Source: Ruminococcus sp. (GTDB taxonomy: Bacteria; Bacillota; Clostridia; Oscillospirales; Ruminococcaceae). Taken from it: a stretch of 64,000 bases of DNA. The notes beneath the pieces were generated by a model. That model did no database searches. It was not told where the DNA came from and was given only the letters and a program-made list of their open reading frames with translations. Positions 1-64,000 of the stretch are shown piece after piece. The stretch lies in the NCBI GenBank assembly GCA_017519145.1, contig JAFWTA010000030.1, positions 186,001 through 250,000 on the forward strand, in the 5' to 3' direction. Within the stretch, counting starts at the first letter, position 1. Each line of letters begins with the position of its first letter. The position numbers and the translations under genes are program-made.

Positions 1-351
1 TTCACCAAGAAGCTCTGCAAACTTTGCAGCGTGCTCAGCTTCCTCAAATGCAGCCTTTTCCCAGTAAGCACCGATCTCAGCATAGCCTTCACGGTAAGCA
101 ACTCTTGCCATTGCAAGATACATACCTACCTCTGAACACTCACCTGTGAAGTTGGAACGGAGTCCCTCGATGATCTCGGGATCTGTTACAGCCTTTGCAA
201 CGCCAAGCTCATGCTCGCAGGCAAATACAAGCTTCTCGCCTACTTCCTTCTCTATAAACTTAGATCCTGGTACGCCGCACTGAGGGCACTTCTCAGGGGG
301 TGCATCTCCTTCGTGAACGTATCCGCATACAGGACAGACATATTTCTTCAT
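1..351 (-). CDS. Reverse-type rubrerythrin (NADH peroxidase type), 3' end outside window
   Basis: This is a non-haem iron protein expected to reduce hydrogen peroxide in the cytoplasm of anaerobes. The visible N-terminal 117 residues start with a rubredoxin-like iron site, CPVCG at residues 6-10 and CPQCG at 22-26. A ferritin-like four-helix segment follows, with CEHELG, a GECSE helix and an EEAEH motif. Rubredoxin at the N-terminus is the order of reverse rubrerythrins in clostridia, the opposite of classical rubrerythrin. The ATG at 351-349 follows a GGAGG at about 361-366. The C-terminal part of the ferritin domain lies beyond position 1. A TATAAT-like box lies just upstream of the SD, but I see no good -35. 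Confidence 0.9.
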
Positions 352-385
352 AATAGTATACCTCCATTGTTTTGATTATAATTGA

Positions 386-421
386 GTCCCCGCGAGAGTT
401 TTTTCTTCCGCGGACGGGGAC
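386..421 (-). other. GC-rich imperfect hairpin between two minus-strand genes
   Basis: GTCCCCG at 386-392 pairs with CGGGGAC at 415-421, with a possible inner CGCG pairing. It lies between the NrdD-tail-like gene and the rubrerythrin gene. On the minus strand it is followed by TCAATTATAATC rather than a T-run, so it is a poor intrinsic terminator. It could be a processing site or protect an mRNA end. Confidence 0.4.
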
Positions 422-423
422 GA

Positions 424-690
424 TCATACTGAATGCTTTACTCTGTCGTGTTCCTCAGCTCGCTTTCCGTTGTTGAAGCGGTCAAGAGTACCTACAAGAT
501 AGCCTGTGATCCTCCTGATCCTGTCAAAAGGGATATCCTTTGCAAAATCGTACCGGAGATCAACGTAGTCGCCGTCAGTCTTTACAGTCATACCGATAAT
601 TTCCCTATCGCTGTACTTTTTTCTGCCGTAATCGATATATGCGTCGATCTCATCCTGAGAAAGCTGTTCGCCTATAACATTTACATTCAT
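424..690 (-). CDS. Small protein resembling the C-terminal tail of anaerobic ribonucleotide reductase (NRDD family)
   Basis: An 88-residue soluble protein with no membrane segment. Its second half (RIRRITGYLVGTLDRFNNG, then KRAEEHDRVKH) resembles the C-terminal stretch of class III ribonucleotide reductase NrdD, where an RITGYL...RWN...KxAEExDRV pattern precedes the end. The first half (residues 8-45, IGEQLSQDEIDAYIDYGRKK and following) does not. It has no Cys, so it cannot carry the NrdD zinc site or the glycyl-radical loop. Its role is unknown; it could be a regulatory or vestigial relative of NrdD. An SD (GGAGG on the minus strand) precedes the ATG. It stands alone between rubrerythrin and a divergent Crp/Fnr gene. 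Confidence 0.7.
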   Translation of the reverse strand: MNVNVIGEQLSQDEIDAYIDYGRKKYSDREIIGMTVKTDGDYVDLRYDFAKDIPFDRIRRITGYLVGTLDRFNNGKRAEEHDRVKHSV

Positions 691-716
691 TGTAATGACC
701 TCCGTTTAGTATAGTA

Positions 717-745
717 TTGACTTTTGTCTGAATATATTGTATCAT
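717..745 (+). promoter_or_regulatory. Sigma-A promoter of the Crp/Fnr gene
   Basis: TTGACT at 717-722, a 17-base spacer and TATCAT at 740-745. The expected transcription start is near 752, which puts the 763-778 palindrome in the transcribed leader. Confidence 0.75.
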
Positions 746-762
746 AAAGAAAAAGAAAAATC

Positions 763-778
763 TGTTGCATCTGCAACA
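763..778 (+). promoter_or_regulatory. Perfect palindrome, probable Crp/Fnr-type operator
   Basis: TGTTGCA-TC-TGCAACA is a perfect 7-2-7 inverted repeat just downstream of the predicted start site and about 15 bases before the start codon of the Crp/Fnr gene. Size and symmetry fit a dimeric Crp/Fnr-family site. A site downstream of +1 would be expected to repress, so negative autoregulation is the simplest inference. Confidence 0.65.
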
Positions 779-793
779 ATGGAGGATATTTTT

Positions 794-1462
794 ATGTTAC
801 CGGAAGATAACGTATTATTTAAAGGTATAGATCAGAATGACTGCCGCCGCATGATAAGCTGCTTCAACGCTGATATAAGGAAATTCAAATCGGGCAGCAG
901 GATAATGGACTACTCCGACAACCCCGACAAGCTCGGCATCGTTCTCAGCGGTACTGCCGTAATGGTACGATATGATGTTAACGGTGTCCGCTCAATAATG
1001 GAGTCTCTCGGCGAACAGAGCGTATTCGGTGTTTACTTCACCTTTACCGCATCACAGCGCAGCGGCATTGAGATCATGGCAGAGACAGACTGTGAGGTAA
1101 TGTTTGTAAGACGTTCGGAAATAACGAAAAGATGTGAGAATGCCTGCCAGTGCCACTCAAAGGTGGTGGAAAACCTCCTTGACCTCATGTCTGAAAAGGC
1201 GATATCTCTCAATGAGCGAATAGAAGTGCTCAGTCAGCGCTCCATAGAGGATAAGCTAATAAGCTGCCTAAGGATAATCGAGGAGAAGACCCCTGAGGGG
1301 AAAAGTCCTCAGATACCGTTCTCGACTACTGCCCTTTCGGACTACCTCTGTGTTAACAGAAGCGCTCTCCAGCGAGAGATCACACGGCTCAAAAATGCAG
1401 GTATCCTTACAATATCAAAGAGAAAATTCAAACTCATCAGAAATCATGACTCTGACAATTGA
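794..1462 (+). CDS. Crp/Fnr family transcriptional regulator
   Basis: A 222-residue regulator with an N-terminal cyclic-nucleotide-binding-type beta-barrel (about residues 10-120), a dimerisation helix (about 125-150) and a C-terminal winged helix (about 165-215; recognition region VNRSALQREITRLKNAG). The start at 794 was chosen because GGAGGA at 781-786 is well spaced for it; an in-frame ATG at 779 overlaps that SD. No 4Fe-4S cysteine cluster of the Fnr type is evident: Cys occurs in scattered positions (CQC in the middle). The effector is unknown; heme, NO or redox ligands are all possible. A palindromic operator sits in its own leader. The promoter of uppP begins inside its stop codon. Confidence 0.88.
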   Translation: MLPEDNVLFKGIDQNDCRRMISCFNADIRKFKSGSRIMDYSDNPDKLGIVLSGTAVMVRYDVNGVRSIMESLGEQSVFGVYFTFTASQRSGIEIMAETDCEVMFVRRSEITKRCENACQCHSKVVENLLDLMSEKAISLNERIEVLSQRSIEDKLISCLRIIEEKTPEGKSPQIPFSTTALSDYLCVNRSALQREITRLKNAGILTISKRKFKLIRNHDSDN

Positions 1463-1487
1463 CATACAATTGTAAATGTGCTATAAT
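1459..1487 (+). promoter_or_regulatory. Consensus sigma-A promoter of uppP
   Basis: TTGACA at 1459-1464, a 17-base spacer ending in TGC (extended -10), and TATAAT at 1482-1487. The -35 overlaps the stop codon of the Crp/Fnr gene. Confidence 0.9.
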
Positions 1488-1524
1488 TTACCTTGTATCT
1501 TAACTGAAAGGAACTATATAATAT

Positions 1525-2388
1525 ATGATCTGGGAGATAATCAAAACAATAATACTCGGAATAGTCGAGGGAGTTACAGAATGGCTCCCCATCAGCAGTA
1601 CAGGACATCTTATCCTTGTGGAAGAATTCCTGAACCTTGACAAGTCCGAAGAATTCAAGGAAATGTTCGACGTTGTGATACAGCTTGGTGCAATAATGGC
1701 TGTTGTAGTCATTTTCTGGAAAAAGCTCTGGCCCTTCGGCAGAAAGAACAACGCCCATCCGCTCAACAAGACGCCCTTCGGCAAGATGATAAAGACAGAT
1801 ATCTTCATGATGTGGTTCAAGGTGCTTGTAGCCTGTCTGCCGGCGGCAGTTATAGGTCTTCTCCTTGACGACTGGATAGACGAACATCTCTATAATCCAT
1901 GGACGGTTGCCGTTGCTCTTATCTTTTTCGGTATCGCGTTCATCATCATCGAAAACTGGAACAATGGCAAGAAGCCAAAAATAAACACCATTGCAGAGCT
2001 CGGCTTCAATACGGCGTTCATCATAGGTGTATTCCAGCTGATAGCAGCTATTTTCCCCGGAACCTCACGTTCAGGCGCTACTATCGTCGGCGCACTCCTT
2101 ATAGGTGTATCAAGAACTGTTGCAGCTGAATTCACATTCTATCTTGCAATTCCTGTTATGTTCGGAGCAAGCTTGCTGAAGCTCGTAAAATTCGGCTTCA
2201 ACTTCACAGGAAGCGAACTTGCAGTTCTTATCACGGGAATGATAGTGGCATTCCTTGTTTCAGTAGTCGTTATCAAATTCCTCATGGACTACATAAAGAA
2301 GCACGACTTCAAGGTATTCGGCTGGTATCGAATAGTTCTGGGAATACTTGTCCTGATCTATTTCGGAGCAAAAGCTATTATTAAATAA
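1525..2388 (+). CDS. uppP: Undecaprenyl-diphosphatase (BacA/UppP)
   Basis: This is the integral membrane enzyme that dephosphorylates undecaprenyl pyrophosphate, recycling the lipid carrier for peptidoglycan and other wall polymers; overexpression of the family confers bacitracin tolerance. The 287 residues show the two family signatures: [17 protein letters not shown] near residues 14-30, and [10 protein letters not shown] near 180. Hydrophobic segments fill the rest, giving about eight membrane passes. Length is normal. It has its own promoter and ends at a strong bidirectional terminator, so it is probably monocistronic. The SD GAAAGGA is about 12 bases before the ATG, slightly distant. 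Confidence 0.96.
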
Positions 2389-2392
2389 GAAA

Positions 2393-2421
2393 AAGGCAGC
2401 TCATTGAGCTGCCTTGATTTT
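2393..2421. terminator. Bidirectional intrinsic terminator between uppP and the PC4-like gene
   Basis: AAGGCAGCTC and GAGCTGCCTT form a 10-bp stem around a 3-base loop at 2393-2415, with T-rich tails on both strands. It serves two convergent genes. Confidence 0.9.
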
Positions 2422-2655
2422 TTATTCAAATGAATCAAGATCAATGCCTGCGAGGAGCTCCTTGAGCTCAGCAAGCTCGTCTGCTGAAAGGGTAACGCCC
2501 TTGCCCATTCTTGAATGATCGGGTGACCACTCTCTTATATCGTACTTAGGCTCATGCTCGTTCCAGCTAACCATGTTCAGTTCCTTTGTCCAGCCCTTTG
2601 CATTTTCAGACAGTACACCGATTTTCTCGGTTATCTCATATTTCAGCTCTGCCAT
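2422..2655 (-). CDS. YdbC-like PC4/p15 single-stranded DNA-binding protein
   Basis: A 77-residue protein of the bacterial PC4 type (family of Lactococcus YdbC), small dimers that bind single-stranded nucleic acid. The pattern is typical: an N-terminal beta strand (KYEITEKIGVLSENAKGWTKE), NMVSWN, a KYDIREWSPDHSRMGKGVTL core and a C-terminal acidic helix (SADELAELKELL). The exact cellular role of YdbC-type proteins is not settled; transcription or replication support is proposed. An AGGAGAGG SD precedes the ATG. It is convergent with uppP and seems monocistronic. Confidence 0.85.
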   Translation of the reverse strand: MAELKYEITEKIGVLSENAKGWTKELNMVSWNEHEPKYDIREWSPDHSRMGKGVTLSADELAELKELLAGIDLDSFE

Positions 2656-2758
2656 ATTATACCTCTCCTTTTGTTATTCGGCTTTTCCGCCGTTTCAAGT
2701 TAACATTATATCATATAATTTCTGAAAATGCAACCGCTGAATAAAAAATATTTTGTTA

Positions 2759-3061
2759 TCATATAGAAACACGAAGGAAATCAAGTGCTTTGCTGTACAG
2801 CTGACGGGGGCGGCTCTTTTCACTGATCAGTGACTCAGCAAAACATACCGCATCCTCAATGTTTCTCGAGAAATCCGGAATACACTCCTTTTCACCGCTC
2901 CGATGGTCAAGCACCTCTACTCCGTATGTAATGACCTCATCACCAAAAAGTGACATTCTGCCGCTGAGTACACGATATGCGACCTTATTGTCGCCGAATA
3001 TCTCCATATACAGCGTTCTGTCCATTACCTCATGTTTTACCTTTTTTACTATTCCGAACAT
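2759..3061 (-). CDS. Small conserved protein of unknown function (DUF6514-like)
   Basis: A 100-residue soluble protein, not recognised with confidence. It starts MFGIVKKVKHEVMDRTLYME and has a mid-region YGVEVLDHRSGEKECIPDFS, followed by a helix with AVCFAESLISEK. This arrangement resembles the small Clostridia/Ruminococcus family often labelled DUF6514. There are no catalytic motifs. It has a strong SD (GAAAGGAGC), its own promoter, and lies downstream of the terminator of the relQ operon, so it is a separate unit. Confidence 0.75.
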   Translation of the reverse strand: MFGIVKKVKHEVMDRTLYMEIFGDNKVAYRVLSGRMSLFGDEVITYGVEVLDHRSGEKECIPDFSRNIEDAVCFAESLISEKSRPRQLYSKALDFLRVSI

Positions 3062-3102
3062 TTTTGTGCTCCTTTCTGTTCTGCGTTTTGTTCTGTACGA
3101 TC

Positions 3103-3131
3103 ATTATAGCACCACGGAAGCAGATTGTGAA
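3103..3131 (-). promoter_or_regulatory. Promoter of the DUF6514-like gene
   Basis: On the minus strand TTCACA (3131-3126), a 17-base spacer ending in TGC, and TATAAT (3108-3103). Confidence 0.75.
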
Positions 3132-3177
3132 CGGGTATTTTTTTGTAAAACAATAGTCTTCGGGACAGATTTTGACG

Positions 3178-3206
3178 AAAAAGCTCACCGTAAGGTGAGC
3201 TTTTTC
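3178..3206 (-). terminator. Intrinsic terminator of the TPM-ABC-relQ operon
   Basis: AAGCTCACC and GGTGAGCTT form a stem around GTAA, followed by a T-run on the minus strand, directly after the stop codon of the alarmone synthetase gene. Confidence 0.9.
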
Positions 3207-3899
3207 TTATTCCATATCATTTATCTGCATATATATGCGCTGCATCTGCATATCTGTCTCCGCAATACGTTCTGCGCACTGTCTCAGCTCCTCGGATATC
3301 TCGGGAGTAAGTGCCGCGGAGGTCTTATACTTCAGCTGATGCTCGAGACTTGCCCAGAAGTCCATAGCTATGGTCCTGATCTGTATCTCCACGGGAGCGT
3401 ACTCCTTGTGAGTGGAGAGGTATACAGGCACATTCAGTATCATATGGTAGCTTCTGTATCCGCTGGGCTTGGGAGATTTTATGTAGTCCTTGCGCTTTAT
3501 CACCATGAAATCATCACGCCTGCCAAGCATCTCAACAATAGCGTAGATATCACTGATATAGTAGCAGGTCACTCGAATGCCTGCAAGATCAAGAAGATTT
3601 TTTCTCGCTGCCTCAGTCGAAAGCGGAAGCCCTTTTTTCTGAAGCTTACCGATTATTGACTGCGGCGATTTCAGCCTGCTCTCGATATTGTGTATGGGAT
3701 TGCGCTGGAATTTTACGCTGAACTCGTTATCCAGTATGTTAAGGTACGTTTTTACGACTTCTATAGCCGAATCATACAGATGAGACAATTGCAAAAAATC
3801 GTAGAAGACATGGGAAAACGTCTCCTTTACCGATTCACTGTTGTCTGCAAGGGCAGGCAGATTATCAAATGCCTCCATGTAGAATTCCTTTTCATCCAT
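3207..3899 (-). CDS. relQ: Small alarmone synthetase, RelQ/YjbM type
   Basis: A single-domain (p)ppGpp synthetase of 230 residues; it transfers pyrophosphate from ATP to GDP or GTP in the stringent response. The RelA/SpoT synthetase domain spans about residues 55-205. Visible motifs are LAGIRVTCYYISDIYAIV, the substrate-binding KPSGYRSYH and EIQIRTIAMDFWASLEHQLKYK. There is no HD hydrolase, TGS or ACT domain, which distinguishes it from bifunctional Rel. It follows the ABC transporter gene by 33 bases and is the last gene of a three-gene operon, so the alarmone enzyme is co-transcribed with a membrane export system. A strong terminator follows. Confidence 0.92.
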   Translation of the reverse strand: MDEKEFYMEAFDNLPALADNSESVKETFSHVFYDFLQLSHLYDSAIEVVKTYLNILDNEFSVKFQRNPIHNIESRLKSPQSIIGKLQKKGLPLSTEAARKNLLDLAGIRVTCYYISDIYAIVEMLGRRDDFMVIKRKDYIKSPKPSGYRSYHMILNVPVYLSTHKEYAPVEIQIRTIAMDFWASLEHQLKYKTSAALTPEISEELRQCAERIAETDMQMQRIYMQINDME

Positions 3900-3932
3900 A
3901 TGGTTATCCTTCCTTTCTGTCTGTATCTTTTT

Positions 3933-5789
3933 TCAGTCCTCGCCTTCCGTGTATTCAAAGCGTTCTGTGCCGCTCTCAGCCTTGCTGAACTGTGTTTTGT
4001 AGAGTTCGGAGTAAACTCCGCCCTTGTTGACCAGCTCACTGTGAGTACCGCGCTCGGAAATGACACCGTCCTTGATGACAAGTATCTCATCAGCTGCAAG
4101 AATAGTCGATAGGCGGTGTGCGATAAGAATACTGGTTCGCGAGGAGATAAGCGGCTCAATGGCATCCTGTATCTTCTGCTCGGAGATAGAGTCAAGAGCC
4201 GATGTTGCTTCATCAAATATCATAAGGGCAGGATCCTTCAGCAGCACTCTCGCAATGGATATCCTCTGCTTTTCGCCGCCCGAGAGCTTCAGACCTCTGT
4301 TGCCCACAACAGTATCCAGTCCTGTCTCCTGCTTTTCAATGAACTCATAGATATTCGCCTGTTTGCAGGCTTCTATAAGCTCCTGTTCCGTAGCGTCGGG
4401 CTTTGCATAGAGCAGGTTCTCGCGGATAGTACCGTTGAAAAGGTAGGTCTCCTGACTGACGATACCTATATGCTTTCTCAGATACGCCAGATCCAGTTTT
4501 CTTACATCTGTACCATCGAACAGAACAGTGCCTGCTGTTACATCATAAAGTCTGGGGATCAGGTTTACAAGAGTGCTCTTGCCCGAGCCCGATGGACCGA
4601 CAACAGCGATACACTTTCCGCTGTCAAGTCTGAAATTGATATCCTCAAGTATCTGTCTTTCCTTGTCATAGTAGAAGCCGACATTCCTGAACTCCACCTC
4701 TCCCTCGGGAGCCTTTTCCGGAGTTATTGCATCGGGAGCGTTCTCGATCTCCACAGGCATATCGAAATACTCGAAAATTCGTGTGAACATCGCCATTGAG
4801 CGTATCCAGTCCACCTGAATATTCAGGAGCTGGTTCACGGGACCGTACATCTTGCCGAGAAGTGCGACAAGAACAGTGATATCGCCGACTGTAAGGCTTG
4901 AATCGAACTTCATCATAAGTATTCCGCCTGCAAGGTATATGAGCATAGGACCGATACTGGAAAAGGTCGTAAGTGCAACTCTGAACCAGCGTCCCGCCAT
5001 TCCCTCGCGGATATTCAGCTTTATCATCTTATGATTGACTTTTTCGTATTTTTCGTATTCGGTCTGCTCCATGCCGAAGAGCTTCACGAGAAGCTGGCCG
5101 CTTACTGACATAGTCTCGTTTAGTATGCCGTTTATCTCATCGCTGCACGCCTGAGACTCCTTGGTTATGGACCATCTTGTCTTTCCTGCACTTCTGGTCG
5201 GGATCGCAAACAGCGGCACCACAAGTATTCCCACGATGGCAAGTATCCAGTTCTGTCGGAACATAACTATCATCGCTACGATAAGCGTGATAGAGTTTGA
5301 AAGTATACTTGTGAGAGTATTTGTGATTATCTGCTGGACACCGGAAATGTCGCTGGTCATTCTTGTGATGATATCGCCCTGATTGTTTGAGGTAAAGAAC
5401 CTCTGGGACATCTTCTGAAGATGTGCGTACATCTTATTTCGCATATCATAGGTGATATGCTGAGCTATCCATGTGTTCATGTAGCTCTCGAGAACTCCGA
5501 TAAGATTAGCCCCCAGAGTAACACACAAAGAGAGAACGATGAACAGGATGAGCTTTTTAAGGCTGCGTCCGATAAGTCCCTCGTCGATTATCTTACCTGT
5601 CAGCACCGACGGCAGCAGGTTCAGCGTAGAAGATATGATTATAGCTATGAGAACTATGATCATTTGCTTCCAGTAGGGTTTCAGATATGAAAATATCCTT
5701 TTAAGCAGCTCCTTAGTCACTTTCGGACGGTTCTTCTTTTCTTCTTCTGTGAGGTATCCCATTCCTCGCGGTCCACCTATAGGCGGCAT
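3933..5789 (-). CDS. ABC exporter, fused permease and ATPase
   Basis: A half-transporter of 618 residues, expected to work as a dimer exporting a lipid, peptide or drug-like substrate. The N-terminal membrane domain (about residues 35-320) has six segments; the nucleotide-binding domain (about 355-600) shows Walker A GPSGSGKST, signature LSGGEKQR, Walker B LMIFDEATSALD and the switch histidine in LIAHRLST. Substrate cannot be read from sequence; BmrA/MsbA-like multidrug or lipid transport is the default. I chose the ATG at 5789: GGGAG lies nine bases upstream, whereas the TTG at 5798 is almost on top of it. It lies 24 bases after the TPM lipoprotein gene and 33 before relQ. Confidence 0.93.
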   Translation of the reverse strand: MPPIGGPRGMGYLTEEEKKNRPKVTKELLKRIFSYLKPYWKQMIIVLIAIIISSTLNLLPSVLTGKIIDEGLIGRSLKKLILFIVLSLCVTLGANLIGVLESYMNTWIAQHITYDMRNKMYAHLQKMSQRFFTSNNQGDIITRMTSDISGVQQIITNTLTSILSNSITLIVAMIVMFRQNWILAIVGILVVPLFAIPTRSAGKTRWSITKESQACSDEINGILNETMSVSGQLLVKLFGMEQTEYEKYEKVNHKMIKLNIREGMAGRWFRVALTTFSSIGPMLIYLAGGILMMKFDSSLTVGDITVLVALLGKMYGPVNQLLNIQVDWIRSMAMFTRIFEYFDMPVEIENAPDAITPEKAPEGEVEFRNVGFYYDKERQILEDINFRLDSGKCIAVVGPSGSGKSTLVNLIPRLYDVTAGTVLFDGTDVRKLDLAYLRKHIGIVSQETYLFNGTIRENLLYAKPDATEQELIEACKQANIYEFIEKQETGLDTVVGNRGLKLSGGEKQRISIARVLLKDPALMIFDEATSALDSISEQKIQDAIEPLISSRTSILIAHRLSTILAADEILVIKDGVISERGTHSELVNKGGVYSELYKTQFSKAESGTERFEYTEGED

Positions 5790-5813
5790 AATTATCAACT
5801 CCCTGATATGATT

Positions 5814-6701
5814 TTATTCCGTCTTTTCCACAGAAGCAGGTTTCCCGTCAAGCGCCTCTATGACCTTGTTGACTGCACCGAAATAGTCGTTCTTTGCTGT
5901 CAGCTTATTAGCCTCTATCAGTGCTTGATTGAGCTTTGCGGGGATCTTTTCGTCAGAATAAGCTATGATCGTCTTGGTATTTGTGTCCGCCATGAGCATG
6001 ATGCCGCCGCCGTTTTTGTATTTGCGCCTGTAATAGTTCTTCAGTACATCCTCATTGGATGTGGACGAACCGTTTCGCGACGCAAGAAGGGTAACATCAT
6101 ACTTGCAGGACGCAAGAGCTTTATCAAGTGACGTCATAACATCATAACTGAATACCTGAGTATTGTCCACTACACGGTCGGTACACAGCTCACCAAGCTG
6201 AAGAAGTCTCATTATACCTCGTCTGTAGCTTCCGCCGACTATCTCCTTGGTCGCCCAGTACATGGCGTTGTCCTCTGAAGTCTGGCTTATGTCCGACAGG
6301 CATGAACCGGTCCTCCATATACTGTCCTCATTTGTCTCATTATTTATAACCACAAGCAGACCGCTGCCCTTACCCTCATATATCTTGTTATACTGCTCAA
6401 GGGCATAATCCGAGGGAGTCTTTCCGCCGAGATCATTTGTGGTGACAACAGCAGTATTTATGAGCTTATAAGAATACAGCCAGCCTGCATAGTCGTTGCA
6501 GGCTTTCAGGTCATCAGCACTGAGGAGTCCCGCGTTGTCGAAAATAAACTTCCCCTCAGCTGTGTCCACCTGTCTTTCGGTAAAAGGCTGACTTGTTGCC
6601 TCTGTCTTACTGCCGTTACTTGTGTCTTTTTTTGATGCACAACCGCACAAAAACAGTCCCAAAGCAAGAACTGCTATTGTAAAAGATATGAATTTTTTCA
6701 A
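5814..6701 (-). CDS. TPM-domain lipoprotein
   Basis: A predicted surface lipoprotein of 295 residues with a signal peptide and lipobox LCG-C (lipidated Cys at residue 21). After a Ser/Thr-rich spacer comes a TPM-type domain (about residues 45-150): IFDNAGLLSADDL, INTAVVTTNDLGGKTPSDYA and GKGSGLLVVINN, the classic pattern. The C-terminal half has no clear family. TPM proteins sit at membranes in photosystem repair and in uncharacterised bacterial envelope roles. The preferred start is TTG at 6701: AAGGA (minus strand) lies nine bases upstream, while the ATG at 6710 directly abuts it. It is the first gene of the operon with the ABC exporter and relQ. Confidence 0.85.
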   Translation of the reverse strand: MKKFISFTIAVLALGLFLCGCASKKDTSNGSKTEATSQPFTERQVDTAEGKFIFDNAGLLSADDLKACNDYAGWLYSYKLINTAVVTTNDLGGKTPSDYALEQYNKIYEGKGSGLLVVINNETNEDSIWRTGSCLSDISQTSEDNAMYWATKEIVGGSYRRGIMRLLQLGELCTDRVVDNTQVFSYDVMTSLDKALASCKYDVTLLASRNGSSTSNEDVLKNYYRRKYKNGGGIMLMADTNTKTIIAYSDEKIPAKLNQALIEANKLTAKNDYFGAVNKVIEALDGKPASVEKTE

Positions 6702-6719
6702 AAAAATCATTCCTTGCTC

Positions 6720-6748
6720 TTGTATTTACTATTATATTTTAGTATAAT
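6720..6748 (+). promoter_or_regulatory. Promoter of the OGG glycosylase gene
   Basis: TTGTAT at 6720-6725, a 17-base spacer, TATAAT at 6743-6748. A TATAAT also occurs on the opposite strand (6736-6731), so the divergent lipoprotein operon probably starts in the same short region. Confidence 0.65.
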
Positions 6749-6812
6749 TTAATAGAAAAATCAAGTATAAACCCTCAATCAGATCAAATATTTTCAGAAA
6801 AGGAGTAAAATT

Positions 6813-7634
6813 ATGGATTATCGTGTTCAGGGAAATGATATTATAGTTTTTGAATCCGACCTGGATCTTGACGAGACACTCGACTGCGGTCAGGCATTCC
6901 GCTGGAAAAAGATCCCATCGGACTACATCTCGACATACGAAGGTGCCTTCCTGAATGATAAGCTGAAGGTCTCCCAGACAGACAAGGGCAGCTTTATATT
7001 CCATGACACCGATGAGAACGATTTTATATCCAAATGGATAAATTATTTCGACTTTGAGACCGACTACTCCGAGCTGAAACGATGCTTTTCGGAGGATGAG
7101 ACCCTTGCAAAGGCTGTTAACTTCGCAGGAGGCATACGCCTGCTCCGACAGGACAGCTGGGAGTGCCTTATTTCCTTCATTATTTCCCAGAACAATAACA
7201 TCCCCCGCATAAAGGGCATTATTGACAGGCTCTGTGAACACTATCACGGCAGATTTCCAAATGCAGAGCAGCTCTCACAGGAGAATGAGGATTCTCTTGC
7301 TTACCTGAGAAGCGGCTTCCGCGCAAAGTATATCACGGACGCTTCCGATAAGGTGTATAACGGAACTGCAAAGCTTGATGAGATAGCTTCTATGCCCATT
7401 GACGAGGCTCGTGCTGCACTGAAACAGATCAAAGGAGTAGGTCCCAAGGTAGCAGAATGCGTGCTTCTTTTCGGTATGTACCGCGTTGAAGCATTTCCCA
7501 AGGATGTGTGGATAAAACGAGTTCTTGCCGAGTATTACCCCGACGGTTTCCCTGCTTTTGCCGCAGAAAAAGGAGGCATCGCTCAGCAGTATCTTTTCCA
7601 CTACATAAGAAATCTTGACGCTCAGAGTGAATAA
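6813..7634 (+). CDS. ogg: 8-oxoguanine DNA glycosylase/AP lyase (OGG1 family)
   Basis: A bifunctional base-excision repair enzyme, 273 residues, removing 8-oxoguanine from DNA. The N-terminal beta domain contains DCGQAFRW, a hallmark of the OGG1 N-terminus. The helix-hairpin-helix GPD domain follows, with FIISQNNNIPRIKGII, then IKGVGPKVAECVLLF. The Schiff-base lysine is K212 within GPKVAEC, and the conserved aspartate is D231 in KDVWI. This is the eukaryote-like OGG1 class found in many clostridia rather than MutM. It has its own promoter and an AAGGAG SD. Confidence 0.93.
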   Translation: MDYRVQGNDIIVFESDLDLDETLDCGQAFRWKKIPSDYISTYEGAFLNDKLKVSQTDKGSFIFHDTDENDFISKWINYFDFETDYSELKRCFSEDETLAKAVNFAGGIRLLRQDSWECLISFIISQNNNIPRIKGIIDRLCEHYHGRFPNAEQLSQENEDSLAYLRSGFRAKYITDASDKVYNGTAKLDEIASMPIDEARAALKQIKGVGPKVAECVLLFGMYRVEAFPKDVWIKRVLAEYYPDGFPAFAAEKGGIAQQYLFHYIRNLDAQSE

Positions 7635-7659
7635 GCTGCCTATCACCGGGCTATACTTA

Positions 7660-7678
7660 CCGTAAACAAGTCTTACGG
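7660..7678 (+). other. Short inverted repeat before a small membrane protein gene
   Basis: CCGTAA and TTACGG flank seven bases immediately before the GGAGG SD of the next gene. A hairpin here could expose or limit the SD. The stem is short, so this is weak. Confidence 0.35.
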
Positions 7679-7685
7679 AGGTATT

Positions 7686-7943
7686 ATGTTAAAAGGTGTG
7701 AATAAAAGGATCGTCGAGGTAAATGATCCCGACAGTCTCTATTTTGAACGAGCAGTTTTCTATCTCAGACCAAATGTCACAGTAGTCCCCGATACGGTCT
7801 CTCATCTTGAGGCTGAACGATTGTACACCAAAGCATTAGGCGGCCACAAAGAAGGATGCTCTCACAAAGCGAGAAGGAAAAAGCTTATAATTATCGGAGC
7901 AGCTGCAGCGGCTGTGCTGCTTATGCTTATGAAAATATTCTGA
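7686..7943 (+). CDS. Small tail-anchored membrane protein, unknown function
   Basis: An 85-residue protein not recognised. It starts MLKGVNKRIVEVNDPDSLYFERAVFY, has a central soluble part with LRPNVTVVPDTVSHLEAERLY, a basic stretch (HKARRKK) and one C-terminal hydrophobic segment (about residues 66-83). That layout suggests a cytoplasmic domain anchored at its C-terminus. The SD ACGGAGG is strong. It follows the glycosylase gene by 51 bases and precedes an AraC-type regulator by 14, so the three may form one transcript. Confidence 0.75.
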   Translation: MLKGVNKRIVEVNDPDSLYFERAVFYLRPNVTVVPDTVSHLEAERLYTKALGGHKEGCSHKARRKKLIIIGAAAAAVLLMLMKIF

Positions 7944-7957
7944 TCAAGGAGTATATT

Positions 7958-8821
7958 ATGGATATACACGGATCCAGCGGATTCAGGAACAAGCTGTCCA
8001 GACGTCTTATCTGTACGCCCAGCCCTGCCGCAAAAAATACTTTTTTCTATATACAGGAAACGGGCTGTCTCAAGACTGAGGACGCTGCCGCAACTCAGCG
8101 ACATAACCTTGACTCTTTCCTCATCGCCGCAGTAATCAGCGGCAGAGGCGAAGTCACCATAGGCAACGAGACATATCCTCTCGGCAAGGGCGACTGCTTC
8201 TTCCTCGACTGCCGTATCTCCCACTTCTACAAAAGCTCCGCCAACGACCCTTGGGAGCTTATGTGGGTACACTTCAACGGCAGCACATCACAGCAGTACT
8301 ATGATTACTTTATCTCACAGTCAAAGAACGTGTTCAGACCGCCGTTCTTTGATAAGGTAGTCTCAGCCATATCCGATATAATCGACATCAATGACAAAAA
8401 GCTTCCCGACGCGGAGATAACCACATCTAAGCTCATTGTAGACCTGCTTACCCTGTCACTGACCGTAAACAACACTGCCCAGCAGTACGATTCAGCATTG
8501 AAGCAGAAGCTGGCAGCTGTACACAACTACATAGACGACCACTTCAACGAAGACCTGTCGCTTGAGAAGCTTTCCTCCGAATTCTACATAAGCAAATATT
8601 ATCTTACCCGTGAATACAAAAGGATATACGGCAAGACCATCTTCCAGCACATTATCACCGCCCGTATAAACTATGGCAAGAAGCTGCTGCGATTCTCGGA
8701 CAAGTCAGTTGAGGAGATATCCCATCTCTGCGGCTTCAACGATCAGAGCTATTTTGCAAGGCAGTTTAAAAAGACCGAAAATCTCACCTGCTTTTCATAC
8801 AGGAAAATGTGGAGAGACTGA
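7958..8821 (+). CDS. AraC family transcriptional regulator
   Basis: A 287-residue regulator with an N-terminal cupin-like effector domain (about residues 40-130; GRGEVTIGNETYPLGKGDCFFL) and a C-terminal double helix-turn-helix (about 185-285; LSLEKLSSEFYISKYYLTREYKRIYG and then VEEISHLCGFNDQSYFARQFKK). This arrangement is usual for regulators of carbohydrate use, but no sugar genes are adjacent and the target is unknown. The start at 7958 follows AAGGAG; the longer in-frame extension to 7856 overlaps the preceding gene and is rejected. It ends at a terminator shared with rnpB. Confidence 0.9.
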   Translation: MDIHGSSGFRNKLSRRLICTPSPAAKNTFFYIQETGCLKTEDAAATQRHNLDSFLIAAVISGRGEVTIGNETYPLGKGDCFFLDCRISHFYKSSANDPWELMWVHFNGSTSQQYYDYFISQSKNVFRPPFFDKVVSAISDIIDINDKKLPDAEITTSKLIVDLLTLSLTVNNTAQQYDSALKQKLAAVHNYIDDHFNEDLSLEKLSSEFYISKYYLTREYKRIYGKTIFQHIITARINYGKKLLRFSDKSVEEISHLCGFNDQSYFARQFKKTENLTCFSYRKMWRD

Positions 8822-8830
8822 CACATAAAC

Positions 8831-8860
8831 AAAAAAGAGAGCATAAGCTCTCTTTTTTTA
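8831..8860. terminator. Bidirectional terminator shared by the AraC gene and rnpB
   Basis: AGAGAGC and GCTCTCT flank ATAA with A- and T-runs on both sides, so it can terminate the plus-strand AraC transcript and the minus-strand RNase P RNA. Confidence 0.9.
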
Positions 8861-9204
8861 TGACCAGACCGATAAGCCGGGTTCTGTCGTGTACGGTAAT
8901 TTATCTACGCTCATCGTCGCCGATAAGCTGAAGCCGTCATTACCTGTTATCCGCCGAGCCGACGTTAAGATAACAGGCACCAATAGACGTTGCATCGGAT
9001 AGGGTTTACATAGCAGTGCTGTCTCCAGCACTCTGGTGAGCTCTTACCTCGCCTTTCCACCATCACCGCCGTAAAGGCGGCAGTATATCTCTGTTGCACT
9101 TGCCCTAAGGTCGCCCTCGGCTGCCGTTAGCAGCTATCCTGCTCTGTGATGCCCGGACTTTCCTCGTAAACTATATCGTTTCCGCTACCGTATAGTCTGC
9201 TCAC
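8861..9204 (-). ncRNA. rnpB: RNase P RNA, bacterial type A-like
   Basis: The catalytic RNA that matures tRNA 5' ends. On the minus strand it contains the universal GAGGAAAGTCCGGGC near the 5' end and ends with the classic 3' block AGAACCCGGCTTATCGGTC. The two ends pair as P1 (TGAGCAGAC near 9203-9195 with GTCTGGTCA near 8869-8861). Length is about 344 nucleotides. The 5' boundary comes from a promoter whose -10 lies at 9216-9211; the 3' boundary comes from P1 and the terminator just after it. Confidence 0.96.
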
Positions 9205-9210
9205 CTGATA

Positions 9211-9239
9211 ATAATATCATTTTTTTCGGAAAAAGTCAA
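9211..9239 (-). promoter_or_regulatory. Promoter of rnpB
   Basis: On the minus strand TTGACT (9239-9234), a 17-base spacer ending in TGA, and TATTAT (9216-9211). The -35 overlaps the end of the upstream PH-domain gene. Confidence 0.8.
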
Positions 9240-10699
9240 GCTCTGACCTTTTCCGCAAGCTTATAGCCGAGTATATCTGCTATCCTGCGTACATCTGCCG
9301 CCTTCATCGCCTTTATCTTGAAGCGCTTGTGTTCCTCGCCCTCGAACCATATGCTCATGGCGCAGCGTCCGCTGAGCGCCTGAAGAAGGTTCTGTTCAAG
9401 TTCCATTTTAACGATCTTGTTCCGCTCGGAAACAACCTTGTGAAATCTCATCCACGAGGAACATCGTATCATGATCTTATCGTCATAAAGCGCGACTCCG
9501 CTTGTGAAGAGCGCCACGAATTTGACGATTATGAACCATACCGCAGGTATCTCCAGCATGACAGCAACGAAGAAGGACAGCTCCGCAAAACGCGGGAACA
9601 GCCTTGCTACCCAGTCATGGGACGGGATAATGAGTGCTGCAACTAAAAGAGGTATCAGCAGATACGAGCCGATGCCTGCCGCCTGTGCGCTGTAATCATT
9701 GTTTATGCCGCTGTATATGCCAATGACCTGAAGATTCTTTCCCAGCCTCTTCTCAGACTTTACAGGCAGAAGTACCGGAAGTCTGTTTTTTGAGGAGCCG
9801 TAGCCTGCGCAGCTTATGTTGACCGCAACCGCTCCGAACAGTTTCATTATAAGATTCTGACGAAGGTCCGTATAATTGATATGCGAGTTCTTGATACGGT
9901 ATTCCTTTCGGTCAAGTATACCGTATTTCACCTTCATGCAGTTCTTGTCACATTCAATGGTAAATCTGCCGTATCTGAAAAGATTGACAATAAAGGATAC
10001 AAACCATGATGCTATAAAGAAAACTCCGATAAAAATAGCAGCTGTAGGTATCTTCAATACCAGCTTTTCCGTTATCTTTGCCGTTTCATGAGTTATGATA
10101 TTAAGGGAACGGCTGATGATATTGTATGCAATGTCACCGCCCTTGAAAAAAAACGTTGCAAGATAGATCGTTCCCGAAAAGCCGCTGGAAAAGAATATGG
10201 AAAACAGAAGTATCGACCATACTGTCGGCTGAGGTATGCCCTCTATCTTCTGCTTCTCGTCAACATTCATCATGTGCTCCATTATATGCCTGCGCGTCTT
10301 GTCGCTTACAAGGAGCTTCAGGTCGACTGTCTTGAATATTCCTGCTCTTGTGTCGCATCTGAACCTCATAGCTCTGAGGGGCACCATATACACAGGTCGC
10401 TCCACCGTTACGGAGCTGATGTTCCTGAAAGGGATATATGTGTGTATCCTGAGGAAAACGCCGTCACGATGGACAAGTTCCTCATCGGTAAAGTATATTC
10501 TCGAGAAGAACCATCTCACAAAACCAAAGATGATGATGGCTCCGAGCACAGCTATATCGAACCACGCACCCTTTACCCAGCTGTAGAACCAGTTCTTGTC
10601 AAAGTGGTAGGTATATATGCCGCGGAGCAAAGGGAAAATAAGGAGCCAGATATTTTTCGCGGAATACTTCAGTATCTTCAGGGGGTGTTCAAAGTACAT
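9236..10699 (-). CDS. Membrane protein with bacterial PH (bPH2) domains, YdbT-like
   Basis: A 487-residue membrane protein of the YdbS/YdbT pair type. Hydrophobic segments occur near residues 15-35, 45-65, 160-185, 215-240 and 345-395. They separate repeated bPH2 blocks, such as FTDEELVHRDGVFLRIHTYIPFRNISSVTVERP near residue 70 and a second copy near 250 (CDNKCMKVKYGILDRKEYRI in style). In B. subtilis the pair is linked to resistance to bacteriocin-like agents; here the role is inferred only from homology. Its start overlaps the end of the YdbS-like gene by 11 bases, so they are translationally coupled. Confidence 0.85.
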   Translation of the reverse strand: MYFEHPLKILKYSAKNIWLLIFPLLRGIYTYHFDKNWFYSWVKGAWFDIAVLGAIIIFGFVRWFFSRIYFTDEELVHRDGVFLRIHTYIPFRNISSVTVERPVYMVPLRAMRFRCDTRAGIFKTVDLKLLVSDKTRRHIMEHMMNVDEKQKIEGIPQPTVWSILLFSIFFSSGFSGTIYLATFFFKGGDIAYNIISRSLNIITHETAKITEKLVLKIPTAAIFIGVFFIASWFVSFIVNLFRYGRFTIECDKNCMKVKYGILDRKEYRIKNSHINYTDLRQNLIMKLFGAVAVNISCAGYGSSKNRLPVLLPVKSEKRLGKNLQVIGIYSGINNDYSAQAAGIGSYLLIPLLVAALIIPSHDWVARLFPRFAELSFFVAVMLEIPAVWFIIVKFVALFTSGVALYDDKIMIRCSSWMRFHKVVSERNKIVKMELEQNLLQALSGRCAMSIWFEGEEHKRFKIKAMKAADVRRIADILGYKLAEKVRA

Positions 10700-11141
10700 C
10701 CTTATCCTCCTTTACACTGATGCTTCCCGAAAGTCTTATTATCTCGTCTGCGTCAGCCCGTTTCAGAAACAGAAGTCTGAGCTGTCCTCCATATACAAAA
10801 AAGATGATAAAGTTGAAGCCGGTATGCTGTGAAAGCGGACTGGTTATCCTTGTTGTGTACTGTATTGACGAATAGCGCACCGACTGGTGTACCTTTATGA
10901 AAACGCCGCTGCTTTTTGTGACCTCGGTCTCGGTGGCGGAATAGCTGATAGAATTGAAATACATGGGAAGATGTACGAACATCTCGAAGCAGGCGATAGC
11001 AATAACGACAATAATGCACAGCATCACTATCTTCTCGATAGGTATAAAATATCTGACAGCCCATAGCACGATAACAACAGCCGCTGTTATAAGAAGTCTC
11101 ATAGTTGTGAGACAATGTCTGTCAGGTTTATATTGCTTCAT
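10689..11141 (-). CDS. Membrane protein with bacterial PH domain, YdbS-like
   Basis: A 150-residue partner of the following bPH2 protein. Two membrane segments (about residues 15-50) precede one bPH2 domain containing ISYSATETEVTKSSGVFIKVHQSVRYSSIQYTTRI in pieces and ending with LFLKRADADEIIRL. Gene order (small YdbS, then large YdbT) and the 11-base overlap match the known pair. The ATG follows GAAAGGGG on the minus strand. Confidence 0.83.
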   Translation of the reverse strand: MKQYKPDRHCLTTMRLLITAAVVIVLWAVRYFIPIEKIVMLCIIVVIAIACFEMFVHLPMYFNSISYSATETEVTKSSGVFIKVHQSVRYSSIQYTTRITSPLSQHTGFNFIIFFVYGGQLRLLFLKRADADEIIRLSGSISVKEDKDVL

Positions 11142-11258
11142 TTTCCGCCCCCTTTCGCAGTATATTTTTATTATATCACAAATAGTATTTAATGTAAAAC
11201 ATAATTTTAAAACAAATTGTAAACTTTATTGCGATAAAATCGCGGAAAGAGAGTAACC

Positions 11259-12500
11259 ATGGCGGAAAAGATAAATACTATCGTGTGGGGAACTCCTACG
11301 GTGTGTCTGCTTTTGCTTACAGGTATCGTATATACTGTCAGACTGGGGTTCATACAGTTCAGGATGTTCCCGTACATATTCAAAAGGCTCAGACGCGGGG
11401 GCAACATACGCCCTCAGCTGAAGACCTCCTGCCTCTCTCTCGGTGCCGCAATGGGAACAGGCAATATCACAGGTGTTGCATCGGCACTTGCTATAGGAGG
11501 AGCAGGCGCTGTCTTCTGGATGTGGATATCCGCATTTCTTGGCATGGCAACAGTATTTGCAGAAAACAGCCTATCCGCAGTTTACAGTGAAAAAAACATC
11601 AAAGGTCCGATGGCTTATCTTGAGAAAGGACTGGGTTCCAGAGTCCTTGCCGTTGTTTTTGCGGTATGCTGTGTTTTGGCGTCATTCGGCATGGGCGGAA
11701 TGGTGCAGATAAGCAGCATGAGCAACAGTATCAAAAGCTGCTGCGGTATAAGTCCGTTCATGCTGGCATCAATCCTGTTCGCAGCCGTTTTCTTTACCGT
11801 AAGAGGCGGAGCTTCCAGAGTCGGCAGTGCTGCACAGGTTCTTCTGCCTGCTGTCTCGGTCATTTATGCTGCATTATGTATTATGGTCATCTGCAGGAAC
11901 CATGAAAGACTGCCGGAGGCGTTTTCAAGTATATTCAACAGTGCCATTGGTGTCAGGCAGACTGTCGGCGGTGCCGCAGGATACGGCATTTCTGCCGCAG
12001 TTTCCGCAGGGGTAAGGCGCGGAATTTTCTCAAACGAAGCAGGTCTCGGAAGCTCTCCGCTGCTGCACAGTACAGCTGAAAACAACAATTCAGCACAGAT
12101 ACAGGGTATGAGCAGTATGCTGGAGGTATTTACAGACACCATGCTGTGCTGCACACTGACCGCCCTTACACTGTTATGCAGCGGCGCAGACACAGGTATA
12201 TCCCATGCATTTCTTTCTGTTACAGGCAGTTTCACAGAACCGCTCATTGCCGTTATATTGTCAGTTTTCGCTTTCTGCACTGTTATAGGGTGGTACTGCT
12301 GCAGCGAGACTGCCTTCATATATCTGTCCAAGGGCAGTTATACAGAGGTTTTTGCGTTTATATATGCTCTTACGGCTGCATCGGGAGCTGTTTTCAAAGC
12401 TGAGCTGCTCTGGACATTATCCGACATTTTCAACGGCCTTATGATGCTGCCGAACATTATCGGACTTCTTTTTCTCGCAAAGAAAGTTAAACATGAATAA
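11259..12500 (+). CDS. Alanine/glycine:cation symporter (AGCS family)
   Basis: A sodium-coupled amino-acid transporter of 413 residues, compact for a family usually near 440-480. Family features include the N-terminal VRLGFIQFRMFPY, the G-rich substrate helix AAMGTGNITGVASALAIGGAGAVFWMW, and GVRRGIFSNEAGLGSSP near residue 250, all diagnostic. About ten to eleven membrane segments are evident. The SD is AAAGAGAG before ATG. I did not find a convincing promoter in the 120 bases upstream, nor a terminator after the stop. Confidence 0.92.
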   Translation: MAEKINTIVWGTPTVCLLLLTGIVYTVRLGFIQFRMFPYIFKRLRRGGNIRPQLKTSCLSLGAAMGTGNITGVASALAIGGAGAVFWMWISAFLGMATVFAENSLSAVYSEKNIKGPMAYLEKGLGSRVLAVVFAVCCVLASFGMGGMVQISSMSNSIKSCCGISPFMLASILFAAVFFTVRGGASRVGSAAQVLLPAVSVIYAALCIMVICRNHERLPEAFSSIFNSAIGVRQTVGGAAGYGISAAVSAGVRRGIFSNEAGLGSSPLLHSTAENNNSAQIQGMSSMLEVFTDTMLCCTLTALTLLCSGADTGISHAFLSVTGSFTEPLIAVILSVFAFCTVIGWYCCSETAFIYLSKGSYTEVFAFIYALTAASGAVFKAELLWTLSDIFNGLMMLPNIIGLLFLAKKVKHE

Positions 12501-12616
12501 AACGCTCAGAACAGCCAATAAATGATATAGTCATGTTTTTCTTCCTCCACAATTATTTAATACAGACATGAAAATTTATTGATAATGCCAAATGTTTAAT
12601 TCATCCACTTTTACTA
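12501..12616. other. AT-rich intergenic stretch, no gene seen
   Basis: About 115 bases between the symporter and the rnjA promoter. I see no convincing terminator hairpin and no reading frame with an SD. Confidence 0.6.
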
Positions 12617-12645
12617 TTGACATTAAGCTCCTGTTTTTGTATAAT
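12617..12645 (+). promoter_or_regulatory. Consensus promoter of the rnjA operon
   Basis: TTGACA at 12617-12622, a 17-base spacer, TATAAT at 12640-12645: a full consensus sigma-A promoter about 350 bases before the rnjA start codon. Confidence 0.88.
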
Positions 12646-12651
12646 TATAGT

Positions 12652-12997
12652 GTGAATAATTATGCTCTGACGCAAATAAACTATGAGTATTTTTATATAT
12701 TTTTTATACGGCTTTTTTGGCGAATTTGATCGCCATTAAGATATAGGACCGTTGGGCGATAGGCGGTCCACATGGTTTCGGAATAATATATTTTCAGGAT
12801 CACATATGTTCTATGCAGGTTTTGCTCATCAAAAGAGCTTGTACGTTCACCTGTTTTCTGTGTGGTCAGTCTTTTTATCGCCTTTTTGAAAGTAAAGATC
12901 GTAAGGATCTGCTCTTCCGAAGCCTTTTTTACACAACTTTTCAGACTTCTGCGTCGTTCATGCGGAGGTCTTGCAATTTTGAAAGTGAGGTCATATA
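12652..12997 (+). promoter_or_regulatory. Long structured leader of rnjA
   Basis: About 345 transcribed bases without a supported reading frame. One hairpin is TGGCGA (12718-12723) with TCGCCA (12730-12735). A second is GGACCG (12746-12751) with CGGTCC (12764-12769). The loop of the second contains GGCGAT (12755-12760), complementary to ATCGCC in the right arm of the first, so two alternative pairings are possible. A further ATCGCC followed by T5 lies at 12877-12887. RNase J leaders could be targets of autoregulation; that is inference. Confidence 0.6.
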
Positions 12998-14866
12998 GTG
13001 AACGAAAAAGAAAAAACTCCAAAGGCGAAGAAGAATACATCCGATACGCCGAAAAGAACTTACAGAAAGAGAACTGCCGCTCCAAAGGAAAAAACTGTAA
13101 AGGAAAAAGCTGTCAAGGAAGAAAAGGCAAAGGAAACAGCGGCAAAGAGCGAGAAAGCGGCTTCCGCTAAGCCAAAGTCCCGCACAAGACAGCCCAAGGA
13201 GATCAAAAAAACTCCCGTAAGGATAATACCTCTCGGCGGTCTCAATGAGATCGGCAAGAATATGACTGTGTTTGAATGCTCAAATGATATGTTCATCCTT
13301 GACTGCGGCCTTGCATTCCCCGATGCGGATATGCCCGGTGTTGATATCGTTATTCCCGATTTCACCTATGTTGAACGCAATCAGGATAAGATAAGAGGTA
13401 TCGTTATCACCCATGGCCACGAGGATCATATCGGCGGCCTTGCGTATCTTCTCAAGAAGATAAACGTCCCCGTTTATGCCACAAGACTTACCATCGGTCT
13501 TATCGAAGGCAAGCTCAAGGAACAGGGGCTGTACGGAAAGGTCAACCTCAATATTGTAGAGCCTAAAAAGACCGTAAAGATGGGCTGTATGGCTGTAGAG
13601 TTCATCAAGGTAAATCACTCCATCCCCGACTCTGTCGGCATGGCTATCCATACTCCCGCAGGCGTTATCGTCCATACAGGCGACTTCAAGGTGGACTTCT
13701 CACCTATCGATGGCAAGAAAATAGACCTTGCCCGTTTCGGCGAGCTGGGAAGCCGCGGTGTTCTCGCGCTTATGGCAGACTCCACCAACGCTGAGCGTCC
13801 CGGATACACCCATTCCGAGAGAACTGTTGGCGACTCCTTCGACAAGCTCTTCCAGAAGGGCGAGGGAAAACGTATCATCATCGCTACCTTCTCCTCAAAT
13901 ATACACCGCGTACAGCAGATCATAAACTGTGCCGTAAGATACGGACGCAAGGTGGCTGTATTCGGAAGAAGTATGATAAATGTTATCAATACCGCCATAG
14001 AACTGGGTTACCTCGATGTACCCGACGGTATTATCATAGATATCGAAATGATGAACCGCTATGAGAGTGAAAGGATCGTTCTTATAACCACCGGAAGCCA
14101 GGGTGAGCCTATGTCTGCTCTGACCAGAATGGCTATGAACGACCACAAAAAAGTCAATATCACTCCCATGGACTTCATCATCATCTCCGCTACCCCCATC
14201 CCCGGCAATGAGAAATTCGTTACAAGAGTCGTAAATGAGCTTATGAAGTCCGGAGCTGAGGTCGTATATGAGGCTATGTATGAGGTACACGTTTCAGGTC
14301 ATGCCTGCCAGGAGGAGCTGAAGCTCATGCAGTGTCTGACCAGACCCAAGTTCTTCATTCCTGTCCACGGCGAGTACAAGCATCTGAAAAAGCACGCTGA
14401 TCTCGCTCTCCAGATGGGTATGCCCAAAGAGAATATCATCATTGCAGAGATAGGTAATGTCATTGAGACAGACGGCAATACCATGAAGATAGTCTCACAG
14501 GTGCCTGCAGGAAGAGTTCTTGTTGACGGGCTCGGAGTCGGTGATGTCGGCTCTATCGTTCTCAGAGACAGAAAGCATCTGGCTCAGGACGGTCTTATCA
14601 TAATCGTTATCGGCATAGAAAAAAGCACCAACGAGATCGTTGCAGGTCCCGATATCATATCAAGAGGCTTTGTTTATGTACGCGAATCAGAGGAGCTTAT
14701 GGTTGAGGCTCGCAGTCTCCTTTCGGATACTCTTGCAAACTGCTCCGCAAGCGAGCTCAGAGAGTGGAATTCCCTCAAGGGCAAGCTCCGCGATGCCCTC
14801 TCCGACTACATCTACCAGAAAACAAAGCGCAGTCCTATGATACTTCCCATAATTATGGAGACATGA
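12998..14866 (+). CDS. rnj: Ribonuclease J
   Basis: A metallo-beta-lactamase/beta-CASP RNase with 5' exonuclease and endonuclease activity, central to mRNA decay and rRNA maturation in Firmicutes. The zinc motif HGHEDHIGG begins at residue 139, against about 74 in B. subtilis RNase J1. The 622-residue protein thus carries an extra N-terminal tail of about 65 residues, rich in Lys, Ala, Glu and Thr and predicted disordered. The beta-CASP and C-terminal parts look complete (HVSGHA, PVHGEYKHL). GTG start at 12998 with GTGAGG SD seven bases upstream. First gene of the operon with gdpP, 22 bases away. Confidence 0.95.
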   Translation: MNEKEKTPKAKKNTSDTPKRTYRKRTAAPKEKTVKEKAVKEEKAKETAAKSEKAASAKPKSRTRQPKEIKKTPVRIIPLGGLNEIGKNMTVFECSNDMFILDCGLAFPDADMPGVDIVIPDFTYVERNQDKIRGIVITHGHEDHIGGLAYLLKKINVPVYATRLTIGLIEGKLKEQGLYGKVNLNIVEPKKTVKMGCMAVEFIKVNHSIPDSVGMAIHTPAGVIVHTGDFKVDFSPIDGKKIDLARFGELGSRGVLALMADSTNAERPGYTHSERTVGDSFDKLFQKGEGKRIIIATFSSNIHRVQQIINCAVRYGRKVAVFGRSMINVINTAIELGYLDVPDGIIIDIEMMNRYESERIVLITTGSQGEPMSALTRMAMNDHKKVNITPMDFIIISATPIPGNEKFVTRVVNELMKSGAEVVYEAMYEVHVSGHACQEELKLMQCLTRPKFFIPVHGEYKHLKKHADLALQMGMPKENIIIAEIGNVIETDGNTMKIVSQVPAGRVLVDGLGVGDVGSIVLRDRKHLAQDGLIIIVIGIEKSTNEIVAGPDIISRGFVYVRESEELMVEARSLLSDTLANCSASELREWNSLKGKLRDALSDYIYQKTKRSPMILPIIMET

Positions 14867-14888
14867 TCTGTCCGAAAGGAGCTTAAAG

Positions 14889-16859
14889 GTGAAAAAGAAA
14901 TTCCCGGCAGTTCTGATGATCCTGCACCTGCTTGCGCTTGGCACAGTGATCGCCTCATATCTGCTGACAAGCCGAAACGACCGAAGGATCGACTGGCTGT
15001 TTCTGGCATCTGCCGTTATAATTTTTATTTGTATCATCTATACTATCATTTATTCAAGAAACTCAATGCGGCACATCTCGAAAATGAACAAGCATCTTGA
15101 AAGCTCTGCCGCAGAATTCATGAATTCTCTCCCCGCTCCTGTTGCTGTCATAGACGAGCACAGGCAATTTGTCTGGTATAATCAGATATTCGCCGAAAAG
15201 ATAGGTCTGGGTCAGGATGTTTACGGCCATGACTTTGAAGGCTTTGTTAAAATGGACGTAGACTCGCTGAAGTCAAACGGAAAGGCAATATGCCCCATAA
15301 ACGGAAGTATCTACAATGTTACTGCCGAACAATTTGACAAAAACGATATGTCCTTCCTTGTCCTGTACTTTCATGACGATACGGGTTACTATGCCATCAA
15401 GAAGAATATGGACGAGTCTCACCCGAATGTTGTGGTAATAACCATTGACAATTACGACGATATTATGCAGAACGCAAAGGAAAGCGAAAAAGCTCAGACT
15501 TCTGTGGAAACCGAAAAGCTCATCGAAAACTTCATGAGCAAGACAAACGGTTTCATAAAAAAGACCTCGCCCAATACTTTCTTTGCTATACTTGAAAATC
15601 GCCACCTCAACTCTATAATAGACGGCAGATTCAAGCTGCTTGATGCCGCAAGGAATATCAAGATCGCAGGGAAATATCCCCTTACATTCTCCATAGGCGT
15701 CGGTCAGGGAGCTTCATCACTGTCAGAGAGCGAAAGCATCGCAAGACAGTGCCTTGATATGGCTCTCGGACGCGGCGGCGATCAGGCTGTTATCAAGACC
15801 GATAACGGTTACCGCTTCTTCGGAGGAGTTTCCAAGGGCGTTGAAAAGCGCTCAAGGTCAAAGACAAGGATCATCGCCAATGCCATGCAGGACCTCATAA
15901 TGAACTCGGAAAGAGTATTTCTCATGGGTCACCGCTTCGGCGATCTGGACTCTGTGGGAGCTGCCTGTGGTCTGGCAGGTGCGCTGAAGATACTGGGCAA
16001 ACAGGCTTATATCGCTGTTGACCGCTCAAAGAATCTTGCTTCTAATCTCATAGATATCGTTGATGAGGAGACAAACAGCGGTCTCTTTATAACTCCCGCT
16101 GTGGCGGAAGAACTTATCGGTCCGAATGATATGCTCATCATCGTTGACACTCACAACAAGGACTATGTTGAAAGCCGCGCTCTCTATGACAAGGCTCATT
16201 CCGTTGTAGTCATCGACCACCACAGAAAAACTGTGAACTTCATTGATGATGCTGTCATTTTCCATCACGAACCATATGCTTCATCGGCTTCAGAGATGGT
16301 CACAGAGATAATCCAGTACTTTAATTACAGTTCCGATGAAAAGATCGCAAGCTGTCACGCTGACGCTCTGCTGGCAGGTATAATGCTGGACACAAAGAAC
16401 TTCGTCATGAGAACAGGCGTAAGGACCTTTGAAGCCGCTGCATACCTGAAGAAAATGGGTGCAGACACAGTTGCTGTAAAGCTCCTTTTCTCCAATTCCA
16501 TAGACTCTTACAGAAGAAAGACACAGATAGTCGCTTCTGCAAAGATACATAACAACTGCGCTATCGCAGCTGCTGATTTCAAATCAGATGACATAAGGCT
16601 CGTTGCCCCTCAGGCTGCTGACGAGCTTCTCGGCATAACAGACGTTGATGCTTCGTTTGTCATTTACAAGACAGGAAGCACAGTAAATATATCCGCAAGA
16701 TCTCTCGGCGCTCTCAATGTTCAGATCATCATGGAACAGCTTGGCGGCGGAGGTCATCAGACTATGGCGGCTACTCAGCTCGATGGAACTACTGTAGAGG
16801 ACGCTGTAAAGGCTCTTATCTGCGCTATCGACGACTGCCGCAGTAACGCTTCGGAATAA
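14889..16859 (+). CDS. gdpP: Cyclic-di-AMP phosphodiesterase GdpP
   Basis: A membrane-bound DHH/DHHA1 phosphodiesterase hydrolysing c-di-AMP to pApA, which controls potassium and wall homeostasis. Two N-terminal membrane helices (about residues 5-52) are followed by a PAS-like domain (about 70-135), a degenerate GGDEF domain (about 170-305, RGGDQAV in place of the active motif) and the DHH domain. Metal ligands are visible: H348, D352 and D354 in GHRFGDLDS, and D443-H444-H445. The DHHA1 motif GGGGHQTMA is near residue 620. Starts with GTG after AAAGGAG. Lies between rnjA and rplI as in many Firmicutes. Confidence 0.95.
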
Positions 16860-16884
16860 TGATCAAAGAAAGGTCGGTATAAAT

Positions 16885-17331
16885 ATGAAGGTAATTTTCT
16901 TAAAGGACGTTAAAGGCTCAGGCAAAAAGGGCGAATTAAAGAATGTAGCAGACGGATACGCACGCAATATGCTCCTCCCCAAGGGACTTGCTGTTGAGGC
17001 TACTCCCGAGAATATGAACAAGCTGGAGGGCGCACAGGCTTCCGCACAGCATAAGATCGACGTTGATATCCGGAATGCCAAGGATGCAGCTGCCAAGCTC
17101 AAGGGCAAGAAGATCAACATAAAGGCAAAAGCAGGTTCTAACGGCAAGCTTTTCGGATCTGTTACAGGTGCCAACGTTGCAGATGCTATTGCTGAGCAGG
17201 TAGGCATTACCGTTGACAAGAAGAAGATAACTCTCAGCACCGATATCAAGAACTTCGGCTCATATACTGCCGCTATCAAGCTGTATAACGGTATCTCCGA
17301 GACAGTTGATGTGGAAGTTATCGAAGGCTGA
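16885..17331 (+). CDS. rplI: 50S ribosomal protein L9
   Basis: Large-subunit protein of 148 residues. The N-terminal RNA-binding domain has the standard signature: [20 protein letters not shown] and then [17 protein letters not shown] long connecting helix (about residues 40-75) and the C-terminal domain complete it. The SD is AAAGAAAGG. It sits between gdpP and dnaB, the usual Firmicute order. Confidence 0.97.
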
Positions 17332-17334
17332 CCG

Positions 17335-18699
17335 GTGAATAATATGGACGAAAATGATATCCTGCTCTCCGCCCGAGAACTGCCGCACAGTATCGAGGCG
17401 GAGCAGTCCGTTTTAGGAGCAATTATCGCCGACCCCTCTGTGCTTTCAGATGTACTTGAACTCATAAAGCCTGAGTATTTCTACAACGATCAGCACAAGG
17501 CACTGTACTCCATTATGCTGCAGATGAACTCCATGAGTCTCCCCGTAGATATCGTTACGGTGCTCAATGAAGCAGAAAAACAGCATATATTTGAAAGCCC
17601 TGCCGAGGGAAGACGCTATCTCGCGGAGATAGGTAATATGCTCCCCTCCACAGCAAATATCGAAAGCTACTGCAAGATCGTTGCCGACAAATACTTCCTC
17701 AGAAGTCTCAGCTATGTTGCAAGGACGATCCTTGAAGAAGTGCAGTCAGGCGAACAAAACGCTCAGCTCCTTCTGGACTCTGCCGAGCAGAAGATATACG
17801 ATATCAGACAGGGACGCGATGTCCGCGGTCTTGTTCCTCTCTCTGAGGCTATCGCCGAGGCTTATGACAGACTCGGCAAGATCTCGGGTCCCGACAAGGA
17901 CAAGTATGTGGGCGCAAGAACAGGCTTCACACTTCTGGACTCTATTACCTCGGGTCTTAATAAATCAGACCTGATAATCATTGCTGCCCGACCCGGTATG
18001 GGAAAGACCTCCTTTGCCATGAATATCGCTACAAATGTAGCAAGACGCGCTGAAAAGGAAGTCGTTACCTTTAACCTCGAAATGTCAAAGGAGCAGCTGG
18101 CTACGAGAATACTCTCCACAGAGGCTCTCGTTGAGTCAAATACCCTCAGAAACGGCAGAATTTCAGGCGATGACTGGGTAAAGCTCGCTACAAGCGCAGG
18201 ATACCTCAGCTCCCTCCCCCTCTATATCGACGATACGGCAAGCATGACTGTTCAGCAGATGAAAGCAAAGCTGAGACGAACCAAAAATCTCGGTCTCGTC
18301 ATCATCGACTACCTACAGCTCATGGAGTCCACCTCACGCTCGGATAACCGTGTTACCGTTATCAGTGAGATCACACGTCAGCTAAAAGTCATGGCAAAGG
18401 AACTCAATGTTCCCGTTATCCTCCTTTCACAGCTCTCCCGTGCTGTTGAAAGCAGAACAGATAAGCGCCCTATGCTCTCCGATCTGCGTGAATCGGGTTC
18501 TATCGAGCAGGATGCCGATATCGTACTTTTCCTCTACCGAGAGGCTTATTACAATAAGGAAAGCCAGAGACAGAACATCTCCGAATGTATCGTGGCAAAG
18601 AACCGTCACGGTGAAACGGGTACTGTCGAACTTATATGGGACGGTCAGTATACAAGATTTTCAAATCCTGATTATGAGACTCCTCCCGAAAATGTCTGA
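17335..18699 (+). CDS. dnaB: Replicative DNA helicase DnaB
   Basis: Hexameric 5'-3' helicase of the replication fork (B. subtilis DnaC), about 454 residues. The N-terminal domain (about 15-120; PHSIEAEQSVLGAII) is followed by the RecA-like domain with Walker A AARPGMGKTS, Walker B LGLVIIDYLQLM, LLSQLSRAVESR and the arginine-finger region DLRESGSIEQDAD. The start is a choice between GTG 17335 (GAAGG seven bases upstream) and ATG 17344 (weaker SD, GGTGA). The gap to rplI is three bases for the GTG. Confidence 0.96.
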   Translation: MNNMDENDILLSARELPHSIEAEQSVLGAIIADPSVLSDVLELIKPEYFYNDQHKALYSIMLQMNSMSLPVDIVTVLNEAEKQHIFESPAEGRRYLAEIGNMLPSTANIESYCKIVADKYFLRSLSYVARTILEEVQSGEQNAQLLLDSAEQKIYDIRQGRDVRGLVPLSEAIAEAYDRLGKISGPDKDKYVGARTGFTLLDSITSGLNKSDLIIIAARPGMGKTSFAMNIATNVARRAEKEVVTFNLEMSKEQLATRILSTEALVESNTLRNGRISGDDWVKLATSAGYLSSLPLYIDDTASMTVQQMKAKLRRTKNLGLVIIDYLQLMESTSRSDNRVTVISEITRQLKVMAKELNVPVILLSQLSRAVESRTDKRPMLSDLRESGSIEQDADIVLFLYREAYYNKESQRQNISECIVAKNRHGETGTVELIWDGQYTRFSNPDYETPPENV

Positions 18700-18701
18700 T
18701 C

Positions 18702-20036
18702 ATGTTAACCAAGGTTTACAAGTTTATCTGTGAAAACAATATGCTCGCTCACGGCGACACCGTTGTCTGCGGACTGTCCGGAGGTGCCGACAGCGTTGCA
18801 CTGCTTCTGTCGCTGTATCAGCTCAGAGAAAAGCTTGGCATAAAAGTTGAAGCGCTCCATGTCAACCACTGCATAAGGGGCGACGAGAGCGACAGGGACG
18901 AGGAATTCTGCCGCACTCTGTGTAAAAGGCTTGATATAGCCTTTACTGCTGTCAGATGTGATGTTATCGGACAATCGAAGATATGGCAGAAGTCCACGGA
19001 GGAAACTGCAAGGATAATGCGCTATGAGGAGTTTTCAAAGCACTCAGAGGGCAAAAAGCTTGCAACGGCGCACAATGCCAATGATAATCTGGAGACTGTC
19101 ATCCTTAACCTTGCCCGCGGTACGGGCATAAAGGGGCTTGCAGGGATCCCCTGTATACGCGGTAATATCGTAAGACCGCTTCTCACCGTCACCCGCGCTG
19201 AGATAGAGGAATTCCTCAATATTTCGGGACAGGACTATGTTACGGACAGCACTAATCTCTCCGATGACTACACCCGGAATAAGATAAGACACAGGATAAT
19301 CCCCATGCTTGAGGAGCTCAACAGGTCAGTGATAGCTACTTCCGTAAACAGTATAAACACCGTCAGAGAGGAAAATGCTCTTATTGAAGCGGACACTGAC
19401 CGCGCAATGGCTGAATGCAGGCAGAATAACACACTTACCGGTCTGAAAAGCTATCCTGCTGTAATCAGAAAGAGATGTATCTCCCGTCTGCTTTCCGAAA
19501 ACAGTCTTCCCTACTCTCATCAAAGACTGGAAGAAGCCGACAGTATTCTGCTCAACGGCGGAAAGCTGAATATTTCGGGGGATTACTACCTCATTGGCGA
19601 AAAGGGTTCGATGAGCCTTCAGGTCATTGATAAAGCAGATGAGATAGTCATTGAACAGGCTCTTGAGCTTGGAGATAATGTTCTATGTGACAGCTGCACT
19701 GTCAGATGCGAACTGTTAAAATGTGATAATTTGAAGAAAATTGAAGCTGTTCACAAAAAATCCACATTTTATCTTGTTGATTATGATAAAATAAGAGGAA
19801 GGCTTATTGTGCGTACCAGAAAGTACGGCGACAAAATAAGGCTCAAAGGAAGAAATTTCACTTCTTCTGTGAAAAAGCTGATCAATGAAAATATCCCGTC
19901 TGATAAACGAAACGGTCTCCTCTTTGTTGAGGATGAGGAAGGAACTATTCTCGCTGAAAGGCTCGGTATAGCCGACAGAACAGCTCCCGATGAGAACACT
20001 GCGGGATTTCTGAAAATTTCAATTTTACGATCATAA
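18702..20036 (+). CDS. tilS: tRNA(Ile)-lysidine synthase TilS
   Basis: ATP-dependent enzyme that converts C34 of the CAU-anticodon isoleucine tRNA to lysidine, an essential step in reading AUA. The PP-loop motif [11 protein letters not shown] is near residue 25. [12 protein letters not shown] and [21 protein letters not shown] follow, as expected for TilS, then C-terminal substrate-binding domains to 444 residues. It begins two bases after the dnaB stop. In many Firmicutes hpt lies between tilS and ftsH; here ftsH follows directly. Confidence 0.95.
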
Positions 20037-20053
20037 AGAATGGAGAGGATAAT

Positions 20054-21961
20054 TTGACACCAAAGAAAAGCAAGGGGCTTATAACCTATCTGCTGTTAAT
20101 CGTGATAGCGGTATTCTGTCTCGTCTTTATAAGCTCAAGGCTCAATGCTGATGCCGATAAGACCGAGTACACAACTGTTATCAGTTATTTCGACGAGAAA
20201 AAAGTCTCCGAGTACACCCTTGATCTGGGCACGGGAGATCTCACCTACAAGCTTCAGGGCGATGATACGGAAAAGCATTATACAGTTCCAAATGTTAACA
20301 TCTTCCTTGAAGATACCGAAAACTACCGTCAGGAGTACAATAAGGCTAATCCCGATGCTCCTCTTGTACAGGACTACATCAAGATCACCGACAGAACATG
20401 GCTGTATTCTCTCATCCCTGTTCTGCTGACCATAATCCTCGGTATCGCTATCCTCTACTTTATGATGAAGCAGAGCGGCGGCGGCGGTAAGTACACCACC
20501 TTCGGAAAGGCTAACCTTAAAAACGGTGCAAGCGCAAGAAAGGCTACCTTCAAGGATGTTGCAGGTGCCGATGAAGAAAAACAGGAACTCGTTGAGATCG
20601 TTGACTACCTTAAAAATCCCAAGAAGTACACCGAACTGGGGGCAAAGGTACCTAAGGGCGTTCTCCTTCTGGGACCTCCCGGTACAGGTAAGACTCTCCT
20701 CGCCCGTGCAGTTGCAGGCGAGGCAGGCTGTCCGTTTTTCCCTATCTCGGGTTCGGACTTCGTTGAAATGTTCGTCGGTGTGGGTGCTTCAAGAGTAAGA
20801 GACCTCTTTGAACAGGCTAAGAAACACGCTCCGGCTATCATCTTCATCGATGAGATCGATGCTGTCGGACGCCACAGAGGCGCAGGTCTCGGCGGAGGAC
20901 ACGATGAACGTGAACAGACACTTAACCAGCTCCTCGTTGAAATGGACGGTTTTACAGGCAACGAAAGCGTTATCGTTATCGCTGCTACAAACAGACGTGA
21001 TATCCTCGACCCTGCTCTCCTCAGACCGGGAAGATTCGACAGACAGATCGTTGTCGGTTATCCCGATGTAAAGGGCCGTGAAGAGATACTGAGAGTCCAT
21101 GCCAAGAACAAGCCCCTCGGTCCCGATGTCGATATCAAGCGCATCGCAAGAACAACTCAGGGCTTCACAGGTGCAGACCTCGAAAACGTTCTCAATGAAG
21201 CCGCTCTCCTTGCTGCAAGAAGTGAACGCCGCGCTATCACAGAGGCTGATATCGAGGAAGCAACACTGAAAGTAATTGCAGGTCCCGAGAAGAAGTCAAG
21301 GATCGTAACAGAGCACGACAGAAAGGTAACTGCTTATCACGAAGCAGGTCACGCCGTTGCTTCCTATAACCTCCCCACTCAGGATAAAGTACATCAGGTA
21401 ACTATCATCCAGAGAGGTATGGCAGCAGGTCTTACCATTTATCGCCCTGATACCGACGATCAGCACGTTTCGCGCAATCAGATGCGTGAACGGATAATTT
21501 CTCTCCTTGGCGGACGCTGCGCAGAGGAAATATTCCTCGACGATATCTGCACAGGCGCTTCAAATGATATTGAGAGAGCTACTGCTACTGCAAGAAACAT
21601 GGTAACAAAATACGGCTTCTCTTCAAAGCTCGGTACTGTTACCTACGGCTCGGACAACGATGAAGTGTTCCTTGGCAAGGACTACGGTCATACCAAGAAT
21701 TACAGCGAGTCTGTTGCTGCTCAGATCGATGAGGAGGTTCGCTCCATAATCGAAAAGGCTTACAGCGACTGTGTCGAGATCCTCAGAGCAAATGCAGACA
21801 AGATGCATTTCCTCGCCAAGTATCTTCTCAAATATGAAAAGATCGACGGTGATGACTTCGAGAAGCTCATGAAGGGCGAGATAAGCGAAGCCGTCCTGTC
21901 AGATGATGAGGTAGGCGCTCCCCTTGGATTCGGAGATACTCCCGAACCCGAACTCAACTGA
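20054..21961 (+). CDS. ftsH: ATP-dependent zinc metalloprotease FtsH
   Basis: Membrane-anchored AAA+ protease of 635 residues, degrading unstable membrane and regulatory proteins. Two N-terminal membrane helices (about residues 9-27 and 117-137) flank an extracytoplasmic domain. The AAA domain has Walker A GPPGTGKT, Walker [11 protein letters not shown], and the second region of homology RPGRFDRQI. The zinc site is HEAGH. The start is TTG at 20054 after GGAGAGGA. It ends the rnjA operon at a strong terminator. Confidence 0.97.
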
Positions 21962-21970
21962 TATTGATTA

Positions 21971-22000
21971 ATCCCGAAGAGCTTATCTTCGGGATTTTTA
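21971..22000 (+). terminator. Intrinsic terminator after ftsH
   Basis: ATCCCGAAGA and TCTTCGGGAT form a 10-bp stem around five bases, followed by T5. Confidence 0.92.
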
Positions 22001-22017
22001 TTTCAAAAGACTTGTTG

Positions 22018-22046
22018 TTGAAATAATTATTACATTGTGTTATAAT
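22018..22046 (+). promoter_or_regulatory. Promoter of the FHA-SEDS-PBP operon
   Basis: TTGAAA at 22018-22023, a 17-base spacer ending in TGT, TATAAT at 22041-22046. Confidence 0.8.
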
Positions 22047-22077
22047 ATAAAAAGTATTTTTACACGGAGGTGTTTTT

Positions 22078-22497
22078 TTGGAATCCCTTGATCTCATATT
22101 TTGCGCTGTTGCAGCTGCTGCACTGGATATATGTATCTTTGTGCTCATTATAACAGCTTACCGCGAGAAAAGGTCAACAAAAAAGAACTGGCGTCAGATA
22201 TCAAGCGACATGGAGCTTGCCGAACAGGACAAGTCCTACGAACTGGGCTGTGACGAGGTCCTTATCGGCAGACACGCCTCAGCTGATATAAGGCTTCCCG
22301 ATCTTTCAGTCTCAAGATACCATGCTATGCTCACCGTCGCCAACGGCGTCTGGACAATAAAGGATATCGGCTCTAAATCTGGTATTTTCATAAACGGCGA
22401 GCTCACACGCGAGGCTGTCCTGCATGAAAACGATATCATTAAACTTGGCAACCGTCGACTTCTCTTCAGAAAAAGGAGGGACAGCCGTGTACGCTAA
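22078..22497 (+). CDS. Membrane-anchored FHA-domain protein
   Basis: A 139-residue protein with one N-terminal membrane helix (about residues 4-25) and a C-terminal forkhead-associated domain (about 55-135). FHA hallmarks are the GRHASADIRLPDLSVSRYHAML block, with the phosphothreonine-contacting Arg, Ser and His, and DIGSKSGIFINGE. FHA domains bind phosphothreonine peptides, so a Ser/Thr kinase substrate is expected, although no kinase gene lies in the window. The start is TTG 22078 with GGAGG spaced correctly. It overlaps the SEDS gene by 11 bases. The FHA-SEDS-PBP order recalls the actinobacterial fha-rodA-pbpA cluster. Confidence 0.9.
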   Translation: MESLDLIFCAVAAAALDICIFVLIITAYREKRSTKKNWRQISSDMELAEQDKSYELGCDEVLIGRHASADIRLPDLSVSRYHAMLTVANGVWTIKDIGSKSGIFINGELTREAVLHENDIIKLGNRRLLFRKRRDSRVR

Positions 22498-23779
22498 TCC
22501 GATATCATACGTTTTCTCATGTCTTTTCGTGCTTATCGCACATTCTGCCATGCTCTGCAATATCTGGTTCAACGGCAAATACGATGAACCCCGTGATATA
22601 GCTATTCTCGGCGCGGCAGTCATCATTCTGGATATCGCTTATTTCGTTGTCATTCTGGCATTCAAGCAGATATCCTACGCTCTTGACTTTTTGCTTATAC
22701 TTGTGCTTGGCATGAGTATCATCTTCCAATCCTGTTTCGGCAAGGTGGGATTTGACGTAAAGCACTACATAACCTGTATCGTCTGCCTTGCAGCCTGCAA
22801 GGGCGGATATATGCTCTGCCGCGATCACAAACTGCTTCAGGACAAGAAACTATACATCTACGGCGCAATAGGAGTCATGGTGCTCATAACTCTTGTATTC
22901 ACCAGTGCCGAAAATATGTGGATAGAGATAGGCTCATTCACTTTACAGCCATCCGAGTTCATAAAACCGCTGTTCGTGCTTGCCTGTGCGACTTCTATCG
23001 CTGACCAGCAGAAAAAACACAAGGTACTCATTTTCAATGTTGTCTACGAAAATATCGCGCTGTTTGGCATAATGGCTGTTATCTGCCTTGTACAGGTAAA
23101 ATCCCACGATTACGGCAGTCTCCCCACATTCCTCAGCATTTATACAGTAGGCTTTCTGCTGAGGATATGCTATCCCAAGGCTAAATTCTCCAAGAAAAAG
23201 CTGTTCGCGGTCATTGCTGTACTGGTTGTATTCGTGCTTATCGGTCTGAAATATGCTCCCGACTATGTTCAGCACAGACTCCACGTTGATATCTGGAGCG
23301 ACAAGACCGGTGACGGCTATCAACAGTCTCAGGCTCTTATAGGTATTGCTAACGGCGGCTGGTTCGGAGTAGGTCCCGGAAAGGGATTTCTCTGCCATGT
23401 ATTCGCGTTCGATAATGATATCGTATTTGCAACAATAAGTGAGGAATGGGGACTTCTCTTTGCGCTCATGATGGTACTCACCATCATCATAATGGCAGCT
23501 GTTCCCCTTATCAATCCCACTCGTTCCTATTTCCATGGCACAATGTCCGCCTGCGTCTGCGCAGCATTCATTGTACAGATGGCACTGAATATATTCGGTT
23601 CATGCAACCTTATCCCCTTCACCGGTGTTACCATCCCATTTATATCTACAGGAGGAAGCTCACTTATGGTAAGCGGACTTATGATAGGTATGCTCATGGC
23701 AGGACAGTCTCCGGTTTTCAAAGCACACGAGCAGAAGAAACAGGAGGATCCCGAGCCGGCATGGAGGTGGAAAGAATGA
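22487..23779 (+). CDS. SEDS family peptidoglycan polymerase (FtsW/RodA/SpoVE type)
   Basis: A multi-pass membrane glycosyltransferase of about 430 residues that polymerises lipid II in partnership with a class B PBP. Family motifs are present: LQPSEFIKP, GIANGGWFGVGPGKG, DNDIVFATISEEWG and the C-terminal PFTGVTIPFISTGGSS. The motif usually read PDxGt is here SHDYGSL, retaining the aspartate. The start is GTG 22487, because GGAGGG (22475-22480) fits it and it lies inside the end of the FHA gene. The stop overlaps the next start (ATGA), so SEDS and PBP are coupled. Whether it serves elongation, division or sporulation cannot be decided. Confidence 0.93.
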   Translation: MYANPISYVFSCLFVLIAHSAMLCNIWFNGKYDEPRDIAILGAAVIILDIAYFVVILAFKQISYALDFLLILVLGMSIIFQSCFGKVGFDVKHYITCIVCLAACKGGYMLCRDHKLLQDKKLYIYGAIGVMVLITLVFTSAENMWIEIGSFTLQPSEFIKPLFVLACATSIADQQKKHKVLIFNVVYENIALFGIMAVICLVQVKSHDYGSLPTFLSIYTVGFLLRICYPKAKFSKKKLFAVIAVLVVFVLIGLKYAPDYVQHRLHVDIWSDKTGDGYQQSQALIGIANGGWFGVGPGKGFLCHVFAFDNDIVFATISEEWGLLFALMMVLTIIIMAAVPLINPTRSYFHGTMSACVCAAFIVQMALNIFGSCNLIPFTGVTIPFISTGGSSLMVSGLMIGMLMAGQSPVFKAHEQKKQEDPEPAWRWKE

Positions 23780-25137
23780 AGAGTATTAAACGTACACAAA
23801 GACTTATCAGCCTGATAATAATGCTGTTCATCCTCGGAATGGCAGTGCTCGTTTTCAAACTTGTACACGAATCTTCCTTCTATATGATGAACTCAGACAA
23901 ACATGAGCTCGGATTTGTATACGACAGGAGCGGCGATGTACTGTTCGACGGTACGGGAGAAGGCTCCTACCCTGACAATTATTTCCTCGACGTGGGAAAT
24001 ATCATCGGTGACGACTCGGGTCAGATGAACAACACTCTCGTTGCAAATAATGTCGAGAAGCTCAATAACTACAGCTTCTCAAACGGACTCATAAAGGACG
24101 GCGGAAAGGCTGCTATATACACTACTCTTGACCATGCCTCAAACCGCGCTGTATACAATGCATTCGGCTATCAGGACGGCTGCGTCTGCGCGTATAACTA
24201 CAAGACAGGTGAAATGCTTGTCTGTGCAAGTGTCCCATCTCTTGATGTTACCAAGGGCTATGACAATATAGGAAGCTTCCTTCCCGGCACCCTCTTATCC
24301 AAACCAATGTTAGGAACTGTTCCGGGATCGACGCAGAAGGTATCAACAGTAATTACAGCTCTTGAGATAATGGGCTCAAGCAACCTGTACGCAAAGAGCT
24401 ACAACTGCTCGGGCAAATATATCAACAGAACAGGCGACAGCATCGACTGTCATAACATTTACGGTCACGGCACACAAAACATTCAGGAAGCTTTCGAGAA
24501 CAGCTGTAACCCCTTCTTTGCTCAGCTCATAGAGGACGATGATATGCCCCTCGACAGAGTCATGAAGCAGTACGAAAAGATGGGCTATGTTCTCAACGGC
24601 GGTGAATCCGTATTCTATGAAATTGACGGTATACAGTGTGAAACTGCCTCAACCACGCTCGAGGACAAGTACCAGTTCAAGACCCAGTGGGGCTGTATCG
24701 GTCAGGGAGATACCCTTGTAAGTCCCATGCAGCTCATGATGTGGGAGAGCGCTATCGCCAACGAAACAGGCAGAATGACTATGCCCTACTTCATTGACCA
24801 TGTGACCGATGTAAAGGGTCATATCAAAGACAAAGCCAAGACCCGCTACAGCGACAAGCTCTTTTCTGAGAGCACTGCATCTGCGGCAAAACAGATACTC
24901 CTCACCAATGGTGCAGATAAGTACAGCTATTCCATAGTTGGATATAATGTCGGAGTAAAGAGTGGTACAGCTCAGGTCGATGAAGGCGCTCATGAAAATT
25001 CCCTGCTGGTCGGCTTCGTTGATGATCCGTCCTTCCCCATTGCTTTCTGTATTCTCATTGAGAACAAGGACAGCGGCTACCTTACCACTGAACAGATCGC
25101 ACAGGTGCTTCTTGATAATTTAAAAAACAATAATTGA
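23776..25137 (+). CDS. Class B penicillin-binding protein (transpeptidase), PbpA-like
   Basis: A 453-residue, membrane-anchored DD-transpeptidase that cross-links peptidoglycan made by the adjacent SEDS protein. One N-terminal membrane helix (about residues 12-32). All three active-site motifs are seen: S185-T-Q-K188, S243-C-N245 and K395-S-G-T398. The pedestal between helix and transpeptidase is short, as in actinobacterial PbpA, and unlike the long FtsI/PBP2 type. KSGT replaces the common KTGT. The start is ATG 23776 overlapping the SEDS stop, with GGAGGTGG upstream. Confidence 0.93.
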   Translation: MKSIKRTQRLISLIIMLFILGMAVLVFKLVHESSFYMMNSDKHELGFVYDRSGDVLFDGTGEGSYPDNYFLDVGNIIGDDSGQMNNTLVANNVEKLNNYSFSNGLIKDGGKAAIYTTLDHASNRAVYNAFGYQDGCVCAYNYKTGEMLVCASVPSLDVTKGYDNIGSFLPGTLLSKPMLGTVPGSTQKVSTVITALEIMGSSNLYAKSYNCSGKYINRTGDSIDCHNIYGHGTQNIQEAFENSCNPFFAQLIEDDDMPLDRVMKQYEKMGYVLNGGESVFYEIDGIQCETASTTLEDKYQFKTQWGCIGQGDTLVSPMQLMMWESAIANETGRMTMPYFIDHVTDVKGHIKDKAKTRYSDKLFSESTASAAKQILLTNGADKYSYSIVGYNVGVKSGTAQVDEGAHENSLLVGFVDDPSFPIAFCILIENKDSGYLTTEQIAQVLLDNLKNNN

Positions 25138-25199
25138 TGTCAGATTAAACAAATTATAGATTTCTCTTTGTGCATTTAAACGAATTTAACAAAATTATC

Positions 25200-25228
25200 T
25201 TGTAATAGCTCTTATATTATGGTATAAT
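25200..25228 (+). promoter_or_regulatory. Promoter of hpf
   Basis: TTGTAA at 25200-25205, a 17-base spacer ending in TGG, TATAAT at 25223-25228. Confidence 0.8.
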
Positions 25229-25244
25229 ATAACCATAAACTTAT

Positions 25245-25262
25245 GCTATGTTTATGCATAGC
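25245..25262 (+). promoter_or_regulatory. Leader hairpin directly upstream of the hpf SD
   Basis: GCTATG and CATAGC pair around TTTATG, ending two bases before AAAGGAGG (25265-25272). It may modulate translation or mRNA stability of hpf. Confidence 0.45.
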
Positions 25263-25278
25263 TTAAAGGAGGACTAAT

Positions 25279-25806
25279 ATGAAAACTACCATTACAGCAA
25301 AGAAAATGCAGATCCCGACTAACTTTACTGAATACGCTGAGAAAAGGATCGATGCTCGTCTCGGAAAGTTCTTTGGCGACGACGCTGACGCTAAGATCGT
25401 TATATCCGAGATCAGAAATCAGATCATTCTTGAGCTTACTGTTAAATACAACAGCATTATTTTCCGTGCAGAGCGTACAGCTGAGGATAAGTATGTTGCT
25501 CTTGACGATGCTATCGATAAGATCATCAGACAGATCAGAAAGAACAAGACCAAGGTCGAGAAGAAGCTGAAGGATACAGCTTTCAAGGAAGCTTTCGCTT
25601 ATCCTGTTCCCGAGTCTGTTGATTACGAGGTAATCAAGCACAAGAAGTTCAAGATGAGACCAATGGATATCGACGAGGCTATCCTCCAGATGAATATGCT
25701 GGATCACGAGTTCTTCATGTTCACCAATGCAGAGACAGGTCTTATAAATGTTGTTTATAAGCGTGCAGACGGCAACTATGCTGTTCTCGAACCAGATAAC
25801 GACTAA
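25279..25806 (+). CDS. hpf: Ribosome hibernation promoting factor, long form
   Basis: A 175-residue long HPF that dimerises 70S ribosomes into inactive 100S particles in slow growth. The N-terminal domain (about 1-105) shows the beta-alpha-beta fold pattern with AEKRIDARLGKFFGDDADAKIVI and basic helix IIRQIRKNKTKVEKKL. The C-terminal dimerisation domain (about 120-175) has VIKHKKFKMRPMDIDEAILQMNMLDHEFFMF, with the typical GLINVVYKRADGNYAVLEP end. It has its own promoter and a following hairpin terminator. Confidence 0.96.
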   Translation: MKTTITAKKMQIPTNFTEYAEKRIDARLGKFFGDDADAKIVISEIRNQIILELTVKYNSIIFRAERTAEDKYVALDDAIDKIIRQIRKNKTKVEKKLKDTAFKEAFAYPVPESVDYEVIKHKKFKMRPMDIDEAILQMNMLDHEFFMFTNAETGLINVVYKRADGNYAVLEPDND

Positions 25807-25819
25807 ATGATAATGACAG

Positions 25820-25854
25820 TATGCGGGGCTTTACGTCCCGCATATTGATTTTTA
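25820..25854 (+). terminator. Terminator-like hairpin after hpf
   Basis: TATGCGGG and CCCGCATA pair around nine bases, then ATTGATTTTT. The T-run starts a few bases late, so termination may be partial and the LUD gene 18 bases on could be read through. Confidence 0.65.
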
Positions 25855-25871
25855 AGTAAGGAGTGCTTTTA

Positions 25872-26540
25872 ATGGACAACAACAAAAAAACTATCATCGA
25901 AAAACGTATCAAAGCTGTGGGAGAAAAGCTCCGCAGGAACAATATGGAGTTCTACTATGCAGAGAAAAAAGAGGATGTCTGTTCTATCGTGGCTTCACTT
26001 ATAAAAAAAGGCGATGTCATTACAAACGGCGGTACAATGACAATGGCGGAATGCGGACTCAGCGAGCTCCTCTCCTCCCCCGACTACAATTACCTTGACC
26101 GCTCAAAGATGACTCCTGAAGAGGTACAGGATCTCTATATCAGAGCATTTTCAGCTGACGTTTATATTTCCAGCTCAAATGCTATCACCGAGGACGGCGT
26201 TCTCTATAATGTTGACGGAAACAGCAACCGTATCGCCGCTATCGCTTACGGACCCAAGTCTGTAATAATCATTGCCGGCTATAATAAGATAGTCAGAGAT
26301 CTAAACGAAGCTGAGATAAGAGTCAAGAGAGAGGCTGCTCCTCCTAACTGTGTGCGCCTTAACTGCGAGACATACTGTAAAGAGAAAGGCGAATGTGTGT
26401 CACTTTCCAAGGCTGACCGTCAGATAAGCGACGGCTGCGGCGGTGACGGCAGAATTTGCTGCAACTATCTCATTTCTGCTCAGCAGAGGCACAAGGGTAG
26501 GATAAAAGTCATAATCGTCGGCGAGGAACTGGGTTATTGA
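25872..26540 (+). CDS. LUD-domain protein (lactate utilization LutC/YkgG family)
   Basis: A 222-residue cytoplasmic protein of the DUF162/LUD family. Typical features are VASLIKKGDVITNGGTMTMAECGL, ADVYISSSNAITEDGVLYNVDGNSNRIAAIAYGPKSVIIIAG in pieces, and a Cys-rich C-terminus (CETYCKEKGEC, then CGGDGRICCNY). In LutABC the LUD protein helps oxidise lactate, but lutA and lutB are absent here and stand-alone clostridial copies have no proven substrate. The start at 25872 follows AAGGAG. It is followed three bases later by the CmpB-type gene. Confidence 0.85.
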   Translation: MDNNKKTIIEKRIKAVGEKLRRNNMEFYYAEKKEDVCSIVASLIKKGDVITNGGTMTMAECGLSELLSSPDYNYLDRSKMTPEEVQDLYIRAFSADVYISSSNAITEDGVLYNVDGNSNRIAAIAYGPKSVIIIAGYNKIVRDLNEAEIRVKREAAPPNCVRLNCETYCKEKGECVSLSKADRQISDGCGGDGRICCNYLISAQQRHKGRIKVIIVGEELGY

Positions 26541-26543
26541 TAT

Positions 26544-27365
26544 ATGAATGCTGCGCTGACGGCAGTATATCAGACTGCCTCCTTCTTTGTAATATATGCC
26601 TTCTTTGGGTGGTGCCTTGAAGTTGTCTATCAGGCGGTAGAGCACGGTAAATTTATCAACCGAGGCTTTCTGAATGGTCCGTACTGCCCTATTTACGGTT
26701 TCGGAGTCATAATCGTCTGCGGTACTCTTGACCCTATCAAGGAAAATATTCTCGTGCTGTACTTTGGAGCGGTAATACTTACAACTTCTCTTGAATTTAT
26801 CACAGGTTTTCTCCTTGAAAAGATATTCCGCCAGAAATGGTGGGACTACACCGCTGAGAAATTCAACCTGAAAGGCTATATATGCCTTAAATTCTCCCTG
26901 CTCTGGGGCGTCGCCTGTCTTGTAACGGTCAGGCTCATTCACCCTCTAATCACTGCATTTGTTGAAAAACTGCCGCAGACACTGGGAATAATTATCCTGT
27001 CGGCCATACTCATAGGCTTCCTCAGCGATGCTGTTATCACTGTATGTGCTATAATCCACATCAGGAACAGGCTTATTCTCACAGAGCGCATTTCTGCTGA
27101 AATGAGAAAACTGTCGGATTCAGCAGGTGAAAAGCTCTTCAGCGGCGTTGAGTTCGTAATGGATAAGAAAAATGACCTTGATGAAATTACGAACGAGCAC
27201 AGAAAAAAACTGGGTGAACTTGCTGCTAAGTACAGAAAACTTACCGAAAAGCGTGAGTTAACTATGAAACGTCTTGCCAAGGCTTTCCCGAAGCTCTCAA
27301 TTGAAAGTAATACAGGAATAAAAGAGCGTATTATAAAGCTGAAGGAAGAGATCCATCGCAAATAG
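26544..27365 (+). CDS. Putative CmpB-type membrane permease with coiled-coil tail
   Basis: A 273-residue protein of the family annotated as putative ABC transporter permease (CmpB type). Its first half is membrane-spanning (about five segments, residues 10-180). Family marks are FFGWCLEVVYQAVEHGKFINRGFLNGP, PIYGFGV, and the WDYT motif after a long helix. The C-terminal 90 residues are Lys/Glu-rich and probably coiled coil. No ATPase partner is adjacent, so a transport role is unproven. It starts three bases after the LUD gene stop; the pair is probably co-transcribed. Confidence 0.82.
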   Translation: MNAALTAVYQTASFFVIYAFFGWCLEVVYQAVEHGKFINRGFLNGPYCPIYGFGVIIVCGTLDPIKENILVLYFGAVILTTSLEFITGFLLEKIFRQKWWDYTAEKFNLKGYICLKFSLLWGVACLVTVRLIHPLITAFVEKLPQTLGIIILSAILIGFLSDAVITVCAIIHIRNRLILTERISAEMRKLSDSAGEKLFSGVEFVMDKKNDLDEITNEHRKKLGELAAKYRKLTEKRELTMKRLAKAFPKLSIESNTGIKERIIKLKEEIHRK

Positions 27366-27376
27366 CACACAAAAAT

Positions 27377-27408
27377 AGGGACATTGTCTGAAATGTCCCT
27401 GTTTTTTT
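27377..27408 (+). terminator. Intrinsic terminator after the CmpB-type gene
   Basis: AGGGACATT and AATGTCCCT pair around GTCTGA; a T7 run follows. Confidence 0.92.
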
Positions 27409-27446
27409 ATGAGTTTTGATATAAAACGACAAAGTTAAAAAAGTAT

Positions 27447-27475
27447 TTGACAAAGCCATAAAAGTGTGCTATACT
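27447..27475 (+). promoter_or_regulatory. Promoter of the aldolase-family gene
   Basis: TTGACA at 27447-27452, a 17-base spacer ending in TGC, TATACT at 27470-27475. Predicted start near 27482, just before the tandem repeats. Confidence 0.85.
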
Positions 27476-27491
27476 ATATTTGATGGGACTT

Positions 27492-27536
27492 TAAAGCATT
27501 ACAGCGTAAAGCGTTACAGCGTAAAGTGCTACAGTA
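27492..27536 (+). repeat. Three tandem 15-bp repeats in a 5' leader
   Basis: Three adjacent units read TAAAGCATTACAGCG, TAAAGCGTTACAGCG and TAAAGTGCTACAGTA. They start about ten bases after the predicted transcription start and end about 20 bases before the start codon. They could be repeated protein-binding sites on DNA or RNA, or a slippage-generated variable element. Confidence 0.85.
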
Positions 27537-27557
27537 CTCAATGAAAGAGGAATATTT

Positions 27558-28532
27558 ATGAAAGAGATATCTAAACTTATGAATTACAGATCAGATGTCA
27601 GAGTTATTGATGCAACTCTGCGTGACGGAGGACTCGTAAACGATTTCAGATTCAGTGATGAGTTTGTCAGAGATCTTTATCTCTCAAATATCAAAGCAGG
27701 CGTTGACTATATGGAATTCGGTTACAGAGCCGATAAAGAAATGTTCAAGGTTGAGGACTTCGGTCCATGTAAGTTCTGTGATGACGATTATCTGCGCTCT
27801 ATCGTAGGCGATAACCACACAGACCTAAAAATCGCTATTATGGCAGACGTAGGGCGCTGCAACTACAAGCAGGATATCGTTGAGCGCGAGAACAGTCCTG
27901 TTGATCTTATCCGTGTAGCTACTTATATACATCAGATACCCACTGCTGTAGATATGATAGAGGATGCAAAGAAGAAGGGCTATGAAGTAAGCTGCAATAT
28001 CATGGCTATCTCAAATGCTCAGGAAAGCGATATGAAGGTAGCTCTTGATCTTCTCGGTCAGTCCCCTGTTGATGTTTTCTACATCGTTGACAGCTTCGGT
28101 TCACTCTATCCCGAGCAGATAGCAAGAATAGCAGACCTTTACCTCGAAGTTGCCGCAAAGTACGGCAAAAAGGTAGGTATACACGCTCACAACAACCAGC
28201 AGCTTGCTTTTGCTAACACTATCGAAGCAGTTGGTGACGGTGTAGACTGGCTGGACGCTACATACTCATCAATGGGCAGAGGCGCAGGCAACTGTGCTAT
28301 GGAGCTTCTTCTGGGCTTCCTGAAAAATCCCAAGTACAATGTATACCCTGTTTTCCAGTTCATTGAGAAGCACATGGACAAGCTCCGCGAGGAGGGTGCT
28401 GTATGGGGCTATGATCTTCAGTACCTGCTGACAGGTCTGTTCAACCAGCATCCGAGAACAGCTATCCAGTTCACTAAGGATAAGCGCAAGGACTTCTCAG
28501 AATTCTACAAGGAGATCATCTCTCAGGAATAA
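27558..28532 (+). CDS. DRE-TIM metallolyase / aldolase catalytic-domain protein
   Basis: A 324-residue TIM-barrel enzyme of the HMG-CoA lyase, isopropylmalate synthase and hydroxy-oxovalerate aldolase superfamily. The first strand carries the superfamily signature as DATLRDGGLVNDF (the usual DxTLRDG). The metal-binding pair is in GIHAHNNQQLA. LDATYSSMGRGAGNCAMELLL matches the glycine-rich active-site loop. Its substrate is unknown, as for most short stand-alone members, and neighbours do not help. The gene has its own promoter with repeats in the leader and a strong terminator. Confidence 0.87.
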   Translation: MKEISKLMNYRSDVRVIDATLRDGGLVNDFRFSDEFVRDLYLSNIKAGVDYMEFGYRADKEMFKVEDFGPCKFCDDDYLRSIVGDNHTDLKIAIMADVGRCNYKQDIVERENSPVDLIRVATYIHQIPTAVDMIEDAKKKGYEVSCNIMAISNAQESDMKVALDLLGQSPVDVFYIVDSFGSLYPEQIARIADLYLEVAAKYGKKVGIHAHNNQQLAFANTIEAVGDGVDWLDATYSSMGRGAGNCAMELLLGFLKNPKYNVYPVFQFIEKHMDKLREEGAVWGYDLQYLLTGLFNQHPRTAIQFTKDKRKDFSEFYKEIISQE

Positions 28533-28558
28533 ATAACGGAAACTGCGGACAGTTTTCA

Positions 28559-28601
28559 TAACAACAAAAAGCACCTCATTTCTGAGGTGCTTTTTGTTGT
28601 T
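28559..28601. terminator. Long perfect bidirectional terminator
   Basis: ACAACAAAAAGCACCTCA and TGAGGTGCTTTTTGTTGT pair perfectly around TTTC between convergent genes. The stem reaches into the stop codon of the topoisomerase A-subunit gene. T-runs lie on both strands. Confidence 0.93.
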
Positions 28602-30840
28602 AGAATGTGAGCTGATTGCTGTCGCCAAGCTCCTTTGCGGGCTTTCCTGCGGCAGGAACGCTCTTTGCTCTGTATTTCTCCAGCTCGGGAAGCTCTTCCT
28701 GTGTGATGATGGAAGCCGCTGAAAGCACAGCCTTCTTCCTCAGGTTTATTACCTGAACACCCTGTGAGTCTCTTGTAGACTTCGGCAGTATCATTCCTGT
28801 ATTGAATACCAGTGCATGACCGCTTGATGTCCTGAGGAGGATATCTGCGTCCTCTCCAACAAAGAGTGCAGCTACAAGCGGCGATTTTGCAGAATATGCA
28901 TTCGCCAGCTTCTTGCGGTTTGTCTTTGTCTCATATGACTTCATAGGAACCTTGGCAGCCTTTCCGTTCTCAAAGAAGAACACGATATATCCACTGTAAT
29001 CGTTAGTGGGGACAAGTGTTTTGAGTCCCTCTCCCTCGTCAAAGCTGAGCTTTGCAGGGATATAGTCACCCATTACGCTTGCCTTGGTATCGTCAAATGC
29101 ACTTGCCTTTGACTTGTATGCCTGTGCCTGATCGGAGAAGAACACAAGCTCCGTCTTGTTGGAAGCTTCAAAGCTCTGGCTGATGAAGTCGCCCTCCTTC
29201 AGCTTCTGCTCTCCGCTCATTCTAAGGGACTGAGGTGTTATTTTCTTGAAGTAGCCGCTGTCTGATACAAAGAGGTGTACGGGATAGTCGGGAGTATCGT
29301 CGATTACCTCCTCTTCCTCAACGTCAGACTGATAGTAGAACATTGTCCTTCTGGGCTTGGCGTAGTTCTTTATTACCTCGCGAAGCTCATTTACAATGAT
29401 CTTTCTTATCTTCTTCTTGTCGCGGAGTATATCCTCCATCTCCTCGATATCCTTTTTCAGCTGATCGACTTCCTCAATGCGGCGGAGAATATACTGCTTA
29501 TTTATGTTTCGGAGCTTTATCTCAGCCACATATTCAGCCTGAACTTCGTCTATGCCGAAGCCTATCATCAGGTTCGGGACAACATCCGCTTCATTCTCAG
29601 TCTCACGGATGATCTTAATTGCCTTGTCTATATCAAGAAGTATCTTTGAGAGTGCTTCCAGCAGATGGAGCTTCTCCTTCTTCTTCTGGAGATCATGATA
29701 TGTCCTGCGCTGGATGCACTCCTCACGGAATGCAGTCCATTCGGTAAGTATCTCACGGACACCCATGACCTTTGGAGTTCCCGCAATAAGAATATTGAAG
29801 TTGCAGGGATAGCTGTCCTGCAAAGGCGTCAGACGATAGAGCTTCTGCATGAGCTTATCGGGGTCAGTTCCGCGCTTTAAGTCAATGGCTATCTTCAGAC
29901 CATCAATGTCAGTCTCGTCACGGATATAGGATATCTCCCTTATCTTGCCCTGCTTTACAAGGTCGATTATTTTCTCGATTATCGCCTCAACAGTGGTAGT
30001 GTAAGGTATCTCCGTCACCTCTATACAATTTGCGCTCTTGTCGTAACTGTACTTTGAGCGAACCTTTATGCTTCCGCGTCCTGTCTCATAGACCTTGTTC
30101 AGCTCAGCCTCATCGTAGAGCATAAGACCGCCGCCGGGGAAATCAGGTCCCTTGAGAGTGCTGAGGATATCGTGATCAGGGTCCTTCATCAGCGCGATGG
30201 TAGTCTCGCAGACCTCCTCAAGATTGAAGGGGCACACATTGCTCGCCATTGAAACGGCAATTCCAGTGTTGGAGTTTACGAGGACAGTTGGGAAAGTAGC
30301 AGGCAGAAGCGTGGGCTCCTGCATGGTATTATCATAGTTCGGAACGAAATCTATGGTCTCCTTGTCGATGTCGCGGAAGAGCTCGTTGCATATCTTTTCA
30401 AGCTTTACCTCGGTGTATCGCGGAGCTGCAAAGTGCATCTTGCTGGAGTACTGCTTACCGAAGTTGCCCTTGCTGTCTATATATGGGTGAAGCAGCGCCT
30501 CATTGCCTCTTGTCATACGGACCAGTGTCTCATATATTGCCTGATCGCCATGGGGATTGAGCTTCATGGTCTCACCGACCACGTTCGCAGACTTTGAACG
30601 CTCCTTATCGGGATTGAGCAGTCCCCTCTTGTACATCATGTAAAGAAGCTTTCTGTGTGAAGGCTTGAAGCCGTCTATCTCGGGAAGAGCTCTGGAGATG
30701 ATAACGCTCATGGCATAGGGCATATAGTTCTTTTTCAGCGTGTCTGTGATCTTCTCGTCAACGACGCTTCCCGAACCCTCTATATAAGCCTCGTGCCTGA
30801 ACACGGGCTGCTTTTTGGGAGTTTCCCTCTTTCTTGGCAT
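28600..30840 (-). CDS. Divergent type IIA topoisomerase subunit A (ParC/GyrA-like)
   Basis: The DNA-cleaving subunit of a type IIA topoisomerase, 746 residues. The catalytic tyrosine is Y142 in AAPRYTEVKL. The winged-helix, tower and coiled-coil regions are complete, followed by a shorter C-terminal beta-pinwheel (about 500-730). The quinolone-contact region is unusual: canonical YHPHGDSA is here LNPHGDQA (N95, Q100), and a residue seems deleted just before it. Subunit identity (topo IV versus gyrase) is uncertain; GyrA-box motifs are not evident, favouring a ParC-like enzyme. It is the third gene after the B-subunit and zinc-ribbon genes, starting immediately after the latter's stop. Confidence 0.88.
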   Translation of the reverse strand: MPRKRETPKKQPVFRHEAYIEGSGSVVDEKITDTLKKNYMPYAMSVIISRALPEIDGFKPSHRKLLYMMYKRGLLNPDKERSKSANVVGETMKLNPHGDQAIYETLVRMTRGNEALLHPYIDSKGNFGKQYSSKMHFAAPRYTEVKLEKICNELFRDIDKETIDFVPNYDNTMQEPTLLPATFPTVLVNSNTGIAVSMASNVCPFNLEEVCETTIALMKDPDHDILSTLKGPDFPGGGLMLYDEAELNKVYETGRGSIKVRSKYSYDKSANCIEVTEIPYTTTVEAIIEKIIDLVKQGKIREISYIRDETDIDGLKIAIDLKRGTDPDKLMQKLYRLTPLQDSYPCNFNILIAGTPKVMGVREILTEWTAFREECIQRRTYHDLQKKKEKLHLLEALSKILLDIDKAIKIIRETENEADVVPNLMIGFGIDEVQAEYVAEIKLRNINKQYILRRIEEVDQLKKDIEEMEDILRDKKKIRKIIVNELREVIKNYAKPRRTMFYYQSDVEEEEVIDDTPDYPVHLFVSDSGYFKKITPQSLRMSGEQKLKEGDFISQSFEASNKTELVFFSDQAQAYKSKASAFDDTKASVMGDYIPAKLSFDEGEGLKTLVPTNDYSGYIVFFFENGKAAKVPMKSYETKTNRKKLANAYSAKSPLVAALFVGEDADILLRTSSGHALVFNTGMILPKSTRDSQGVQVINLRKKAVLSAASIITQEELPELEKYRAKSVPAAGKPAKELGDSNQLTF

Positions 30841-31065
30841 TTATGATTCTCCTTCTGTACGTCTTTCGCTTTTCTTCAAAAGTTTTTCGGGATCCTTAAC
30901 ATAAGTTCTTACAACGCTTCCGCAGTCGCGGCAGATAGTGTGATACAGTGAAGTTGAATGCAGCAGACTGTCCGCACTGTAAACTGCACCGTAAAAATTC
31001 TGATAGCCCGTAATGAACTCAGTTCCGCCGCAGAAACGGCATTTTGTCATTTTGACCCTTTTCAT
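30841..31065 (-). CDS. Small zinc-ribbon protein between topoisomerase subunits
   Basis: A 74-residue protein with two Cys pairs, CRFCGG (residues 9-14) and CRDCGS (about 45-50), spaced like a zinc ribbon, and a basic C-terminus (KLLKKSERR). It is not assigned to a named family. Its SD is AAGGAG, and its last codons (GAAGGAGAATCATAA) supply the SD for the topoisomerase A subunit, whose ATG begins immediately after the stop. This tight packing suggests co-translation and possibly a role with the topoisomerase, though that is inference. Confidence 0.8.
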   Translation of the reverse strand: MKRVKMTKCRFCGGTEFITGYQNFYGAVYSADSLLHSTSLYHTICRDCGSVVRTYVKDPEKLLKKSERRTEGES

Positions 31066-31076
31066 ATCAAATCTCC

Positions 31077-33056
31077 TTAGCTTATATCTGCTAATTCAAG
31101 ATAGTCGGCACCGTATTCGGATATATAATCCTTACGTCCCTGAAGATCGTCTCCGAGGAGCATCTCGAATATCTCCGCAGACTCTGTGATATCGTCGGCA
31201 GTTACCTTGATAAGACGGCGGGTATCAGGATTCATAGTCGTAAGGCTCATCATATCAGGCTCGTTCTCACCAAGACCTTTCGAGCGCTGTATGGTATGCT
31301 TCTTGTCGCCTATCATTTCGAGAATACGCTGTTTCTCCTGCTCGGTATAGGCAAAATAGGTCTTTTCCTTGGTATTTATCTCAAACAGTGGAGACTCAGC
31401 GATATAAACGTATCCCTGCTCAATAAGAGTAGGAGTCAGCCTGTAAAGCATGGTCAGGATAAGTGTTCTTATCTGAAAGCCGTCTACATCCGCATCGGTA
31501 CAGATAACTATCTTGCTCCAGCGGAAGTTGTTTATATCAAAGTTTGAAAGCTCCTTGTTGGCTTTGGTTGTAACTTCAACACCGCAGCCCAGAACCTTGA
31601 TAAGGTCTGTGATTATCTCGCTCTTGAATATCTTTGTGTACTCAGCCTTCAGACAGTTGAGTATCTTGCCGCGGACAGGGATTATAGCCTGAAACTCCGC
31701 ATTTCTCGCAAGCTTTACGGAACCGAGAGCCGAATCACCCTCCACTATATATATCTCGCGGCGTGAAACGTCCTTGGTACGGCAGTCAACGAATTTCTCG
31801 ACCATATTTGCAAGGTCGATAGTTCCCGTAAGCTTCTTCTTGACATTGAGACGTACCTTTTCGGCGTTCTCTCGGCTGCGCTTGTTTATGAGTATCTGCT
31901 CGGCAATCTTCTGAGCCTCATCGGGATTTTCTATGAAGTATACCTCCAGCTGGTGGCGGAGGAACTCCGTCATAGCCTCGCGGATAAACTTGTTTGTGAT
32001 AGCCTTCTTGGTCTGGTTGGCGTATGAGGTCTGTGTGGAGAATGAGGAGGATACAAGTATAAGGCACTCCTCGACATCGGCGTATGTTATCTTGCTCTCG
32101 TTCTTCTGGTAGCCGTTTATGGACTTTATATAGCTGTCTATCTGGGACTGGAATGCTCGCTTTACTGCCTCGGCAGGAGAGCCGCCGTGCTCAAGATAGC
32201 TGGAGTTGTGATAGTACTCCGTAAGCTTTGCCTTATTTGAGAAGGTCAGTGCCACATCAAGCTTAACCTTGTATTCTGGCTTGTCCTCACGGTCCTTGCC
32301 CTTCTTCTCGGCTGTCCAGTGCTGGATAGAAGTAAGAGCGCCCTCACCTGCTATCTCCTGAACGTACTCGGTAATTCCCGACTCGTAGAAAAACTCCTGC
32401 TCGTTGAAGCCGCCTGCTTCGTTCTCAGAGCGGAACACAAAGAGGATATTAGGGTTTACTATTGCCTGACGCTTTAGTATATCGCAGAAAAACTCGTCGG
32501 AAACATCAATATCGGTAAATACTTCGAGGTCGGGACGCCAGCGTGTCTTGGTGCCTGTCTGTTTCCTCTTGCAGGGCTCCTTTTTAAGTCCGCCTACATT
32601 GTTGCCCTTTTCAAAGTGAAGGTCGTACTTGAATCCGTCACGGATGACCTCAACGTCCATGAACTCAGATGAGAACTGCGTTGAGCACAGACCAAGTCCG
32701 TTAAGACCAAGTGAATACTCATAGGACTCCGCAGAAGTATCGTACTTACCTCCTGCATAGAGCTCACAGTAGACCAGCTCCCAGTTATAGCGCTTTTCGT
32801 TATTATTATAATCAACAGGACATCCTCGTCCGAAGTCCTCTACCTCGATCTCATTATTTCTGAAATGAGTGATGATGATCTTATTGCCGTAACCCTCACG
32901 GGCTTCGTCTATGGAGTTTGAGATGACTTCAAAGATCGAATGCTCACAACCGTCCAGACCATCCGATCCGAATATAACAGCAGGACGTTTGCGGACTCTG
33001 TCCGCGCCCTTCAGCATTGAGATACTGTCGTTGCCGTAATCTTGTTTCTTAGCCAT
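31077..33056 (-). CDS. Divergent type IIA topoisomerase subunit B (ParE/GyrB-like)
   Basis: The ATPase subunit, 659 residues, of the GHKL-transducer-toprim type. The ATP site is recognisable but altered: FEVISNSIDEA (E43, N47) for the usual YEVVDNSIDEA, VEDFGRGCPVD for DNGRGIPV, and RKRPAVIFG for RKRPGMYIG. The toprim domain has YIVEGDSALGS and CTDADVDG, and the QRSKGLGE motif is present. I chose ATG 33056, since AAAGG lies at the right distance; the GTG at 33077 has no SD. It heads the operon with the zinc-ribbon and A-subunit genes. Confidence 0.9.
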   Translation of the reverse strand: MAKKQDYGNDSISMLKGADRVRKRPAVIFGSDGLDGCEHSIFEVISNSIDEAREGYGNKIIITHFRNNEIEVEDFGRGCPVDYNNNEKRYNWELVYCELYAGGKYDTSAESYEYSLGLNGLGLCSTQFSSEFMDVEVIRDGFKYDLHFEKGNNVGGLKKEPCKRKQTGTKTRWRPDLEVFTDIDVSDEFFCDILKRQAIVNPNILFVFRSENEAGGFNEQEFFYESGITEYVQEIAGEGALTSIQHWTAEKKGKDREDKPEYKVKLDVALTFSNKAKLTEYYHNSSYLEHGGSPAEAVKRAFQSQIDSYIKSINGYQKNESKITYADVEECLILVSSSFSTQTSYANQTKKAITNKFIREAMTEFLRHQLEVYFIENPDEAQKIAEQILINKRSRENAEKVRLNVKKKLTGTIDLANMVEKFVDCRTKDVSRREIYIVEGDSALGSVKLARNAEFQAIIPVRGKILNCLKAEYTKIFKSEIITDLIKVLGCGVEVTTKANKELSNFDINNFRWSKIVICTDADVDGFQIRTLILTMLYRLTPTLIEQGYVYIAESPLFEINTKEKTYFAYTEQEKQRILEMIGDKKHTIQRSKGLGENEPDMMSLTTMNPDTRRLIKVTADDITESAEIFEMLLGDDLQGRKDYISEYGADYLELADIS

Positions 33057-33097
33057 AATCCACTGCCTTTCAGTCACGTTTTAATGCATACTTTATA

Positions 33098-33126
33098 ATT
33101 ATATCACATAAGAAAATATTTTGCAA
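33098..33126 (-). promoter_or_regulatory. Promoter of the topoisomerase operon
   Basis: On the minus strand TTGCAA (33126-33121), a 17-base spacer ending in TGTGA, TATAAT (33103-33098). Confidence 0.85.
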
Positions 33127-33155
33127 GTCCGCGGCAAAAAATCCCTATATACGGA

Positions 33156-33184
33156 AAAAAGCAGCCATAAAGCTGCTTTTTCTT
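33156..33184 (-). terminator. Intrinsic terminator after the copper ATPase gene
   Basis: GCAGC and GCTGC with flanking A/T runs (AAAAAGCAGC, GCTGCTTTTT) around six bases; T-run on the minus strand. Confidence 0.88.
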
Positions 33185-35689
33185 TTATTTTGTTCCGATA
33201 TACTTGTATCCTGCATCGGTAATTGCCTTTTTTACCGCCTTTTCGTCAAGGGCTCCGGTCAGTGTGAGCTTTGCAGTTCCCTGCTCATGGCTTGTTACAG
33301 CCTCATCAACAAAAGGCAGCTCCTCAAGAGCCTTTTTTACCCTTGCTTCGCAGTGGGCGCACATCATGCCCTTTATTTTCAGCGTTGCTTCGCTTGTATC
33401 ACCGCTCGCTTCCGCGAGTACATTTTTCCGTTTCTTATCACGGGTGCTGTCATGTACCTTGAAGAAGTTCAGCCTGAGGGCATTCGATACTACAAAGAAA
33501 CTTGAAAGGCTCATAGCTGCCGCACCGAACATTGGATTCATCTGCCAGCCGAAAAGCTTGTAGTAAACACCTGCTGCCAGCGGAATGCCAATGATATTGT
33601 ATATGAATGCCCAGAAAAGGTTCTGGTGGATATTTCTCAGAGTTGCCCTGCTGAGGCGAACTGCCGCAGGAACATCACTGAGGCGGCTTTTCATGAGCAC
33701 AACATCTGCTGCATCTATGGCTACATCAGCGCCTGCACCGATGGCTACACCCATATCGGCTGCTGTAAGCGCAGGTGCGTCATTAATTCCGTCACCGACC
33801 ATAGCTACCTTGCCCTTCTTTCTGAGGCGGCGGATGACATTCTCCTTACCGTCAGGAAGCACTCCTGCTATGACCTCATCAACGCCTGCCTGTGCACCGA
33901 TAGCTTTTGCTGTTCTCTCGTTATCGCCTGTAAGCATCACGACATGGATCCCCATGTTCTGAAGCTCCCTGACCGCCTGCGGACTGTCGTCCTTAATAAC
34001 ATCTGCAACAGCTATGATACCGGTCAGTTTACCATCCTTTGCAAAAAACAGCGGTGTCTTTCCCTGTGCAGACAGCTCCTCGGCAGCTGCCTTCATCTCC
34101 TCGGGAACTGCCGCCTGCTCACTTATAAAAGCAAGATTTCCTCCCGTGAAAACACTCCCCTCCGCGTTAGCAGTAAGGCCGTTTCCTGCAACAGCTTTAA
34201 ATCCGCTCACTTCAACGGCAGAAACCGCTTTTTCGTCACAGTATTTGAGAATAGCCTTTGCAAGAGGGTGCTCGCTCTTTTTTTCAAGTGAATATGCCGT
34301 TCTGAGAAGTTCTTCCTCAGCAGCTCCGTCAGCCGTAATGATATCCGTTACCTCAGGCTGTCCCCTTGTTATTGTGCCCGTCTTGTCCAGCGCAACTATC
34401 TGTACCTTGCCTGTCTCCTCAAGAGAAACGGCAGTCTTGAAGAGGAGTCCGTTTTTCGCGCCGACTCCGCTTCCTACCATTATGGCAACAGGAGTCGCAA
34501 GTCCCAGAGCGCATGGACAGCTTATAACAAGCACCGAGATCGCTCTTGCAAGTGAATATCCCACAGGTCTGCCAACAAGGAGCCAAACTATAAGCGTAAC
34601 AAGAGCAATTCCTATTACAACAGGGACAAACACTCCCGAGACCTTGTCAGCTATCTTTGCAATAGGCGCTTTTGTGGCAGCAGCATCGCTCACCATCTTT
34701 ATTATCTGGGATAGAGTTGTGTCCTCTCCTACTCTTGCAGCCTCACAGCGCAGGTATCCGGATTGGTTTATTGTAGCGGCCGAAACTACGTCACCTGCTG
34801 ACTTGTCCACAGGAATACTCTCTCCGGTGAGGGCTGCTTCGTTAACAGCGCTCTCGCCGTCTATAACAACTCCGTCTACGGGAATACTCTCTCCGGGACG
34901 CACCGCAAAAATGTCACCCTTTTTGACCTGTTCAACAGGCACCTCGGTCTCCACTCCATCGCGCACAAGAACAGCTGTCTTTGGTGCAAGCTTCATAAGT
35001 CCTTTGAGAGCGTCTGTGGTCTTGCCCTTTGAACGTGCTTCCAGCATCTTGCCTACGGTAATGAGCGTCAGTATCATCGCCGCTGACTCAAAATAGAAGT
35101 TGTGCATATAATCCATAACCGCATCGGTATTGCCCTTCAGCTGAGCATCTGTCATGGCAAAGAGTGCAGCTGTACTGTAAACAAAGGACGCTCCCGAACC
35201 CAGTGCTACAAGGGTGTCCATATTGGGGGAGCGGTGGATGATTCCCTTAATGCCGTTTATGAAGAACTTCTGGTTTATTACCATGACAATAGCCGCCAGA
35301 AGCAGCTGAGCAAGTCCCATCATGACATGATTTCCCTCCATGAATGAGGGAAGCGGAAATCCGAACATCATGTGTCCCATGGATATATACATAAGGAGCA
35401 GCAGAAATCCCAGTGAAGCGATGAGGCGCTTCTTCATAATAGGAGTTTCGGTGTCCCTGAGCTCATTCTCAGCAGGAGCAGAAGAAGCCGCTCCTTTAAC
35501 GGAAGCCCCATAGCCTGCATTTTTTACCGCATTGATTATATCGGAATCGGAAGCTGTTCCCTCAACGCCCATGGAATTTGTGAGAAGGCTTACGGAGCAT
35601 GACGATACACCGTTAACTGATGACACTGCCTTTTCTACTCTTGCGCTGCACGCCGCACAGCTCATGCCTGTAACGTTGAATTGTTTCAT
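33185..35689 (-). CDS. copA: Copper-translocating P1B-type ATPase, CopA
   Basis: A membrane pump of 834 residues exporting Cu(I). Heavy-metal-binding domains lie at both ends: GMSCAACS at residues 8-15 and GMMCAHCE near 775. Between them are eight predicted membrane helices with the transport motif SCPCALG, the phosphorylation motif DKTGT, the HP pair (SEHPLA) and the hinge GDGINDAPAL. A C-terminal HMA domain is less common than N-terminal copies. The start is ATG 35689, with GGAGGTG upstream; a longer extension has no SD. The promoter overlaps a cop-box-like palindrome, supporting a copper assignment. Confidence 0.95.
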   Translation of the reverse strand: MKQFNVTGMSCAACSARVEKAVSSVNGVSSCSVSLLTNSMGVEGTASDSDIINAVKNAGYGASVKGAASSAPAENELRDTETPIMKKRLIASLGFLLLLMYISMGHMMFGFPLPSFMEGNHVMMGLAQLLLAAIVMVINQKFFINGIKGIIHRSPNMDTLVALGSGASFVYSTAALFAMTDAQLKGNTDAVMDYMHNFYFESAAMILTLITVGKMLEARSKGKTTDALKGLMKLAPKTAVLVRDGVETEVPVEQVKKGDIFAVRPGESIPVDGVVIDGESAVNEAALTGESIPVDKSAGDVVSAATINQSGYLRCEAARVGEDTTLSQIIKMVSDAAATKAPIAKIADKVSGVFVPVVIGIALVTLIVWLLVGRPVGYSLARAISVLVISCPCALGLATPVAIMVGSGVGAKNGLLFKTAVSLEETGKVQIVALDKTGTITRGQPEVTDIITADGAAEEELLRTAYSLEKKSEHPLAKAILKYCDEKAVSAVEVSGFKAVAGNGLTANAEGSVFTGGNLAFISEQAAVPEEMKAAAEELSAQGKTPLFFAKDGKLTGIIAVADVIKDDSPQAVRELQNMGIHVVMLTGDNERTAKAIGAQAGVDEVIAGVLPDGKENVIRRLRKKGKVAMVGDGINDAPALTAADMGVAIGAGADVAIDAADVVLMKSRLSDVPAAVRLSRATLRNIHQNLFWAFIYNIIGIPLAAGVYYKLFGWQMNPMFGAAAMSLSSFFVVSNALRLNFFKVHDSTRDKKRKNVLAEASGDTSEATLKIKGMMCAHCEARVKKALEELPFVDEAVTSHEQGTAKLTLTGALDEKAVKKAITDAGYKYIGTK

Positions 35690-35717
35690 TACAACACCTC
35701 CGAATGTACTTGTTATT

Positions 35718-35746
35718 ATTATATCAAATTCACTGACAAGTGTCAA
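35718..35746 (-). promoter_or_regulatory. Consensus promoter of copA
   Basis: On the minus strand TTGACA (35746-35741), a 17-base spacer ending in TTTGA, TATAAT (35723-35718). Confidence 0.9.
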
Positions 35747-35747
35747 T
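35732..35747. promoter_or_regulatory. Cop-box-like operator (CopY family type)
   Basis: TGACA-AG-TGTCA, with extended form ACTGACAAGTGTCAAT, resembles the CopY/CopR operator core KACANNTGTM. It overlaps the -35 and the start of the spacer of the copA promoter, so a bound repressor would block RNA polymerase. No CopY gene lies in the window. Confidence 0.7.
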
Positions 35748-35761
35748 TAACCTAAGCTAAC

Positions 35762-35787
35762 AAAAGCGGACTATGGCAGTCCGCTTG
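35762..35787 (-). terminator. Terminator after the ArsC/Spx-like gene
   Basis: AAGCGGACT and AGTCCGCTT pair around ATGGC (plus-strand reading), with a short T-stretch on the minus strand. Confidence 0.7.
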
Positions 35788-35792
35788 GTTTC

Positions 35793-36143
35793 TTATTTTA
35801 CAGCTTCCTCATAGTCGCTTTCCTTGAAGCCTACGACCACCTTGGTGCCGTTTATTAGTATCGGACGCTTTACCAGCATACCGTCTGTTGCAAGAAGCCT
35901 GAGCTGCTCCTCCTCGCTCATTTCGGGAAGCTTATTTTTCAGTTCCATGGATTTATAGAGAAGTCCGCTGGTATTAAAAAACTTTTTCAGCGGAAGTCTG
36001 CTCATTCCGTACCATTTCTTCAGTTCCTCATATGTGGGGTTCTGCTCCTTGATATCTCTCATGTCATAGGTAACGCCTTTAGCGTCCAGCCATTTTTTTG
36101 CCTTCTGACAGGTAGTACATTTAGGATAGCATATAAAATTCAT
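35793..36143 (-). CDS. ArsC/Spx-family thioredoxin-fold protein
   Basis: A 116-residue protein of the arsenate reductase/Spx/MgsR fold. The redox motif CTTC (residues 9-12 in YPKCTTCQKAKKWL) fits the group. DIKEQNPTYEELKKW, RLPLKKFFNTSG and LVKRPILIN are family features. True arsenate reductases of this clan usually sit in ars operons; none is here. The intact CXXC and Spx-like length leave open a transcriptional regulator role (as in MgsR) or a reductase role. An upstream TTGCTA-17-TATAAT on the minus strand (near 36285-36257) may be its promoter. Confidence 0.85.
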   Translation of the reverse strand: MNFICYPKCTTCQKAKKWLDAKGVTYDMRDIKEQNPTYEELKKWYGMSRLPLKKFFNTSGLLYKSMELKNKLPEMSEEEQLRLLATDGMLVKRPILINGTKVVVGFKESDYEEAVK

Positions 36144-36312
36144 ATTATTCCTCCGTCCGAAAAAAATTTATCGGAAATGTGTCACATTTCCGGCGTTTGT
36201 GTCGTTTATATATATGGTGAGCGCGAGCGGCATCAAAAACTGTCTGACAAAGATATTATACCACATGATCAACTCAATAGCAAGAGCCTGCAAATAAAAG
36301 ATAAAGGCATAA

Positions 36313-36343
36313 AAAAACAGTCGGCTGTTCGCCGACCGTAATT
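36313..36343 (-). terminator. Terminator after the SleB-like gene
   Basis: On the minus strand GGTCGGC and GCCGACTG form a stem around GAACA, followed by T7. Confidence 0.88.
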
Positions 36344-36345
36344 TC

Positions 36346-37335
36346 TTATTTCACATAGAAGTGATTGTTTGTACCGTCACCCCAGAAACCATTGTAACCC
36401 TGAGTGAAGGATTCAGGCTCTGTAAAGTAAAGTGTAACAGCGTCCTTGACGCTCTGAGTGACATATGAAGAATATGTGCCCAAATTTACATATCCATTTG
36501 CTCCCGAGAACTGATACGGCTGAGTAAGTACGTCGTAAATGGAGTTCGGGAATCTTGGTGAATTTACTCTATTCATAATCACCTCTACAACATATGCCTT
36601 GTCATAAACTCCTATCCAATTGCAGCCTGCTTCGTGTGCAACTGCGTTACAGAGCATTATATACTCCTCATCGGAAATCGGAAGTGACTCACTATCAGTA
36701 ACTACTTCAACCTCTGTTACTACTTCAGGCTCCTCCGTTACTTCGACGTATGTGGTGGTCGGTTCGGGAGCAGCTGTAGTAGGCTCAGCTGTCGTTGTAA
36801 TTTCTGCGGTAGTGGTGGTTGTTGTTGCAGCGGTAGTTGTTATCGTTGTAGTTGTAGCAGGCTTTGAAGCCGTGCTTGTTGCCTTTGGCGCAGTGGCTGT
36901 TACCTTAGCGACCTTTGCCGCTGTGGTTGCCGCCTGTGTAGAAGGCTGTGTTAATGCAGCCGGCGCGTGAGCCGGTGCTGGCACCGATCTTGAAATCTGA
37001 GAAGCTGCTGTAGCGGCCTCGGTACTGTACTGGGAAGATGTGCCTTCCTGTGTGTACATTGAGTATTTGCTTGCAGCCGTAGTATTTTCGGCTGTATAAG
37101 ATTTCTTGGTGGTTGTTCTGTTATATGTAGTTGTTTTCTCGTTCTTAACCGCAAATGTTGTACTTGCAGTTGCTGAAGCGTTAGAGCTGCCGACGACAGG
37201 ATCGTCTGCATTTTCCTCAGTAACGAGATCAGCTGTACTTACGGTCGAAGATGTAAGATATGCAACTCCGAATCCTCCGCCCAGGACTGATGCAACTACT
37301 CCGCATGCTAATGCTGCGGCTCTGAGATTACCCAT
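36346..37335 (-). CDS. Thr-rich secreted cell-wall hydrolase (SleB family)
   Basis: A 329-residue exported protein. The N-terminus has a hydrophobic segment (about residues 5-28, LAAALACGVVASVLGGGFGV-like), a signal peptide or anchor. A low-complexity Thr/Ala/Ser-rich linker follows (about 40-215, with TTTT runs), typical of Ruminococcus surface proteins. The C-terminal domain (about 220-329) is of the SleB/cell-wall hydrolase type: LCNAVAHEAGCNW with the presumed catalytic Glu, YVVEVIMNRVNSPRFPNSIYDVL and QFSG. It probably cleaves peptidoglycan, as a lytic transglycosylase or amidase-like enzyme. The ATG at 37335 follows AAAGGA. It is divergent from the MoxR operon. Confidence 0.88.
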   Translation of the reverse strand: MGNLRAAALACGVVASVLGGGFGVAYLTSSTVSTADLVTEENADDPVVGSSNASATASTTFAVKNEKTTTYNRTTTKKSYTAENTTAASKYSMYTQEGTSSQYSTEAATAASQISRSVPAPAHAPAALTQPSTQAATTAAKVAKVTATAPKATSTASKPATTTTITTTAATTTTTTAEITTTAEPTTAAPEPTTTYVEVTEEPEVVTEVEVVTDSESLPISDEEYIMLCNAVAHEAGCNWIGVYDKAYVVEVIMNRVNSPRFPNSIYDVLTQPYQFSGANGYVNLGTYSSYVTQSVKDAVTLYFTEPESFTQGYNGFWGDGTNNHFYVK

Positions 37336-37386
37336 CAACTCATCCTTTCCTGAAAAATCATTTTCAATTTTTTTCGGGCTGTTGAT

Positions 37387-37415
37387 ATGATAACACATAT
37401 CCTACGAAATATCAA
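37387..37415 (-). promoter_or_regulatory. Promoter of the SleB-like gene
   Basis: On the minus strand TTGATA (37415-37410), a 17-base spacer ending in TGT, TATCAT (37392-37387). Confidence 0.7.
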
Positions 37416-37716
37416 TACTTTCAGGATTTTTTCCATTTTGTGGTTGGTTTTTTCCACAATAAATATATCCTCGAAGTAAATCTGCACATATTAAATTGAT
37501 ATTTTATGGCTTAAATATGAACTCAGGATTAATTAAACATCTTATTTATCGGCTATTTGTTACAAAACAGTAACAAAATACTGCTTTCAAAGGGAATATC
37601 CCCTCATATTCAATCGCCTATTTAACGTCATTTTTTCATTTTTCGACAGCTGAAAAACTGCCGAAAAAGTAACTGAAAAATTACATTGGCATATTGACAA
37701 AATATACAGATAGCTA

Positions 37717-37745
37717 TTGCAAAAAACAGCCTTTAATGATATAAT
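37717..37745 (+). promoter_or_regulatory. Promoter of the MoxR operon
   Basis: TTGCAA at 37717-37722, a 17-base spacer ending in TGA, TATAAT at 37740-37745. Confidence 0.85.
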
Positions 37746-37780
37746 AAATAAGTATAAACATTTTTTACAGGAGAAACGAT

Positions 37781-38734
37781 ATGAACAAGACGTATTATAC
37801 AAACCAGATCAATTCTGTCATTGCCGAGGTCAAGAAAGCTGTCATCGGCAAGGACGCTATCATTATCAAGGCTCTTCTTGCTATGCTGTGTAAAGGTCAT
37901 ATCCTTATCGAGGATATCCCCGGCGTTGGTAAGACCACCCTTGCACTTGCTTTTTCAAAGGCACTCTCACTTGAACACAACCGTATGCAGTTCACTCCCG
38001 ATGTTCTGCCCTCTGATGTAACCGGCTTTTCCGTGTACAACAAGAGCAACGGCAAATTCGAGTTCCGTCCCGGTGTTGCTTTCTGTAACCTGTTCCTCGC
38101 TGACGAGATAAACCGTACCTCCAGCAAGACACAGTCCGCTCTCCTTGAGCTTATGGAAGAAAAAAGCATCACTGTTGACGGAAACACCTACAAGCTCCCC
38201 GAGCCATATACCGTTATCGCTACCCAGAATCCCATCGGCTCGGCAGGTACTCATAATCTCCCCGACTCACAGCTGGACCGTTTCATGATAAAGCTCAGCA
38301 TGGGCTACCCTGATTTTGACGGTGAGGTTTCCATCCTCAAAGCAAAGCACAAGAACAATCCCCTTGAAAATGTGCAGCCTGTTGCCGATGCAACATTTAT
38401 CACCGAGCTTCAGGAGTACATCTCCAACATCTATGTTGACGAAAGGATCTACGAGTACATAGTTTCGCTTTCGGCAGCTACCCGTAACCACCCCATGCTC
38501 AAGCTTGGTGTCAGCCCGAGAGGTACTCTGGCTCTCATGCAGCTTTCAAAGGGTATCGCTGTTGCCATGGGAAGAGATTACGTTATCCCTGAAGATATCT
38601 CATATATCTGCAGTGACGTTTTCGAGCACAGGATAATGCTCAACTCAAAGGCAAAGCTTTCGGAAACAAGCGCTTCCGATATCATAACAGAGATACTGAA
38701 AACAGTTCCCGTTCCGGGGATCAGCGAAAAGTAA
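37781..38734 (+). CDS. MoxR family AAA+ ATPase
   Basis: A 317-residue AAA+ chaperone-like ATPase. Motifs are Walker A EDIPGVGKTT (near residue 45), Walker B FLADEINR, ELMEEKSITVDG and sensor ATQNPIGSAGTHNLPDSQLDRF. MoxR proteins accompany DUF58 and transglutaminase genes, and are thought to help mature or insert protein complexes at the membrane. It heads a four-gene operon and starts after AGGAG. Confidence 0.95.
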   Translation: MNKTYYTNQINSVIAEVKKAVIGKDAIIIKALLAMLCKGHILIEDIPGVGKTTLALAFSKALSLEHNRMQFTPDVLPSDVTGFSVYNKSNGKFEFRPGVAFCNLFLADEINRTSSKTQSALLELMEEKSITVDGNTYKLPEPYTVIATQNPIGSAGTHNLPDSQLDRFMIKLSMGYPDFDGEVSILKAKHKNNPLENVQPVADATFITELQEYISNIYVDERIYEYIVSLSAATRNHPMLKLGVSPRGTLALMQLSKGIAVAMGRDYVIPEDISYICSDVFEHRIMLNSKAKLSETSASDIITEILKTVPVPGISEK

Positions 38735-38743
38735 GGCGAAAAT

Positions 38744-39937
38744 ATGATCCTTACAAAAATACTGTTTATTATACTTATAATAGTATGTATCTGCTTCTAT
38801 GTGCTCTATGTATGGGATTTTGCACTGATACTTCTCATTGTCATTGCTGCTCTGCCTGTTATCATGTTCATAACTACATATATAACAAAGAAGCTCATAA
38901 CCGTGGAATTTGCCGTAAAGGACAAGAATGTTTCCAAGGGCAAGGACTTCCCCGTCCAGCTCGTTGTAACAAACAGAAGCATTTTCCCCATCGGCAAAGC
39001 GGAGGCACATATAGAATATTATAATGTATTCAGCGATCAGATCTCGGCATTCGATCTGTATCTGCCCATACAGCCTAAAAACTCTCAGCGTATAACTTTC
39101 CAGCTCAGCTCAAAGTTCTGCGGAGTAATAAAGATACGCTCAGCCCGTCTGAATATCTACGATCCGCTCAGACTGTTCAGATTCAGGACAGCGAAGAATA
39201 TATGCACAGATATAGCTGTCATGCCGGAAGGTCACGAAATAGGCGGCATAGTCCATTATACCGACCGCGTCAACGAGGAGAGCGACGTTTTCTCCGAGTA
39301 CAAGCCCGGCGATGATCCCTCTGAGGTATTCGACCTGAGAGAATATAATCAGGGAGACAAGCTTAACCGCATACACTGGAAACTGAGCTCGAAAAAGGAC
39401 GATTTCATAGTCAAGGACTACAGCCTTCCCATTGACGTTCCCTGCTCCGTGTTCCTTGATCTGAAGTGCTATGAGAAAAGCGATCTGACACTTCCTGTTT
39501 TCGATACGCTTATCGAGACAATGATCTCCCTCTCTCAGTTCCTTCTTGAAAACGAGAGAGGTCATTCCATTATTTTCTTCAATTCATCGCTGAACAGATT
39601 TGTTGAACACACCGTACTTGACAGCGCAGACCTCAATTCTGTTATAAATGAGATAATCTCATCGGTAAGGGACGATCTCTTCTGTCAGTCGCCTGATGTT
39701 TACTTCGCTGAAAATCCAACGCTTTCTTACGCCTCATTTTCTATCATAACCTCGTCTAAGGACCACAGGGTACTTGAACATATAGACGAGAACATAGAAG
39801 CCGATTTCAAGAACGCGCTTCTGGTCGTAAATTCAGCCGACGATCTCTCCGAAACGCTTGCAGGCTATCAGGCTCTCAGCATCATCCCCGTTGCAGTCGG
39901 TAAGATCTCCGCTTCAATAAAGGACATAGATATATAA
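38744..39937 (+). CDS. DUF58 domain membrane protein
   Basis: A 397-residue protein with two N-terminal membrane helices (about residues 3-50), then a beta-rich and vWA-like region. The DUF58 signature is visible as YKPGDDPSEVFDLREYNQGDKLNRIHWKLSSKKDDFIVKDY, read in pieces. It is expected to act with the upstream MoxR ATPase in a complex of unknown biochemical activity. The stop overlaps the next start (TAATG), so translation is coupled. Confidence 0.92.
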   Translation: MILTKILFIILIIVCICFYVLYVWDFALILLIVIAALPVIMFITTYITKKLITVEFAVKDKNVSKGKDFPVQLVVTNRSIFPIGKAEAHIEYYNVFSDQISAFDLYLPIQPKNSQRITFQLSSKFCGVIKIRSARLNIYDPLRLFRFRTAKNICTDIAVMPEGHEIGGIVHYTDRVNEESDVFSEYKPGDDPSEVFDLREYNQGDKLNRIHWKLSSKKDDFIVKDYSLPIDVPCSVFLDLKCYEKSDLTLPVFDTLIETMISLSQFLLENERGHSIIFFNSSLNRFVEHTVLDSADLNSVINEIISSVRDDLFCQSPDVYFAENPTLSYASFSIITSSKDHRVLEHIDENIEADFKNALLVVNSADDLSETLAGYQALSIIPVAVGKISASIKDIDI

Positions 39938-42630
39938 TGAAAAGAAAGAACATACAAAACAAAAACGGCATTTCTATCAGCGACAGCATAGTAATGTCCG
40001 TAAAAAGGAAGCACGCCAACTACCGCAAGCCTTTTTCCGCTGCGATAGCTATTATAGGCTTCATTTCCATTATAAAGGCATTTCTCGGAATGTTCCATTT
40101 CAATTATGCTGCCGGCACGGTATTTATTGCCGCTGCCGTCATCGGAGCATTATACCTTACGCTTGCAATTGTAGGAAAAAAGGCATTATGGGTCTACGCT
40201 GCTTCAGTCATCGTATTTGTAATCTGTGCGTACAGAAAAGCCGCAAAGATTGCTCTTGGCTTCAAGTTTATATATAATATAGTATATAAAGACGCCTATC
40301 ACTCCGAGATAGAATACTATAAAGGACTAAAGTCGGCTCTGGAAGTCTCCTCGGTCAACACCCTGTTCATCTTCTACATCTGGCTGCTTGCCATTATCGT
40401 ATTCTTCTTCACCATATGCCGTCCCAATCCTGTACTCCCGCTCATGATCACGTTCCCCGTACTTGAGATCGGTATGTACAACGGCATCAGAGTTCCCGTT
40501 TTCTGGGGAATACTGTGTATAGCCTTCTGGCTCGCACTTCTTGCCATGTCTACTATTGACGTGGGAGAATATTCGGGCGGACAGAGCGGCTTTGTCCGAA
40601 AGAACGACCTGTTCTTCCCGAAGCGTCATATGAAGCTGAAGGTCACGGAAAAATGCGGAATGCTTATTATAGCCTCCGTTGTTGGTGTGGCTGCTGTTTC
40701 ATCCTGCTTTCTGAAGCTGACTCACTATAAGCGCAGCGAAAAGCTGGACGACAAGCGCCGGGAGATCACAGAGGCTCTTAACGATTTTTCATTCGATAAT
40801 CTGGCAGAAAGCCTTTCCAATCTCTCAAACGCCATCGGACTTGACTTTGAGTACGAGAATCACAAGCTCGGCACAAACGATCATGTCAGATACAAGAATG
40901 TCACCGATCTTAATGTGACACTGGATCATTCCATAGACGGAGCTCTTTACCTGAAGGATTACGCAGGTGCAGTCTACAAGAACAACGAATGGTTCGGCCT
41001 TTCTTCATCAGCATATAAGGATCCGTGCTTCAAGGATTTTGACTCCTATGACCTTCATCCTCAGGACTATCCTGCTATGTTTACAAAGCTGATCTATCCG
41101 AATGTACAGGAAACAACTGTATGGATCAAGCCCAGTGCAAAAAAGAGCAGGCACCTTTATGCTCCTTACGATACTATAAATGTAGGCTCGCTCTCATATC
41201 AGAAGGATCTCACGCTCTCTGACAGCAAAGCCAAAAAAGGCGAATGTTCATATAAGTTCATCAATGTTGATACAGACTCATTATACAATGAGCTTGTTAA
41301 TATCGAAGCTCAGAACAGTTCAAGACAGTCCAGAGAGGTCTATTCTGTATCTGATGTCAAGATCGCAAATGTGAAGGAAAAGATCAATAAATATTGCAAT
41401 GAGAACGATCTCATCACATATGATGACTACTTCCCTGTTGACTTCAGCATCCCTGCACCTCCCGAGTATCTGCTCTCAAACAGTGAAACGCTGCTTGCTG
41501 AGCTCATGCAGGATAAATACAAGCAGTTCGTTTACGAAAACTACCTGCAGGTCCCCGATACGAAAGCAATGAACGAGGTCAGGGACGCTTACTCTGATAT
41601 CATCTCAATGTATGACGGCTCGGTCAGCAGCGAGTTCGCAACTCTGAAGGCTATCAGGGAACGTATGCTGAGCGAATGCACATATTCACTCTACCCCAGA
41701 AAGACTCCGTCTAACCGCGATTTCGTCAATTACTTCCTGCTTGAAAACAAAAAGGGATATTGTACCCACTATGCTACCTCGGGTGTAATGCTGGCAAGAA
41801 TGGCAGGCATCCCTGCGCGTTATGCTACAGGATATATCGTTGTTGAAAAGGATATAAGCAGCGGACGTTCTAATGCTGACGGTTCAGTTTCGTTAGAAGT
41901 AAAGGATAACAGGAGCCATGCATGGGCTGAGATCTACATTGACAGCATCGGCTGGGTACCGTATGAGTTTACTGCCGGCTATTCAGCTCAGGAAGTAAAC
42001 ACGGAGCCTGTTACAACTGCTGCTACTACCTCTAATGAAAATGTAACAACAACTACCCGTGATATGTCCGAAAGGACCACAGGCTCTGTAAGCAGAGCTG
42101 CCACCACTACAACAAAAACTGCTGTTACAACTAAGGCTTCGACCTCGGTAAATAAGGGCGGCAGCGGCATAGGTTCAGGCAATGGAATACACATTCCAAA
42201 GGCACTGAAAAATATCCTGCTTTTACTGTTCGCACTTATTGTTATAACAGTATTCATTCTTCTGAGAAGGAAATTCATACTCAGCCTGAGAGAAAAGCGC
42301 TTTACAACAGGCAAATCCGAACGAAAGGTAAGGTATATGTACGCATATGCCGAGAAGCTGCTTGAATCTCTTGAAATGAAGAGCGAAAACGGCAACTATA
42401 ACAGCTTCGCAGAAGAAGTTGAAAAGTCATTCGGCGGTATTTACTTCGACGAGGGAGCCTTCAAAAAGCTCACTGATGTTGCTCTGAGAGCAAGCTTCAG
42501 TCAGGAAACACCTACTTCTGATGAGATCAATGAGAGCCGCAGGACTATTGAAGCCATCTCAGATAAGATCTATAAAAAGGCAAGCCGCTTTGATAAGCTG
42601 AGAATGATGTACATTAATGTTCTGAAATAG
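39937..42630 (+). CDS. Transglutaminase-like membrane protein
   Basis: An 897-residue protein: a basic N-terminus, about six membrane helices (residues 25-270), an extracytoplasmic part and a transglutaminase-like domain (about 590-680). The catalytic Cys is C609 in GYCTHYATS and the His is H661 in SHAWAEIY; the acidic residue position reads YEFT (Glu where Asp is common). A Thr-rich linker (about 690-740, with ATTTTKT runs) and a final membrane helix (about 755-775) with a cytoplasmic tail follow. Such TgpA-like proteins may cleave or cross-link peptides at the surface. It overlaps DUF58 by one base. Confidence 0.9.
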   Translation: MKRKNIQNKNGISISDSIVMSVKRKHANYRKPFSAAIAIIGFISIIKAFLGMFHFNYAAGTVFIAAAVIGALYLTLAIVGKKALWVYAASVIVFVICAYRKAAKIALGFKFIYNIVYKDAYHSEIEYYKGLKSALEVSSVNTLFIFYIWLLAIIVFFFTICRPNPVLPLMITFPVLEIGMYNGIRVPVFWGILCIAFWLALLAMSTIDVGEYSGGQSGFVRKNDLFFPKRHMKLKVTEKCGMLIIASVVGVAAVSSCFLKLTHYKRSEKLDDKRREITEALNDFSFDNLAESLSNLSNAIGLDFEYENHKLGTNDHVRYKNVTDLNVTLDHSIDGALYLKDYAGAVYKNNEWFGLSSSAYKDPCFKDFDSYDLHPQDYPAMFTKLIYPNVQETTVWIKPSAKKSRHLYAPYDTINVGSLSYQKDLTLSDSKAKKGECSYKFINVDTDSLYNELVNIEAQNSSRQSREVYSVSDVKIANVKEKINKYCNENDLITYDDYFPVDFSIPAPPEYLLSNSETLLAELMQDKYKQFVYENYLQVPDTKAMNEVRDAYSDIISMYDGSVSSEFATLKAIRERMLSECTYSLYPRKTPSNRDFVNYFLLENKKGYCTHYATSGVMLARMAGIPARYATGYIVVEKDISSGRSNADGSVSLEVKDNRSHAWAEIYIDSIGWVPYEFTAGYSAQEVNTEPVTTAATTSNENVTTTTRDMSERTTGSVSRAATTTTKTAVTTKASTSVNKGGSGIGSGNGIHIPKALKNILLLLFALIVITVFILLRRKFILSLREKRFTTGKSERKVRYMYAYAEKLLESLEMKSENGNYNSFAEEVEKSFGGIYFDEGAFKKLTDVALRASFSQETPTSDEINESRRTIEAISDKIYKKASRFDKLRMMYINVLK

Positions 42631-42640
42631 GGGGATTAAC

Positions 42641-43228
42641 ATGAAAATAGATAATTCGGGATATCTCTTCAAGGCAATACTTCTTACCGCCTGCGGTATA
42701 CTCCTGACTTTCTTTCCCGGAGTTCTGGCATGGGTGTTCTATATAATCGGCGGAATAATAATTATAGGAAGCCTTCTTACAGGCTTAGGCGGAGGTGACG
42801 GAGGCTCTCTGTTCTCCGTTGGCATGGTAGGCGCAGGGATCGGTCTGTTCGTTATGTTCCTGCCAAAGCTCATAAGCGCACACATTGCAGGTATCGCCGG
42901 AGCGGCACTTGTAATAGTCGGAATAGTACAGATCGTGAAGTCCCGCAAAAAAGATCTTTCCAACGGTATGAGGACAATTCAGCTGATATTCGGCATACTG
43001 CTTCTCGTAGCAGGAATATTCTTCATGTTCAATCCATTCCATGCCAGCAAGATCATCCGTATACTCACAGGCGTTGTGCTGCTCCTCTTCGCCGCATTCA
43101 ATTACTATGTCGTCTACGTTATCAATCAGAGAAACGCCGGCAAGATAAGCAGCAACAGCAGCTCCTCCAATGTCATTGACACATCAGGAGTCGAAAAGCC
43201 TGATGAGATAAATAACCGCATAGAATAA
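42641..43228 (+). CDS. DUF308 (HdeD-like) membrane protein
   Basis: A 195-residue membrane protein with about six hydrophobic helices grouped in pairs, with glycine-rich GGIIIIGSLLTGLGGG and VLLLFAAFNYYVVYVI. Family DUF308/HdeD has no established biochemical role; acid-stress association is known for HdeD. The C-terminal 40 residues are Ser/Asn-rich and soluble. It is the last gene of the MoxR operon, followed by a strong terminator. Confidence 0.85.
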   Translation: MKIDNSGYLFKAILLTACGILLTFFPGVLAWVFYIIGGIIIIGSLLTGLGGGDGGSLFSVGMVGAGIGLFVMFLPKLISAHIAGIAGAALVIVGIVQIVKSRKKDLSNGMRTIQLIFGILLLVAGIFFMFNPFHASKIIRILTGVVLLLFAAFNYYVVYVINQRNAGKISSNSSSSNVIDTSGVEKPDEINNRIE

Positions 43229-43232
43229 CTCC

Positions 43233-43264
43233 GATACTGCCGAGCGATCGGCAGTATCTTTTTA
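43233..43264 (+). terminator. Terminator of the MoxR operon
   Basis: GATACTGCCGA and TCGGCAGTATC form an 11-bp stem around GCGA, followed by T5. Confidence 0.93.
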
Positions 43265-43285
43265 TGCCGTAAATCGAACAAGTGT

Positions 43286-43314
43286 TTGACAATTATACAG
43301 ATATGTGATATAAT
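43286..43314 (+). promoter_or_regulatory. Consensus promoter of the TerB-BrxD-helicase operon
   Basis: TTGACA at 43286-43291, a 17-base spacer ending in TGTGA, TATAAT at 43309-43314. It marks these three genes as an independent unit. Confidence 0.92.
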
Positions 43315-43348
43315 ATAAGTTGAACTTTCAGAAAAGGGGGCGTGAAAA

Positions 43349-44860
43349 ATGTCGGATACAAAAGAGATACTTCAGCAGATACTAAATGACGAAAAGCTTC
43401 TTAAAAGCCGCGCATTCCGCGACAGAGTATACACCGATGAACCTATTATCCGAACCGCCTCACAGCTCCCGCGGCCTGAAACTCCTGAAAAGATAAAGGA
43501 GATGAAAGGACTCGCTTTCACTCCCGAAGCATACTGGAAGACCTCCGCGTGGCTTTTCTACACTCAGGGCAGGTTCATGGAGAATTTCGAGGATGTATAT
43601 CCGTATAACGAGGACTTTGTGAAATACTATCCTTCATACCGTGATATGTCCACAGAACAGCTAAGAGGCTATTTTTCGTGGCGCACCAGAGTCCGCAAAG
43701 GAAAAATCGAAAAAGCTCCCACACCGTTTGTGTATGTATATCTGTATGAACTGATAAACTGCATCGGCTATGCCGAACCGACAGAATGCTTTCAGCAGTT
43801 CAGAAGCTTCTGTCAGCAGTACGCTTCCATTGATGACAGTATTGAAAAATACACCGATACATGGCTCAGAGACTTTATCGTATACTACGGTCTTGACTGC
43901 TCTCTTGCCGATGATCTTGAAGATGTAAAATACGATAAACAGCTCCTTACGCTTATACACTGGGATGAGCACAGCAAAGACGAGCTTTTCACAGCTATTG
44001 ATGCACTGTCATCATATCAGCTGAAAAAATCACTGTTCTATGCAGCCTTTCCCGATGATATGAAGGAGATCATCGTCAGGAGCTTCATAAAGCTTTCGGA
44101 GTTTTTCCGCGACAAAAGAAAGAACTCCCTGTGTGACAAGCTTTTCGGTAATATCGTAGAATGCACATATAATATGTTCCCTTCATCAATATTCTACGAC
44201 AGACAGTCACTGAGAGACTGTGAATATGTTCTTAACGAAATACATTCATACTCCTGTAAAAGCGGTAAATGGAAGTGCCGTAAATACTACGGCAACCGAG
44301 GCAGAAACGGTCATCTTGGCGACCTTATAAAGGCTATTGACAGCCTTATGCGCGAGAAAAAAGACTTTAAGCACAAGATAAGCTATACAGGTGTTTCAAA
44401 AACTGCGTTAAAGCTCATACAAGCCGAGATAGACGCTATGTATGAGGAGCAGCGCCGCGCAGAGGCTGCTAAGATCGAGATAGACCTCTCTAAGCTTGCC
44501 GGCATAAGAAAGGCTGCCGACAGCACCCGCGAGAAGCTTCTGGTCGATGATGAGGAACCCGAGATCATTACAGCTCCTCCTGAGCCTGTTATCGTCGATG
44601 AAGAAGTCCCTGATGGGGTTGATGGCAGTCCTCTCGACTGTGACGAAAAGCTTTTCATAAGAGCGCTTCTCTACGGCAGAGATACCAATGCAGCGGCTAA
44701 AAGCTGCGGAAAGATGGTCTCTATCCTTGCAGACAGCATAAATGAAAAGCTCTTTGACTTCTTCGGCGATACTGTCATAGACTTCTCTGCCGACAGTCCG
44801 GAGCTTATTGAAGATTACACCGATGAACTGAGGGAAATGTTTCCCGATAATAAGGAGTAA
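43349..44860 (+). CDS. TerB-N/TerB-C domain protein
   Basis: A 503-residue protein, not a membrane protein. The first 200 residues (FTPEAYWKTSAWLFYTQGRF, then YFSWRTRVRKGKIEKAPTPFVYVYLYELINCIGY) match the TerB-N pattern; the middle is helical. After an acidic Pro-rich hinge (about 405-430, EEPEIITAPPEPVIVDEE) the last 75 residues look like the TerB-C type region. TerB-N/TerB-C proteins are predicted to work with ATPases and SF2 helicases in DNA-processing stress or defence systems. Here those partners follow directly. Starts after GGGGG with ATG 43349; the next gene is four bases downstream. Confidence 0.85.
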   Translation: MSDTKEILQQILNDEKLLKSRAFRDRVYTDEPIIRTASQLPRPETPEKIKEMKGLAFTPEAYWKTSAWLFYTQGRFMENFEDVYPYNEDFVKYYPSYRDMSTEQLRGYFSWRTRVRKGKIEKAPTPFVYVYLYELINCIGYAEPTECFQQFRSFCQQYASIDDSIEKYTDTWLRDFIVYYGLDCSLADDLEDVKYDKQLLTLIHWDEHSKDELFTAIDALSSYQLKKSLFYAAFPDDMKEIIVRSFIKLSEFFRDKRKNSLCDKLFGNIVECTYNMFPSSIFYDRQSLRDCEYVLNEIHSYSCKSGKWKCRKYYGNRGRNGHLGDLIKAIDSLMREKKDFKHKISYTGVSKTALKLIQAEIDAMYEEQRRAEAAKIEIDLSKLAGIRKAADSTREKLLVDDEEPEIITAPPEPVIVDEEVPDGVDGSPLDCDEKLFIRALLYGRDTNAAAKSCGKMVSILADSINEKLFDFFGDTVIDFSADSPELIEDYTDELREMFPDNKE

Positions 44861-44864
44861 AACT

Positions 44865-46184
44865 ATGAAAATACCTAAAAGAATCGCTTCCGCAGTCATA
44901 AACTCCCTCAAAGGCGGAGTTGTGCCGCGAACAGGCCTCCCGTATATAACTGTCGGACGTGAGACCGAGATAGACGCTCTTCTTCATGACGTAGATATAA
45001 TTGCCGACGGCGGTGCTGCCTTCCGATTTATCTCCGGCAAGTACGGCAGTGGTAAAAGCTTCCTCCTCCAGACCATAAGAAGCCATGTTATGGACAGGAA
45101 CTTCGTTGTGGTAGATGCCGATCTTTCACCTGAGAGAAGACTTCAGGGCACAAAGGGTCAGGGACTTGCTACCTATAAGGAGCTTATACGCAATATGTCC
45201 ACAAAGACTCGTCCCGACGGCGGTGCCCTGACTCTTATCCTTGACAGATGGATAAGCGGAGTGCAGAGTGAAACTGCTGCAGAAACAGGTATGTCCCCCG
45301 ACTCTCCCGAGTTCGGTAAGGCTGTGGAAAAGAAGATATATGAGGTAATAAATGCCCTCAGCGAAATGGTCCACGGCTTTGATTTCGCAAGACTGCTCAC
45401 CATCTACTATCGTGCCTCAGCCAACGGAAATGATGAGGAAAAGGCAAAGGTAGTAAAATGGTTCCGCGGAGAATACGTCAACAAGACCGAAGCTAAGTCA
45501 GAACTTGGCGTCAATATCGTCATAAGCGACGATGACTGGTACGAGTATATCAAGCTCTTTGCAATGTTCCTGAAAATGGCAGGCTACAGCGGACTTCTCG
45601 TGCTCATTGACGAGCTTGTAAATATTTACAAGATACCAAACAGCATCACAAGACAGTACAATTATGAAAAGATACTCACCATGTACAACGACACCCTTCA
45701 GGGAAAGGCAAAGTACATCGGTATCATCATGGGCGGCACTCCACAGTGCATCGAGGACACGCGGCGCGGTGTCTACAGCTATGAGGCTCTTCGCTCACGA
45801 CTGGCTGAGGGTCGCTTCGGACGGGAGGGTGTAAGGGATATGCTGGCTCCGGTTATACACCTTATCCCACTCACCTATGAGGAGATGCTGGTGCTTACGG
45901 AAAAGCTGGCTGATATCCACGCTCAGCTGTTCGACTATGAGCAGAAGATAACTCAGGAAGACATGGTACGCTTTATACAGCTGGAATTTTCCCGTATAGG
46001 CTCAGACAGTCATATCACTCCCCGTGAGGTCATACGCGACTTCATTGAGCTACTCGACATAGTTTACCAGAATCCGCAGATAAATATCAGCGAATTTATT
46101 GCTTCCGACTCCATGACTCATGTAAAGCCTGCTGTGGGTCAGGATGACCGGACCGATGAAGAATTCGCCGAGTTTGAGATATAA
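44865..46184 (+). CDS. BrxD/BrxC-like P-loop ATPase (DUF2791 family)
   Basis: A 439-residue AAA-type ATPase. Walker A is GKYGSGKS at residues 58-65 and Walker B LLVLIDE at 244-250. The N-terminal IASAVINSLKGGVVPRTGL and GRETEIDALL, then RLTEGRFG-type RLAEGRFGREGVRDM, match the family called DUF2791, which includes BREX ATPases BrxD and BrxC. Members form large rings and act with helicases on DNA. The SD AAGGAG overlaps the TerB stop codon. It is followed 11 bases later by the helicase gene, as in BrxD-BrxHI pairs. Confidence 0.87.
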   Translation: MKIPKRIASAVINSLKGGVVPRTGLPYITVGRETEIDALLHDVDIIADGGAAFRFISGKYGSGKSFLLQTIRSHVMDRNFVVVDADLSPERRLQGTKGQGLATYKELIRNMSTKTRPDGGALTLILDRWISGVQSETAAETGMSPDSPEFGKAVEKKIYEVINALSEMVHGFDFARLLTIYYRASANGNDEEKAKVVKWFRGEYVNKTEAKSELGVNIVISDDDWYEYIKLFAMFLKMAGYSGLLVLIDELVNIYKIPNSITRQYNYEKILTMYNDTLQGKAKYIGIIMGGTPQCIEDTRRGVYSYEALRSRLAEGRFGREGVRDMLAPVIHLIPLTYEEMLVLTEKLADIHAQLFDYEQKITQEDMVRFIQLEFSRIGSDSHITPREVIRDFIELLDIVYQNPQINISEFIASDSMTHVKPAVGQDDRTDEEFAEFEI

Positions 46185-46195
46185 GGACTTGCAAT

Positions 46196-48433
46196 ATGAG
46201 TATTTTTGAAAGATACGCGCCCTTTATACAAGACTTCATTTACCGTAATAACTGGGAGTCACTCCGCGCTATACAGGCTGCCGCAGGCGACGCTATTTTC
46301 AATACAGACGAAAACGTCCTGCTGACCGCCTCCACTGCCTCCGGAAAGACTGAGGCTGCGTTCTTCCCTATCCTGACACTTTTCAGCGAAGATATGCCCG
46401 CTACAGTCGGAGCAATTTACATAGGTCCTCTGAAAGCTCTTATTAACGACCAGTTCATGCGTCTCAACGAGTTATGCGAGGAGGCACATATCCCCGTCTG
46501 GCACTGGCACGGTGATGTTGCACAGTCCCACAAGAGCAGGATGCTGAAAAATCCCTCGGGCATTCTCCAGATAACTCCAGAATCACTTGAAGCAATGCTT
46601 CTGAGAAAACACGCTCTTATACCCAAGCTTTTCGGTGATCTTCGGTTCATCGTCATCGACGAGATACACTCCCTTATGCGCGGTGACCGCGGCGGTCAGA
46701 CTATCTGTCTTATCGAAAGGCTGTGCAGAATGGCAGGTGCTGACCCTCGAAGGATAGGTCTTTCCGCCACTATCGGCGATCCCGCAGCCGCAGGTGAGTT
46801 TCTCTCCTACGGCACCGGCAGAGGCACCGTAATTCCTAAGATCGAGGGCAAAGGTGTAAAGTGGAGACTCTCCATGGAGCATTTTTACATCAGTCAGCAA
46901 AATCAGCCAGATGAAAAGGACACATCCGAGGGACTCCACGTTTTAGATGCCAAAACAGATACTGCTCCCGAACACGCCGATGCAGGCATGGGATACATCT
47001 TTGAGCATACCAGAGGCAAAAAATGCCTTATTTTCGTCAATTCACGCGAGGAGTGCGAGGCGGTGACAACTACACTTCGCTCATACTGTGAAGCAAATCA
47101 TGAACGTGACAGGTTCCTCATACATCACGGAAATCTTTCTGCGGCATACCGCGAGACTGCAGAGCAAGCCATGAAGGACGAGGACACCTTTATGACTACC
47201 TGCACTACCGCTACCCTTGAGCTGGGTATCGACATCGGCAGGCTTGAACGCGCTTTCCAGATAGATGCGCCGTTTACTGTATCGTCCTTCTTACAGAGGA
47301 TGGGACGCACAGGCAGACGCGATCTGCCGCCCGAGATGTGGTTCGTTATCCGTGAGGAGCTTCCCGAGCCGCGTTCTATGCTTCCCGAGACAATACCGTG
47401 GAAGCTCATACAAGGCATAGCACTTATTCAGGTATATCTGGAAGAGCGCTGGGTGGAGCCGCCAAAGCTCGACCGCCTGCCCTTCAGTCTCCTCTATCAC
47501 CAGACTATGAGCACTCTCGCTTCAAGCGGTGAGCTGTCCCCTGCGGCACTGGCTTCAAGGGTGCTGTCACTGAAGTATTTCCACAGGATATCTCAGGATG
47601 ACTACAAGATAATGCTCAGACACCTTATTGAAAACGACCACATCCAGCGCACGGACGAGGGCGGTCTCATTGTGGGGCTTGCAGGAGAACGTATTGTTAA
47701 CAGCTTCAAGTTCTATGCGGTTTTTCAGGAGAATGAAGAATATACAGTCCGCTGGGGCTCTCAGGAGCTGGGTACCATTGTAATGCCGCCTCCCAAAGGC
47801 GAAAAGATCGCAATTGCAGGTCATGTGTGGATAGTGGAGGAAGTCGACCACAAGAGGCGGCTTGTCTACTGTGAGCAGATAAAAGGAAAAGTCCCCGCAT
47901 ATTTCGGAGACTGTCCCGGAGATATAAACACTAAAATAATCCTGCGAATGAGAGATGTCCTGAGAGAGGATAAAAAGTACCCATATCTGATGAAAAATGC
48001 CGTTGCAAGGCTTGCACAGGCACGTCTGACTGCTCAGAACTCAGGTGTCACCGATCAGCCGCTCATCTGTCTCGGCGGAAATATGTGGTGTCTGTTTCCT
48101 TGGCTCGGTACATATGCTTTCTTCGCCATGGAGCGCTTTCTGAAGCTGAAATGCGGTGACAGGCTCGGTCTCAGGGGTATGGACTCCTCACGGCCGTATT
48201 ATATACAGTTCACTATGAAGGTGTCTCCGCAGGAATTTTTCTCAGTTCTTGTCGAAGAAGCCGAGAAGGAATTTGATCCCCTCGACCTTGTATATCAGGG
48301 GGAGGTTCCGATATTTGAAAAGTATGACGAGTTTCTTCCGCCTGAACTTGTAAAGAAAGGTTTCGCCTACGGAATACTGAATATCGACGAAATGAAGTCC
48401 AGAATATTCAGTTGGAAAGAATTAATTCATTAA
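46196..48433 (+). CDS. Lhr/BrxHI-like superfamily II DEAD/H helicase
   Basis: A 745-residue helicase. Motif I is TASTASGKT (residues 44-52), motif II DEIH (155-158), motif III LSATIGD, and motif VI QRMGRTGRR near residue 370. Beyond the two RecA folds (to about 400) come a winged-helix and an Lhr-like C-terminal domain (about 410-745), longer than RecG or RecQ. BrxHI, the helicase of type II BREX, has this architecture. The BREX methylase PglX, phosphatase PglZ and BrxC are not in the window, so this is a reduced set. It ends the operon, about 85 bases before LysR, which has its own promoter. Confidence 0.88.
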   Translation: MSIFERYAPFIQDFIYRNNWESLRAIQAAAGDAIFNTDENVLLTASTASGKTEAAFFPILTLFSEDMPATVGAIYIGPLKALINDQFMRLNELCEEAHIPVWHWHGDVAQSHKSRMLKNPSGILQITPESLEAMLLRKHALIPKLFGDLRFIVIDEIHSLMRGDRGGQTICLIERLCRMAGADPRRIGLSATIGDPAAAGEFLSYGTGRGTVIPKIEGKGVKWRLSMEHFYISQQNQPDEKDTSEGLHVLDAKTDTAPEHADAGMGYIFEHTRGKKCLIFVNSREECEAVTTTLRSYCEANHERDRFLIHHGNLSAAYRETAEQAMKDEDTFMTTCTTATLELGIDIGRLERAFQIDAPFTVSSFLQRMGRTGRRDLPPEMWFVIREELPEPRSMLPETIPWKLIQGIALIQVYLEERWVEPPKLDRLPFSLLYHQTMSTLASSGELSPAALASRVLSLKYFHRISQDDYKIMLRHLIENDHIQRTDEGGLIVGLAGERIVNSFKFYAVFQENEEYTVRWGSQELGTIVMPPPKGEKIAIAGHVWIVEEVDHKRRLVYCEQIKGKVPAYFGDCPGDINTKIILRMRDVLREDKKYPYLMKNAVARLAQARLTAQNSGVTDQPLICLGGNMWCLFPWLGTYAFFAMERFLKLKCGDRLGLRGMDSSRPYYIQFTMKVSPQEFFSVLVEEAEKEFDPLDLVYQGEVPIFEKYDEFLPPELVKKGFAYGILNIDEMKSRIFSWKELIH

Positions 48434-48447
48434 TCGCAAAAATTGTC

Positions 48448-48476
48448 TTGATTTTTCAGCTAAAAAGTGATATAAT
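48448..48476 (+). promoter_or_regulatory. Promoter of the LysR gene
   Basis: TTGATT at 48448-48453, a 17-base spacer ending in TGA, TATAAT at 48471-48476. Confidence 0.85.
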
Positions 48477-48517
48477 ATTAAGCACAAAAATGACAAAGGA
48501 TAAAGGTAGGATGTATT

Positions 48518-49456
48518 ATGAAAATTCAGCAGCTTGAATATGTAATTGCTGTAGCAAGAGAAGGAAGTATTACTAAGGCAGCAAAAAAACTGTATCAGGC
48601 TCAGCCTAATATCAGTATCGCCCTTAAAGAGCTTGAAGCTTCTCTTGGTATACAGATCTTCAACCGTTCTCCCAACGGAATGATCCTTACGCCAGAGGGA
48701 GAGGAGTTCCTGGCAAGAGCTCAGACCATAGTTGACGAAATGCAGAGCCTCGAAAGAGACTACGCACAGACTCCTGACAATGAGCTGAAGCTCAAGGTCG
48801 CCGCCGCTCGTTCAACCTATGCTACTACCGCAATGGGTAAACTCATCAGCGACTACTCAGAAAAAACCGACAAGATCGAAGTACACGTTATGGAGACAAG
48901 TACAGCAAAGGTCATGGAGGATATATGCGCAGGTAAATATGATATCGGTTTTATCAGGATACCCAGCACCTATGCCGATATGATCGAGAGCCGTCTCAAA
49001 GCCCGTAATCTTGTTGGACGCACCGTTATGGAGTTCCCGCTCCAGATCGTCATGGGTATGAATCATCCTCTTGCAAAGTATGAGGACGTTCCCTACGAGC
49101 TCCTCTTTGATTATCCCGAGATAATCCACGGCGATGATGAGCCCGAAATGATGAGACGAGCTTCCATCAATCAGGACTATGACGACAAGCGCTCCACAAA
49201 GCGTATCTTCATCTACGACAGAGGTACACAGGTAAGTATGCTCAAGACTGTCAAGAACTCATATATGTGGGTCCCTCCCATGTCACAGAAGGTACTGAAG
49301 TACAATGACCTCGTAACAAGAAAGTGTTCATACGCAAATAACCTTAACAGAGATATGATCATTTACCGTAAGGCAAGTGAAAACAGCACACTCATTGCAG
49401 ACTGTATAAGAGCCGTTTATGAGTATGCTGATAAAGTTGAAGGACTTGAAATATAA
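48518..49456 (+). CDS. LysR family transcriptional regulator
   Basis: A 312-residue regulator. The N-terminal winged helix (about residues 1-60; GSITKAAKKLYQAQPNISIALKELE, then GIQIFNRS) is typical, followed by an effector-binding domain of two lobes (about 90-300). Neither its effector nor its targets can be read here. The upstream helicase operon and downstream sRNA lie on separate transcripts, but the sRNA's promoter is close enough to be a candidate target. SD AAAGG-type before ATG 48518. Confidence 0.92.
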   Translation: MKIQQLEYVIAVAREGSITKAAKKLYQAQPNISIALKELEASLGIQIFNRSPNGMILTPEGEEFLARAQTIVDEMQSLERDYAQTPDNELKLKVAAARSTYATTAMGKLISDYSEKTDKIEVHVMETSTAKVMEDICAGKYDIGFIRIPSTYADMIESRLKARNLVGRTVMEFPLQIVMGMNHPLAKYEDVPYELLFDYPEIIHGDDEPEMMRRASINQDYDDKRSTKRIFIYDRGTQVSMLKTVKNSYMWVPPMSQKVLKYNDLVTRKCSYANNLNRDMIIYRKASENSTLIADCIRAVYEYADKVEGLEI

Positions 49457-49461
49457 TTATA

Positions 49462-49504
49462 CCCCGATCAGACGGCTTTCCGTCTTTGATCGGGGCTTTT
49501 TTTG
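49462..49504 (+). terminator. Terminator of the LysR gene
   Basis: CCCCGATCA and TGATCGGGG enclose an inner stem GACGG/CCGTC; a T7 run follows. Confidence 0.93.
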
Positions 49505-49594
49505 GCGAAAAAAAGAATGAGAGCCATTAGGGGGGAGGTTCTCATTCTTAATAAGGGGATATGAGATTGTCATTTATGAAAGAATGACTTTCCA
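49505..49594 (-). ncRNA. Predicted C-rich small regulatory RNA
   Basis: A 90-nucleotide predicted transcript on the minus strand, supported by a complete unit: promoter (49629-49601), a 5' hairpin (GTCATT with AATGAC, 49587-49568), a single-stranded stretch containing ATCCCCTT, and a 13-bp intrinsic terminator (49549-49513, one G-T pair) followed by T7. The terminator loop reads TCCCCCCTAAT. C-rich loops and UCCC segments are how known Firmicute sRNAs such as RsaE/RoxS bind SD sequences. No open reading frame is apparent. Identity is inference from structure. Confidence 0.65.
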
Positions 49595-49600
49595 TAAATT

Positions 49601-49629
49601 ATTATAGCATAAGGGGCTGTTTAATGCAA
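49601..49629 (-). promoter_or_regulatory. Promoter of the predicted sRNA
   Basis: On the minus strand TTGCAT (49629-49624), a 17-base spacer ending in TGC, TATAAT (49606-49601). Confidence 0.75.
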
Positions 49630-49729
49630 ATATAAAAATTTAATTCCTTTATATGTATTATTTATTATCGATTATTTAAGTAAGCAATTTACACTTCATT
49701 AATATTTGCTCCAATTTTTCTTCATAATG

Positions 49730-50197
49730 TTATCCTAAAGTAATAGTTTCTGTCCTTGTTATCACAAAGCCTGCACTTTCATATAACCGCACTGCCCTGC
49801 AGTTCCATTGAGCAACAGTCAGTGTTATGGGCTCATCCGTACAGCTTCGTATACGTTCGATCGCCCACAGCAGAAGCTTCCTGCCGTATCCCCTACCCTG
49901 ATATGCCTTGTTGACAATCAGGTCATCGATCTCTGTACCGAAGCAGACGACACTTCCTATGATCGTATTGCCATCGGTAAGCAGATATATGTTTTCTGCT
50001 TTTTCTCTCAGCTGTTCTATATCTGAATAATAATCATACGGCTTTATATCAAGCGCCTTTCTCATATCACGGAAGCACTCATTATATATTTTCTCATACT
50101 GTGGATAGTACTCCTCTCTTAATTGAAAGAGGTTTATATCAGACGCAGCTGCCGCTTCGCCCCTGTATTCCATTTCATATACCTTGAAGCTGTTCAT
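49730..50197 (-). CDS. GNAT family N-acetyltransferase
   Basis: A 155-residue acetyltransferase with the Gcn5 fold. Acetyl-CoA binding motif A is IDDLIVNKAYQGRGYGRKLL (Q/R-x-x-G-x-G/A as QGRGYGR), and motif B is LTVAQWNCRAVRLYESAGF. The substrate is unknown. It has its own promoter on the minus strand (TTGACT-17-TATAAT) and an SD GGAG. No clear terminator separates it from the sRNA promoter downstream, so read-through into the sRNA is possible. Confidence 0.88.
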   Translation of the reverse strand: MNSFKVYEMEYRGEAAAASDINLFQLREEYYPQYEKIYNECFRDMRKALDIKPYDYYSDIEQLREKAENIYLLTDGNTIIGSVVCFGTEIDDLIVNKAYQGRGYGRKLLLWAIERIRSCTDEPITLTVAQWNCRAVRLYESAGFVITRTETITLG

Positions 50198-50228
50198 ATT
50201 CTTCTCCGTAAATATTAGTGTTGTATCA

Positions 50229-50257
50229 ATTATACATTATAAATAATATGAAGTCAA
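50229..50257 (-). promoter_or_regulatory. Promoter of the GNAT gene
   Basis: On the minus strand TTGACT (50257-50252), a 17-base spacer, TATAAT (50234-50229). Confidence 0.75.
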
Positions 50258-50262
50258 CAGAA

Positions 50263-50305
50263 AAGCCATAGAACTTCCGCAAGGAAGAACTATGGCTTAT
50301 TTTTG
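50263..50305 (-). terminator. Terminator of the prfA operon after the M18 gene
   Basis: AAGCCATAG and CTATGGCTT with inner TTCC/GGAA stem; short T-rich tail on the minus strand. Confidence 0.75.
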
Positions 50306-50317
50306 TAAATTTACTGC

Positions 50318-51721
50318 TTAGTCAGCCATGAATACCTCAAAAGCCTTGAATGCCATGTAGGTATCTACCTTTGAAACTATCTCATAGGGAGCGTGCATAG
50401 AGAGCACGGGTACTCCAAGATCAATAGTGTCAACATTGAGGTTTGCAATGTATGCAGCAACTGTTCCGCCGCCGCCTTCGTCTACCTTGCCAAGCTCACC
50501 TGTCTGCCAGATAACGTCCTTTGCGTCCATAAGACGTCTGATGCGTCCTGTGAACTCTGCGGAAGCATCGGATGTGCCTGCCTTGCCTCTTGCACCTGTG
50601 TACTTGGTAACAACTACACCGTGGTTGATATACGCACTGTTGTTACGCTCGTTTACCTCAGGGAATGTGGGATCATATGCAGCATTTACATCTGCGGAAA
50701 GGCACTCGGAAGCCGAGAGGACTGTTCTTGCATCCGAACCGAGAGCCTCTGCGATATCAGCTACAAAGTACTCAAGATATGCAGAACGTAGACCTGTATT
50801 GCCGTCGCTTCCTGTCTCCTCCTTATCGGTGAGCACAGTTACTACTGTGTGTTTGGGCTTTTTGCACTCAGCTGTTGCCATAAGAGCTGTGTACGCGCAA
50901 ACCTTGTCGTCGTGACCGTATGCGCCGATCATGCTTCTGTCAAAGCCGATATCCTTTGCCTTGAAAGCAGGAACTGCTTCAAGCTCGGAGGAGATAAAGT
51001 CAGCCTCTGTGATGCCGTACTTCTCAAAGAGTATGTTCATTATAGCCAGCTTTACGGAACCGCTCTCCTCGTCGTCCTTGAAGGGACGTGAGCCGATGAC
51101 GATATTGAGCTGCTCACCTGTTATACCCTTGCCCATGGGCTTCTGCATCTGAGCTGCAGCAAGATGAGGAAGAAGATCTGTGACTACAAATACAGGGTCC
51201 TTTTCATCCTCGCCGATATTTACGGGAATGCTCGTACCGTCAGCCTTGATGATAACACCGTGGAGTGCAAGAGGGATAGTGGTCCACTGATATTTCTTGA
51301 TACCGCCATAGTAATGGGTCTTGAAAAGAGCCATCTCGGTATCTTCGTAGAGGGGGTTCTGCTTCAGATCAAGTCTTGGTGAATCGATGTGAGCTGCACA
51401 AAGCCTTACTCCCTCGGTAATGGGAGCTGTACCGATTATCGCTGCAAGAACAGCCTTGCCGCGGTTGTTACGGTAGACCTTGTCTCCTGCCTTCAGCTTC
51501 ATACCGTCCTTGTATTCTACAAATCCCTTCTTCTTCAGAAGTTCGATAGAATAAATAACTGCTTCACGCTCTATCTTCGCTTTGTTCATGAAATCCTTGT
51601 AGCCCTCACAGAACTTTTCGCAAGCCTTGAGGTCCTTGTCGGAAATGCGGTGATAAGCGTTTTTACGCTGCATAAGGAGCTTTTCTTTGAGCTTCTTTGC
51701 TGTGTCCTTTTTTTCTGCCAT
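50318..51721 (-). CDS. M18 family aminopeptidase
   Basis: A 467-residue zinc aminopeptidase of the aspartyl-aminopeptidase family, expected cytoplasmic, removing N-terminal (often acidic or neutral) residues from peptides. Metal-site elements visible are CAAHIDSPRLDLK (near residue 110), DKEETGSDGNTGLRS (about 300-314) and the late LSMHAPYE. The start at 51721 follows AAAGGAG. It lies about 95 bases after coaE on the same strand and may be the last gene of the prfA transcript. Confidence 0.92.
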   Translation of the reverse strand: MAEKKDTAKKLKEKLLMQRKNAYHRISDKDLKACEKFCEGYKDFMNKAKIEREAVIYSIELLKKKGFVEYKDGMKLKAGDKVYRNNRGKAVLAAIIGTAPITEGVRLCAAHIDSPRLDLKQNPLYEDTEMALFKTHYYGGIKKYQWTTIPLALHGVIIKADGTSIPVNIGEDEKDPVFVVTDLLPHLAAAQMQKPMGKGITGEQLNIVIGSRPFKDDEESGSVKLAIMNILFEKYGITEADFISSELEAVPAFKAKDIGFDRSMIGAYGHDDKVCAYTALMATAECKKPKHTVVTVLTDKEETGSDGNTGLRSAYLEYFVADIAEALGSDARTVLSASECLSADVNAAYDPTFPEVNERNNSAYINHGVVVTKYTGARGKAGTSDASAEFTGRIRRLMDAKDVIWQTGELGKVDEGGGGTVAAYIANLNVDTIDLGVPVLSMHAPYEIVSKVDTYMAFKAFEVFMAD

Positions 51722-51816
51722 TAATTGTATTCTCCTTTCGCAGAAAATTAATAGCCAACGTCAGAAAAGCTCCGACGTTGACTTATTGGTTTTATAGCAC
51801 AGCCTTTACGGCTGAG

Positions 51817-52464
51817 TTACTGCACTGCCACGGGAGTTTCCTTGCTTTTGAAAAGCTCCCTTATTTTTCCCGAAACTTCCCATGAAATACCGTTTACGGT
51901 ATCGAGATTCCCGTTGTTGTGGATTATGTAATCCGAATGACTGCGGAAAAACTCCTCATCAAGCTGGGAATTCATTCGTTTTCTTGCCTGTTCAGGGGTA
52001 AGTCCGTCGCGGGCAATAATACGCTTCTCGCGGATATCAGCGTCCGCAAGAACAGATATGATTATCTCACAGAAATCGTCGGCTCTGCTCTCAAAGAGCG
52101 TGGGAGCGTCAAGAAGTATGAGCTTCTCACCCTTCATGGAATGTACTCTGATCTGACGGAGTATCTCTCCTGTGATGTAAGGATATGAGATAGTGTTGAG
52201 CATCTCAAGCTTTGATCTGTCCGAGAAAACTATGGCTGCAAGAGCCTTGCGGTTAAGAGTACCGTCCTCGTTGATGACCTGAGAGCCGAAGAAATCAGCG
52301 ATCTCATCGAGACATTTTGTACCCTTCTCAACTATTTTTCTCGCCACCTGATCGGCGTCAATGACTGCAAAGCCGTTGGAGGCAAATATCTTTGAGACTG
52401 TGCTCTTGCCTGCCCCTGTCTGACCTGTAAGTCCGACGACCATGACTCCATTGAGACTGTTCAT
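51817..52464 (-). CDS. coaE: Dephospho-CoA kinase
   Basis: Final enzyme of coenzyme A synthesis, phosphorylating the 3'-hydroxyl of dephospho-CoA with ATP. The 215 residues begin VGLTGQTGAGKSTVSKIFASNG, whose P-loop GQTGAGKST is canonical. IDADQVARKIVEKG, LLDAPTLFE and the late RIIARDGLTPEQARKRMNSQ are family marks. It overlaps the tsaC gene by four bases (ATGA). Confidence 0.95.
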   Translation of the reverse strand: MNSLNGVMVVGLTGQTGAGKSTVSKIFASNGFAVIDADQVARKIVEKGTKCLDEIADFFGSQVINEDGTLNRKALAAIVFSDRSKLEMLNTISYPYITGEILRQIRVHSMKGEKLILLDAPTLFESRADDFCEIIISVLADADIREKRIIARDGLTPEQARKRMNSQLDEEFFRSHSDYIIHNNGNLDTVNGISWEVSGKIRELFKSKETPVAVQ

Positions 52465-53474
52465 ATCCTTATCACCTCGAATCCTGCCGCCCTTATGAGG
52501 CGGTTATATACTGCAAGTCCAACTCCCTCGGGACTGGGAGCGCGGACATAGACTTTCTCTGCACCTATATCATCAAGCTCGCGGAGGCGCTGGAAAAGCA
52601 GGTGTGCCTGTTCGGAGCTGTCTTTGCCGTAGGTCATATATCTGTAAGGGAAGCCTTCCCTGTCAGTGTCAAAAATAAGTGAATACACGCCGTCGCCATA
52701 ATTCTCACCGACATAGGCTGTAAAGCCGCTGAGGCTGCCTTCTACCATGATAATATCGGCTCTGGGCGAATAGTGCTTGTACTTCATTCCGGGAGAAGCC
52801 GCTTTCTGTCCTGCTTCAAGCTCATGAAGGATCGCATGGTCTATAATGACCTCTCCGCATATTTCGGAAAGCATCTCCTTGGTGACGCATCCCGGACGGA
52901 GTATCCTTACAGTGTTTTCACCCTCTATGGAGATAACTGTTGATTCTACACCGAATTCAGAGCTTCCGCCGTCGACTACAGCTGCTATTTTTCCACTCAT
53001 ATCACTCATAACGTGAGAAGCTGAGGTAGGACTGGGATAGCCTGATGTATTGGCTGATGGAGCTGCAATAGGACATCCCGAGAGCTCGATTATCCTGTGC
53101 ATCACAGGATGTGAAGGCACTCTTATTCCCACAGTATCAAGTCCCCCTGAGGTTATCATGGGTATCCTGTCATTCTTGGGAAGCACCATCGTAAGCGGAC
53201 CCGGACAAAATCTCTCCGCAAGCTTATATGCCAGTTCGGGGATAGACTTTGTATAATCAACCGCCTGTGAAAAATCAGCAAGATGAACTATGAGCGGATT
53301 ATCGGCAGGTCTGCCTTTCGCCTGAAATACCCTTGCCACAGCCTCCTCATTGGAAGCATCGGCACTGAGACCGTAAACAGTCTCTGTCGGTATTCCTACT
53401 ATCTCGCCGCTTTTTATAAATTCAGCCGCCTTTATAAGATCGGATTCCCTGTCGCTAAGTAAAACTGTATCCAT
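52461..53474 (-). CDS. tsaC: L-threonylcarbamoyladenylate synthase (Sua5/YwlC type)
   Basis: Catalyses formation of threonylcarbamoyl-AMP from threonine, bicarbonate and ATP for the t6A modification of ANN-decoding tRNAs. The 337 residues comprise the YrdC domain (about 10-200; GIPTETVYGLSADA, KGRPADNPLIVHL, PSANTSGYPSPT) and a C-terminal Sua5 domain (about 225-337). This two-domain form is Sua5-like rather than TsaC-like. It sits between prfA and coaE, six bases after prfA. Confidence 0.95.
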   Translation of the reverse strand: MDTVLLSDRESDLIKAAEFIKSGEIVGIPTETVYGLSADASNEEAVARVFQAKGRPADNPLIVHLADFSQAVDYTKSIPELAYKLAERFCPGPLTMVLPKNDRIPMITSGGLDTVGIRVPSHPVMHRIIELSGCPIAAPSANTSGYPSPTSASHVMSDMSGKIAAVVDGGSSEFGVESTVISIEGENTVRILRPGCVTKEMLSEICGEVIIDHAILHELEAGQKAASPGMKYKHYSPRADIIMVEGSLSGFTAYVGENYGDGVYSLIFDTDREGFPYRYMTYGKDSSEQAHLLFQRLRELDDIGAEKVYVRAPSPEGVGLAVYNRLIRAAGFEVIRI

Positions 53475-53479
53475 AAAAA

Positions 53480-54553
53480 CTACGCTTCCTGATTTGCGAG
53501 CTTGGCAGCCTGATCGGCAGTAGCAAGCGCATCAAATACTTCATCAAGATTTCCGTTAAGGATATCCTCAAGCCTGTATATAGTAAGACCTATACGGTGA
53601 TCCGTGAGACGTCCCTGCGGATAGTTGTAAGTCCTGATCCTCTCGGAGCGGTCACCTGTACCGACCTGCATTTTTCTCTCCGATGCGATCTTAGCGTCGT
53701 GCTCCTCCTGCATAGCTTCGTAGATCCTTGAGCGCAGAATCTTCATTGCTTTATCCTTGTTCTTATGCTGGCTTCTTTCGTCCTGACACTCCACCACAAC
53801 ATTGGTGGGCAGATATGTTATTCTTACAGCGGACTCTGTTTTATTTATATGCTGTCCGCCTGCACCGCTTGCGCGGAAATAGTCTATTTTCAGATCCGTG
53901 GGATTTATTTCAAGCTCGACCTCGTCTGCTTCGACAAGGACTGCCACGGTAACTGTCGAGGTGTGGATGCGTCCCTGTGACTCTGTCTCGGGAACGCGCT
54001 GTACACGGTGGACTCCGCTCTCATATTTCAGGCGCGAATAAGCACCCTCGCCCTCAATAGAGAAGCTGATCTCCTTGAAGCCGCCCAGCTCAGTAGGATT
54101 GGCGCTGAGCACCTCCTGCTTCCAGCCGTTGGCTTCCGCATACATTGTATACATACGGTACAGTGAATTAGCAAAGAGAGAAGCCTCCTCGCCGCCTGCA
54201 CCGCCTCTTATCTCAATTATTACGTTCTTATCATCGTTGGGGTCCTTGGGAAGGAGCAGTACCTTCAGCTCCTGAGTCGTGCTCTCTATGGACTCTCTTG
54301 ACTCATCGTATTCCGCCTGAGCCATTTCCTTGAAGTCCTTGTCCAGTCCGCCGCCTTCAAGAAGCTCTCTTGCTTCATCAAAGGAAGCCTGCGCCTTTTT
54401 GTATTCCCTGTATTTCTCGATGATGGGAGTAAGGTTCTTGAACTCCTTCATAAGCTGTGCGTACAGCTTATTGTCACTGATGACATCGGGGTCAGCAAGC
54501 CTTTCGCTGATCTCGTCGTATTTCTGCTCCATTAATGCAAGCTTTTCAAACAT
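53480..54553 (-). CDS. prfA: Peptide chain release factor 1
   Basis: RF1 of 357 residues, releasing peptides at UAA and UAG. The GGQ motif is in [18 protein letters not shown] (near residue 230), and the anticodon-like PET-type determinant lies in [19 protein letters not shown]. The start at 54553 follows GGAG. It is the second gene of the DUF951-prfA-tsaC-coaE unit. The usual neighbour prmC is not present here. Confidence 0.96.
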
Positions 54554-54600
54554 TCAGTATTCTCCTTAATGCTAAAAATATTACAAAAAATTGCAGTAAG

Positions 54601-54789
54601 CTAACCCTCATCAGCGTGTTTTACGGTTCGGATACTCTTCTCTATCTTATTTCTGGCGACCATAAATTCCCGCGCACATTTCAAGCATCTGAGCCTGAAG
54701 TCCATTCCCGAGCGGATCACATACATCTCGTTTCCGCCGCATGGATGATTTTTTTTCATTGTCAGCACGTCACCCGGTCTGATATCCAA
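54601..54789 (-). CDS. DUF951 family small protein
   Basis: A 62-residue protein with the compact DUF951 pattern: LDIRPGDVLTMKKNHPCGGNEM, RSGMDFRLRCLKCAREFMVAR and KSI. Two Cys in RCLKCAR and one in HPCGG may bind metal. Function unknown. The TTG at 54789 is chosen because AAGGAGG lies eight bases upstream and the transcription start is predicted near 54827; the ATG at 54828 lies at or outside the transcript start. It heads the prfA operon, 47 bases before prfA. Confidence 0.85.
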   Translation of the reverse strand: MDIRPGDVLTMKKNHPCGGNEMYVIRSGMDFRLRCLKCAREFMVARNKIEKSIRTVKHADEG

Positions 54790-54809
54790 AGCAGTATCCT
54801 CCTTCCGCA

Positions 54810-54838
54810 ATAATGAAAAATCGTACATTTTTCATTAT
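54810..54838. promoter_or_regulatory. Perfect 12-bp palindrome over the DUF951 promoter
   Basis: ATAATGAAAAAT and ATTTTTCATTAT flank five bases (CGTAC). It covers the -10 box and transcription start of the DUF951-prfA operon. Half lies upstream of the start, so it works as DNA rather than RNA. An unknown dimeric repressor is the likely ligand. Confidence 0.65.
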
Positions 54839-54862
54839 ACCCTAAATGCGCTCTCAAATCAA
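54834..54862 (-). promoter_or_regulatory. Promoter of the DUF951-prfA operon
   Basis: On the minus strand TTGATT (54862-54857), a 17-base spacer, TATAAT (54839-54834). Confidence 0.78.
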
Positions 54863-54962
54863 TATTTTAGGAGTATATTTTTTTCATTTTGGTGAAAAAT
54901 AATAAAAACTCCCAGTCAAACATATTGAACACATACAAAAAACCAGAAAGGAAATCATTGTT

Positions 54963-55319
54963 ATGTTATCAAGAGTTACCGCCGAATTTGAAACTCCGGA
55001 GCTTGCGGAGTACGCTATGAAGAGGATAAGAGAAAGCGTCGATTATGTATACTCGGCTAAAATGATCTACAACAGATTAGCTGAACGCGCCGATCGACTC
55101 GGAAGAAGTTCAGCTTTCACCATTATCCCCACCTATTATAATACCCACACTAATTTTCTTACCTCTGTAATGGAATCTCCTGCGTCAAAGGATATAATCC
55201 CCGAGCCTGCAAGGAACAGAAAAGCTACCACCTGCATTATCTGCGGAAGCGCCGCTGTGGACAATGTAATAGCCTTTCTCAATGCCATGGGCGGACTTAA
55301 CATTAAGTTCGCCCAGTAG
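54963..55319 (+). CDS. Conserved small protein of unknown function
   Basis: A 118-residue soluble protein not recognised. Its first half (VTAEFETPELAEYAMKRIRESV) resembles a ferredoxin-like alpha-beta-alpha fold pattern; the end is TTCIICGSAAVDNVIAFLNAMGGLN, with a CIIC pair and a glycine-rich turn. No membrane segment. It begins after AAAGGAAA and lies 64 bases before the S1 protein gene on the same strand, so it may share its transcript. Confidence 0.75.
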   Translation: MLSRVTAEFETPELAEYAMKRIRESVDYVYSAKMIYNRLAERADRLGRSSAFTIIPTYYNTHTNFLTSVMESPASKDIIPEPARNRKATTCIICGSAAVDNVIAFLNAMGGLNIKFAQ

Positions 55320-55383
55320 TATACTCGCTCCATCCTCTGCATATAATCAACTACAAAGTTTTTATAATTACGGAGGTATAAAT

Positions 55384-56304
55384 ATGGACTACAGACCAGA
55401 AGGCTGCATCTTCAATAGTGTATCAAATCAAAGACTCATCTCTTCTTATGAAGGACTTGCAGAAGCAATGGAGAAAGGGATAATTCTTGAAGCAAAAGCG
55501 ATACTATGTACAAGCGCTCATGAACTGATAGTGGAGCTCCCCTGCGCTAAGGGCATAATCCCCCGTGAAGAGGGCGCAATAGGTGTAAAGGAAGGAATAA
55601 CCCGTGATATCGCCCTGATATCACGGGTAAACAAGATAGTTTGCTTCAAGGTAAAGGAGCTGGCTCTCGATGATAATGATGAACTGATCGCAAAACTTTC
55701 CAGAAAGGATGCTCAGCTCCAGTGTGAAAATGACTACATATCAAAGCTTTCCTCGGGTGAAATTATCGAGGCAAGAGTAACTCATCTTGAGCAGTTCGGA
55801 AGCTTTGTTGACATCGGCTGCGGTATACCGTCACTTATACCGATAGATGTCATGTCTGTATCAAGGATATCCCATCCATCAGACCGCTTCAGTACAGGTC
55901 AGCTCATAAAGGCTGTAGTCAAGGGAAATGATAACGGACGTATCTATCTTTCTCACAAGGAGCTTCTGGGAACATGGGAGGAAAATGCTCGTCAGTTCAA
56001 AGCAGGTGAGACTGTACCGGGCATTGTTCGCTCCATAGAGAATTACGGTATTTTCGTCGAACTGACTCCCAATCTTGCAGGGCTTGCAGAGCCAAAGGAA
56101 GGAATTCGCCCGGGGCAAAGCGTCAGCGTCTACATCAAGGCAATTATCCCCGATAAAATGAAGATAAAACTCGTGATCGTCGATATATGCGGAGAAAGCA
56201 GCGCCCCGATGCCTCTGCACTACTTTACCGAAAGTGACAGGATAAGCCTTTGGCAGTACTCCACCGAGAACTCAGACAAGGACATAAGGACCGTCTTTGA
56301 ATAA
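55384..56304 (+). CDS. S1 RNA-binding domain protein
   Basis: A 306-residue protein with S1 folds. The first, degenerate, spans about residues 30-95 (AKAILCTSAHELIVELPCAKGIIPREEGA). The second is about 125-195 (GEIIEARVTHLEQFGSFVDIGCGIPSLIPID) and the third about 210-285 (GETVPGIVRSIENYGIFVELTPNLAGLAEP). It is shorter than ribosomal protein S1 and resembles the stand-alone S1-like proteins of Firmicutes (YpfD type). It probably binds RNA or ribosomes. The start at 55384 follows GGAGG; the longer frame overlaps the preceding gene and lacks an SD. Confidence 0.88.
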   Translation: MDYRPEGCIFNSVSNQRLISSYEGLAEAMEKGIILEAKAILCTSAHELIVELPCAKGIIPREEGAIGVKEGITRDIALISRVNKIVCFKVKELALDDNDELIAKLSRKDAQLQCENDYISKLSSGEIIEARVTHLEQFGSFVDIGCGIPSLIPIDVMSVSRISHPSDRFSTGQLIKAVVKGNDNGRIYLSHKELLGTWEENARQFKAGETVPGIVRSIENYGIFVELTPNLAGLAEPKEGIRPGQSVSVYIKAIIPDKMKIKLVIVDICGESSAPMPLHYFTESDRISLWQYSTENSDKDIRTVFE

Positions 56305-56305
56305 A

Positions 56306-56337
56306 AAAAGCACCCGAAATACGGGTGCTTGACTTTT
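56306..56337. terminator. Bidirectional terminator between the S1 gene and pfkA
   Basis: AAGCACCCG and CGGGTGCTT pair around AAATA. T7 on the minus strand, weaker T-run on plus. Confidence 0.88.
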
Positions 56338-56338
56338 A

Positions 56339-57301
56339 TCAGTATGCGATCTGCTCTGCGATGTGGTGGAGCTTCTCGTCGTAAGGCTTCTGCATTGAAA
56401 GAGCCTCCTGAATATCGTAATCAACGATCTTGCTGTCCTTGATACCAACAACTCTGTTGCCGATTCCCTGCTCGAGGAGCTCAACAGCATAGTAGCCCAT
56501 TCTTGTAGCCTCTACTCTGTCTCTTACTGTAGGTGAGCCACCGCGCTGAACGTGACCGAGGATAGTAGCTCTTGCCTCGATACCTGTCTTCTCCTGAAGA
56601 GCGGTAGCGATCTCCTGTGAGTGACCGATGCTCTCAGCAACGATAACCACGAAATTCTGCTTGCCCTTAGCCTTCTTAGCCAGCATTGTGTTTGCGATAG
56701 CGTTGATATCGTAAGGAACTTCCTTTGTGATGATATCAGTAGCTCCGCAGGCAATACCTGTATTAACAGCGATATGACCTGCTCCGCGTCCCATTACCTC
56801 AACAACTGATATTCTGTCATGAGACTGAGATGTGTCACGAAGCTTGTCAACAAGCTCCATAGCTGTATTCATAGCTGTATCAAAACCGATGGTGTAATCT
56901 GTGCAGGCAATATCATTGTCGATAGTACCGGGGATACCGATACAGAGAACGCCCTGTGCGGAAAGGTCAGCAGCTCCTCTGAATGAACCGTCACCGCCGA
57001 TAACTACAAGACCCTCGATACCGAGCTCATCACACTTAGCCTTGCCCTTTGCAACGCCTTCCATAGTTCTGAACTCAGGGCATCTTGCTGTATAAAGAAC
57101 TGTACCGCCTGTGTGGATTATATCTGAAACGCTTCTCTCGTCCATCTTTATAATGTCACCGTTGATAAGTCCTACATAACCTCTGCGGACACCGTAAACC
57201 TCCATGCCCTTGCTGAGAGCTGTTCTTACAACTGCTCTTACTGCGGCATTCATTCCCGGAGCGTCGCCTCCGCTTGTTAAGACACCGATTTTCTTGATCA
57301 T
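56339..57301 (-). CDS. pfkA: ATP-dependent 6-phosphofructokinase
   Basis: Glycolytic enzyme phosphorylating fructose 6-phosphate, 320 residues. Motifs are TSGGDAPGMNAAVRA (ATP-binding, near residue 10), GIPGTIDNDI, the catalytic TDYTIGFDTAMN, and VEVMGRGAGHIA. The GDGSF sequence at the ATP site (GGDGSFRGA) marks the ATP-dependent rather than the PPi-dependent type. The ATG at 57301 follows GGAGA. It lies downstream of dnaE but has its own promoter. Confidence 0.96.
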   Translation of the reverse strand: MIKKIGVLTSGGDAPGMNAAVRAVVRTALSKGMEVYGVRRGYVGLINGDIIKMDERSVSDIIHTGGTVLYTARCPEFRTMEGVAKGKAKCDELGIEGLVVIGGDGSFRGAADLSAQGVLCIGIPGTIDNDIACTDYTIGFDTAMNTAMELVDKLRDTSQSHDRISVVEVMGRGAGHIAVNTGIACGATDIITKEVPYDINAIANTMLAKKAKGKQNFVVIVAESIGHSQEIATALQEKTGIEARATILGHVQRGGSPTVRDRVEATRMGYYAVELLEQGIGNRVVGIKDSKIVDYDIQEALSMQKPYDEKLHHIAEQIAY

Positions 57302-57340
57302 ACATATTCTCCATTCTGCACTAAGCATATATTGTTGAAC

Positions 57341-57357
57341 CCGCAGTTCTGCTGCGG
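57341..57357 (-). other. Leader hairpin of pfkA
   Basis: CCGCAG and CTGCGG around five bases, between promoter and start codon. Its function is unknown; it may stabilise the mRNA. Confidence 0.4.
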
Positions 57358-57376
57358 CATAATTCCATACTCTTAT

Positions 57377-57405
57377 ATTTTACTACTTTGTGGAAAAAAT
57401 GTCAA
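57377..57405 (-). promoter_or_regulatory. Promoter of pfkA
   Basis: On the minus strand TTGACA (57405-57400), a 17-base spacer, TAAAAT (57382-57377). Confidence 0.75.
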
Positions 57406-57451
57406 GTATATTCCGCATTTTTTCCGCATACATACGGCAATGAACGAAATA

Positions 57452-60400
57452 TCAGCTGATAAGCCCGATATTGGCACTTCCGCAAAGCTCTTTCAGCTCC
57501 CCGTACGACTCCTCGTTTACCGTAAGTAACAGCTTCACACGGGGAGAAACGGTCTTTTTCAAATCCGTAAGATAAAAGCAGACAACAGTGTCTCCCTTGT
57601 GCCTTTCGCAGAGCTGTCTCAGCTCCTCACTGACAGATGCGGCTGCCGAAGTTGTCTTTATGCACAGCTTCATGGTGGAAACAAGTCTTGTGAACTCGTT
57701 CTCAGAAGCGATAAATCCGCATATTACCGTGGCTCTGTCGTCCTTTACGGAGATCTTTCCGCTGATATATACTATAGCATCATTGACCAGCTTTGAACCG
57801 CTTACCATGTAAAGGTCGGGGAACACCACTGCTTCGATCTCCCCTGTATCATCGGAAAGCTGCACAAAACTCATCTTGTCGTCGTTTTTTGTCACATGGA
57901 GCTTTGAGCTCTCCACGGAGCATATGAGCTTCACGGGCATCCCGTCCCTGAGTTTTGTATCCGAGGCGATATTTCCTACCTTACGAGTATGCATAAGCTC
58001 CATGAGCCAGCTGTACGGCGAAAGCGGATGACCGCTGAGGTACATTCCCGTTGCATCCTTTTCCAGTGTGAGCAGTGTTTTGTGGTCGAACTCCTGCTTA
58101 TAGGGTATCCTGACATTCATTTCCGAGGTATCGGCGCCGTCAAGGAAGTTGAGCTGTCCCTCAATGACTCCCCTGCTGCCCGAGCCTGCCATATCCAGCA
58201 GCATCTCATAGCTCTCGAGCATCTGCCGCCTGTTATAGCCCAGTCCGTCGAAGGCTCCTGCCTTGATGAGGTTTTCAAGAGCTTTTTTGTTCAGCTCCCT
58301 GCCCTCAACTCTCTCGCAGAAGTCCTGAAGACTTCTGAAATCGCCGTTTTCGGTGCGCTCAGCGATTATCTTATCTGCAAGACCGCTTCCTGCATTCTTT
58401 ATGGCAAGAAGTCCGAAATACATCCTGCCGTCCACAAATGTAAAGCCCTTGTTGCTCTTGTTTATATCGGGGCGAAGTATCTCTATCCCGTAATCCCTGC
58501 AAGAGTTTATATACTCTGCCAGCTTTCCGCTTACACCCATGACACTGGACATAAGAGCAGCCATATAGACTCCTCGGTAGTGACATTTCAGATATGCTGT
58601 CTGATAAGCAAGATAGGCATATGCAGCCGCATGAGACTTATTGAATGCATAGGACGCAAAGCTGACCATCTCGTCAAAAACCGAGTTGGCAATATCCTCG
58701 GAAACGCCGTTTTCTGCGGCTCCCTTTACAAAGCTCTCACGCTCTTTAAGCATTACATCATGCTTTTTCTTAGCCATTGCCCTGCGAACGATATCCGCGT
58801 GACCGTAGGAGTAGCCTGCAAGCTTCCTGCATATCTCCATGACCTGCTCCTGATATACCATACAGCCATAGGTGTCCTCCAGTATATCCTTCAGCAGCGG
58901 ATGCTTGTAGGTGACGTTTTCGGGGTGCTTCTTGTTCTCTATATACAGCGGTATGGACTTCATGGGTCCGGGCCGGTAAAGTGAGATTATAACGATCAGA
59001 TCTTCAAGGCGCTCGGGACACAGCTCCATAACGCGGGCTGTCATTCCCTCGCTCTCAAACTGGAACACTCCCTCGGTGTCGCCTGCCGACATCATCCTGT
59101 ATACCTCCGCATCATCGGTCGGTATCTTGCTTATGTCAAAATCAGGCTCTGTACGGTGTATCTCGTTTACCGTATCTCTTATAATAGTAAGGTTGCGCAG
59201 TCCGAGGAAGTCCATTTTCAGTAGTCCCAGAGACTCCAGTATGCCCATTGTGTACTGAGTTACTATGGTATCATCATTCCGCTGCAGCGGCACAAGGTCA
59301 CTGAGAGGAACAGCCGATATAACTACACCTGCCGCATGAGTAGATGCATGACGGGGCATACCCTCAAGCTGCCGTGCAAGGTCAATGAGCCGCCGCATAT
59401 TCCTGTCGGTATGATAAAGCGAATCAAGCTCCTCCGACTCCTTCAGAGCTTCATCAAGTGTCGCCCTCGGGTCTATCTCCTTGGCAGCCTTGTCACAAAG
59501 CTGATAGGACATTCCAAGAACTCGTCCCACATCGCGGACTGCCGCTCGTGCCTTCAATGTATCAAAGGCGATTATCTCAGATACCCTGTCGGTACCGTAG
59601 CGCCTTACAACATAATCCTTTACGCTCTGACGCCCCTCGATACAGAAATCTATATCGAAATCGGGCATACTGACTCTCTCGGGATTGAGAAATCTCTCAA
59701 AGAGCAGATTGAACTTTATAGGGTCAATTCCTGTTATTCCGATGCAATAGGCACAAAGACTTCCTGCACCCGAGCCTCTGCCGGGACCTACGGGAACATT
59801 GTGCTCACGAGCATAGCGGATAAAGTCCCAGACTATGAGATAATAGTCAGTGTAGCCCATTTTCGTAATAACGTCAAGCTCATATTCCATGCGCTCCCTG
59901 ACGTTTTCGGGCGGCTCGGCGCCGTATCGTTCGATCATACCATTTCGGCAAAGCTCACGGAAATAGACTGTATTATCCTCAACGCCCTCGATAGTGAACT
60001 TAGGCAGCTTTATGTTGCCGAACTCAAACTCTACATTACAACGCTCAGCAATTTTAGCGGTGTTGCTGACTGCTTCCTCATGCCCCTTGAAAAGCTCTGC
60101 CATCTCCCCTGCTGACTTCACATAGAACTCGTCTGTCTCAAAGCGTATGGGATTTGGTTCATCAAGAGTTTTTCCTGTCTGTATGCAGAGGAGAACGTTC
60201 TGCATCTCCGCATCGCTCTTATTAATATAGTGGCAGTCATTGGTCGCTGCAAGTTCAATGCCTGTTTCCGCCGACAATCTGTACAGCAGAGGCAGTATCC
60301 TCAGCTCGTCCTTTATGCCGTGGTTCTGTACTTCGATGAAATAGTTGCCCTTTCCGAATATCTCCTGATATCTCAGCGCAACTGCTTTCGCTTCTTCATA

Positions 60401-60859
60401 GTGCCCGTCAACCAGCAGACGAGGTATCTCTCCTACCAGACAGGCTGACATACAGATGAGTCCTCTATTGTACTTTTTCAGCAGCTCCATATCTACTCGC
60501 GGACGGTTGTAAAAGCCCTCTATGCTCGCCGCAGACACCAGCTTTACAAGATTTCTGTAGCCCTCATTGTTCTCGCATAGAAGAATAAGATGATAGGGTG
60601 AAGAATCAAGCTTTGGCTCGCGGTCATGGCGCGTTCTTCTCGCAACATAGACCTCACAGCCGATAACAGGCTTTATGCCCTCTGCTTTTGCAGCATTCCA
60701 GAATTCCACAGCTCCGTACATATTACCGTGATCGGTAATGGCTACGGCAGTCTGTCCCAGCTCCTTTACGCGGCTTATGAGCTTCTTTATGCGGCAGGCT
60801 CCGTCCAGAAGGCTGTACTCCGTATGGACATGAAGGTTTACGAACTCGTCACTTCTCAT
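57452..60859 (-). CDS. dnaE: DNA polymerase III alpha subunit, DnaE
   Basis: Catalytic C-family replicative polymerase, 1135 residues. It starts with a PHP domain (FVNLHVHTEYSLLDGACRI, residues 6-24; ITDHGNMYG). The polymerase core has GPGRGSGAGSL and the aspartate motif PDFDIDF, followed by the helix-hairpin-helix and an OB-fold near residue 985 (SSKLHVTKNDDKMSFVQLSD and a DTGEIEAVVFP block). It overlaps the upstream whiA gene by 11 bases. The placement of dnaE after whiA and next to pfkA is a common Firmicute arrangement. Confidence 0.96.
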   Translation of the reverse strand: MRSDEFVNLHVHTEYSLLDGACRIKKLISRVKELGQTAVAITDHGNMYGAVEFWNAAKAEGIKPVIGCEVYVARRTRHDREPKLDSSPYHLILLCENNEGYRNLVKLVSAASIEGFYNRPRVDMELLKKYNRGLICMSACLVGEIPRLLVDGHYEEAKAVALRYQEIFGKGNYFIEVQNHGIKDELRILPLLYRLSAETGIELAATNDCHYINKSDAEMQNVLLCIQTGKTLDEPNPIRFETDEFYVKSAGEMAELFKGHEEAVSNTAKIAERCNVEFEFGNIKLPKFTIEGVEDNTVYFRELCRNGMIERYGAEPPENVRERMEYELDVITKMGYTDYYLIVWDFIRYAREHNVPVGPGRGSGAGSLCAYCIGITGIDPIKFNLLFERFLNPERVSMPDFDIDFCIEGRQSVKDYVVRRYGTDRVSEIIAFDTLKARAAVRDVGRVLGMSYQLCDKAAKEIDPRATLDEALKESEELDSLYHTDRNMRRLIDLARQLEGMPRHASTHAAGVVISAVPLSDLVPLQRNDDTIVTQYTMGILESLGLLKMDFLGLRNLTIIRDTVNEIHRTEPDFDISKIPTDDAEVYRMMSAGDTEGVFQFESEGMTARVMELCPERLEDLIVIISLYRPGPMKSIPLYIENKKHPENVTYKHPLLKDILEDTYGCMVYQEQVMEICRKLAGYSYGHADIVRRAMAKKKHDVMLKERESFVKGAAENGVSEDIANSVFDEMVSFASYAFNKSHAAAYAYLAYQTAYLKCHYRGVYMAALMSSVMGVSGKLAEYINSCRDYGIEILRPDINKSNKGFTFVDGRMYFGLLAIKNAGSGLADKIIAERTENGDFRSLQDFCERVEGRELNKKALENLIKAGAFDGLGYNRRQMLESYEMLLDMAGSGSRGVIEGQLNFLDGADTSEMNVRIPYKQEFDHKTLLTLEKDATGMYLSGHPLSPYSWLMELMHTRKVGNIASDTKLRDGMPVKLICSVESSKLHVTKNDDKMSFVQLSDDTGEIEAVVFPDLYMVSGSKLVNDAIVYISGKISVKDDRATVICGFIASENEFTRLVSTMKLCIKTTSAAASVSEELRQLCERHKGDTVVCFYLTDLKKTVSPRVKLLLTVNEESYGELKELCGSANIGLIS

Positions 60860-61763
60860 TGATCGTCCCCCCCATACGAAGCTCCTCTGCCATCTTTGCC
60901 AGCTTCTTGAAACGGTGGTTTACTCCCGAGCGGCTGATTGGCTCGCCGAGAGTCTCGCCTATCTCCTGAAGGCTCATGTCGATATTGTCAAGGCGGAGCT
61001 GAGCTACCTCGCGGAGCTCATCGGAAAGATTATCAAGTCCCACTGCTCTGTCAATGAGCTTGATATCCTCTATCTGCTTCATGGCAGCCTTTACTACCTT
61101 GTCGATGTTGGCTGCATCACAGTTGGCTATCCTGTTGGCTTTGTTGCGGATATCCTTATAGATCTTCATGTTCATGAGCTCCAGCGTACACTGGGGCGCA
61201 CCGATAAAGGTCAGCGTATCCTCAATTGATTCACTGCCCTTGATATAGACTATACTCTGCCCTCTGCGGACCATTGTTCTGGCAGTAACACCGATATCAT
61301 GAAGCAGTGTCTCGAGCTGCTGCGCCAGTCCATCCTCGGGGCAGGCAAACTCCAGATGGTACTCCTTGGACGGGTCGTTTACACTTCCGCAGGCAAGAAA
61401 TACCCCTGCTGTAAAAACTCCGAGACTATTAGTGGCAATAATCTCGGAATTTATGACTCTTTTATTTTCTGCAAGTCTGTATTTCTGATAGACCGCCTCA
61501 GCAGTGCTTCCCCATACCTCACAGGTGTGGAGTGCAGTGCCGTTTTTTCGTGTATGCTCCCCGGAAGTCGGCTCGGCTTTAATGACAGCTCTGAAAAGGC
61601 TGCTGAAAAGCTCCGCAGACGTCCTGCTCTCGCTCTGGAAGCATATATGCTCAGGTGAGAGCGTTCTGCTGAACAGAAGCATACCGTAAAGGCAGGCAAA
61701 TCGCTTATCTTTATCATTGACAGAGGAACAGATCTCGCTTCTTACATCATTTGAGAAGGACAT
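60849..61763 (-). CDS. whiA: DNA-binding protein WhiA
   Basis: A 304-residue homing-endonuclease-fold regulator with a C-terminal helix-turn-helix; in Gram-positives WhiA supports division, chromosome segregation or sporulation. The N-terminal LAGLIDADG-type domain covers about residues 90-205 (GVFTAGVFLACGSVNDPSKEYHLEF); the C-terminal HTH about 230-300 (REVAQLRLDNIDMSLQEIGETLGEPISRSGVNHRFKKL). It follows rapZ by about 18 bases. The yvcK gene usually found between rapZ and whiA is absent. Confidence 0.95.
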   Translation of the reverse strand: MSFSNDVRSEICSSVNDKDKRFACLYGMLLFSRTLSPEHICFQSESRTSAELFSSLFRAVIKAEPTSGEHTRKNGTALHTCEVWGSTAEAVYQKYRLAENKRVINSEIIATNSLGVFTAGVFLACGSVNDPSKEYHLEFACPEDGLAQQLETLLHDIGVTARTMVRRGQSIVYIKGSESIEDTLTFIGAPQCTLELMNMKIYKDIRNKANRIANCDAANIDKVVKAAMKQIEDIKLIDRAVGLDNLSDELREVAQLRLDNIDMSLQEIGETLGEPISRSGVNHRFKKLAKMAEELRMGGTINEK

Positions 61764-61781
61764 ATCTACTCACTCCATTAC

Positions 61782-62654
61782 TCAGAATTTTTTGTCCTTG
61801 GTTATGTCTCTGTGATACTTCTGCACCTTGTACTCCTTTGCCATAAGGTGGTCAGCCATAAGCTCGGCAAAAGTGATGGAGCGATGCTTTCCGCCCGTAC
61901 ATCCGAATGATATTACCAGCTGGCTCTTTCCTTCATGGACATAAAGAGGTATAAGATAGTCAATGAGATCGGTCATTTTGTCAAAGAGTACACGGGACTG
62001 CTCAAAGCTCATGACATAGTCCCTTACACAGCTGTCACAGCCTGTATGGTTGCGAAGCTCCTCAACATAGTGAGGATTGGGCAGGCATCTTACGTCAAAG
62101 ACCAGATCTGCCTCTGTTGAGACTCCGTACTTGAAGCCGAAGGACATGACCTTTATAATAAGAGAATCAGAGCTTTTTTCGAGGAAGAGCTCCTTTACCT
62201 GCTCCTTCAGCTGAGAAGCTGTGAAGTTGGAGGTCTCTATGTAATAATCAGCTATCTCGCGAAGCTGCGAAAGCTGTACCCACTCATAGTTGATGGCTTC
62301 ATGGATATTGCCGTTGAACTTCTCGGAAAGGGGGTGCTTTCGGCGGGTCTCCTTGTAGCGCTTCAGGAGAACATCATGGTTCGCCTCTATAAACAGCACC
62401 TTTACATCAACATCACTGCGCTGCTTCAGCTCCTGCCATGAGCGGAATATCTCGGTGAACATATCTCCCGAACGGATATCGACCGCCACAGCGATCTTAT
62501 GTATCTCAGATTCGGACTGTCTGCACAGGTCTACGAACTGAGTTATCAGCTTGGGTGGGATATTGTCGATGCAGTAAAAGCCAATGTCCTCCATAACGTC
62601 CATGACGCTTGACTTTCCCGAACCTGACATACCCGTTACTATCAAAAGCTGCAT
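61782..62654 (-). CDS. rapZ: RNase adapter / nucleotide-binding protein RapZ (YvcJ)
   Basis: A 290-residue P-loop protein. Walker A is GMSGSGKSS (residues 8-16), and the C-terminal SFGCTGGKHRSITFAELMADHL is the family signature. In E. coli RapZ controls amino-sugar synthesis through sRNAs; in Firmicutes YvcJ hydrolyses nucleotides and has been linked to competence. The order murB-rapZ-whiA is conserved. Starts with AGGAG-type SD before ATG 62654. Confidence 0.95.
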   Translation of the reverse strand: MQLLIVTGMSGSGKSSVMDVMEDIGFYCIDNIPPKLITQFVDLCRQSESEIHKIAVAVDIRSGDMFTEIFRSWQELKQRSDVDVKVLFIEANHDVLLKRYKETRRKHPLSEKFNGNIHEAINYEWVQLSQLREIADYYIETSNFTASQLKEQVKELFLEKSSDSLIIKVMSFGFKYGVSTEADLVFDVRCLPNPHYVEELRNHTGCDSCVRDYVMSFEQSRVLFDKMTDLIDYLIPLYVHEGKSQLVISFGCTGGKHRSITFAELMADHLMAKEYKVQKYHRDITKDKKF

Positions 62655-62676
62655 ACAAATCTCCTTATTATTCAGA

Positions 62677-63582
62677 CTATCTGAGTATCACGGGTTCAAG
62701 CTCAAGCTGATAACCCGTTTTTTCCTTGACGATAGCCCTGACCTTATCACAAAGCTCCAGCACATCGGCGCAGGTAGCGTAACCCTTGTTTATCACAAAT
62801 CCGCTGTGCTTTTCACTGACCATAGCACCTCCGCAGGTAAGTCCCTTGAGACCGCACTGATCGATGAGAAGCGAAGCATAGCTTCCCTCGGGACGCTTGA
62901 AAGTGCTTCCCGCACTGGGATAGTCAAGAGGCTGTTTAGCACTTCTCTTTGCCATACACTCCGACATGGCATTTTTTATCTTTTCGGGATCGCCTTTTTT
63001 CAGTTCCATGGTTACAGAAGTAATGACTCTTTCGGAATCGGAGAAGAAGCTCCTGCGGTAGGAAAGCTCCATATCCTCCGCATTTATGGTCCTGATATTG
63101 CAGTCATCATCGATATATTCTGCGGAAACGACAACGTCTTTCATCTCGCTGCCGTATGCGCCTGCGTTCATATAAAGTGCTCCGCCGACTGTACCGGGAA
63201 TGCCGAAGAGGTTCTCCATACCGGTGAGTCCCGACTGCTGCGCTCTTACACAGGCAGCTGCAAGATGTGCGCCTGCATCACAGCGGATAGTATTGCCGTT
63301 GACTTCGATACGGGCAAAATCACTGCCGAAGAGAAGTATCACTCCGTCAAAGCCCTCATCGGATACGAGGACATTGCTGCCTCGTCCCAGAACTCCGTAT
63401 CTTATGCTTTTTTCCTTCATGAACCTGATAAGTTCAACGGCTGATTTTGCGGAATTAACGCTGATAAGAGCTCTGCATGGTCCGCCGAAGCGGAAGGTTA
63501 TATATTCGCTCAGTGAGCATTCGGGTGTTATCCTGCAGCCCAGCTTATCGCAGAGCTGTGATAATTCACTTATGTCTATCAT
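62677..63582 (-). CDS. murB: UDP-N-acetylenolpyruvoylglucosamine reductase
   Basis: FAD enzyme making UDP-MurNAc for peptidoglycan, 301 residues. FAD-binding motifs are LGRGSNVLVSDEG, LFGIPGTVGGALYMNAGAYG and the C-terminal YPSAGSTFKRPEG. The last of these, Ser-based and not the tyrosine-loop type, fits the MurB type IIb of Firmicutes. It lies between hprK and rapZ. Confidence 0.96.
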   Translation of the reverse strand: MIDISELSQLCDKLGCRITPECSLSEYITFRFGGPCRALISVNSAKSAVELIRFMKEKSIRYGVLGRGSNVLVSDEGFDGVILLFGSDFARIEVNGNTIRCDAGAHLAAACVRAQQSGLTGMENLFGIPGTVGGALYMNAGAYGSEMKDVVVSAEYIDDDCNIRTINAEDMELSYRRSFFSDSERVITSVTMELKKGDPEKIKNAMSECMAKRSAKQPLDYPSAGSTFKRPEGSYASLLIDQCGLKGLTCGGAMVSEKHSGFVINKGYATCADVLELCDKVRAIVKEKTGYQLELEPVILR

Positions 63583-63619
63583 AGTTTCCCCCCTGAATTA
63601 TTCAAGAATGTTAAGGCTG

Positions 63620-64000
63620 TCAGAATGCCTCATAATCGCGGACTACTTCCTTGGCATCAGACTCCATGCCCAAACGGTTGAGAAGCTCACGGGCTGCATT
63701 ATAGCCCATCTTCTTCTGTCTGTTGTTCATAGCCGCTACTTCGAGGATGACCGCAAGGTTACGTCCGGGCTTTACGGGGATCGTAAGGGACGGCACCTTA
63801 ACGCCGAGAAGGCTGACATATTCGGTATCAACGCCCATTCTGTCGTAGATCTTTTCTGAGTTCCACTGCTCCAGCTCAACTACAAGGTCAAGCTTCTCTG
63901 TCATCTTTACAGCACCGATACCGAAAAGTCGTCTTGCGTTGATGATACCGATACCGCGGAGCTCAAGGAAGTGGCGGATATTGTCGGGAGAGCTTCCCAC
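63620..64000 (-). CDS. hprK: HPr kinase/phosphorylase, C-terminal part, truncated by window end
   Basis: Bifunctional enzyme that phosphorylates Ser46 of HPr and drives carbon catabolite repression. Only the last 126 residues are in view. Diagnostic features are [15 protein letters not shown] and the signature [21 protein letters not shown] with [15 protein letters not shown]. The P-loop lies beyond position 64000. It is first in the visible operon hprK-murB-rapZ-whiA-dnaE. Confidence 0.93.

Follow-up and report, generated by a model that had tools for sequence, protein, structure and literature searches.

A three-gene operon in the window, that is, the whole 64,000-nucleotide stretch of DNA that was analysed, belongs almost certainly to the Shango family, judging from profile matches of its predicted proteins, and is best explained as a whole by a complete Shango anti-phage system (sngABC), which we consider likely. 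An anti-phage role in the Ruminococcus host is likewise probable. The host itself is a gut bacterium akin to Ruminococcus flavefaciens. The Shango trio from P. aeruginosa PA14 has published anti-phage activity, and activity in E. coli is mentioned in the same report, which describes protection as modest and absent against some phages (PMC10250203). A 2026 review gives the mode of action of Shango as unknown (PMC12926258). The preliminary description of this DNA, which proposed a candidate defence system, is therefore borne out as far as a probable anti-phage function goes, with a match to Shango, but the operon is not the unnamed system that it was taken for, since the Shango family is already known (PMC10250203).

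A complete Shango operon

The operon consists of three open reading frames on the plus strand, all with ATG starts and separated by gaps of 4 and 11 bases, which are listed here with the features that surround them.

43233..43258, + strand: terminator-like hairpin, 3' of the preceding DUF308 gene; left edge of the operon
43275..43288, + strand: CGAACAAGTGTTTG, candidate operator of the LexA type (GAAC-N4-GTTT) that extends into the -35 hexamer
43286..43314, + strand: sigma-70 promoter TTGACA-17-TATAAT, 12/12 match; the operon's own
43349..44860, + strand: sngA, 503 aa; TerB_N (residues 41-235) and TerB_C (366-495), from PADLOC SngA and Pfam
44865..46184, + strand: sngB, 439 aa; BrxC/BrxD-family P-loop ATPase with an acidic C-terminal tail ending EFEI
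46196..48433, + strand: sngC, 745 aa; superfamily 2 DEAD/DEAH helicase, from PADLOC and motifs
48448..48476, + strand: promoter-like sequence of the next gene; right border, outside the Shango system

The hairpin, which has a similar counterpart in the other seven aligned upstream regions (judged by eye), sets the operon apart from the upstream gene. The promoter, whose -10 element is preceded by TG, is the sole 12/12 match in the 6.5 kb scanned, where promoter-like matches in total are not above shuffles (8 versus a shuffle mean of 8.5), and its TTGACA is kept in 8/8 aligned upstream regions. Three tightly packed genes behind a consensus promoter, as reported in the preliminary description, were thus recovered. 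On the other side lies a gene of the LysR family (48518-49456), and a counterpart of its promoter-like sequence is found in a relative without the operon (G062).

The family assignment comes from PADLOC, whose Shango models match SngA (2e-74, 250 bits), SngB (1.9e-194, 645 bits) and SngC (1.2e-279, 928 bits) over nearly their full length (residues 27-497, 2-439 and 3-734, respectively); for SngA, no PADLOC model other than that of Shango matched at E 0.01. Pfam concurs, with TerB_N (1.1e-28) and TerB_C (5.7e-23) in SngA, BrxC_BrxD (9.9e-173) in SngB, and DEAD (1.2e-26) and Helicase_C (1.5e-16) in SngC, in which no Lhr-specific Pfam model matched at E 0.01. The combination that marks Shango, a TerB-type gene next to those of an ATPase and a DEAD/DEAH helicase, is present, and both resources agree with the earlier view of a self-contained unit of a TerB protein, a BrxD-like ATPase and a BrxHI-like helicase. 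That this unit lies among ordinary genes also holds, as none of the 20 other window proteins scanned matched a PADLOC model, which places the operon outside any defence island and is a point against a defence role.

Alignments show that the catalytic motifs of the SngB ATPase and SngC helicase are intact: the Walker A K64 and Walker B D249-E250 of SngB are present in 91/91 distinct sequences, and the motif I K51, D155-E156-x-H158, S190-A-T, R371 and R374 of SngC in 77/77, the window copy being included in both sets. SngB also has an F among its last four residues in all 91 distinct sequences, and its conserved EF-x-[ILV] tail is a candidate docking peptide. A sequence search of solved structures returned none for SngA at E 1 and none for SngB at E 0.1.

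Distribution, evolution and inheritance

The preliminary description had named a lack of joint occurrence in other genomes as one finding that would refute its proposal, and this refutation fails. Of 100 genomes of the genus, the same 41 (own genome included) carry SngA, SngB and SngC, and this co-occurrence rules out chance juxtaposition of the three genes. In a sample of the phylum, SngA and SngB occur in the same 16/299 genomes, and SngC in those plus one weak extra. In at least three genomes (G032, G028 and G005), one sng gene is on a separate contig, away from the others, and such genomes argue for three proteins acting as one machine in trans.

Relatives of SngB (72-98% identity) and SngC (80-97%) in 40 further genomes of the genus, together with a dN/dS of 0.01-0.11 across the three sng genes where computable, indicate that these genes are more than chance. 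SngA changes faster than SngB, with a dN ratio of 3.7-6.9 in the four pairs drawn from the window, L032, L033 and L034, and 2.7 in a fifth pair (L035-L038). An arms race on SngA was considered and rejected, because its dN/dS is low (0.04-0.11 in the four computable pairs) and its two upstream neighbours (transglutaminase and DUF308) evolve at about the same pace, so we make no claim of positive selection.

In the R. flavefaciens group, the operon occupies one site of the core chromosome. The tree of SngB and SngC (12 taxa) agrees with that of neighbouring genes (16 taxa), bar the weakly supported place of G071, and SngC identity rises and falls with that of RF1 (Spearman 0.85, for 37 of the 40 other carriers in the genus). 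The tree of SngA, with 11 taxa, disagrees with the neighbouring-gene tree (e.g. G041 with G019, 0.98), which could reflect divergence or exchange of SngA alone. G062, which is nested within carriers, appears to have lost the operon. From these comparisons, the operon looks like an old, largely vertical resident of one chromosomal site in this group. A defence system has here seemingly turned into a stable part of the core chromosome in one species group of Ruminococcus.

A candidate LexA-type site at the promoter

A LexA-type site on the promoter was missing from the preliminary description. The sequence that overlaps the -35 hexamer matches the clostridial LexA operator consensus, published as GAAC-N4-GTTT/C (PMC4234289), and both half-sites are kept in 8/8 aligned upstream regions, window included. 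GAAC-N4-GTTT has one match in the window versus 0.16 expected (11/100 shuffles hold at least one). The box is present in 18/84 SngA upstream regions (shuffle mean 0.85), these 18 being mutually related, and absent from the other 66. Across the whole genome, CGAAC-N4-GTTYS is found only twice, at the Shango site and between rpsT-like and gpr-like genes, the latter not being at an SOS gene; the reversed-pattern control (23 and 32 matches) lacks the pattern's CG and is not composition-matched, and is thus no proof of depletion. Short motifs, which can miss genes, revealed no lexA, recA or other SOS genes in ~0.42 Mb of the genome, and uvrBA was not found after murB and hprK (genes named by eye).

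This site suggests when Shango is turned on. LexA control of the operon via the candidate site on the -35 box is a real possibility, though slightly short of an even call; against it count the one further genome match lying away from SOS genes, the 66 upstream regions without the box and the relatedness of the 18 that have it. More tentative is the broader picture, in which Shango of the R. flavefaciens group would be an SOS-induced and vertically inherited form of genome surveillance, repressed by LexA at the -35 site and released by DNA damage or phage takeover, with subunits functionally bound even where their genes are separated. If true, Shango would belong to the DNA-damage programme of the cell, more than it is a mobile defence cassette.

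The same evidence could be read differently, namely that Shango genes serve housekeeping genome maintenance, repairing DNA or restarting replication as part of the SOS response, phage resistance elsewhere being a by-product. The core-chromosome site, near-vertical inheritance (including the correlation of SngC with RF1 in 37 of the 40 other carriers), strong purifying selection and the LexA-type box would all fit. However, the sng genes are absent from 59/100 genomes of the genus, from 28 of the 55 genomes with >=90% completeness and <=5% contamination, and from the nested G062, so that the operon is dispensable, and phage tests of Shango have been published for two other species (PMC10250203), which makes this explanation improbable next to an anti-phage role.

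A possible mode of action

How an anti-phage Shango might work can be sketched, as a rather doubtful proposal, as a helicase/AAA+ complex centred on a translocase. SngC, as a superfamily 2 translocase, would load onto foreign DNA that is abnormal or being replicated, SngB, as a BrxC/BrxD-family P-loop ATPase, may act as loader or switch, and SngA, with its TerB_N and TerB_C domains, could couple the two as a more quickly changing scaffold or sensor. The trio would then block replication of the invader with neither a methylase nor a recognised nuclease. In this lineage, LexA at the site overlapping the -35 box may hold transcription down, and DNA damage or phage takeover would then switch the system on.

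The invader could also be a plasmid, or mobile elements generally, rather than a phage. Helicase-containing defences such as ApsAB target plasmids, and some E. coli islands with ApsAB carry Shango too (PMC11096173), but the published Shango assays used phages (PMC10250203), and Shango-like SngB is itself carried by many plasmids (680 of 72,556 plasmid records match at E 1e-40, a count that may include BrxD relatives). We regard this as quite unlikely, and favour phages as the target.

Comparison with known systems

BREX comes closest outside Shango, its BrxD ATPase and BrxHI helicase being homologous to SngB and SngC. A stripped-down or diverging BREX relic, for which speak the matches of SngB to BrxD (165 bits, 1.1e-48) and of SngC to BrxHI (414 bits, 2.6e-124) and a C-terminal PglX fragment ~51 kb downstream on the same contig, is hardly credible and was rejected, because the Shango models score far higher (645 and 928 bits), a TerB gene, which sets the operon apart from the BREX pair, accompanies the two genes in the same genomes, and neither PglX nor PglZ turned up in the scan of 20 other window proteins, in line with the preliminary description, the distant PglX piece being a fragment.

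The helicases of Druantia (DruE) and Dpd (DpdJ) give weaker PADLOC cross-matches to SngC, and have partners and sizes (by PADLOC model lengths) unlike those of SngC. One publication groups SngC with BrxHI, DruE and DpdJ in what may be a helicase clade of its own (PMC12278908). Tellurite (Ter) systems have TerB_N and TerB_C domains in common with SngA, and a Pfam scan of the 20 other window proteins revealed no Ter families.

Compared via PADLOC models and the published description, Shango of P. aeruginosa PA14 and E. coli is likewise a single three-gene operon, with an ATPase and a DEAD/DEAH helicase encoded alongside a TerB-type protein (PMC10250203). The 503-aa SngA differs in length from other copies, which are 760-815 aa on one archaeal and two proteobacterial plasmids and 573 aa on a Paenibacillus plasmid. 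It also differs in composition: the central TerB core (PF05099), given for Shango in a table of PMC10952713, is absent from it at E 1. Among four plasmid-borne SngA proteins recognised by the PADLOC model, PF05099 is above the cut-off in one (36.9 bits), just under it in another (24.3 versus 24.4) and not found in two, and neither of two further chromosomal relatives has it. This domain is common in SngA rather than universal, and is not taken as defining Shango. Finally, the operon described here differs from the PA14 and E. coli systems in standing alone among core genes, in no hotspot, and in having a LexA-type box at its promoter.

An operon of the Shango family in a core region

The three genes stand between a terminator and a LysR-family regulator gene:

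43233-43258, hairpin terminator closing the gene upstream of the operon
43286-43314, operon promoter TTGACA-17-TATAAT (12/12 consensus match), preceding the three genes
43349-44860, + strand, sngA, ATG-started ORF
44865-46184, + strand, sngB, ATG-started ORF, 4 bases after sngA
46196-48433, + strand, sngC, ATG-started ORF, 11 bases after sngB
48518 (start), LysR-family regulator gene, next after sngC, with its own promoter-like sequence at 48448

Judged by family models, this operon is Shango. SngA, SngB and SngC match the PADLOC models of the same names nearly end to end (2e-74, 1.9e-194 and 1.2e-279), with BrxD a distant second for SngB (1.1e-48) and BrxHI for SngC (2.6e-124), while Pfam recognises TerB_N/TerB_C in SngA, BrxC_BrxD in SngB and DEAD/Helicase_C in SngC. 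The preliminary description had proposed one promoter and three tightly packed genes set among ordinary ones, and both points are borne out, the first by the ORFs, their gaps and the promoter, the second by 20 surrounding proteins, none of which matches PADLOC. Pfam-matched neighbours include release factor 1 (RF1), CoaE, Sua5, M18 aminopeptidase and topoisomerase subunits, as well as DNA polymerase III alpha, WhiA and RapZ. As far as these 20 neighbours show, Shango stands here by itself among core genes and not in a defence island.

Nearby, window positions 37781-42630 encode in sequence a MoxR ATPase, a protein that we take to be DUF58-like (no Pfam match at 1e-5) and a transglutaminase-domain protein; MoxR is strongly conserved, while in the pairs compared the transglutaminase changes no more slowly than SngA. 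Beyond the window, about 51 kb further downstream than sngC, lies a 289-aa ORF (locus L178:16697-17566; G000:C36:285697-286566 in the same genome) that matches only the C-terminal part of a PglX model (877-1167 of 1174, E 1.7e-91). By this match it is a piece of a methylase of BREX type or type IIG.

Three genes that travel together

Each of the three genes occurs in 41 of 100 genus genomes (own included; SngC threshold E 1e-100; fragments on short contigs counted, e.g. in G017, G036, G037, G006 and G089), the three genome sets being identical, and in 27 of the 55 with at least 90% completeness and at most 5% contamination. In a phylum sample of 299 genomes, SngA and SngB match the same 16, and SngC these plus G194, its weakest match there; the phylum searches gave no match in 14 control genomes. 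The co-occurrence survey suggested at the outset thus finds the genes going together at both levels. Most of this is explained by linkage alone, and the unlinked exceptions weigh more: sngC is on another contig than sngAB in G032 (C35 and C8) and in the fragmented assembly G005 (C135 and C30), sngA (C6) lies apart from sngBC (C32) in G028, and sngC is inverted in G075. That the genes are retained together even outside a single operon supports one functional unit.

The closest named relatives are Ruminococcus flavefaciens strains (98 and 96% for SngB), which makes this genus the very likely origin of the window. Small ORFs, ArsC/Spx-family-like by eye, lie between sngB and sngC in G079 (L060:8889-9278) and beside the inverted sngC in G075 (L061:12772-13122). 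The sngA copy of G045 (G045:C205:46804-47226) has in-frame stops and the sngC of G031 (G031:C66:25948-28179) a single one; either decay or assembly error may be the cause. SngB has matches at E 1e-40 in 680 of 72,556 plasmid records, chiefly from Klebsiella and Salmonella, and 540 of the 680 are predicted to be conjugative; all four plasmid loci examined have a TerB_N / ATPase / helicase trio.

Chromosomal site and descent

Of 31 loci longer than 9 kb that carry Shango in other genomes, 13 have it immediately upstream of the same LysR gene as in the window, nine of them in the full order DUF308-Shango-LysR. A 12-taxon SngB+SngC tree agrees with a 16-taxon tree built from six proteins encoded nearby (RF1, Sua5, M18 aminopeptidase, CoaE, MoxR, DUF58-like) except for G071 (support 0.46 in the Shango tree). 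Of the 40 other carriers, 37 entered a comparison with RF1, the remaining three having no RF1 match; there, identity to the window rises and falls with that of RF1, the Spearman coefficient being 0.85 for SngC and a weaker 0.57 for SngB. Genome G062 is sister to the carrier G035 (support 1.00), yet lacks all three genes; between its DUF308 and LysR genes it retains the terminator, the LysR promoter and a promoter-like TTGACA sequence that lacks the GAAC half-site. Owing to this tree position, loss of Shango is the best reading for G062; the remaining promoter alone is no proof, since the gaps of G020 and G080, without Shango at the site, likewise hold a TTGACA promoter. At the same site, sngA and the DUF308 gene of G044 are separated by roughly 3 kb of additional DNA (L041, between 12098 and 15267), a possible insertion spot.

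A candidate LexA site at the promoter

A GAAC-N4-GTTT sequence (43275-43288) overlaps the operon's -35 element. In eight aligned upstreams of this group, the window's included, CGAAC (seven) or AGAAC (one) is followed by four variable bases and GTTTG, overlapping the -35, with GAAC and GTTT invariant in all eight. GAAC-N4-GTTY, or its reverse form, occurs in 18 of 84 distinct SngA upstreams, whereas 200 rounds of dinucleotide shuffling gave 0.85 on average and never more than 4; a slightly different cut gives 19/85 versus 1.28% of random 280-mers. Because related genomes have common ancestry, these 18 do not count as independent. The site adjoins or overlaps TTGACA in 15 of the 18, and TTGACA itself dictates part of the GTTT half but not the GAAC half. 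A published search for LexA sites used motifs based on two clostridia, GAACnnnnGTTT and GAACnnnnGTTC among them, and C. difficile lexA, recA and ruvC carry GAAC....GTTT (PMC4234289). Counting against LexA are (i) the 66/84 upstreams without the site, (ii) the 11 of 100 shuffles of the window alone that give such a match and (iii) a strict genome scan with one other site only, between genes resembling rpsT and gpr by eye. Short motifs, which can miss a gene, found neither lexA nor recA in about 0.42 Mb of the genome, and a literature search for Shango together with LexA listed a single paper, on S. aureus. Control of the operon by LexA through this candidate site is a tentative proposal, with slightly less than an even chance of being right.

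Working parts and a possible mechanism

Among ORFs spanning 80% or more of the query, all 91 distinct SngB sequences conserve Walker A (G58, G61-S65) and Walker B (D249, E250), and all 77 distinct SngC sequences conserve motif I K51, D155-E156-x-H158, S190-A-T and R371/R374. At its C-terminus SngB has an acidic stretch (the last 20 residues average 6.7 acidic and 0.7 basic ones) and a conserved EF-x-[ILV] tail; its F falls in the final four positions in 91/91 and aligns in 9/9, among them plasmid copies from one archaeon and two proteobacteria. This tail looks like a docking peptide, of which the SSB tail is an example. With a median of 500 aa over 110 ORFs, some of them truncated by the end of a locus, SngA is short, and it lacks the Pfam TerB core, which in four plasmid SngA proteins tested was above cut-off in one, just under in another and absent from two. 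It changes faster than SngB at the protein level (3.7-6.9 times in four pairs, 2.7 times in a fifth), with no positive selection detected in those pairs. None of the three proteins has a nuclease domain above the Pfam cut-off; SngC has a below-cut-off match to a Cas3-like helicase C-terminal domain.

From these parts, SngC would be an ATP-driven translocase on DNA, SngB its loader or switch and SngA a scaffold or sensor, the three working on the DNA or the replication of the invader with no need of modification marks. That Shango in Ruminococcus is instead a DNA-maintenance module is made less likely by its absence from 28 of the 55 good genus genomes. The operon's role is probably defence, one of those that the preliminary description had suggested; what that description presented as a candidate system is, by the PADLOC matches, not a new one.

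Comparison with known Shango systems

A TerB-like / ATPase / helicase trio from PA14, moved into PAO1, lowered plating by a modest 10-100 fold for many, not all, phages tested, and modest Shango activity in E. coli had previously been reported, according to the same paper (PMC10250203). A 2026 review counts the Shango mechanism as unknown (PMC12926258), and the Shango papers listed, by title or abstract start, in partly capped listings and with most subscription journals outside the search, included no mechanistic study. A rumen survey already names Shango among the systems of rumen genomes, the part seen giving no genus (PMC13356809). To this already known system, the present analysis adds a lineage-level picture and a candidate SOS switch.
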